Shown in pieces: positions 1-25,676 of a stretch of 25,676 nucleotides of DNA. The notes beneath the pieces are model-generated. The model did no database searches. It was not told where the DNA came from and saw only the letters and a list, made by a program, of their open reading frames with translations. Each line of letters begins with the position of its first letter. Position 1 is the first letter of the stretch. Source of the stretch: a virus; IMG/VR virus record IMGVR_UViG_3300045941_000138, positions 1 to 25,676 of that record. One strand, written 5' to 3'. Made by a program: the position numbers and the translations under genes.

Positions 1-255
1 CAATTCTTCTTCGATGCGAAACCACTCGCCCTTTAATCGCAAGTGGTCAAATCTCCGATGAATGATAAGTTCTTCATAGGCGCAGGCATCTATAGAGCCG
101 ATCAGTTTGAGCGGTTTTGGGTGGCCTGATTGCAAATTCCCCATTCGTTTCGCTGGTCTTTTGGAAAACCCAATTTTGATGGCCGACTCATCTGTAATAA
201 AATAGATTTGCCCGCGATCTTTCTGCAATTTCTTTAGCCGATGCAGGGTCGTCAT
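1..255 (-). CDS. GIY-YIG (Mug113/T5orf172-type) protein, C-terminus cut by window edge
   Basis: Reading the reverse strand from the ATG at 255-253 gives 85 open codons with no stop, running off the window. The ATG overlaps the integrase stop as ATGA (252-255), so the two are probably translated together. Visible motifs are IYFITDESAIKIGFS near residues 17-31, then PAKRMGNLQSGHP, a conserved H-x-x-F, and KGEWFRIEEEL at the edge. This pattern (IY.I...(V/I)K(V/I)G.(S/T)..P..R...L..G.P and a terminal GEWF) fits the Mug113/T5orf172 branch of GIY-YIG nuclease-like proteins. Members occur in many phages, usually without a proven role. Codons are much more AT-rich than in the adjacent integrase, which suggests separate acquisition. 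A second protein of this type lies at 12383-12760. The family call is by motif only. Confidence 0.7.
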   Translation of the reverse strand, partial: MTTLHRLKKLQKDRGQIYFITDESAIKIGFSKRPAKRMGNLQSGHPKPLKLIGSIDACAYEELIIHRRFDHLRLKGEWFRIEEEL

Positions 256-1475
256 GACGCGCCCCCTTTGCCTCGGCGCCACTCAGCCCGCCTGATCATC
301 ACGGTCGCGATCTTGTCCTCGGACCCCCGGCTGTAGCGTTGCGTCATGGCGATGTCCGAATGGGTAGCCGCGTGGCGGACGTGCTCCAGCTCGGCCCCGG
401 CGTCTGTCGCCTCACTGATCGCCCCAGCCCGCGTGTCCATGTTGCGGACGGTCTTGGGGACACCGGCAGCGGTAGCGATCTTGCGCCACTGCTTGCGGAA
501 CTCTTGCGTTGCCCACGGGCGGGCCGTGGCTTCCGACACGATCATTGGCCCGCGCTCCGGTAGCGCCATTCCAGCCAGTTCCTCCATAACCATCGGGGCC
601 AAGCCTAGCGGGGCCTCGATAGCCTTCTGCCGCTTCGACGTGATGTGCCGCAGAACCCGGTTAACGTCGATCTCCTCCCAGCGCAGCCCGCGCAACCATT
701 TCTTTCCCCCGTTGGTCACGTCCGACATACCGGGTTCCGACATCGGCACCCATTCCCCGATCACGTCCTTCTGCCTCAGCATCAAATCGAATTGGATGGC
801 CTGGGCCAGCGCGATTGATGGCAACCCCATTTCGTGCGCCTTGGCGCGGATGGCTATGGCTTGTTCGGCAGTCAAGCGGGCATCGCGCGGCTTTGGCATC
901 TCGAACCGCATGCCGGACAAGACGCCGGACAACCTGGCGCACTCTGCGTCCTCAAGGATCGTCGCGCCGAAGTTAATGATGGTACGGACCATGCCGACCA
1001 GGGCGTGAGCCATCGTAACCTTTCCACCCCCGGCCCATTCCTCGTGCCATCGCTTGACGTGGCGACCCCGTATCTCAGACACAAGCTCGTCGCCGTGCTG
1101 CTCGTTGATACGGCGGCATAGCGCGTCGTAATACTCGCGCGTCTTAAACCGCGTCTTGTGGTAGGGCGAGTCTTGGTCGGTGCGGTAGCAGTTTGAGAGT
1201 GACCGCAGCGTACCGTCGAACGATGTGCCAAACGGGATGCCGCCACGCCCCCAGACCAGCATATCCATTTGGAGCGATAGACATCTGTCGCGCAAGAACG
1301 CGATGTCAGCCTCGCTCGGCTCTGGCTGTTCGTCGGTCGAGGCCCACAGTCTGACAGTGGCCGGCTGATAGCCGCGCTTGTATAGATCGGTGCGGGCTCG
1401 CCAGCGGGCCTCCCAGCCGTGGGCGTTCCGCCTCCATGTTAGTCCGGGCGCGTCGGTGATGCGCGGCCTATCCAT
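252..1475 (-). CDS. int: Tyrosine site-specific recombinase (phage integrase)
   Basis: This 407-aa protein should catalyse integration and excision of the prophage. The C-terminal catalytic domain shows R234 (in FDLMLRQKD), a beta-hairpin lysine near K281 (HITSKRQKA), R349 (NMDTRAGA), H372 (ATHSDIA) and the nucleophile candidate Y381 (MTQRYSRG). In the usual H-x-x-R box the first position is Met instead of His. The N-terminal half carries a SAM-like core-binding region (about 100-175). It is the last full gene of the leftward operon, overlapping the excisionase-like gene by 8 bases at its start and the GIY-YIG gene by 4 at its end. This is the usual terminal place for an integrase. The attachment site is probably beyond position 1. 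Confidence 0.93.
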   Translation of the reverse strand: MDRPRITDAPGLTWRRNAHGWEARWRARTDLYKRGYQPATVRLWASTDEQPEPSEADIAFLRDRCLSLQMDMLVWGRGGIPFGTSFDGTLRSLSNCYRTDQDSPYHKTRFKTREYYDALCRRINEQHGDELVSEIRGRHVKRWHEEWAGGGKVTMAHALVGMVRTIINFGATILEDAECARLSGVLSGMRFEMPKPRDARLTAEQAIAIRAKAHEMGLPSIALAQAIQFDLMLRQKDVIGEWVPMSEPGMSDVTNGGKKWLRGLRWEEIDVNRVLRHITSKRQKAIEAPLGLAPMVMEELAGMALPERGPMIVSEATARPWATQEFRKQWRKIATAAGVPKTVRNMDTRAGAISEATDAGAELEHVRHAATHSDIAMTQRYSRGSEDKIATVMIRRAEWRRGKGGAS

Positions 1476-1695
1476 GCTCGGTCCTCCGTTGTGGGGCCAA
1501 CATGATACCGCTAGTCCGGTCGAGATACGCCTTTACCGCCGGCCAATACCGGCGATTTCCCCAGAGTGCCACCTTCTTTGGAAAGCCGCTCCTTGGGTTA
1601 TGGTCGAGCGCGCTAATTGCCGCCCGCGCTATTTTCTCAGGCACACCAATGCGCCGGATCAGTTCGGCGTCGGTTATGTAAAGCGTGTCGCTCAT
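1468..1695 (-). CDS. AlpA/Xis-like small DNA-binding protein (probable excisionase)
   Basis: A 75-aa protein immediately upstream of, and overlapping by 8 bases, the integrase gene. The arrangement ITDAELIRRIGVP, then GFPKKVALWGNRRYWPAVKAYLDR resembles the winged-helix MerR/AlpA fold. In such proteins an N-terminal helix-turn-helix is followed by 'GFP-P...G.R.W....V..WL'. These small proteins act as recombination directionality factors or regulators of integrase. Position and size support the excisionase role, but this is inferred from context. Confidence 0.7.
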   Translation of the reverse strand: MSDTLYITDAELIRRIGVPEKIARAAISALDHNPRSGFPKKVALWGNRRYWPAVKAYLDRTSGIMLAPQRRTEHG

Positions 1696-1750
1696 TGTTT
1701 GTTAGCGCGGCTCGCTACTGGGTGATTACGGTTGCGTCTCTAGTGTCTGA

Positions 1751-1837
1751 TTAGTATTCGTTCCAGTTGATGCACTGCCGCCCGATCCCGAAAAGGTAGA
1801 TCGCGAAGTCCAAGCGGATGTCGTAAGGTTCTTCCAT
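1751..1837 (-). CDS. 28-aa small protein, unknown function
   Basis: The ATG at 1837 lies two bases after the methyltransferase stop (TAG, 1842-1840; read TAGCGATG on the reverse strand), and the frame stays open to TAA at 1751. The peptide begins MEEPYDIRLDFAIYLFG and ends INWNEY. It fills most of the 145-base gap between the methyltransferase and excisionase genes, and its tight spacing fits the rest of this operon. It has no signal or clear membrane segment, and the function is unknown. At this length chance remains possible. No strong Shine-Dalgarno sequence precedes it, so it would rely on translational coupling. Confidence 0.45.
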   Translation of the reverse strand: MEEPYDIRLDFAIYLFGIGRQCINWNEY

Positions 1838-1839
1838 CG

Positions 1840-2805
1840 CTATTGCTCTATTAAGGCTTCTGCTTGGATGATCGCCCGCCCGATGATTTCCGGGATTTGC
1901 GGGACGACGGCGTTGCCGAGCTGCTTAAGGCGGTCCACCCGTCCGGGAACCCCATTAGCCACTCGACCCACCTCGGGTTCAAAAGCCCAAGGATGACGTT
2001 CACACCATGCGATTGAAGGCCACTCCTGCGGTTCGCTGTCGGCGTGGGCCATTTTCCGGTTCTCGCCATCTGGTCTAGTGATGGCCGAACCGTCGCCCCC
2101 GAGCTCGCTGATTGGTTGCTGCCGTATGTCGTCGCCGTTGGCGTTGGGAAGCGGGCAACTACATCGTTCAATTGCCATCCTCTGGAATCGGCCAATCTCT
2201 TCTGCCAGCCTTCGGCCGATCGGCTCCCACTTCGGTAATCTCTGGCAGTCGCTGACGGCAATCCGTTCCTGATGTCGTTGGCTATCTGCCCCCGCTTCTC
2301 GGCATCGTTCGCTCGCGGAGTTGGCCACAATCCAGAGGCGGTCTCGTCGGTGATGGGCGCCAACGGCGGAAGCTGGTATGCAATGCCACTCCGCATCAAA
2401 CCCGAACGCGGCCAGGTCTCCAAGAACGCGGTCCAGCCCTCGACCAAGCAACGCTGCGACGTTCTCCACGACGACGTATCGGGGTCGTAGTTCGCCAATA
2501 ATTCTGGCGTAGTCCCGCCATAGGCCGGAACGCTCGCCCTCAATGCCGACACCCTTTCCTGCGAGGCTGATGTCCTGGCATGGGAAGCCCCCGCAAATAA
2601 CGTCAACTGGTCCGATGTCGGTGGCTGTGAGTTTGGTAACGTCGTGATGGATCGGGGTGTTTGGCCAGTGTTTGGCGAGGATTTCTCGGCACTTGGGGTC
2701 AATTTCGCAGAATGCGACGGTTCGCATCCCGGCCCGTTCGAGTCCGAGGCTGAATCCGCCGATTCCGCTGAAGAGGTCGAGGACTTTAAGGGGCTCATTG
2801 GGCAT
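1840..2805 (-). CDS. C5-cytosine DNA methyltransferase (Dcm family)
   Basis: The protein transfers a methyl group from S-adenosylmethionine to cytosine C5 in DNA. Counting from the ATG at 2805 it has 321 aa. Motif I is DLFSGIGG (10-17), the catalytic PCQ is at 75-77 (C76), ENV is at 114-116 (motif VI), and HRRDR (152-156) replaces the usual QxRxR (motif VIII). The C-terminal RLKQLGNAVVPQI is motif X. The region between is the target recognition domain. An in-frame ATG at 2883 exists, but it would overlap the upstream ATPase by 65 bases. The 2805 start lies 13 bases past that stop, although no strong Shine-Dalgarno sequence precedes it. No restriction enzyme gene is adjacent, so this is probably an orphan enzyme protecting phage DNA. 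A long second frame overlaps it. Confidence 0.93.
   Translation of the reverse strand: MPNEPLKVLDLFSGIGGFSLGLERAGMRTVAFCEIDPKCREILAKHWPNTPIHHDVTKLTATDIGPVDVICGGFPCQDISLAGKGVGIEGERSGLWRDYARIIGELRPRYVVVENVAALLGRGLDRVLGDLAAFGFDAEWHCIPASAVGAHHRRDRLWIVANSASERCREAGADSQRHQERIAVSDCQRLPKWEPIGRRLAEEIGRFQRMAIERCSCPLPNANGDDIRQQPISELGGDGSAITRPDGENRKMAHADSEPQEWPSIAWCERHPWAFEPEVGRVANGVPGRVDRLKQLGNAVVPQIPEIIGRAIIQAEALIEQ
1851..2798 (-). CDS. Possible overprinted protein inside the methyltransferase gene
   Basis: This 315-codon frame lies on the same strand, shifted one base, almost entirely within the methyltransferase gene. Its C-terminal two thirds look like a known phage protein type rather than random translation. 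It has DPDTSSWRTSQ (106-115), FLETWPRSGLMRSGIAYQLP (125-144), three W/F-P-T-P segments (158-161, 217-220, 250-253) and NPRWVEWLMGFPDGWT (274-289). From memory, stand-alone phage proteins with the NPxWVEWLMGFPxGWT ending sit beside Dcm genes. The first ~65 residues are low-complexity Ser/Pro-rich and look like a plain shadow, so the real start may be internal. Whether the protein is made is unknown. Confidence 0.45.
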   Translation of the reverse strand: MSPLKSSTSSAESADSASDSNGPGCEPSHSAKLTPSAEKSSPNTGQTPRSITTLPNSQPPTSDQLTLFAGASHARTSASQERVSALRASVPAYGGTTPELLANYDPDTSSWRTSQRCLVEGWTAFLETWPRSGLMRSGIAYQLPPLAPITDETASGLWPTPRANDAEKRGQIANDIRNGLPSATARDYRSGSRSAEGWQKRLADSRGWQLNDVVARFPTPTATTYGSNQSASSGATVRPSLDQMARTGKWPTPTANRRSGLQSHGVNVILGLLNPRWVEWLMGFPDGWTALSSSATPSSRKSRKSSGGRSSKQKP

Positions 2806-2818
2806 CGCTAATTTGGTG

Positions 2819-3856
2819 TTAGTGGTTGCTTGTCTCGTATGCCTCATCCACCTCACGCGCCTGCGGTTTGAACCGGCGATCAAGCGCCGCCTTGAAATGT
2901 TTTTGATCGGCAGGCAGGAGCGTTTTCCATTCCTCTTGCAGCGCCGCCATTCCTTGCTTGGCCGCTTCGATCAGGCCGCGCTCGATCTCGGCGCGTCGAT
3001 CAGTGACGCCGACCCCGTCCTGCCGAGGCGTTGCTACAGGAGGGGTCGGCGTTTCGGACGCAGCATGGGGAATTAACCGCGCCGAACTCTGGCCGCCCTT
3101 CGCCCATTGCGCGAGATCGCGGCCGATGTTCTCGTCGAGCGGCTTGCTCTCGGCAAATATACTCTCAAACTGCTTCGGCAATTTCATCATCAATCGTTCG
3201 CCGATCTGCTCGCTTTGCCAGGTCGGAACGCCGCCGCTCTTGGGCAGCAACAGGATATTGACGGTCTGCTCGTACATGAACTCGTCGCCGGCGATCGGCA
3301 TCCATCCCATCTCGACGGGCTGTCCGCCCTTAACCGGCTTGATCTTCTCCTTGGCGCGGAAGCAGGAGATCAGTGAGACGTTCAATTGCAGGATGCCGTT
3401 GATAAGCTGGCGCCGCAGCGAAGCCGGCTTGATCCATCCGGCGATCTTGACGCGCTCGCGTTTGGCGTAGTCGTCGCCGGCCATGCGATCGACTTCGAGA
3501 TCGTGGGTCGCGAGATAACCGCCAGGCCCTTCGTGTTCGTGGCTCATGCTGTCCACGATGACAACCTTGGCGCCCTGCTTCACGCATTGCTGGATCGCGG
3601 CCAAATAATCCAAGCTCGAAAACGGCGGATCAAATTGGACATGCTTGAACTTGAATAGGTCGGCGTAGTGCAACGCACGTCGCGCCTCGGTGTCGATCAC
3701 ATAGATGTCGCCGCCGGTGACGGATTGAATCCCCGTCGCCAGTCGCAATGCGCTGTAAGTCTTGCCGCTGCCGCTCGGCCCCATAAGCCCGATCAACAGC
3801 GGAACGCTCTCGCGCACTGCGGGCTTGGCGTCGAATTGGCGAGCGGCGATGGTCAT
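2819..3856 (-). CDS. RecA-fold ATPase, Sak4-like (phage recombination/ssDNA annealing)
   Basis: A 345-aa P-loop ATPase with Walker A GPSGSGKT at 26-33 and Walker B KVVIVDSMS at 97-105. The layout (short N-terminus, P loop, IDTEARRALHY after strand 2, HEHEG after Walker B) matches the AAA_24/Sak4-like group of phage single-strand annealing or recombinase ATPases. These are RecA-core proteins lacking full RecA length. Residues after about 270 form a variable Pro-rich linker and a charged C-terminal helix. The start overlaps the GHKL ATPase stop as ATGA (3853-3856). Three genes upstream is a RecE-like nuclease, giving an exonuclease plus annealing-ATPase pair. It probably works in phage DNA repair, recombination or replication. 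The Sak4 label is by motif and context. Confidence 0.8.
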   Translation of the reverse strand: MTIAARQFDAKPAVRESVPLLIGLMGPSGSGKTYSALRLATGIQSVTGGDIYVIDTEARRALHYADLFKFKHVQFDPPFSSLDYLAAIQQCVKQGAKVVIVDSMSHEHEGPGGYLATHDLEVDRMAGDDYAKRERVKIAGWIKPASLRRQLINGILQLNVSLISCFRAKEKIKPVKGGQPVEMGWMPIAGDEFMYEQTVNILLLPKSGGVPTWQSEQIGERLMMKLPKQFESIFAESKPLDENIGRDLAQWAKGGQSSARLIPHAASETPTPPVATPRQDGVGVTDRRAEIERGLIEAAKQGMAALQEEWKTLLPADQKHFKAALDRRFKPQAREVDEAYETSNH

Positions 3857-5229
3857 AGCAATTTTTCGTCCCGTGAGGTCGCAACATTAAGGGACATCAA
3901 GTCAGCGACATGCCGTCCGTATGAGCGCAATAAATCACGTTGAAACTTGCCTTCGACGTACATCATGATTCCAATTAGGCGTAGAGCATCGGCAGCGTGT
4001 TGCTGGTCACGCAATTGTACGAATTTGTCGATGGCTGGATTGTCCGGTGATAAATAAACGCAGTCCGGGCGCCCTGGCTTGTAAAGACCAACGCCGTTCT
4101 CGTCGTTTTTGCCTTCCAATAGGATTAGCAGTCGGCCCGATTGCGGCTGTTTCGTCTTAGCTGGCCCCTTGCCTAAATCAGCCTTGTCTCGCTCAACGCG
4201 ACCGTTCGATTTTTTCTTTTGCTTAGTTTTTGCCGTTACATCTGTTTTTGGTTTGCGGCGATGTGGCCTTGCGGCAGCGATACTTTCTGGCAATCCCTCG
4301 TTAATCAATTCACCAAGCTCTGCGATCTTGGTGTCCAGTGATGCAGAGTTACATTTTTCCAAAATCGGCTCCAGTACCAATTCGAGTGCCGATTCCAATT
4401 CATCGCGTTCGTCCTCGTCGACCAATTGATCCTTGAACTTTCCTAGATGCCAAGGGCCGCTCAACTGTACGCGAGCAAACATCTGACTAATGCCACCGTA
4501 ATCACTGCAACCAATACGGTCTTTAGGCATGATGATGCGATGTTGAAAACCGACGTGAACGCCCCACAGTTTCGATGGCTCAGCTAACAGGCCACCCCTG
4601 ATCCGCGCGGTTCGTCCTGCTGTTAGGCTGATGTCACGCTCCACAATGTCGGTCAGTTTTGGATCTTTCAGATATGGCACAGCATGACCGTTGAGGACGA
4701 TCTGACGGTGGGCGCTTAGTGCTGGATGGAAACGTAGGGCAAGTTCCTCAAGTAATTTTTCGATGGTGTATTTGGATGCGGTGCGTAGCGCCGTTAATTC
4801 GATTCGTGTGCCGGTTGAGGCGCCCACCACAGTCGGCCGCCAAGTGGGATCATCGGCCTCCCATACACCTCGTCTTAAAACACTGCGCCAATTAACGCTG
4901 GCTCTAAATGTGCCATCGCGTGACGTAGAATCGACGGTGATAACATCGGCCGCGTTAATAGCTTGGGCTTTGATCCCAATCCCGAACCGTCCTAATTGCG
5001 TACCAGCCATCGCAGCATGTTCGCCAGGACTAAAGAGGGCGGGGATGCGATCTCGCGTGACTCCAATCCCATTATCTTCAAAGATGATGCGTTGGTCGTT
5101 GATTTGGATTGCAATACGTTGCGCGCCGGCGTCAAACGAGTTGTCAACCGCCTCACATAGCAGCGATTGATAATTGACGCGATCACCGCGAAATGAATAG
5201 AGCAACGTCGGCGGCGGATCGAACCTCAT
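3853..5229 (-). CDS. GHKL (Hsp90/MutL/MORC-like) ATPase
   Basis: A 458-aa protein with a complete Bergerat ATP-binding fold. The N box is [12 protein letters not shown] (E26, D29, N30, D33), the G1 box is EDNGIGV (51-57) and the G2 box is [10 protein letters not shown] (80-89). The N-box Glu used for ATP hydrolysis in GHL proteins is present. A transducer-like region follows to about 300, then a Lys-rich linker (KTKQKKKS) and a C-terminal domain with [14 protein letters not shown]. There is no histidine-kinase phosphoacceptor. The closest general types are MORC, paralogous Hsp90-like and MutL-like ATPases, which clamp DNA or remodel partners. ATGA overlaps join it to the genes before and after, so it belongs to the recombination cassette. 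Its base composition is visibly more AT-rich than its neighbours. The exact role is unknown. Confidence 0.85.
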
Positions 5230-5831
5230 CTGGATTGGTCCCCTCTGGTCAAATCGTTCAAGTTGAAGATCAGTACCTCGATTAACTCTTTGCGCTCTGC
5301 TGCTGTCAGCGATTTCAGTGTGCGCACAATGAGTCCTTTAAGTTTGATCGCGTGCTGATCCACTACCGACAAGATTGACGGCGGTGGCGGCTTGGACTTT
5401 CGCTCGGCGCGGCCCGCTGTTTCGATCGCGGTTTCAGCGGCGTGTTTGGCGGCGGCAATCTTGGCCTCTTGCTGCTGCTTTGACATCGCCGCCAGCTTTT
5501 GCCACCGGCTGCTCTGCGTCTTGCTCACGCCAAGGTCGGAGAGCTTTGGTTCGCTTACGGTGGCACCGCGCGACCGTAAGACTTCGCGCGATTGGCCCTT
5601 GCCCTTGTGCCGTTCCCCGCGCTGTTTCATCTCCGCCAGCAACTCGCCGGCGCGGATCTCGGCGCGCATCATGATTTCGGTGGCGTAGCCGATTAGCTCA
5701 TGGTCTTTGGCTTGCTTGGCATAGAGTTTCATCGCCGCAGATTTGTCTCGAATTGATTTAACCTCATCGACGCGATGTGCTTCGGCTAATGCTTTGCGCG
5801 CGGCGTTGTAGCGAGTCAGTTCGGTGTTCAA
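5226..5831 (-). CDS. Conserved phage protein of unknown function, 201 aa
   Basis: A highly charged, Ala/Lys-rich, probably helical protein. The N-terminal part ([20 protein letters not shown], then [20 protein letters not shown] and [19 protein letters not shown]) resembles a module seen in many alphaproteobacterial prophage proteins. There it is often placed near, or fused to, DNA-modifying enzymes. A ParB/KorB-like helix-turn-helix is possible around [19 protein letters not shown] (97-115), so DNA binding is plausible. It overlaps the gene on each side by four bases (5828-5831 and 5226-5229). It may be a DNA-binding partner of the recombination proteins, which is inference from position. 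Confidence 0.72.
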
Positions 5832-6016
5832 AGCAACCGCTCCCTCTCGGCCTTCGGCCGATAATCGTCGGCGATCTCTTGAAGGATTTGGATCTGCGTC
5901 GCGGCAAAGCCGTCCGTCATCCTGCCTTCGGCGATCAGGCGCGGATAAACGTGGCGCCGATATTTCAATTCGCGCTCGATCGCGGCGAGCTTTTCGCTGT
6001 CGGTATAGCTCATCAT
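5828..6016 (-). CDS. Small phage protein, about 62 aa, unknown function
   Basis: ATGs at 6016 and 6013 both lie at the end of the nuclease gene. The 6016 start makes a four-base overlap with that stop (TGA at 6015-6013). The product ([42 protein letters not shown]) is a soluble helical peptide. The pattern 'ERELxxRRxVYPxxxxxGxMTxxxAxxxIxxxxxIxxDYR' is one I associate with many rhizobial prophages, without known function. The longer upstream extension of this frame lies inside the nuclease gene and is not used. The stop overlaps the next start as ATGA. Confidence 0.75.
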
Positions 6017-6921
6017 CCTGCCGATAGGTTCTCTGCGGCTTCGTTGCTGATCTCGCGCGCCATCTCTAGCTCGAGCCATTGCGCCTCGGCCCATGCCGGC
6101 ATGTTGGGCGTTAGGATTTCGAGGTCGTATCCCGGCCAGCGGTTTGCGTTCAGGCAAATCCGCCAAGTGTCGATCGCCATTTGCAATCGCTTGCGGGCCA
6201 TGTGCATCACCGACTCGCCGATCTGCACGACGTTGAGTTGATGCGGCGGTTCGGCCTCTTGAACGACGAAAAGATATTGCCGGCGGGCGATGCTCTCGGG
6301 ATGCAGCGCGTCTAGTCCGCGCTCGGCCATCGCGGCTTGCAACGGCCATCCCGCGTTCATCATCATCGAGGGAAGCGACGACGGTGCAACGGATAAGTCG
6401 GTCGTCTTGTAGTCGGCGACGATGCGATAATCTTTCGTGAGCCAGTCGATCAACTGCCGCAACCAGACTTCCTTTTCCTGCCAGGCGATGCACACCTCGC
6501 CGCTGCCTTCGCCCTCTTGGAATAGGTTTGCCATGCCGCGAAGCTCAAGCTGTTCGTGCGCGGCTTGCACCATGCGGCCGGCGCGAGCGGCGCCACTGGC
6601 GAGGATGGCGAGCTTGCCGGCGGCGTTCGCTTCGGCTCGGGCTTCCTGCGCTTTCTTGGTGCGCCAGTCGGGATAGTCCAGCACGACGATCTCGCGGCCG
6701 CGGCCGATCAGCATGGCGTGCGCTACATTGCCGATGTCGAACTTGGTGGCGTTGTCTGGCTTGAAGTGCGTGTTGAGGCGAGGGTGTGCGTACCAAGCAT
6801 GGAGCGGCGAACGGTCGAGCAGGATCTTGGCGATCGACTGCGACAGCGATGGTTCGGTGCAGGGGTCTTTGAGATAGTCGTTCGTCGAGATGTTTGGGTA
6901 AACACCAGGAGCAGAAATCAT
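6013..6921 (-). CDS. PD-(D/E)XK nuclease, RecE/exonuclease VIII-like (DUF3799 type)
   Basis: About 302 aa from the ATG at 6921, which overlaps the HNH gene stop as ATGA (6918-6921). An ATG 12 bases further upstream is also possible. The N-terminus ([33 protein letters not shown]) and [12 protein letters not shown] are typical of the RecE-like C-terminal nuclease domain. The catalytic core is E...WLRQLIDWL followed by IVADYKTTD, giving the D...(D/E)xK set, and a later Gln near [10 protein letters not shown]. The enzyme should chew one DNA strand to leave single-stranded tails for the annealing ATPase encoded downstream. Together they form a Red/RecET-like recombination pair, although no classical RecT is present. 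Confidence 0.85.
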
Positions 6922-7436
6922 AGATGCACCCATGTTTTGCGGCGCAGAACGCAATGCACAGCGTTTGGCGAAACGCCGAAGTCTTGCGCGGCTTGTTTGC
7001 CGCCGCCGTGATAGTCGTAGTTTTTTCTGATCTGGCCGACCTGATCGGCTGTCAATTTTGCCCAAGGCGCAAATTCACCAGATAACGAGCCGCCCCTGGC
7101 GCGACCCTTCGCGCACATATCGGCGTTGTTGTCCGCGATGGTGCCAAGAAAGAGATGCTCAGGATTGACGCAACTTCGATTGTCGCAGCGGTGGCACACG
7201 CAAAGATTGCCAGGATCGGTTCCGGTTGCCAGAAAAAATGAATATCGGTGTGCCAGCACCGGTCCAGTGGGCTTCATCGCAAACTGGCCGTACCCGCTGC
7301 GGTTTATTGATGCCGCCCACAGCCAACAGCCATCGGTCTTTTTGACCTTTGCCCAAAAACGACGCTCGGCGTTTGCTGAAATTCTCATTGCTGACGGGCT
7401 ACGGGAAATGGACACGATGCCGGGACGCGGGATCAT
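6918..7436 (-). CDS. HNH endonuclease (homing-type, HNH_3)
   Basis: 172 aa if started at 7436, where the ATG overlaps the previous stop as ATGA. An internal ATG at 7388 (MRISANAERRFWAKV) would give a more typical family N-terminus. The core is CHRCDNRSCVNPEHLFLGT (81-99), with H82, N91 and H94 as the HNH triad and C81, C84 and C89 in zinc- or structure-stabilising positions. The segment WAKVKKTDGCWLWAASINRS is the usual entry to this family. The C-terminus (KLTADQVGQIRKNY, KQAAQDFGVSPNAVHCVLRR) is a NUMOD-like helix-turn-helix for DNA recognition. It sits inside the recombination operon, joined by overlaps on both sides. Confidence 0.88.
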   Translation of the reverse strand: MIPRPGIVSISRSPSAMRISANAERRFWAKVKKTDGCWLWAASINRSGYGQFAMKPTGPVLAHRYSFFLATGTDPGNLCVCHRCDNRSCVNPEHLFLGTIADNNADMCAKGRARGGSLSGEFAPWAKLTADQVGQIRKNYDYHGGGKQAAQDFGVSPNAVHCVLRRKTWVHL

Positions 7437-7627
7437 GCGGATTTAACTCCAAGAGCTTTAGCGATGGCCTCGTTGGTGATCCGCTCGCACTGCTCGATCC
7501 CGGCAAGCATTCCCATGCCGTGAGCTTCGCGGAGTGCAATCGCGAGATAGCGGATCGCCGCCTCTGGCTCGGCGGTTTCCAGAATGTCGTACACATGCGC
7601 CGCCTTCTTGCTGGCCCATTCGCTCAT
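7433..7627 (-). CDS. Small phage protein, 64 aa, unknown function
   Basis: Soluble, acidic and helical peptide (MSEWASKKAAHVYDILETAE, RYLAIALREAHGMGMLAG, ITNEAIAKALGVKSA). It is not recognised. Its start overlaps the previous stop by four bases (7624-7627) and its stop overlaps the HNH gene start by four (7433-7436). These exact junctions support it as a real gene. Its place among the first leftward genes fits early-expressed host-takeover or accessory proteins. Confidence 0.72.
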   Translation of the reverse strand: MSEWASKKAAHVYDILETAEPEAAIRYLAIALREAHGMGMLAGIEQCERITNEAIAKALGVKSA

Positions 7628-7812
7628 GCTCCCTCCTCCGGGTTGATCTGGATGTCACGGTGAGGATTGAAGCGGGCGCGCAGCTCGTCGGCGGCCTCGC
7701 GGTGCGCCTCGCGCATGCACTCGGCCCACGGGATGCCCCAAGAATGGAATTGCTTGGCGCGCCCGATCACCTCGGCGCGGTCAATGCGGCCGAACTCGGT
7801 GGTGAGGCTCAT
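7624..7812 (-). CDS. Small phage protein, 62 aa, unknown function
   Basis: The chosen start is the ATG at 7812, which overlaps the stop of the 23-aa membrane peptide as ATGA (7809-7812). A longer frame to 7842 would intrude on that gene. The peptide (SLTTEFGRIDRAEVIGRAKQ, WGIPWAECMREAHREAADEL, DIQINPEEGA) is charged and helical with no signal sequence. It has no recognised function. Confidence 0.68.
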   Translation of the reverse strand: MSLTTEFGRIDRAEVIGRAKQFHSWGIPWAECMREAHREAADELRARFNPHRDIQINPEEGA

Positions 7813-7880
7813 GGCAGTATCAGAATGGCGGCGACGAACCACAGAACGAGCCAGAGGCCGCTGACGAGGTTGGTGGCCAT
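7809..7880 (-). CDS. 23-aa single-pass membrane peptide
   Basis: This very short gene is framed by two exact overlaps. The previous stop and this ATG share a base as TGATG (7882-7878), and its own TGA overlaps the next ATG as ATGA (7809-7812). The product begins MATNLVSG and continues as an almost purely hydrophobic segment (LWLVLWFVAAILIL) ending in Pro, long enough for one membrane span. Finding such a peptide with both junctions intact is unlikely by chance, so I treat it as real. It could modulate a host membrane protein, or take part in exclusion or toxicity. None of these is shown by sequence. Confidence 0.65.
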   Translation of the reverse strand: MATNLVSGLWLVLWFVAAILILP

Positions 7881-8077
7881 CACACGGCCTCCGCCGAAGT
7901 GGCGCGGTCGGGCGCGGTGGCCTCGGCCTCTACAGGAACCCACTCCTGATCGTGTACGGCGGCCCTACGTTTGACGATTTCCTCGTCATCGACCAGGAAC
8001 CAGCCGCAGCTACAAAAACCTCTCCAGAGGCCGTTAAAACGGTTTTTCTCGAATGTGACGGAATGGACGGTGGGCAT
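7880..8077 (-). CDS. First gene of leftward operon, 65-aa protein, unknown function
   Basis: The ATG at 8077 is preferred over 8098 because a GGAG Shine-Dalgarno sequence lies seven bases upstream. The protein (MPTVHSVTFEKNRFNGLWRG, FCSCGWFLVDDEEIVKRRAA, VHDQEW) has a Cys-x-Cys-Gly-Trp turn and resembles small phage proteins with a 'CSCGW..........A..H' pattern. A metal site from the two Cys and downstream His is possible but unproven. It is the first gene after the OL-like operators and the leftward promoter, so it should be among the earliest phage proteins made after derepression. Confidence 0.7.
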   Translation of the reverse strand: MPTVHSVTFEKNRFNGLWRGFCSCGWFLVDDEEIVKRRAAVHDQEWVPVEAEATAPDRATSAEAV

Positions 8078-8082
8078 GTCAG

Positions 8083-8106
8083 GGCTCCAGTGTTTCACGT
8101 GGAGCC
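8083..8106. repeat. Inverted repeat at start of leftward transcript
   Basis: Seven-base arms GGCTCCA (8083-8089) and TGGAGCC (8100-8106) are perfect complements around a 10-base centre. The element lies just after the proposed leftward -10 box, and the proximal arm contains the Shine-Dalgarno sequence of the first gene. It could be a protein-binding operator. If transcription starts early enough, it could instead be an RNA hairpin hiding the ribosome binding site. Both are inference. Confidence 0.4.
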
Positions 8107-8135
8107 AATATTTCGGAAAATCAGAAACTTGGCAA
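8107..8135 (-). promoter_or_regulatory. Leftward early promoter (pL-like)
   Basis: On the reverse strand TTGCCA (8135-8130) is followed after exactly 17 bases by AATATT (8112-8107), about 30 bases before the first leftward start codon. The spacer is almost filled by one copy of the 17-bp operator repeat (8111-8127), so repressor bound there would block RNA polymerase. This is a sequence-level prediction. Confidence 0.6.
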
Positions 8136-8159
8136 GTTGAAAATTCGGAAAATCAGAAA
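8111..8159. promoter_or_regulatory. OL-like operator pair
   Basis: Two copies of a near-palindromic 17-mer: TTTCGGAAAATCAGAAA (8111-8127) and ATTCGGAAAATCAGAAA (8143-8159). They are 32 bases apart start to start, about three helical turns, which would favour cooperative binding. They match three sites in the repressor/cro-like intergenic region. A perfect 13-base palindrome, AACTTGGCAAGTT (8126-8138), lies between them and covers the -35 box. Binding by the S24 repressor encoded at 8676-9344 is inferred from the lambda-like layout. Confidence 0.72.
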
Positions 8160-8175
8160 ATAATGCGGGACTGGA

Positions 8176-8676
8176 TCATATCCGTTGCAATGAGGATGGT
8201 GTGCGCGGCGCTGGGCGCGGCGCGTTGCGCAGGTCCAATATGAACATCGTTAAGTATTCGCGCGAAGTTTGTCGCAGTTGGGCAATTACATTGCGGACCA
8301 TGTCTGGGTCGCGAATTTGCGTCAGAAGGTACCGCTGGTAGTCGGATTCGATTGATGCGCAGTACGCCTGAGCCGCCGTGACGATCGTTTCCGCCGGTTC
8401 CTGGGCGCTTGCCATTTTGGTAGCATAATCCTCCACGCATAATTTGTGAGCGCGGACAAAGACTTGTGCCGCTTTCTGCGATTGTGCGATTTTGGCAGCG
8501 AAGTCCCGGGTCGATTCACTAACAGGTTGCGTGGCGGGCTGAACGGAGGGGGGAGGGGTGGCTGGCGCCACCAGTGTATCGGCGCGAGAAATTGGGGCGG
8601 CTGGTCTAGTGTCGCTTGTGCATCCTGTCATCAGCAGGCCCACCGCCGCCAACACTTTCCAATGCTGCGGCAACAT
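8176..8676 (-). CDS. Lipoprotein coupled to the phage repressor
   Basis: The ATG at 8676 shares a base with the repressor stop (TAATG, 8678-8674). From there the protein has 166 aa. It begins MLPQHWKVLAAVGLLMTGCT, a signal peptide with lipobox LMTGC and lipidated Cys at 19. The next residue is Thr, so outer-membrane sorting is likely. A Pro/Ala-rich tether (about 25-55) leads to a mainly helical domain with two Cys (KLCVEDY, AYCASIESDYQ) and a basic Pro-rich tail. Coupling to the repressor predicts expression in the dormant lysogen, the place of rexAB in lambda. A role in surface exclusion of related phages or lysogenic conversion is plausible but is inference. The longer frame upstream (to 8826) is a shadow of the repressor gene. 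Confidence 0.75.
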   Translation of the reverse strand: MLPQHWKVLAAVGLLMTGCTSDTRPAAPISRADTLVAPATPPPSVQPATQPVSESTRDFAAKIAQSQKAAQVFVRAHKLCVEDYATKMASAQEPAETIVTAAQAYCASIESDYQRYLLTQIRDPDMVRNVIAQLRQTSREYLTMFILDLRNAPRPAPRTPSSLQRI

Positions 8677-9344
8677 TATCGTCGGCCGTGGGCTGCGTTT
8701 AACGGCAGCTCCTTGGTTTTTGCGTCGGCGTGCAGCTTTGCCGCCCGCCGGGCCCGTGCGGATGCCCGCTCCTTCAATCTCTGAATCTGACCGCGGGGTA
8801 GGGTGACGAAAATCTCGCCGATCCATTCGAGTCTTACGTTTTTGATCGGGTCGGCGTTGAAGCTGTTTAGGTTGACCAGCGTGGATGATTTTCCACGCTC
8901 AATTGTTTTGAGGTACCGCTGGCCGGTCTTAAGCCGGACTGCGGCTTCTTCGCCATAGAAGCTCGCAAGCGGGTGGCGCTGATCCCGATACACCACGATC
9001 ACGTCGCCGTTTTCGTATTTTGGCATCATGGAGGGACCGGACACCTCAAAGGCAATGGTTTCCTCTGGAATGGGGAACGGTAATTCAACTGTGAACAACC
9101 CTTCCGGCGGCACTTGCTCAAATTCCGGCTCGATCACGGCGCCGGCACCGATGCGCCCCATCACCTTGACGGAATTGAGTTCCAGATAATCGATGATTGG
9201 CTGGATTTCTTGGGCCTTGATCTGTCTCTCGCCGCTAAAAATCTCTGAAATAGCGCCAGGTCGCACGCCCATAGCCACAGCTAGGCCGCCCTTTGTCTTG
9301 TCCGGCTTCGCCAGCCCTCGCTTAATCGCCTTGATATCTAGCAT
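8676..9344 (-). CDS. S24-family prophage repressor (CI/LexA type)
   Basis: A 222-aa repressor of lytic genes. The N-terminus (about 5-58) holds a helix-turn-helix (GGLAVAMGVRPGAISEIFSG). A hinge contains GRIGAGAVIE, with a candidate self-cleavage bond A67-G68. The S24 peptidase domain shows the Ser/Lys dyad: S105 in GPSMMPKYENGD and K146 in RYLKTIERG. Self-cleavage stimulated by RecA, and so SOS induction, is expected from the family. An unusual basic tail of about 37 residues (after RGQIQRL) extends past the normal domain end. The gene is divergent from the Cro-like gene across three operator sites, and its stop is fused by TAATG to the lipoprotein start. Confidence 0.93.
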   Translation of the reverse strand: MLDIKAIKRGLAKPDKTKGGLAVAMGVRPGAISEIFSGERQIKAQEIQPIIDYLELNSVKVMGRIGAGAVIEPEFEQVPPEGLFTVELPFPIPEETIAFEVSGPSMMPKYENGDVIVVYRDQRHPLASFYGEEAAVRLKTGQRYLKTIERGKSSTLVNLNSFNADPIKNVRLEWIGEIFVTLPRGQIQRLKERASARARRAAKLHADAKTKELPLNAAHGRR

Positions 9345-9353
9345 GGCACCATC

Positions 9354-9428
9354 TTTCTGATATTCAGAAACGATGGCAATTCCGCTTATCCGAAAACGCC
9401 CTTGACTTAAATTTCGGAATATCAGAAA
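9354..9428. promoter_or_regulatory. OR-like operator triplet and divergent promoters
   Basis: Three copies of the operator motif lie between repressor and Cro-like genes: TTTCTGATATTCAGAAA (9354-9370), the weaker ATTCCGCTTATCCGAAA (9379-9395) and TTTCGGAATATCAGAAA (9412-9428). A rightward -35 box, TTGACT (9402-9407), would place a -10 region inside the third site, although the -10 itself (GAAATT) is poor. For the repressor, TTGCCA on the reverse strand (9378-9373) with a weak AAAGAT 17 bases on overlaps the first site. The unequal match quality suggests graded affinity, as in lambda OR1-OR3. Confidence 0.72.
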
Positions 9429-9436
9429 TTGCCGGA

Positions 9437-9706
9437 ATGGACCCGGCGACTTCGATTATCAAAAAACTCGGCGGCGAAGCTCTCGTCTCAAAGATCACTG
9501 GCACGGCGTTCACGGCGCCATACCGGTGGCAACAAGAAAAATCTAAGGGCGGGACCGGTGGTCTGATCCCGCAGCGTCATCATCGTTCCCTGCTCGACTA
9601 CGCGCATCAGAACGACATTCCCTTCGTCGCAGAAGAATTTCTGCCAGCACGCGAAGCTGGCGCTAACGAAGTCATGAGCACAAATTCCTTGGGAGGGCGA
9701 ACGTGA
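9437..9706 (+). CDS. Cro-like HTH regulator (YdaS/carph-isopro type)
   Basis: An 89-aa protein divergent from the repressor, starting nine bases after the third operator site. The segment SIIKKLGGEALVSKITGTAF followed by YRWQQEKSKGGTGGLIPQRH and LLDYAHQNDI matches the short HTH type that includes YdaS/Cro-like and 'carph-isopro' proteins. In these a recognition helix is followed by W, a glycine-rich turn and IPxxH. It is expected to repress the repressor promoter and tune early transcription. It is the first gene of the rightward operon. Its stop overlaps the next GTG start as GTGA. Confidence 0.8.
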   Translation: MDPATSIIKKLGGEALVSKITGTAFTAPYRWQQEKSKGGTGGLIPQRHHRSLLDYAHQNDIPFVAEEFLPAREAGANEVMSTNSLGGRT

Positions 9707-10083
9707 AGCCCTTCCCAAATTCGGTGGGAGCAGACGCGCAGGCGATGCTGCGCGAACTAGCCGAACCTTGGACTGTAGGCGACCGCGTTAAGGCGGCGAT
9801 TGATCGGGCGGCGCGGCGTTGTGGGCTTTCGTACTGGCGTGCGTTCGACATTTGGTACGGCAAGGCGCGGCGCGTCGAGGACGCCGAGCGAGCGCGTATT
9901 GCCGAGGCGTTGGAAACCAAACGCACTAGGGCGGCGCGCAATGAATTTCACGAACTCAAGAAACGGCTGGCGATCTTGGAATCGCGCCTTAACCAAATCG
10001 ACCCGGATTTTCATAGCCCGGATGTTGCTGCGGCTCGGGAACAGGTGCGCCGGCTTGGCCGTGTGGATCGCTCCGGAGATTGA
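9703..10083 (+). CDS. Small phage DNA-binding-like protein, 126 aa
   Basis: Starts at GTG 9703, overlapping the Cro-like stop by four bases, with a strong GGGAGGG ribosome binding site at 9691-9697. The middle (VGDRVKAAIDRAARRCGLSY, WRAFDIWYGKARRVEDAERA) looks like a helix-turn-helix. The C-terminal half (RNEFHELKKRLAILESRLNQ) is a predicted coiled coil, so it may form dimers. The second position in the early operon suggests a CII- or antiterminator-like regulator, but no family can be assigned firmly. Confidence 0.7.
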   Translation: MKPFPNSVGADAQAMLRELAEPWTVGDRVKAAIDRAARRCGLSYWRAFDIWYGKARRVEDAERARIAEALETKRTRAARNEFHELKKRLAILESRLNQIDPDFHSPDVAAAREQVRRLGRVDRSGD

Positions 10084-10168
10084 GGAATGACGATGACGGG
10101 TGATCGTTAAGTCTGTCTGTCTTTGTTGCGTCTGTAGCGTTTTCAACACCAATGAGAAAGACACGCAT

Positions 10169-10537
10169 ATGGGCGGCAACGGCTACGACGCTGAGCGGAT
10201 ATTGCGCTACGTCTCGCGGATCGAGCAGCTCAACCGCACCAAGCAAGTCGTGCGCGACGACGCCGCCGACGAATGCAAGCTCATCAACGCCGACATCGAG
10301 GCGGTATTCGTTGAAGCGCTTGAGGACCACGGCATCCCATCCAAGGCGCTGCGCTCGGTGATCCGGGCACGCGCGCTTGAGAAGAAGGCCGACGGCATCC
10401 GCTCCGGTCTGAAAAGCGACGACCAGGATAGCTACGACATGATCCGCCTTGCGCTCGGCGATCTCGCCGACACGCCGCTCGGCGAAGCTGTCACCAGCAA
10501 GTTCGTCCCGCCCGACACGTCCGACACGCCGTTCTGA
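10169..10537 (+). CDS. GapR-like (DUF2312-related) protein
   Basis: The ATG at 10169 is preferred because a GAGAAAG motif lies eight bases upstream; the frame extends upstream to 10100 but that part is Cys-rich and unlike the family. The 122-aa product has ERILRYVSRIEQLNRTKQVV, ADIEAVFVEALEDHGI and SKALRSVIRARALEKK. It follows the helical layout of GapR/DUF2312 proteins, which bind AT-rich or overtwisted DNA as tetramers in alphaproteobacteria. The normal core is shorter, and this version has an added acidic tail (DTSDTPF). A role in phage DNA topology or host chromosome interference is possible. Confidence 0.68.
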   Translation: MGGNGYDAERILRYVSRIEQLNRTKQVVRDDAADECKLINADIEAVFVEALEDHGIPSKALRSVIRARALEKKADGIRSGLKSDDQDSYDMIRLALGDLADTPLGEAVTSKFVPPDTSDTPF

Positions 10538-10539
10538 CC

Positions 10540-10911
10540 ATGCAGGCGATCCCGCTCAGCGAGAACCAGATCCAGCGCGCCGTGTTCGACAATCTGCGCC
10601 AGCACGCAGCGCCCGGCGTGTTTGCGTTCCATCCGAAGAACGGCGGCATCCATCAGCGCGGCCGCCGCCGCGGCATCAACGCCGGTCTCGGCGTCGTGTC
10701 CGGCATTCCAGACGTCATCGTGATCCGGCCCGGCCAGGTGTTTGCGCTCGAACTCAAGACCACCAGCAAGAAGGCCACCGTGTCCGACGAGCAGATCGCG
10801 ACCATGAAGAAGATGGAAGCGGTCGGTGTGATCTGTCACGTCGCGCGTGGTCTCGACGCCGCGCTGCACTGGCTCAAGGAACATGGGTTGTTGAGGGGCA
10901 CCGTATCCTAG
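10540..10911 (+). CDS. VRR-NUC domain nuclease
   Basis: A 123-aa stand-alone VRR-NUC protein of the PD-(D/E)XK superfamily. The catalytic pattern is E8 (SENQIQRAVFDNL), D58 in GIPDVIVI, E71-x-K73 in FALELKTT, and Q85 in SDEQIATMKK. Phage members are thought to act as structure-specific, Holliday-junction-like nucleases. The gene starts two bases after the GapR-like stop and is followed by a coiled-coil protein gene. It may resolve recombination or replication intermediates before packaging. Confidence 0.88.
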   Translation: MQAIPLSENQIQRAVFDNLRQHAAPGVFAFHPKNGGIHQRGRRRGINAGLGVVSGIPDVIVIRPGQVFALELKTTSKKATVSDEQIATMKKMEAVGVICHVARGLDAALHWLKEHGLLRGTVS

Positions 10912-10925
10912 CGATGGAGGTCTGG

Positions 10926-11309
10926 ATGAGTGAAGCAGGCAATGGCAATGGTACCAACCAACTCCCGCCCAAGCGTGAGGCCATCGTCGATATGGGCAAC
11001 CGCTTGCATCAGGAAGTTTGCAACGAGCGCGACGAGCTGCGCGACGAGGTGGCGTTCCTGAAAGTCGAGCTCGCCGCGCGGGACAAGCAGCTCGAAACCT
11101 TGCAGAGCCTGATGAACATGATGGAGAGCCGCGTCATCAGCGCCACCGAGGCGCGTGACGAGGCCATACGCAAACACGCCGAGCTTCAAGGTCTGTTCAT
11201 CGGCTTTAAGGCTCAGATGTTGGCATTCCAAATACCTGCAGCGCCGTTGGTTCGCGAAGTCACCGACGAAACCGAGGGTGCTGGCGATGAGATCAAGGGG
11301 ACCGCGTAG
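10926..11309 (+). CDS. Coiled-coil phage protein, 127 aa
   Basis: The start at 10926 is chosen because GGAGG (10916-10920) sits five bases upstream. An ATG at 10914 is also in frame, and the frame's long upstream extension lies inside the nuclease gene. The product has heptad-like helices (NRLHQEVCNERDELRDEVAF, ELAARDKQLETLQSLMNMME, ATEARDEAIRKHAELQG). It is probably an elongated oligomer. It carries no enzyme motif. Its end overlaps the next gene by 23 bases. Confidence 0.7.
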   Translation: MSEAGNGNGTNQLPPKREAIVDMGNRLHQEVCNERDELRDEVAFLKVELAARDKQLETLQSLMNMMESRVISATEARDEAIRKHAELQGLFIGFKAQMLAFQIPAAPLVREVTDETEGAGDEIKGTA

Positions 11310-11826
11310 CCTCACGGTAGCGGCGCTGTTTGTTGTCTGGTCGGTCTGTGAGGCAGTCGGCGCCGACGTCGGTTTGAGGGCGTGTTTGTCGAGGAGCGAA
11401 GCGAGAGCCATGTATCCGCGCGCCTATTTGTATTGGCACTACGACAGGCCGTTGCGGCAACGCTGTTGGAGCAACCGCCGCGGTGGTCCGCCGCTCACCC
11501 TCACCGCCTTCGCCCGTCCCGAACCGGCGCCGACCTGGATCTACCCGCCGCAGCTCGGGATGCCGCAGCGGCCGGAATTGCCGCCAGTCTCGGACGTGCT
11601 CGACGAGCCGACCTGGTTCTGGGTGCAGCAGGCGCGCGAGCCGGACCACGAGCCGGTCTATTCGACGTTCGGTCCCGATAACCCCGAGCCGGATACCTGG
11701 CCGCATATCGAGACCGGGACCAACAGGACCGTCGTGATCGTCGCCATGGTCGGCCTAGCCGAGCTGCTGCTCGCGCTGCTGCTGCTGTGGCGCTGGCAGC
11801 AAAACAGACTGCGGGTGTCGCGATGA
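11287..11826 (+). CDS. Membrane-anchored envelope protein, unknown function
   Basis: The ATG at 11287 opens a signal-like N-terminus (RSLTVAALFVVWSVCEAVGA), followed by an extracytoplasmic region with CLSRSEARAMYP and YLYWHYDRPLRQRCW. The second segment resembles 'YPxxxLYWHxxxxCW' in host proteins of this group. A Pro-rich middle leads to a second hydrophobic span (VVIVAMVGLAELLLALLLLW, about 149-168) and a short basic end. The body therefore probably faces the periplasm. The 179-aa protein overlaps the coiled-coil gene at its start and the methyltransferase start (ATGA) at its end. Such a protein in an early operon may alter the host envelope; this is inference. Confidence 0.68.
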   Translation: MRSRGPRSLTVAALFVVWSVCEAVGADVGLRACLSRSEARAMYPRAYLYWHYDRPLRQRCWSNRRGGPPLTLTAFARPEPAPTWIYPPQLGMPQRPELPPVSDVLDEPTWFWVQQAREPDHEPVYSTFGPDNPEPDTWPHIETGTNRTVVIVAMVGLAELLLALLLLWRWQQNRLRVSR

Positions 11827-12386
11827 TCTCGGCACAGGCGCACGCACTCGCCGACCGCAAGGACGATCTCTATGAGACGCCCGAGGTGGCGGTCGAGGCA
11901 TTGCTGCGGGTCGAGAAGCTGCCACACCATATCTGGGAACCAGCCTGCGGTCCCGGCAGCATCGTCAACGTGCTGCGCGCCGCCGGTCATGAGGTCCATG
12001 CGACCGACCTGGTCGACCATGGTTGTCCCGACAGCGAGTCCGGCGTCGACTTCCTAATGGAGTGGGCACCCGGCTTCCCTGCCATCGTGACCAACCCGCC
12101 GTTCAAGCTCGCCGCCGCGTTCGTGGAACACGCGCTGACGCTCTCGCCCAAGGTCGTCATGCTGCTGCGTCTGGCCTTCCTTGAAAGCGAGCGGCGCACG
12201 TCTATTCTCGACAACGGGCAGCTCGCCCGCGTGTACGTTTTCCGCAACCGCCTGCCGATGATGCACCGCCATGGCTGGCAGGGGCCGCGCTCGAGCAGCG
12301 CCGTGCCGTTCGCGTGGTTCGTCTGGGATCGCAACCACTACAACCGACCGACCGAGCTGCGGCGGCTGACGTGGGTGGCGGCATGA
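11823..12386 (+). CDS. Phage N6-adenine-type DNA methyltransferase
   Basis: A 187-aa class I methyltransferase. It has DLYETPEVAVEALL (16-29), motif I WEPACGPGSI (38-47), TDL (61-63) for SAM binding and the catalytic NPPF (91-94), the N6-adenine/N4-cytosine amino-methyltransferase signature. The ending (FRNRLPMMHRHGWQGPRSSS, PFAWFVWDR) is typical of small alphaproteobacterial phage methyltransferases. It starts at an ATGA overlap (11823-11826) and ends at another (12383-12386). No cognate restriction enzyme is present. It may protect phage DNA or influence CcrM-like sites. Confidence 0.85.
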   Translation: MISAQAHALADRKDDLYETPEVAVEALLRVEKLPHHIWEPACGPGSIVNVLRAAGHEVHATDLVDHGCPDSESGVDFLMEWAPGFPAIVTNPPFKLAAAFVEHALTLSPKVVMLLRLAFLESERRTSILDNGQLARVYVFRNRLPMMHRHGWQGPRSSSAVPFAWFVWDRNHYNRPTELRRLTWVAA

Positions 12387-12760
12387 GTAGAGTCACACCA
12401 GAGTTGCTAGCACGCGCCAGTGTGCGTCTTGCCACAACCAAGGCCATCGCCAAGGCACGCAACAATAATTTTATCTACGTTATTGGCCGACAAGATGGGC
12501 CAGTGAAAGTTGGCGTGACGAGTAATCCCCAGTCGAGGCTAGGTCAGATTCGAACCGGATGCCCATTTCATGTTGAGTTGCTTCACGCCGAGCCAATGCT
12601 GAGCCGCGCCCATGCCCTTCAACATGAGGCTGATTTTCATGCGGTCTATGAGGAGAAGCGATTAAACGGCGAGTGGTTTGACATCGACGCCGAACTTGCC
12701 ATCGAACTGATTGAAACCGGCCTAGATCATGAATCTTGGTTTCAGGAAACACGGGGATGA
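12383..12760 (+). CDS. GIY-YIG (Mug113/T5orf172-type) protein
   Basis: A 125-aa protein starting at an ATGA overlap with the methyltransferase. Core motifs are NNNFIYVIGRQDGPVKVGVT, PQSRLGQIRTGCPFHVELL, H-x-x-x-x-F and LNGEWFDIDAELAIELI, the same order as in the truncated protein at 1-255. This branch of the GIY-YIG superfamily is common in phages, and nuclease activity has rarely been tested. The DNA here is more AT-rich than the preceding methyltransferase gene. Placement just before the replication initiator suggests an accessory or homing-like element. Its stop overlaps the initiator start as ATGA. Confidence 0.8.
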   Translation: MSRVTPELLARASVRLATTKAIAKARNNNFIYVIGRQDGPVKVGVTSNPQSRLGQIRTGCPFHVELLHAEPMLSRAHALQHEADFHAVYEEKRLNGEWFDIDAELAIELIETGLDHESWFQETRG

Positions 12761-13584
12761 GCGAGCGCGGCGTCTTTGCGGTCGACCGTGGGGTTTTCGA
12801 TCACCCTGCATTCCCCCGCGAGCCGTTTACCCAACGTGAGGCATGGACTTGGCTAATCGCCGAAGCGGCATGGAAAGCACATCGTCGCCGTGTGGGAAAT
12901 CTACAAGTCGAGTTGAGGCGCGGGCAGCTTGCCGCCTCAATCCGATTTCTGGCTGTGCGATGGCGCTGGCATCGCGCCAAGGTCGAGCGTTTTCTGGACA
13001 AGCTAAAAACCGAGACAATGGTAGGGACAACAATCGAGACAGGCATCACCATCATAACGATATGTAATTACAATAAATATCAGCGCGTATCACTTCCAGA
13101 CGAGACAGCAACAAGGACAGCAACAGGGACAGAAGCGAGACAGCAGCGAGACAAAGTAGAATACAAGGAAAGCAAGGAAGAAGATTCAGAAGCTAAAGCT
13201 TCTGACGCGAGCGCGTCTCCCGACGTCCGAACCGAATTGTTCCGACGCGGACTCGTAACACTCGCCAGAATTACCGGCAAAACACCAAACTCATGTCGAT
13301 CACTGATCGGCCGATGGCTCAAAACCGTCGATGACGAAGCCATCCATGTTCTCGGCGCGATCGAGGAGGCTGATCATAACCGGGTGGCCGATCCGGTGGC
13401 GTGGATAAACCGCACGTTACAGCCGCGCCAGCGCGTCGGACCGGAGGACAAGTCAGTCCACAGCGCAATCCGGCGGCTGCGCGAAAAACAAGCCATGTGG
13501 GAGAGGGGCGATGAACGAGACCTGCTCGGCGAGCTACGCGATGGAACGGGCGCAACTGATGTTCGGGTGCTACCGCCGAGGTGA
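12757..13584 (+). CDS. Phage replication initiator-like protein
   Basis: The ATG at 12757 overlaps the previous stop. The 275-aa product begins with a winged-helix-like domain (REAWTWLIAEAAWKAHRRRV, RRGQLAASIRFLAVRWRWHR, then VERFLDKLKTE and TIITICNYNKYQ) as in phage DNA-replication proteins of the O/DnaD-like type. A low-complexity linker (DETATRTATGTEARQQRDK, then acidic stretches) follows, then a C-terminal domain (RGLVTLARITGK, SLIGRWLKTVDDEAI, DPVAWINRTLQ). The linker DNA forms a repeat array that may be the origin. The next gene overlaps its end by 74 bases and may be the helicase-loader partner. Confidence 0.75.
   Translation: MSERGVFAVDRGVFDHPAFPREPFTQREAWTWLIAEAAWKAHRRRVGNLQVELRRGQLAASIRFLAVRWRWHRAKVERFLDKLKTETMVGTTIETGITIITICNYNKYQRVSLPDETATRTATGTEARQQRDKVEYKESKEEDSEAKASDASASPDVRTELFRRGLVTLARITGKTPNSCRSLIGRWLKTVDDEAIHVLGAIEEADHNRVADPVAWINRTLQPRQRVGPEDKSVHSAIRRLREKQAMWERGDERDLLGELRDGTGATDVRVLPPR
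13055..13155. other. Candidate replication origin inside the initiator gene
   Basis: Within the initiator gene, an AT-rich stretch (about 13055-13081, including TATGTAATTACAATAAATAT) is followed by a tandem array of about 4.5 units of 11-12 bp built on GACAGCAAC/GACAGCAGC (13104-13155). Single GACA copies occur at 13014, 13026 and 13038. Lambdoid origins likewise hold iterons plus an AT-rich segment inside gene O. The same array also encodes the protein linker, so it could simply be low-complexity coding sequence. Confidence 0.4.
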
Positions 13585-14098
13585 TGCCAACGATCCCGAC
13601 ACCTACGTTGCCGCCGTCTCCATGGTCTTATCCCGGTACAGCGCCGAGGTGGTCAAGACTGTCACCGATCCGTTCTCCGGCCTGCCGTCCCGAAAGAGCG
13701 AGAGCGGCTGGACCGGCCTGCCCGATGTGGCTGACGTCAAGCAAGCGTGCGAGGACGAGGCGGCGCGGGCTGAGCGGTATCAGCAGCTCGGTGCCCGCAA
13801 GCCCGTCCCACGCATCGAGGGGCCGAAACTGCCGGGTCGGCGCGGCAACGTCTTTGTGCCGGTCGGCGTGCCGCAATATCCGGCCATGGTTGAGCGTTGC
13901 AAGACGGCGGATCCGGCCGACTGGCGGACCGATTCTTTCAACGGCAAGACCGGGATCTGGGTGCCTTACCCTTGGCTGATCGACGCGCCGCGGGCGGCCA
14001 GGACATCGTTCACGACCTTTACAGACGCCCAGCTCCGCGAGCTCTACCCGCAGCCCAAAGCCATGGTCAAAGACGAGGAGGAGGGGGTGCCGTTCTGA
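13511..14098 (+). CDS. Replication-associated phage protein, 195 aa
   Basis: Starts inside the initiator gene behind a purine-rich ribosome site (GAGAGGGGCG directly before ATG). The N-terminal part (AMERAQLMFGCYRRGDANDP, YVAAVSMVLSRYSAEVVKTV, TDPFSGLPSR, DVADVKQACEDEAARAERY) resembles a domain found next to initiator genes in many proteobacterial phages, probably in a helicase-loader or lambda P-like position. The C-terminal half is Pro-rich without enzyme motifs; no Walker A is present, so it is not a DnaC ATPase. The stop shares a base with the next ATG (TGATG, 14096-14100). Confidence 0.68.
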   Translation: MNETCSASYAMERAQLMFGCYRRGDANDPDTYVAAVSMVLSRYSAEVVKTVTDPFSGLPSRKSESGWTGLPDVADVKQACEDEAARAERYQQLGARKPVPRIEGPKLPGRRGNVFVPVGVPQYPAMVERCKTADPADWRTDSFNGKTGIWVPYPWLIDAPRAARTSFTTFTDAQLRELYPQPKAMVKDEEEGVPF

Positions 14099-14670
14099 TG
14101 CAGACGCCCTCGCCATTGGAGGCGGCGATGCTGGCGGCTCTCAAGCCGAAGAAGAAACGGCGGCGCAAGAAGAAGAACCGCGGCAAGGTGATCGTGCCGT
14201 TCTACCGCGCGCTCATGCTTGAGCTGGAATGCCGCCGGCAGGCGACCGGGATCAGCATGGAACAGATGAACGAGCTGATGGGCAACGCGGAAAGATCGTA
14301 TGCCAAGATGCTACATCCCGAGACGCCGAGTGGTCGCTTGGCGCGCTGGCCGACCATCCAGAAAGCCATAGACGTATTGTTCATGGATGGTTTCCGGCTG
14401 CGGATCGAGCGCTCGAATGACGGCCCGCTGACCACGGCGGGGACGCGGGAACGCATCCATAATTCAGCGCGCTTTTATGATCGCAGACTGTTCCGCGAGC
14501 ACATGAGCGAGATCGCAAGCGTGCGCGCACGCATCATCCCGCCTGAGAAGTTATCTGCCATCGGTCGTAAGGCTGCGAAAGCACGCTGGCGCAAGGTCCG
14601 TCGGGACCGCCATGGTCTACCGTCGGCGAATGGTCAGCGTGTCGGTCCAGTCGAACTCAAGACCCGCTGA
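14098..14670 (+). CDS. Basic phage protein with HTH-like segment, 190 aa
   Basis: The ATG at 14098 forms TGATG with the previous stop. The N-terminus carries a run of Lys/Arg (LKPKKKRRRKKKNRGK), followed by a possible helix-turn-helix (ELECRRQATGISMEQMNELM, NAERSYAKMLHPE) and another basic region (IGRKAAKARWRKVRRDRHG). The high positive charge suggests nucleic-acid binding. As the last gene before the reverse-strand island it sits where a late-gene activator (Q-like) could be expected, but no family match supports that. The frame upstream of 14098 is a shadow. Confidence 0.65.
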   Translation: MQTPSPLEAAMLAALKPKKKRRRKKKNRGKVIVPFYRALMLELECRRQATGISMEQMNELMGNAERSYAKMLHPETPSGRLARWPTIQKAIDVLFMDGFRLRIERSNDGPLTTAGTRERIHNSARFYDRRLFREHMSEIASVRARIIPPEKLSAIGRKAAKARWRKVRRDRHGLPSANGQRVGPVELKTR

Positions 14671-14684
14671 GACGGCAGCGCAGG

Positions 14685-14891
14685 CTACGGCTGGTCTAAA
14701 AACTCCCGCGGAATCCCGTATTTGAGATACATGGTCACAAGCTTGGCAAGGGTTTCCGGCACCGGATCAACCTCGCCGGCAGCGTATTTCTGGATCTGCC
14801 GGCGTTTCACACCTAAGACCCGAGCGGTGACTAGGCCGTGGGGAAGTAGGCTGAGCTTCTTTAAAGCCGCTAGATATTGTTTTTTTGTCAT
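14685..14891 (-). CDS. Small HTH transcription regulator, 68 aa
   Basis: Reverse-strand gene facing the end of the rightward early operon. KKQYLAALKKLSLLPHGLVT, ARVLGVKRRQIQKYAAGEVD and LVTMYLKYGIP form a compact helix-turn-helix of the XRE-like kind. Ribosome site GAGAGG lies seven bases before the ATG at 14891. It shares the leader AACCGAGA with the 28-aa peptide and the ArdC gene upstream. Small HTH proteins in anti-defence operons often repress their own operon, as Aca proteins do. That role here is inferred from the neighbouring ArdC. Confidence 0.75.
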   Translation of the reverse strand: MTKKQYLAALKKLSLLPHGLVTARVLGVKRRQIQKYAAGEVDPVPETLAKLVTMYLKYGIPREFLDQP

Positions 14892-14962
14892 GGTTTACCT
14901 CTCGGTTGGTTGCTCGTTGCGGTTCGGCGTCCTCTCGGGCCTTGAGCGGACGGGTGACAAGT

Positions 14963-14988
14963 GGCCGGCGGGTGTCACCCCGCCGGCC
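14963..14988. terminator. Strong GC hairpin, possible terminator
   Basis: Perfect 10-base arms GGCCGGCGGG (14963-14972) and CCCGCCGGCC (14979-14988) enclose a six-base loop. On the plus strand it is followed by GCGCCTTTCTGT, a weak T-tract. It could stop plus-strand readthrough from the early operon, or attenuate the reverse-strand ArdC transcript before the HTH gene. Its placement between genes, not inside one, supports a regulatory role. Confidence 0.5.
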
Positions 14989-15008
14989 GCGCCTTTCTGT
15001 AGTGCGTC

Positions 15009-15095
15009 CTAGTCCAGCACGGCCGCGATCGAAAGCACGGCGATAGATGCCAGCGTGCAACCGATGCCGATTGCTAAGAATGCGATATTTTCCAT
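15009..15095 (-). CDS. 28-aa single-pass membrane peptide
   Basis: Reverse-strand frame from ATG 15095 to TAG 15009. The product begins MENIAFLAIGIGC and continues TLASIAVLSIAAVLD, one hydrophobic span with an acidic residue at each end. The leader AAACCGAGAATC upstream resembles those of the HTH and ArdC genes on either side, which supports expression. It is too short for family assignment. Its presence between a regulator and an antirestriction gene suggests an accessory membrane-acting peptide. Confidence 0.5.
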   Translation of the reverse strand: MENIAFLAIGIGCTLASIAVLSIAAVLD

Positions 15096-15134
15096 TGTCG
15101 TGATTCTCGGTTTGCCTATGTCACTAGGCGGGGT

Positions 15135-16019
15135 TTACGCTGCTAGGGCTTCCGGTTCCGCGATCGCACGGCCGCGGAGATAATCGGCGGCTTTTTGGGC
15201 TTTCGACGCACAAGTGAAAATCGCGCGTTTGTCCGCTTTCAACACCTTGAGCCACCCGTCCAAATAGGCCGCTTGGTTGTCGTGCGCGTTGTCAAAACCA
15301 AACTCGGCGCAAAGGAACGCGGCGCCAAGCTCGGCCACAAGTTCCTCAGCGGCGTAGGAGTCGGTATCGAAACGGCCCTTGAGGTCGCGATCGAGGCGCG
15401 ACTTGTGCCCCGTCCAGTGAACCAACTCATGGAACGCCGCGGCGTAATACTCGGGCAGGCTGTGAAAGTCTGACCAGGCCGGCACGGTAATGAAGTCCTT
15501 GGAGGGGATGTAGCAGGGACGGCCGGCGCCCTCGCGAAAGTCGGCGCCGCTCGCCTTAATGAAGTCGTCAGCCAAAGCCTCGCGGGTGTCGGGGTTGATG
15601 CGGCCGGCATCGGGGCCGCGGCGGACATGCTCGGGCAAGCCGTCGCATTGGTCGACGTTAAAAACGTAATATTCTTTCAGCATCGGGATCCGCTTAACGG
15701 CGTCCTCGCTGTTGCTCGGTTCGCTGCGGTCCCGCACTTCCAATTGCTTGAAGTACACAATCCGGGTCGATTTCTCGCCAGCCCGCACGGTTCCGCCGGC
15801 CTGCTTGGCCTGCTTAAACGTCAGATACCGCGGTGAGCTATAGCCCTTGTCCGCTGAGAGCCAGAACAGCAGGACGTTGATGCCGCTGTAGGGGCGGTTG
15901 CTAATCGCATTCATGGGCACGCTAGTTCCAGCGTTCCAGCCCCGCACCCACGGCACAGTCCCGGCCTCAAGCTTGGCAATCAGCCGGTCGGTAATCTCGG
16001 CATAAAGATCGCGTTTCAT
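15135..16019 (-). CDS. ardC: ArdC-type antirestriction protein (ssDNA-binding N domain plus zincin)
   Basis: The ATG at 16019 is preferred since AGAGGA lies upstream and the family begins at 'KRDLYxxITDRLIAKLExG'. It has 294 aa. The N-terminal ArdC domain (KRDLYAEITDRLIAKLEAGT, VPWVRGW, RPYSGINVLLFWLS, GEKSTRIVYFK) binds single-stranded DNA in relatives. The C-terminal domain is a metallopeptidase-like zincin with HELVHWTGH and a downstream EELVAELGAAFL. ArdC proteins protect incoming plasmid or phage DNA from restriction. The gene is transcribed opposite to the replication and packaging genes on each side, with the HTH and a small membrane peptide gene downstream, as an independent anti-defence unit. 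Confidence 0.9.
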   Translation of the reverse strand: MKRDLYAEITDRLIAKLEAGTVPWVRGWNAGTSVPMNAISNRPYSGINVLLFWLSADKGYSSPRYLTFKQAKQAGGTVRAGEKSTRIVYFKQLEVRDRSEPSNSEDAVKRIPMLKEYYVFNVDQCDGLPEHVRRGPDAGRINPDTREALADDFIKASGADFREGAGRPCYIPSKDFITVPAWSDFHSLPEYYAAAFHELVHWTGHKSRLDRDLKGRFDTDSYAAEELVAELGAAFLCAEFGFDNAHDNQAAYLDGWLKVLKADKRAIFTCASKAQKAADYLRGRAIAEPEALAA

Positions 16020-16154
16020 GTGAAGTCCTCTCGGTTCAATGCCCCGTGTCACCAGGGCGACAATTGCAACATACGCATAAAGTGCGCATGGCGTCCATTC
16101 ACGAATTGTTACGAACAAAAGGCGTATGGTTCAGCGGCTTAAACCCGTGCGTTG

Positions 16155-16691
16155 ATGAACAGCCGCCGCGCCGCTCAACCTGGGCGGATGCGGCCGGCGC
16201 CCAATATCGTCAAAGCGAAGCAAGCCGAGATCGCGCAACGCTACAGGCGGCGCCGTAAGAACCGAACGCCGGCTCAATTGGCGGCGCTGCGGCTGCGCGA
16301 TCTGACCGCGCTCTATCGAGCTCGGTATGGCTGGGTGCTGCCGGATGATGACGCCGGCCGCGATGACGCAGGGATAGTGCTCGCCCATATGGCGACGCTG
16401 GCAAGCGCTCGCGGCCGCATGTCGGCATGGCTCGCCCAATGGGCGCCGTGGATGACAACCGGCGAGGCGGGCACAATGATCAATTACACCCTGACAAGCC
16501 CGCGCTACTGGACGGCCGATGCCCTGGCATGGCGGCTGCATTTGACGGCCGCTGACAGGGCAGAACTCAAGATAACCACCATAGGCGCCACCGATCTGCC
16601 GAAAGCCGCCCGTATAGCCCTGAGAAAGCGAAAAGATCGCGACCGAAAGCGAACCGCCAGAGCCGCACAAAAAGCCGCGTCCGCACCATAA
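16155..16691 (+). CDS. Conserved phage protein of unknown function, about 178 aa
   Basis: The first ATG is at 16155; one at 16188 (MRPAPNIVKAK) is equally possible because neither has a good ribosome site. The body (RDLTALYRARYGWVLPDDDA, GIVLAHMATLA, MSAWLAQWAPWMTTGEA, ALAWRLHLTAADRAELKITT, IGATDLPKAARIA) follows a pattern I associate with many rhizobial prophages near terminase or replication genes. Helical, very basic at both ends (RYRRRRKNR and RKRKDRDRKR), so possibly nucleic-acid-binding. Function not known. Confidence 0.72.
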   Translation: MNSRRAAQPGRMRPAPNIVKAKQAEIAQRYRRRRKNRTPAQLAALRLRDLTALYRARYGWVLPDDDAGRDDAGIVLAHMATLASARGRMSAWLAQWAPWMTTGEAGTMINYTLTSPRYWTADALAWRLHLTAADRAELKITTIGATDLPKAARIALRKRKDRDRKRTARAAQKAASAP

Positions 16692-16739
16692 GAGCTTCTA
16701 TATGCTGCGGACAGACTTCGCCAGGCGGCGTCATCCCGC

Positions 16740-16754
16740 CAGTGCGTTGCACTG
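16740..16754. repeat. Small perfect inverted repeat upstream of small-terminase candidate
   Basis: CAGTGC (16740-16745) and GCACTG (16749-16754) pair around GTT, in the 91-base gap before the terminase small-subunit candidate. There is no T-run, so it is not an ordinary terminator. An operator or packaging-related element is possible; chance is too. Confidence 0.25.
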
Positions 16755-16782
16755 ATCACACTCGCTCCGCAACCATCCCGCC

Positions 16783-17223
16783 ATGCTTCCGGCAATTCCA
16801 GACGCAAACACGCACAAACAACGCAAGCCGCGAGCCATTTCCCGCCGAATGCGGCAAGTCCTGATCAATCTCGCTACCAAAGGCGTTACGCAGCGTGAGG
16901 CCGCACGCCTCGCAGGCATGAACGAAAGCCACCTATCCCGTGAATTGAGGAAACCTCAAATACAGGAGTTTATCGCGCGCAAAGCACGCGAAACCCTTAC
17001 GTTAGGCACATTGCGAGCGTCGGCGCGTGTTGTGGAATTGATCGATGCAGACAGCGGTCACGTGGCACTTGATGCGAGTAAGCACGTCCTAGCCCTTGAC
17101 GGCATTGCGCCGCAGGAACGTGGCCAAGTCGCTGTGAATGTTGGTGTTTCGGTCGGCTATGTCATCGACCTTGCGGGACCGCGCGAAACGCCAAAGCCCG
17201 CCATTGAGAACGATAGCCAATGA
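16783..17223 (+). CDS. Small terminase-like HTH protein
   Basis: A 146-aa protein upstream of the large terminase. A helix-turn-helix is clear: QVLINLATKGVTQREAARLA followed by GMNESHLSRELRKPQIQEFI. The continuation (RKARETLTLGTLRASARVVE, LIDADSGHVALDASKHVLAL) is the arrangement of terminase small-subunit-like proteins, which recognise the packaging site and deliver DNA to the motor. The large terminase gene is 1.2 kb away, further than usual, with small basic genes between. A general regulator is the alternative. Confidence 0.68.
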   Translation: MLPAIPDANTHKQRKPRAISRRMRQVLINLATKGVTQREAARLAGMNESHLSRELRKPQIQEFIARKARETLTLGTLRASARVVELIDADSGHVALDASKHVLALDGIAPQERGQVAVNVGVSVGYVIDLAGPRETPKPAIENDSQ

Positions 17224-17582
17224 AAACAACGGGTTAATCGCCTGCGTCGCTAATGAACCATTAGCGCACCATACGCAAACGAGATCGGACGGCACACGCG
17301 ATCGCCGAGAACCTGGTGGGCGGACCGGCGGGGGGCAAAAACGGCGCCGCGCGGTCGGTCCCCCGTTTGCCCCTCTAAAATATCTGCCCCTTCATTTTGT
17401 TTTTTGGTTTTGAATTTTTTTGTCTGAAAACGTCGCTGGTTTTTTGGTGCGTTGGTTTGGTTGGTTGTGAGTTGGGTTAATTGGGTTCTGGCGGCGTTGG
17501 GGAGAGTTTTACTTTCTTCCTCGGAAGGCCGTTTGCTTTCGTGGCCGCGGGTTTGGTGTTTGTTGTTGAGAGGTGTGTTGCG
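17224..17582. other. Intergenic region: hairpins, then GT-rich, C-poor DNA
   Basis: No convincing gene. From left to right it holds an 8-base inverted repeat CGCTAATG/CATTAGCG (17248-17266) and a larger imperfect one. A T/G-rich tract starts near 17393, and the 120 bases from 17401 contain only about 12 C. The DNA differs sharply from its surroundings. Located between the small and large terminase genes, it could be a late promoter/terminator area or a packaging signal, but no motif proves either. Confidence 0.5.
17332..17422 (+). terminator. Possible terminator after small-terminase candidate
   Basis: Arm GGGGCAAAAACGG (17332-17344) is complementary to CCGTTTGCCCC (17363-17373) apart from two extra A residues. 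Twenty bases later comes a run of T-rich DNA (17393-17422) with six- and seven-T tracts. The gap between hairpin and T-tract is longer than in textbook terminators, so efficiency is uncertain. Confidence 0.35.
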
Positions 17583-17684
17583 ATGGTTGAGTTCACGTAC
17601 TGGCGGGCGAATTTGCCGATGGGTTGGCGGGCGTGTGCGTGCCGGATGAATTTGCATTGGCGGCTGGCGGTGCGGCGGATGTGA
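17583..17684 (+). CDS. Possible 33-aa protein
   Basis: ATG 17583 has AGAGG nine bases upstream and the frame closes at TGA 17682-17684, just before the ribosome site of the next gene. The product (MVEFTYWRANLPMGWRACAC and RLAVRRM) is basic and aromatic. An in-frame ATG at 17481 would give 67 aa. Evidence is spacing only; the DNA shares the GT-rich bias of the region. Confidence 0.3.
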   Translation: MVEFTYWRANLPMGWRACACRMNLHWRLAVRRM

Positions 17685-17697
17685 CGGAGGTCTGGTG

Positions 17698-18111
17698 ATG
17701 GGCAAGCGGAAGAAGTTGGCGGCGGTGAAGGCGGCGAAGAAGGCGAAGGCTGTGGTGCGGAAGCCGAGGAAGGCCGGGCGCAAGGGCAAGAAGAAGGGGC
17801 TGCAGGAGTTTGCCGAGGGTGTTGCGCCGGCGCGTTCGGCGGATGCGTATTTGATCCCGGAGGTTCCTAGCGACGAGTATCCGGTTGAGTTGACGGAGCC
17901 TGCGGCGGTGAAGCGGCCGGCTGCGGGTGCGGTGGAGCCGGCGCTGGTGGTTCCGTACATCCGGGCGTGGCCGTCGCGGATGGCGCCGCAGGCGGCGAGC
18001 GAGATTGATCTGGTCAGCCGGGTGGAGCGGATGTTGGCGATTCGTTCCAAGGTTGGGGTCGAGCGGGTGGTGCAGCGCGGGCTTTCGTCGCGGCTCAAGG
18101 GCGGCAAGTGA
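17698..18111 (+). CDS. Lys/Ala-rich basic phage protein, 137 aa
   Basis: GGAGG (17686-17690) lies seven bases before ATG 17698. The first 35 residues are a histone-H1-like Lys/Ala tract (KRKKLAAVKAAKKAKAVVRK, PRKAGRKGKKKG). The rest is Pro/Val-rich (EVPSDEYPVELTEPAAV) with an amphipathic C-terminus (ASEIDLVSRVERMLAIRSKV). No family recognised. The charge suggests DNA or RNA binding. It uses G/T-ending codons heavily, unlike the terminase downstream, which prefers C/G endings. Confidence 0.62.
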   Translation: MGKRKKLAAVKAAKKAKAVVRKPRKAGRKGKKKGLQEFAEGVAPARSADAYLIPEVPSDEYPVELTEPAAVKRPAAGAVEPALVVPYIRAWPSRMAPQAASEIDLVSRVERMLAIRSKVGVERVVQRGLSSRLKGGK

Positions 18112-18112
18112 G

Positions 18113-18283
18113 ATGGGCGAGCTGGTCGAGTTGCCGGTGGTGTTTCGCGACAGCGACGGTTGGCGCTCGCAGGAGATCCGGCGGCGGCGGCTGTGGCAGG
18201 CATTCGGCGACCGGCTGTGGGAGGTGACGGTGGAGCTGCCGGTGGTTCTGGTCGATGGGCCGGCCGAGGATCCGGCGGCTTGA
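18113..18283 (+). CDS. Small phage protein, 56 aa, unknown function
   Basis: ATG 18113 follows the previous stop by one base. The product (MGELVELPVVFRDSDGWRSQ, EIRRRRLWQAFGDRLWEVTV, ELPVVLVDGP) is probably a small beta-containing protein. The frame upstream of 18113 lies inside the previous gene and is ignored. Not recognised; its tight spacing in the pre-terminase cluster supports reality. Confidence 0.55.
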   Translation: MGELVELPVVFRDSDGWRSQEIRRRRLWQAFGDRLWEVTVELPVVLVDGPAEDPAA

Positions 18284-18302
18284 CGATAGGGAGACGGATC
18301 AG

Positions 18303-18428
18303 ATGCCATTTCGCAAGGTGGGGCGGTCGTACCGTTCGGCGTCGGGGAAGAAGTACACCGCGCGTCAGGTGCGGGCGTATTATGCGACGTCGGGTTTCAA
18401 GCGGTCGCCGCGGCGGCGCCGCCGTTAA
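18303..18428 (+). CDS. Small Arg-rich phage protein, 41 aa
   Basis: Ribosome site AGGGAG (18288-18293) precedes ATG 18303; the frame ends at TAA 18426-18428, ten bases before the large terminase start. The product (MPFRKVGRSYRSASGKKYTA, RQVRAYYATSGFKR, ending in a five-Arg run) is strongly basic. The form 'MPFRKVG...Y.S.SG..YT..QV..YYAT.GFKR' looks like a small conserved phage protein often just before terL. Function unknown, possibly DNA- or terminase-associated. Confidence 0.68.
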   Translation: MPFRKVGRSYRSASGKKYTARQVRAYYATSGFKRSPRRRRR

Positions 18429-18437
18429 GCGTTTCAC

Positions 18438-19940
18438 ATGAAGCAGTTCAAGCCGGACGGCGAGGTGCTGCGCGCGTTCATGTCGTCGTCGGCGCTGGTC
18501 AAGATCATCCAGGGGCCGATCGGGTCGGGCAAGACCCTGGCCTGCGCGATGAATTTGTGGATGAAGGCGCTGCAGCAGGTGGTGCGGAGCGACGGCTGCC
18601 GGTACGGCCGCGCGCACGTGTTCCGCGACACCTACAACAAGCTCGAGGACACCACGCTCAAGACCTGGCTGGAGTGGTTTCCGGAAGCCGAGTTCGGACG
18701 CTTCTACTGGTCGAAGCCCATGCTGCACGAGATGCGGATCGGCAACATCCGGTTCGACGTGCATTTCGTCGCGCTGGAGGACGATCGCTCGGTCGACTAC
18801 TTCCGGTCATTGGAGACCACGATCTGCTGGTTCAACGAATTGCAGTTCATGGACCGGCCGCTGTTCGACGAGGCGGTGACGCGGGTCGGCAGGTATCCGC
18901 GGGCGATCGACGGCGGCGCGGTGATGCCGCAGGTGATCGCCGACATGAACGCGCCGGACGAGCACCATTGGGTGCCGATCATGCGCAAGGATGTGGCGGT
19001 GCCGGACTGGTTCTCCGAGGACCAGCGGCGGGCGCACAAGCAGCCGGAGAACTGGGAGTTCTACGTGCAGCCGCCGGGGCTGATCGAATTAAAAGACGGC
19101 GAGGATGTGCGCTACGAGCCGAACCCGGAGGCCGAGAACCTCAAGTTCCTGCCGGGCGGGCCGCAGTATTACCTCAACGCCACGCAGGGCAAGACCAAGG
19201 CGTGGATCGACGCCAACGTCCTGAACCGCGTGTCGGCGCGGCGCGACGGCAAGCCGGTGCTGCGCGACTTCAACAGGAAGGCCCATGTGGCGGCAAAGCC
19301 GATCGAGCCGATGCCGGGCGTCGACATCCTGATCGGCTGCGATTTCGGCCGGCGGCCGTGCGCCATCTTCGGCCAGTACGTGCGCGGCGCCTGGACCATC
19401 ATCCACGAACTCATTTCGCGCGACATGGGGGCGGACCAGTTCGCGCCGCGGCTGAAGAACGAGATCGCGCAGAAGTTCCCCGGCTTCCAGTTCAAGATCT
19501 GGGGCGACCCGTCCGGCGACTATCCGGGCCAGAACGACCAGCAGACCCCGTTCCAGATCTTCCGCAAGCACCGCCTGCCGATCCTCGAGGCGCCGAGCAT
19601 TCTGTTCACGGTGCGGCTGCAGGCGATGGAGGCGGTGGTGACGCGGATGACCGAGGGGCGCCCGGCGTTTTCGGTGTCGCCGTCGTGCGCGATGCTGATC
19701 GCGGCGCTGGACGGCGGCTGGCGGTTCCGGCGGCTCAAGGTGATGGGCGAGCGCTACGCCGATGAAGCTGAGAAGGACCACTATAGCGACCCGGCTGATG
19801 CCTGCGGCTACCTGCTGCTGGGCGGCGGCGAGGGCCGCGTGCTGCTGCGCGGATCCGCCGAACCGGCCAGGCCGGTGCAGACCAAGCGGCCGTTCAACCC
19901 GTGGAAGGAGACGCGGCGCCCGGCGGTGCGGGGATGGTGA
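18438..19940 (+). CDS. terL: Large terminase subunit (packaging ATPase/nuclease)
   Basis: A 500-aa DNA-packaging motor. The ATPase domain has Walker A GPIGSGKT (26-33) and Walker B TICWFNE (128-134, with Glu after the Asp/Asn position). The C-terminal RNase H-like nuclease shows DILIGCDFGRRP (D302), IWGDPSGDYPGQND (D357 region) and a final KDHYSDPADACGYLLLGG acidic site. It hydrolyses ATP to push DNA into the procapsid and cuts the concatemer. This is the type found in podoviruses such as BPP-1 relatives. It is followed immediately (overlap of 7 bases at ATG 19934) by a conserved small gene and then the portal. Confidence 0.94.
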   Translation: MKQFKPDGEVLRAFMSSSALVKIIQGPIGSGKTLACAMNLWMKALQQVVRSDGCRYGRAHVFRDTYNKLEDTTLKTWLEWFPEAEFGRFYWSKPMLHEMRIGNIRFDVHFVALEDDRSVDYFRSLETTICWFNELQFMDRPLFDEAVTRVGRYPRAIDGGAVMPQVIADMNAPDEHHWVPIMRKDVAVPDWFSEDQRRAHKQPENWEFYVQPPGLIELKDGEDVRYEPNPEAENLKFLPGGPQYYLNATQGKTKAWIDANVLNRVSARRDGKPVLRDFNRKAHVAAKPIEPMPGVDILIGCDFGRRPCAIFGQYVRGAWTIIHELISRDMGADQFAPRLKNEIAQKFPGFQFKIWGDPSGDYPGQNDQQTPFQIFRKHRLPILEAPSILFTVRLQAMEAVVTRMTEGRPAFSVSPSCAMLIAALDGGWRFRRLKVMGERYADEAEKDHYSDPADACGYLLLGGGEGRVLLRGSAEPARPVQTKRPFNPWKETRRPAVRGW

Positions 19941-20410
19941 TCAACCAGCATTACTTCCAGATCGAGCGGCCGTGGCTCGTCTTTTTCCGGCATCGCACGC
20001 CATACCGCCTAATGGAATATGCGCTCCCGCCGGGCTTCCGGCACGTCTCGGCGGCGGGCTATTTCTCGGCGGCCGAGCGCTGGGTGTTCTTCGACCCGTC
20101 CACCACCGCGACCGGGATCTTCGTGCTGGAGGGGGTCGAGGCCGACGTGCTGCTCGGGCACTGGCTCGACCAGGCGGGCGGCGTGCTCCGCGTGCATTCC
20201 AGACGGCGGCGCTATTACTGCCCGGTGGTGGCGAGCTGCACGGGCGCGGTCAAGGCGCTGCTCGGCATCCATGCCCCTAGTGCGTTGCTGCCCCGCCAAC
20301 TCTATCGCCACCTTGTCCGGCACGGCGCCGAGGTGGTGCCAATTCCAAAGGAGACCGAACCGTGGGCGGGATATTCGGCGGCGGCGGCGGCACCGACTGG
20401 AACCAGGTGA
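19934..20410 (+). CDS. Phage protein between terminase and portal, 158 aa
   Basis: ATG 19934 lies in the last codons of terL (GTG 19937 would make a GTGA overlap). The product (MVINQHYFQIERPWLVFFRH, HVSAAGYFSAAERWVFFDPS, IFVLEGVEADVLLGHWLDQA, YYCPVVASCTGAVKALLGIH) has a mixed alpha/beta look without enzyme motifs. The fixed position in similar head modules suggests a packaging or maturation accessory. Its 3' end overlaps the next gene by 49 bases. Confidence 0.65.
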   Translation: MVINQHYFQIERPWLVFFRHRTPYRLMEYALPPGFRHVSAAGYFSAAERWVFFDPSTTATGIFVLEGVEADVLLGHWLDQAGGVLRVHSRRRRYYCPVVASCTGAVKALLGIHAPSALLPRQLYRHLVRHGAEVVPIPKETEPWAGYSAAAAAPTGTR

Positions 20411-20598
20411 TGCAGCAGCAGCAGGCGGCGGAAGCCTCGCGGCGCGTCGAGGAGGACCGCCAGCGCGCCGAGGACACCCGCCGCCGCGAGGTGCAGCTCG
20501 GCTTGTCGCAGCAGACCGCACGGCGGCGCGGCCTGGGCTTGCGGTCGCTGCTCGGCCTCGACGTCGGCGGGCTGGTGACGCGGCTCGGGTCTGGCTGA
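20362..20598 (+). CDS. Small phage protein with Gly-rich start and coiled coil, 78 aa
   Basis: GTG start at 20362 with AAAGGAG eight to fourteen bases upstream. Product: VGGIFGGGGGTDWNQVM-type N-terminus (initiator read as Met), then a charged coiled coil (AAEASRRVEEDRQRAEDTRR, REVQLGLSQQTARRRG) and a hydrophobic end. The layout of Gly-rich start plus helix is seen in small proteins encoded before podoviral portals. Function unknown. Confidence 0.65.
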   Translation: MGGIFGGGGGTDWNQVMQQQQAAEASRRVEEDRQRAEDTRRREVQLGLSQQTARRRGLGLRSLLGLDVGGLVTRLGSG

Positions 20599-20599
20599 C

Positions 20600-22222
20600 A
20601 TGGCTGAATACGGCAGCGCCGGCAACAACGTCGTCAGCCTGCGAAAGCAGGCGCGCGGCGTGATGGGGACGGAGACCGCCGAGGAGCGCGAGCTGGTGCG
20701 GCAGTGCCAGGTCCGGATCCAGCGCGCCGAGACCGACCGCAACCGCCACAAGGGACGGATCTCCGACATCAACAAGTACGCCATGCCGTGGCGGCACAAG
20801 TTCGACGCCAACCAGCCGAGCGGCTCGCAGGACGACGAGATCTTCGACACCACCGCGATGACGGTGCTCGAGGACTTCGCCGCCGACATGCAGAACACCT
20901 TCACGCCGATGAAGTCGAGCTGGGTGGAGAGCAAGCCGGTCAAGAAGCTCGATGCCGGCGACATGGGCATCATCAAGGACGCGCTCAAGCAGTACGACGA
21001 CATTTTGTTTTCGGAAATGCGCCGCTCCAATCTCTACCAGGCGCTGCAGGAGGGCTACCACGACCTCGGCGCCGGGACGATGGCGCTCTCCATCAACGAC
21101 ATCAACATCGCCGAACCGATCCACTGCGAGGCGATCCCGTCGACCGAGCTGCTGCTCGATCGCGGGCTGTACGGCAAGATCGACGGCATGTGGCGCAAGT
21201 GGCCGAAGAAGCGCGGCGAGGAGATCGGCGTGCAGTGGCCGATGGCAAAAGCTCCCCTGCCCGGCAAGCTCGAGGTCGGCGACGTCGACGAATACGACGT
21301 GATCGACGGCGTCTATCGCGACTGGTCGACGCCTGCCGTCGAGCGCTGGTGCTACGTGGTGATGCTCTCGGGACGGCTGGCCCACACCGAGCACTTCACC
21401 GGGCTTGGCTCCAACCAGATGATCGTGGCGCGCTGGCTGCGCGACTCCACCACCGCGTGGGGCGTCGGGCCGACGTATCTCGTGACGCCCGCGATCAAGA
21501 CGCTCAACTACCTGCAGGAGAAGGAACTCAACGCGGTCGACCGCGCGGTCGATCCGGTCTGCTCGTATGAGGACGACGGGGTGATGAACCTCGAACAGGG
21601 CGTCGAGCCCGGACTGTGGATTGCCCGCGCGGTCGGTTCCGACGCGCCGCAGGTCATCGAATCGCGCTCGCAGTTCGACGTCTCGTTCGCCAAGCGCGAG
21701 GATCTGGTCCACGAGATCAAGCGCGCGCACTATCAGGACCGTCCGGAACAGACCGGCAAGACGCCGCCGACCGCGACGCAGTGGGCCGACGAAGCAGCGG
21801 AACGCGCCCGGCGCATGGGCACGCCCGCCACCAACCTCGTGCATGAGCTGCAGTACGCCATCGTGCGGCGCTTCGCCTACCTGCTCAACCGCCGCGGCGT
21901 GCTGCCCAAGATCGAGCTCAACGGCGCCGAGATCGCGCTCGAGCCGGTGTCTCCGCTGTTGCGCGCGCAGGAGCAGGAGGAAGTGGTCCGCGTCCAGCGC
22001 TGGCTTGAAAGCATGGCCGGGATCTACGGGCCGCAGACCGTCTTGGTGATCTCCAAGCCCGCCGAGGTCTCGACCTATCTCGCCGACAAGCTCGGCGTGC
22101 CCGCCTATCTCGCCAACGGCACCGCCGAGATCCAGGCGGCGATGGCGCAGTTCGCGCCGCTGATCCAGCAGACCACGGGCGGCGGCGGCATCCCTGCGGA
22201 AGCTCCGCAGCCGGTGCCGTGA
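20600..22222 (+). CDS. Portal protein (podoviral head-tail connector)
   Basis: A 540-aa protein of the T7/BPP-1-type head-to-tail connector family. Features include RNRHKGRISDINKYAMPWRH, EIFDTTAMTVLEDFAADMQN, YQALQEGYHDLGAGTMALSI, ARWLRDSTTAWGVGPTYLVT, TLNYLQEKELNAVDRAVDPV and the late helical segment NRRGVLPKI. Twelve copies should form the ring at the capsid vertex through which DNA enters. The starting ATG is one base after the previous stop; the stop forms TGATG with the next gene. Portal size and style imply a short-tailed phage. Confidence 0.9.
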   Translation: MAEYGSAGNNVVSLRKQARGVMGTETAEERELVRQCQVRIQRAETDRNRHKGRISDINKYAMPWRHKFDANQPSGSQDDEIFDTTAMTVLEDFAADMQNTFTPMKSSWVESKPVKKLDAGDMGIIKDALKQYDDILFSEMRRSNLYQALQEGYHDLGAGTMALSINDINIAEPIHCEAIPSTELLLDRGLYGKIDGMWRKWPKKRGEEIGVQWPMAKAPLPGKLEVGDVDEYDVIDGVYRDWSTPAVERWCYVVMLSGRLAHTEHFTGLGSNQMIVARWLRDSTTAWGVGPTYLVTPAIKTLNYLQEKELNAVDRAVDPVCSYEDDGVMNLEQGVEPGLWIARAVGSDAPQVIESRSQFDVSFAKREDLVHEIKRAHYQDRPEQTGKTPPTATQWADEAAERARRMGTPATNLVHELQYAIVRRFAYLLNRRGVLPKIELNGAEIALEPVSPLLRAQEQEEVVRVQRWLESMAGIYGPQTVLVISKPAEVSTYLADKLGVPAYLANGTAEIQAAMAQFAPLIQQTTGGGGIPAEAPQPVP

Positions 22223-22497
22223 TGGCGCCGCGCGGCTGGAATCCGGAGACGATCGCCGACACCGAGAAGCGGCTTGCGGCCGAGGCCGCCGCCGACGAAT
22301 GGGCGAGCCTGCATGCGGCGGTGTTCGGCGCCGGGCCGGGCCAGGAGCTGCTCGCCAAGTACCACAAGCTGCTGATCGAACAGACCGCAGCTCCAACCGC
22401 GCCCGAGGCGGTGCTGCGCGTGCAGGACGCCCAGCGTTCGCTGATCCTGCAGATCGAGCGCCTCACCGCCAAGGGTCTGAAGCTGCCGATGCGGTAA
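22222..22497 (+). CDS. Small helical phage protein, 91 aa
   Basis: ATG 22222 overlaps the portal stop as TGATG. The product (NPETIADTEKRLAAEAAADE, WASLHAAVFGAGPGQELLAK, VLRVQDAQRSLILQIERLTA) is alpha-helical and soluble. It lies between portal and scaffold. I recognise no family; a connector-associated or assembly role is guessed from its place. Confidence 0.65.
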   Translation: MAPRGWNPETIADTEKRLAAEAAADEWASLHAAVFGAGPGQELLAKYHKLLIEQTAAPTAPEAVLRVQDAQRSLILQIERLTAKGLKLPMR

Positions 22498-22542
22498 TAG
22501 TGCGTTGCCCGACATTCCTCCCGCGCGGCAGTTTTGCGGCGC

Positions 22543-23328
22543 ATGGCTGATCTACCTCCTCTCGGAACTCCCGCTCCGCCGGCCACCCCTGGCGGAACCG
22601 GGACTACGCCGCCGCCCCCGGCACCTGGGACTGCACAAGCAGCAACCCCGTTGACGACACAGCCGCCATCTGCCGGGGCGGCGGCTCCTGCGGCACCGGC
22701 CGGACCGCTCGCCGCGTTCTGGGATCAGGGCAAGAACGCGCTCGACATCGACAAGCTTTCGACCGCCTTCATCGAGCGCGACGCCGCGTTCGTAAAACAG
22801 ACCGAGCGCGCCAAGGCGCTGCCGGGCAAGCCCGAGGAATACGAGACCAAGCTGCCCGAGGGCATGAAGCTGCCGGACAATTTCAAGTTCGACGACAAGG
22901 CAATCGCTGCCGCGCGTGCCGTGGCGCACAAGAACGGGCTCGACCGCCAGACCTTCTCCGAGCTGCTCGGCGTCTACACCCAATATCAGACCGGCGTGCT
23001 CGCCGCAGCGCAGGCCGAGCACCAGGCCATGGTGGCGAGCGAAGTGCAGAAGATGGGCGGGGCGCCCGCCGTCGAAGCCCGCCACGCCCCGCTCAAGAGC
23101 TTCCTCAACTCCCATTTTGCCGCCGACGAACAGGCCGAGCTCAACCTGATGTTCGCGACCGAGGCCGGCACCCGCACGATCGAGAAGATCGTCAAGGCGC
23201 TCAATTCCAGCAGCATGCCGCTGCGCGTCGACAACACCGCGCCACAACCGACGCAGCCGGAAAAAACATTCGCCGAGAAAATGTGGCCGAACGGCTTCTC
23301 CAATCCGCAGCAAGCAAAGGCTAGTTGA
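22543..23328 (+). CDS. Capsid scaffolding-like protein
   Basis: ATG 22543 gives 261 aa; there is no strong ribosome site. The N-terminal 55 residues are Pro/Ala/Thr-rich and disordered (PPLGTPAPPATPGGTGTTPP). The body is helical and acidic (ALPGKPEEYETKLPEGMKLP, AARAVAHKNGLDRQTFSELL, LGVYTQYQTG), with ending KTFAEKMWPNGFSNP. Disorder plus helices, position directly before the major capsid gene and length fit a T7-type scaffold/capsid assembly protein. It would guide procapsid assembly and be lost on maturation. Confidence 0.78.
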   Translation: MADLPPLGTPAPPATPGGTGTTPPPPAPGTAQAATPLTTQPPSAGAAAPAAPAGPLAAFWDQGKNALDIDKLSTAFIERDAAFVKQTERAKALPGKPEEYETKLPEGMKLPDNFKFDDKAIAAARAVAHKNGLDRQTFSELLGVYTQYQTGVLAAAQAEHQAMVASEVQKMGGAPAVEARHAPLKSFLNSHFAADEQAELNLMFATEAGTRTIEKIVKALNSSSMPLRVDNTAPQPTQPEKTFAEKMWPNGFSNPQQAKAS

Positions 23329-23330
23329 AC

Positions 23331-24323
23331 ATGGCTACCATCGGAACCGCTGTTACCCTTGCCGATCATGCGAAGCGCATGGATCCCAACGGTGCCATTG
23401 ACGCCATCGCGGAGATCCTCGCGCAGAAGAACGAGCTGCTGGCGAGCGCGGCCTGGCAGGAAGGCAACCTGCCGACCGGGCACCGCGTCACCATCCGCTC
23501 GGGCCTGCCGGAAATCTATTTCCGCCTGCTCAACCAGGGCGTCCTGCCGTCGAAGTCGACCACCGTGCAGGTCGACGAGGGTACCTCGATCATGGAGGCG
23601 CGCTGCCAGATCGACAAGGACGTGGCCGAACTCAACGGCAACACCGCCGCGTTCCGCGCTTCGGAGAGCGCACCGTTCATGGAGTCGCACGCGCAGACGC
23701 TGGCGCGCACCTTCTGGTACGGCAACGCCGGGCTCGATCCCGAGCAGTTCACCGGGTTTGCGCCGCGCTATTCGGACAATTCCGGACCGGCCAACGCCGA
23801 GAACGTGATCGACGCCGGCGGCACCGGAAGCGACAACACCTCGATCTGGCTGATCGGCTGGGGCGAGAACGGCTGCTATGGCATCTATCCCAAGGGCTCC
23901 AAGGCGGGCCTGACCCACGAGGATCTCGGCCTGCAGGATGCGTTCGACTCCAACACCCCGCCGCGCCGGTTCCGCGCCTGGATGGACTGGTATCAGCAGA
24001 AGCCGGGCCTGTGCGTGCGCGACTGGCGCTACGCGGTCCGCATTGCCAACATCGACGTCTCGAACCTGGTGGCCGAGACCTCGGCGGCGGATCTGCTCGA
24101 GCTGATGGCGGTCGCGGTCGACAAGCCGCCGTCCGTCAGCGACGCCAAGTTTGCCTTCTACATGAACCGCACATTGCGGACCATGCTGCGGATCCAGTGC
24201 ATGAATCGGCCGAACGTGTACCTGACGCCGGGCGGCGAGGAGAGTAAGCGCAAGCTCTCATTCGACAATATCCCGATCCTGCTGTCCGACCAGCTCCTCG
24301 TCAACGAGGCGGCCGTCACCTAA
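23331..24323 (+). CDS. Major capsid protein
   Basis: ATG 23331 is two bases after the scaffold stop and gives 330 aa. Residues such as AIAEILAQKNELLASAAWQE, GNLPTGHRVTIRSGLPEIYF, EARCQIDKDVAELNGNTAAF and HAQTLARTFWYGNAGLDPEQ resemble the BPP-1-type major capsid protein, a variant HK97 fold. The C-terminal part (NRTLRTMLRIQCMNRPNVYL, SFDNIPILLSDQLLVNE) is the usual shell-protein ending. It should form the icosahedral shell with the cement protein encoded next. Confidence 0.88.
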   Translation: MATIGTAVTLADHAKRMDPNGAIDAIAEILAQKNELLASAAWQEGNLPTGHRVTIRSGLPEIYFRLLNQGVLPSKSTTVQVDEGTSIMEARCQIDKDVAELNGNTAAFRASESAPFMESHAQTLARTFWYGNAGLDPEQFTGFAPRYSDNSGPANAENVIDAGGTGSDNTSIWLIGWGENGCYGIYPKGSKAGLTHEDLGLQDAFDSNTPPRRFRAWMDWYQQKPGLCVRDWRYAVRIANIDVSNLVAETSAADLLELMAVAVDKPPSVSDAKFAFYMNRTLRTMLRIQCMNRPNVYLTPGGEESKRKLSFDNIPILLSDQLLVNEAAVT

Positions 24324-24365
24324 ACCCGCGAGGACGAACCAGAGGACTTCAACGAGGACTTACCC

Positions 24366-24869
24366 ATGATTATCGACCGCGAACTATTGTTCTCGAATGC
24401 ACAGGCCGTCACCGCGACCGCCGCGTCGACCGACCAGGTCGATCTCGCACCGCTCGGTTTGGCGTCCAGCGCAGGCGGCACGACATCCAACAGCAATACC
24501 GGACGCGGTATCGGCAAGGGCGAGGAGCTCTACATCTTCATTTCGGTCGACACCACCATGACCGACTCCGGTTCGGACGCGACCGTGGCGATCACGCTCG
24601 AGACCGACGACAACTCATCGTTCTCCTCGGCGGCCACGGTGGCGACGCTGGTCACGGTCCCGGCGGTCCAGGTGGCGGGCACGCGCTACATCGTGCGGTT
24701 GCCGATCGCGACCACGGTGCCCTACGAGCGCTACCTGCAGCTCCGCTACACCGTGGCGAACGGTCCGCTGACGGCGGGCGCGTTCTCGGCGGGCATCGTC
24801 AAGGACGCCGACTCCATGATGCCGACGGCCGACGTTTACGTTGGCGGCTACGTCAACCAGGCGGGCTAG
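24366..24869 (+). CDS. Bbp16-like capsid cement protein
   Basis: A 167-aa protein following the capsid gene. The opening MIIDRELLFSNAQAVTATAA, the central SDATVAITLETDDNSSFSSA and the ending YLQLRYTVANGPLTAGAFSA match the style of Bbp16, the jelly-roll cement protein of Bordetella phage BPP-1. In BPP-1 this protein sits on the capsid and stabilises it. GAGGAC-type ribosome site precedes ATG. The family call is from memory of sequence style and gene order. Confidence 0.82.
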   Translation: MIIDRELLFSNAQAVTATAASTDQVDLAPLGLASSAGGTTSNSNTGRGIGKGEELYIFISVDTTMTDSGSDATVAITLETDDNSSFSSAATVATLVTVPAVQVAGTRYIVRLPIATTVPYERYLQLRYTVANGPLTAGAFSAGIVKDADSMMPTADVYVGGYVNQAG

Positions 24870-24870
24870 G

Positions 24871-25206
24871 ATGGTCCCGAAATACAAGCTCAAGAAGCGG
24901 CACTATCTCAACGACCGGCAGTACGCCGCAGGCGCAGAGGTCGACTGGGAAGGCCCGCCTTCGCTCAACATGCTGCCGGCCAACGCGGCAGCGGAGAAGG
25001 CCAAGGAGCTGTACGAGGCCGACCGCAAGCAGCGTCAGCGAACCCGCAACAGTGTCGGCTGGACGCCGACGCTCGCCGCCAACGCCATGCGCTTCATCAC
25101 GCAGCCTGATCCGGAACTGGAAGGCAAGGACGGCCAGCCAAGAGACCCGATGCCCAACATCAACATCGTCGGCAAGCCGAAACCGCGGCGGACTGCAGTC
25201 GAATAA
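24871..25206 (+). CDS. Small phage structural-region protein, 111 aa
   Basis: ATG 24871 follows the cement stop by one base. The product (MVPKYKLKKRHYLNDRQYAA, GAEVDWEGPPSLNMLPANAA, EKAKELYEADRKQRQ) has a short beta-rich N-terminus like 'xxxxYxLxxxxYxxxxxxxxGxxVxWxGxPxxxMxPxN' seen in head-completion-region proteins. It ends in a basic tail (IVGKPKPRRTAVE). Its role is not known; head completion is the natural guess. Confidence 0.65.
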   Translation: MVPKYKLKKRHYLNDRQYAAGAEVDWEGPPSLNMLPANAAAEKAKELYEADRKQRQRTRNSVGWTPTLAANAMRFITQPDPELEGKDGQPRDPMPNINIVGKPKPRRTAVE

Positions 25207-25220
25207 ATCGGAGGATCTGA

Positions 25221-25676
25221 ATGGGCCAGCCTTATATTTCATCCAAGCGCCCGCTGTTCCTGGTCGGCGAACGCTGGGCGCAGCGTTCCACGGCGGCGGT
25301 GATGACCAACGGTCTCGACATCTTCCGGGTATACGGCACCATCAAACTGCTCGACCTGATCTCGGAATGCGTGACGGCGAACGACTCGACCGCCTCGACC
25401 TTGCAGTATCAGGCCGATCCGGACGTCGGCGCGTCAGCGACGATCTCGGGCGCGTCGGCCACGCTCGCCAGCGCTGCGGCGGGCGCCGCCGTCATCCTCA
25501 ACGGCGACGCGCTGACCACGGCGCCTGCGGTCGCGGCGGTCGGCATCGCGATCGGCGGCAACCACCGCGGCATCATCATCCCGCCCGGCATCATCGAGCT
25601 CGTGGTCGGTACCGGCTCGACGACCGGCACCTGGCGGCACTTCTGCCGCTACCTGCCGGTCACCGACGGCGCCAAG
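25221..25676 (+). CDS. Phage structural protein, C-terminus beyond window
   Basis: ATG 25221 has GGAGGA six to eleven bases upstream, and 152 codons are open to the window end. The visible part (MGQPYISSKRPLFLVGERWA, QRSTAAVMTNGLDIFRVYGT, CVTANDSTASTLQYQADPDV, then Ala/Gly-rich beta-like sequence GIAIGGNHRGIIIPPGIIEL) suggests a beta-rich virion component. Gene order suggests a head or tail-associated protein. Family not assigned. Confidence 0.7.
   Translation, partial: MGQPYISSKRPLFLVGERWAQRSTAAVMTNGLDIFRVYGTIKLLDLISECVTANDSTASTLQYQADPDVGASATISGASATLASAAAGAAVILNGDALTTAPAVAAVGIAIGGNHRGIIIPPGIIELVVGTGSTTGTWRHFCRYLPVTDGAK

Follow-up and report, generated by a model that had tools for sequence, protein, structure and literature searches.

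In eukaryotes, genes and transposons are silenced by MORC ATPases, whose prokaryotic relatives are familiar chiefly from restriction-modification (R-M) and defence. MORC2 acts on DNA as a clamp and compacts it (PMC12216690), and Iyer 2008 describes R-M contexts for MORC and paraMORC proteins (PMC2292703). Further systems that invite comparison with the locus presented below are the GHKL ATPases of Z1 islands, the restriction enzymes BbrUII/HgiDII and the paraMORC3/Shedu protein VcSduA (both with an N-terminal GHKL domain), the loader systems in which ParB works with ParA or SMC, and the phage RecE-Sak4 pair. The locus lies in a stretch of 25,676 nucleotides (hereafter the window), positions 1 to 25,676 of IMG/VR record IMGVR_UViG_3300045941_000138, and its central gene encodes a MORC-like GHKL ATPase of 458 aa (P0001).

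With eukaryotic MORC2, MORC3 and MORC4 this protein shares a predicted GHKL + S5 fold (VIA Z 21-22), all of the ATP motifs and the invariant S5 Lys, but it has neither the signature motif nor the CW finger, and in phages a small partner is encoded by a separate gene. The GHKL + S5 organisation is likewise common to the MORC/paraMORC proteins of R-M systems (PMC2292703) and to the Z1-island GHKLs, which together are the nearest relatives found outside phages (24-30% identity). R-M operons, however, are marked by an SF2 helicase together with a restriction endonuclease, and neither was detected in the window operon with Pfam and PHROGs; the phage module instead has a swappable adaptor and an early-region position, and the recurrent neighbours of its family are the partner, YqaJ/RecE and replication genes. 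VcSduA ends in a nuclease (PMC12137116), whereas P0001 ends in a domain of approximately 80 aa in which no nuclease motif was seen. The BbrUII/HgiDII model (NF050001, 659 positions) describes a restriction enzyme of about 659 aa, and P0001 reaches 47.3 bits against its cut-off of 550, over the N-terminal part only.

Approximately half of the distinct loci in the family pair the GHKL gene with a ParB-like protein carrying DGRNR and NxxRRxL motifs, which recalls the ParB loader systems; yet the ATPase is MORC-like rather than ParA or SMC, the Glu of ENxxR is replaced in every sequence having that motif, and the window partner is not ParB-like. The main text of a ParB-fold survey (PMC12704722) names neither GHKL nor Hsp90. 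PADLOC gave weak GHKL similarity only (best MzaB, 2.5e-9, for a relative), and no named system corresponding to the module was found in Pfam, PHROGs, NCBIfam, PADLOC or the papers searched. Each component falls within a known superfamily; what seems to be undescribed is their pairing in phages, in which the targeting subunit can be exchanged and the tail is shared.

Layout of the window

Gene content indicates a fragment of a temperate tailed phage, with an integrase and a CI-like repressor and, on the opposite side, a terminase, a head-tail adaptor, a protease and a major head protein. The operon of interest runs on the minus strand in the order HNH, RecE-like PD-(D/E)XK exonuclease (6013..6921; phrog_412 exonuclease VIII, 3e-57), a 65-aa ORF (5828..6016), the 201-aa partner p201 (P0002; 5226..5831, TTG start), the GHKL ATPase (3853..5229), a Sak4-like ATPase (2819..3856; AAA_24, PF13479 1.5e-6), a C5-cytosine methyltransferase recognised by profile matches (1840..2805), a small ORF that, judged by eye, may be an excisionase, and the integrase. 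Consecutive genes from RecE to Sak4 overlap by 4 bases each: ATGA between RecE and the 65-aa ORF, TTGA between the 65-aa ORF and p201, and ATGA both between p201 and the GHKL gene (5226-5229) and between the GHKL gene and Sak4 (3853-3856). The arrangement given in the original prediction, with a Sak4-like neighbour and a 201-aa gene joined to the ATPase by 4-base overlaps and a RecE-like nuclease further upstream, is therefore borne out, the nuclease being separated from p201 by the 65-aa ORF. ORFs resembling the latter were noticed at 8943-9134 of locus L010 (tblastn 2.7e-5) and, by eye, after the GHKL gene of L087 (9397-9756).

The GHKL gene has a GC of 0.513 and a GC3 of 0.51, and the GC3 of its neighbours is about 0.6-0.8, so the AT-rich composition that had been remarked on is real. 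Since nearly all members of the GHKL family lie below their own locus in GC, this dip alone does not prove recent acquisition, and the later arrival that had been read from it is weakly founded.

Elsewhere in the window, an anti-restriction protein gene lies at 15135-16118 on the minus strand (phrog_7245, 4e-88). A 504-aa ORF without a PHROG match at 17250-18764, also on the minus strand, lies where the sequence is strongly G-skewed, and it may be a spurious frame opposite a coding region. A second metagenome contig (IMGVR_UViG_3300045926_000191, L019) is identical to the window at the protein level between the repressor and the beginning of p201, at which it stops; the same phage was thus present in two samples.

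A MORC-like ATPase

The match of P0001 to PF13589 (HATPase_c_3), at 5.6e-14, clears the curated threshold. In an alignment of 22 family members the N box (E26, D29, N30), G1 (D52, G54, G56), G2 (G83, G85, K87) and G3 (T141) are invariant, as are R231 and K266 of S5, so that P0001 has the four boxes and catalytic Glu (E26) that define GHKL ATPases, followed by the S5 domain with a conserved basic residue expected in the MORC family. An intact Bergerat-fold ATPase, as had been proposed, is what these matches describe. A structure model built from 21 viral sequences (mean pLDDT 80, pTM 0.68) shows an ordered GHKL + S5 module (aa 4-300; 4330..5220, minus strand, as also delimited by alignment), a disordered K/R-rich linker (about aa 316-366; 4132..4284, minus strand) with a net charge of +13, and a small C-terminal domain (aa 367-447; 3889..4131, minus strand, from alignment and model) that is a possible docking surface. 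The charge of the linker is a family trait, being net positive in 21/22 members with a median of +7 against −5 for the remaining protein.

The MORC-like reading of the original prediction, and the structural check proposed with it, agree with the model. Foldseek places MORC2 and MORC3 at the top (1.9e-17), and VIA gives Z values of 22.1 for MORC3, 21.5 for MORC2, 18.3 for Hsp90 and 17.8 for topo VI-B, so that, as modelled, the predicted fold is nearest to MORC2/3/4. Among models for other members of the superfamily, the NCBIfam HtpG model gives 13.4 bits against 371 (with the Hsp90 Z of 18 against 22 for MORC), and the MutL equivalog, which applies to whole proteins, gives 25.3 bits against the 180 required and covers aa 24-67 only. 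The strict MORC signature given for S5 by Iyer 2008 (GhXhhpXXRhl; PMC2292703) is absent from P0001, whose corresponding 11-residue segment departs from it at positions 5 and 6, and it is present in only 5/45 family members; for this reason we call P0001 MORC-like, and not MORC.

A constant partner gene with an exchanged front and a shared tail

A search with P0001 alone, and one with a two-sequence alignment, found one near-identical contig and nothing else. The family was opened by a mixed alignment that included restriction-system GHKLs and reached 57 viral loci; about 50 contigs with the family came from a subsequent scan, and removal of near-copies left 45 distinct loci, of which 41 are in the tree (of the other four, one GHKL gene is cut at a contig end and three are distant). 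Two scans of genome contigs, the second with one pattern only, gave no match, a result that is not proof of absence from host genomes.

A small gene on the same strand abuts the GHKL gene in 41/41 tree loci. The partners are p201 in 6 loci, DUF3102-like or tail-matched in 9, a plain HTH protein in 1, ParB-like in 22 (21 by profile, in one cluster, and 1 by eye) and other in 3, where the DUF3102 label rests on Pfam (L082 above the cut-off, L085 below it) and the ParB label on PF02195 and PHROGs partition families for the members tested. Every ParB-profile match in the fetched loci adjoins a GHKL gene. Judged from this gene order, the conserved unit is the GHKL gene together with its abutting small partner, which in the window is p201. 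Two loci (L079 and L080) have at the 3' end of the GHKL gene an ORF, RuvC-like by eye, with a 4-base overlap.

The model of p201 consists of a helical N-terminal module, a second helical stretch and a C-terminal helical hairpin (aa 156-196; 5244..5366, minus strand) modelled at a pLDDT of about 89; the whole has no match in the PDB at E 0.001. On the GHKL tree the partner kinds, taken all together, need 15 changes, and p201, DUF3102 and HTH partners alternate within the supported 10-member clade of the window while keeping the same C-terminal hairpin of about 45 aa. The N-domains of p201 and DUF3102 partners are unrelated (hhalign probability 5), whereas a relationship is seen over the final ~45 residues (probability 42, E 2.6e-4). 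When a profile made from six p201-type tails was searched against 2587 ORF C-termini of the same loci, the first seven non-self matches were seven GHKL partners of other kinds (1.4e-5 to 0.016), and it also matched, at 4e-6, the partners of two later loci outside the training set (L202 and L204). Partners of the p201, DUF3102 and HTH kinds, and some others, clearly share the tail; in ParB-like partners neither the tail profile nor hhalign found it, except in L113 (0.016). P0002 itself has no ParB match in Pfam or PHROGs, and its N-domain bears no similarity to the ParB partners (hhalign 0.4-0.5), so the ParB fold occurs only in the partners of other loci.

When the 80 viral proteins most similar to P0002 were examined in the reciprocal direction, only two had the tail; the set was picked by likeness to the whole of P0002 and hence somewhat favours tail-bearing members. 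Both of the two adjoin a GHKL gene. Two more are truncated where their contig stops, and the others finish in an MT-A70 methylase or in other sequence, with no GHKL gene nearby. We propose the tail as the GHKL-docking element. Fusions of the p201 N-domain to MT-A70 methylases are common in other phages (L125 and L127-L132, among others), and this N-domain looks like a general targeting module. The original prediction had taken the 201-aa protein for a possible DNA-binding protein, and it probably is one; that it belongs with the ATPase is in keeping with the pairing survey and with a tail that, in the 80-protein set, occurs only beside GHKL genes.

Recombination setting and accessory status

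The original prediction had also joined nuclease, annealing ATPase and GHKL protein into one machine. Nine other viral loci carry a relative of the window Sak4 (or RecE), and RecE and Sak4 are together in all of them (9/9), with the GHKL gene between them in none (0/9); most GHKL loci have no Sak4 detected within the fetched flanks. We consequently rejected a conserved RecE-p201-GHKL-Sak4 machine. From the gene content of these loci, the exonuclease (RecE-like) and the annealing ATPase (Sak4-like) form an ordinary conserved pair, which flanks the module in this phage, and Sak4 is not a conserved companion of GHKL. The survey of co-occurrence thus dissolved the trio and left the pair of GHKL and 201-aa genes standing. 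In the RecE-Sak4 loci examined (L010-L017 and L020) the slot between the two genes is variable, being empty or occupied by HNH or by unrelated 155-aa or 204-aa genes.

The nuclease found at GHKL loci varies (YqaJ family, RecE, a different order, or none detected in the flanks). A YqaJ or RecE gene occurs in the fetched flanks of 17 loci, and in 12 of these it lies on the GHKL strand no more than 2.5 kb away, where uniform placement would give 4.6 (p 2e-4). RecE overlaps the 3' end of the GHKL gene in L082, with Sak4 2.2 kb further on; Sak4 is upstream of GHKL within 2.5 kb in L204 and L205; and replication genes recur nearby (e.g., phrog_2509 in L056). Since early genes cluster, this enrichment speaks to location and not to mechanism: of the recombination operon first proposed, the neighbourhood survives and the fixed nuclease-annealase-GHKL machine does not.

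Mycobacterium phage Bobby is the one cultured phage found with a full-length family member. Its gp95 (ParB-like) and gp96 (GHKL) lie near the repressor inside a 3.47-kb cassette, gp93-gp97, that is missing at the same place in the sister phages Dove and ThreeRngTarjay. The cassette (L003 4361-7833) sits exactly between two genes, and about 25 bases of the sister phages match both of its edges. Its absence from the sister phages makes the GHKL module accessory, and dispensable on M. smegmatis in the laboratory.

Discussion

We put at about even the chance that the two genes form a phage module in which a MORC-like ATPase clamp is combined with a DNA-targeting adaptor. The ATPase motifs, the predicted fold, the gene pairing, the exchange of N-domains on a constant tail and the K/R-rich linker, all read from sequence, support it, and from them we infer partner-ATPase contact, DNA binding, clamp closure and a biological purpose. 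The partner (p201 here; DUF3102-like, HTH or ParB-like elsewhere) would contact DNA through its N-terminal part and, in the window clade, would hold the ATPase by its conserved C-terminal hairpin. ATP binding would then shut the GHKL dimer around DNA with the K/R-rich linker assisting, a step like the one shown for MORC2 (PMC12216690), and hydrolysis would reopen it. Phage or competing DNA would thereby be tethered, looped or compacted early in infection, the module being transcribed together with recombination and replication genes. A bolder form is conceivable, though we lean against it: a phage MORC-type clamp would take plug-in specificity subunits (ParB-like, p201, DUF3102 or HTH), be loaded by them on chosen DNA and compact or silence DNA within infected cells. 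It would parallel, in a virus, the loading of SMC by ParB or the recruitment of MORC to chromatin.

The module could instead be a phage-kept orphan relative of the R-M MORCs and paraMORCs that defends against competing phages, the partner recognising foreign DNA, the ATPase blocking or tethering it, and self DNA perhaps being marked by the C5 methylase. The nearest non-phage matches are indeed GHKL ATPases (those inspected, 4/4, in Dcm-GHKL-Z1-PD-(D/E)XK islands), NCBIfam and PADLOC give BbrUII/HgiDII, MzaB and restriction enzymes as matches (each of them weak), the operon includes a C5 methylase, and the Bobby module is an accessory cassette by the repressor. We nevertheless regard this as unlikely, given that GHKL and partner come without an SF2 helicase or restriction nuclease, that a methylase profile matches in the fetched flanks of only 4/45 distinct loci, and that the module is placed in the early replication/recombination region.

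MutL helps mismatch repair, and a GHKL clamp could in a similar way load at ends or forks and aid the exonuclease-annealase pair. Translational coupling with RecE and Sak4 in the window, the arrangement in L082 and the excess of nearby same-strand exonucleases are what would be expected of such an accessory to recombination, but the nine other relatives found all have the RecE-Sak4 pair without GHKL, a nuclease goes undetected in the flanks of most GHKL loci, nuclease family and order vary, and the excess is confounded by the general clustering of early genes, which makes this role quite improbable. We give still less credence, and consider it very improbable, that the pair covers the phage's DNA or compacts it as a protection from host nucleases, or that it binds a defence ATPase of the host. 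An accessory, early module with a swappable specificity part, in a phage that also carries an anti-restriction gene, would suit such counter-defence, but PADLOC gives weak general GHKL similarity only and the role would have to be surmised.

If the two-gene clamp-and-adaptor reading is true, a stand-alone MORC-like ATPase with a separate, interchangeable targeting subunit would be a minimal system for MORC clamp loading, and the swapped front domains on a constant tail would offer a direct and cheap test of that loading. The module would then be an unrecognised viral device for DNA management or conflict, spread through very different phages.
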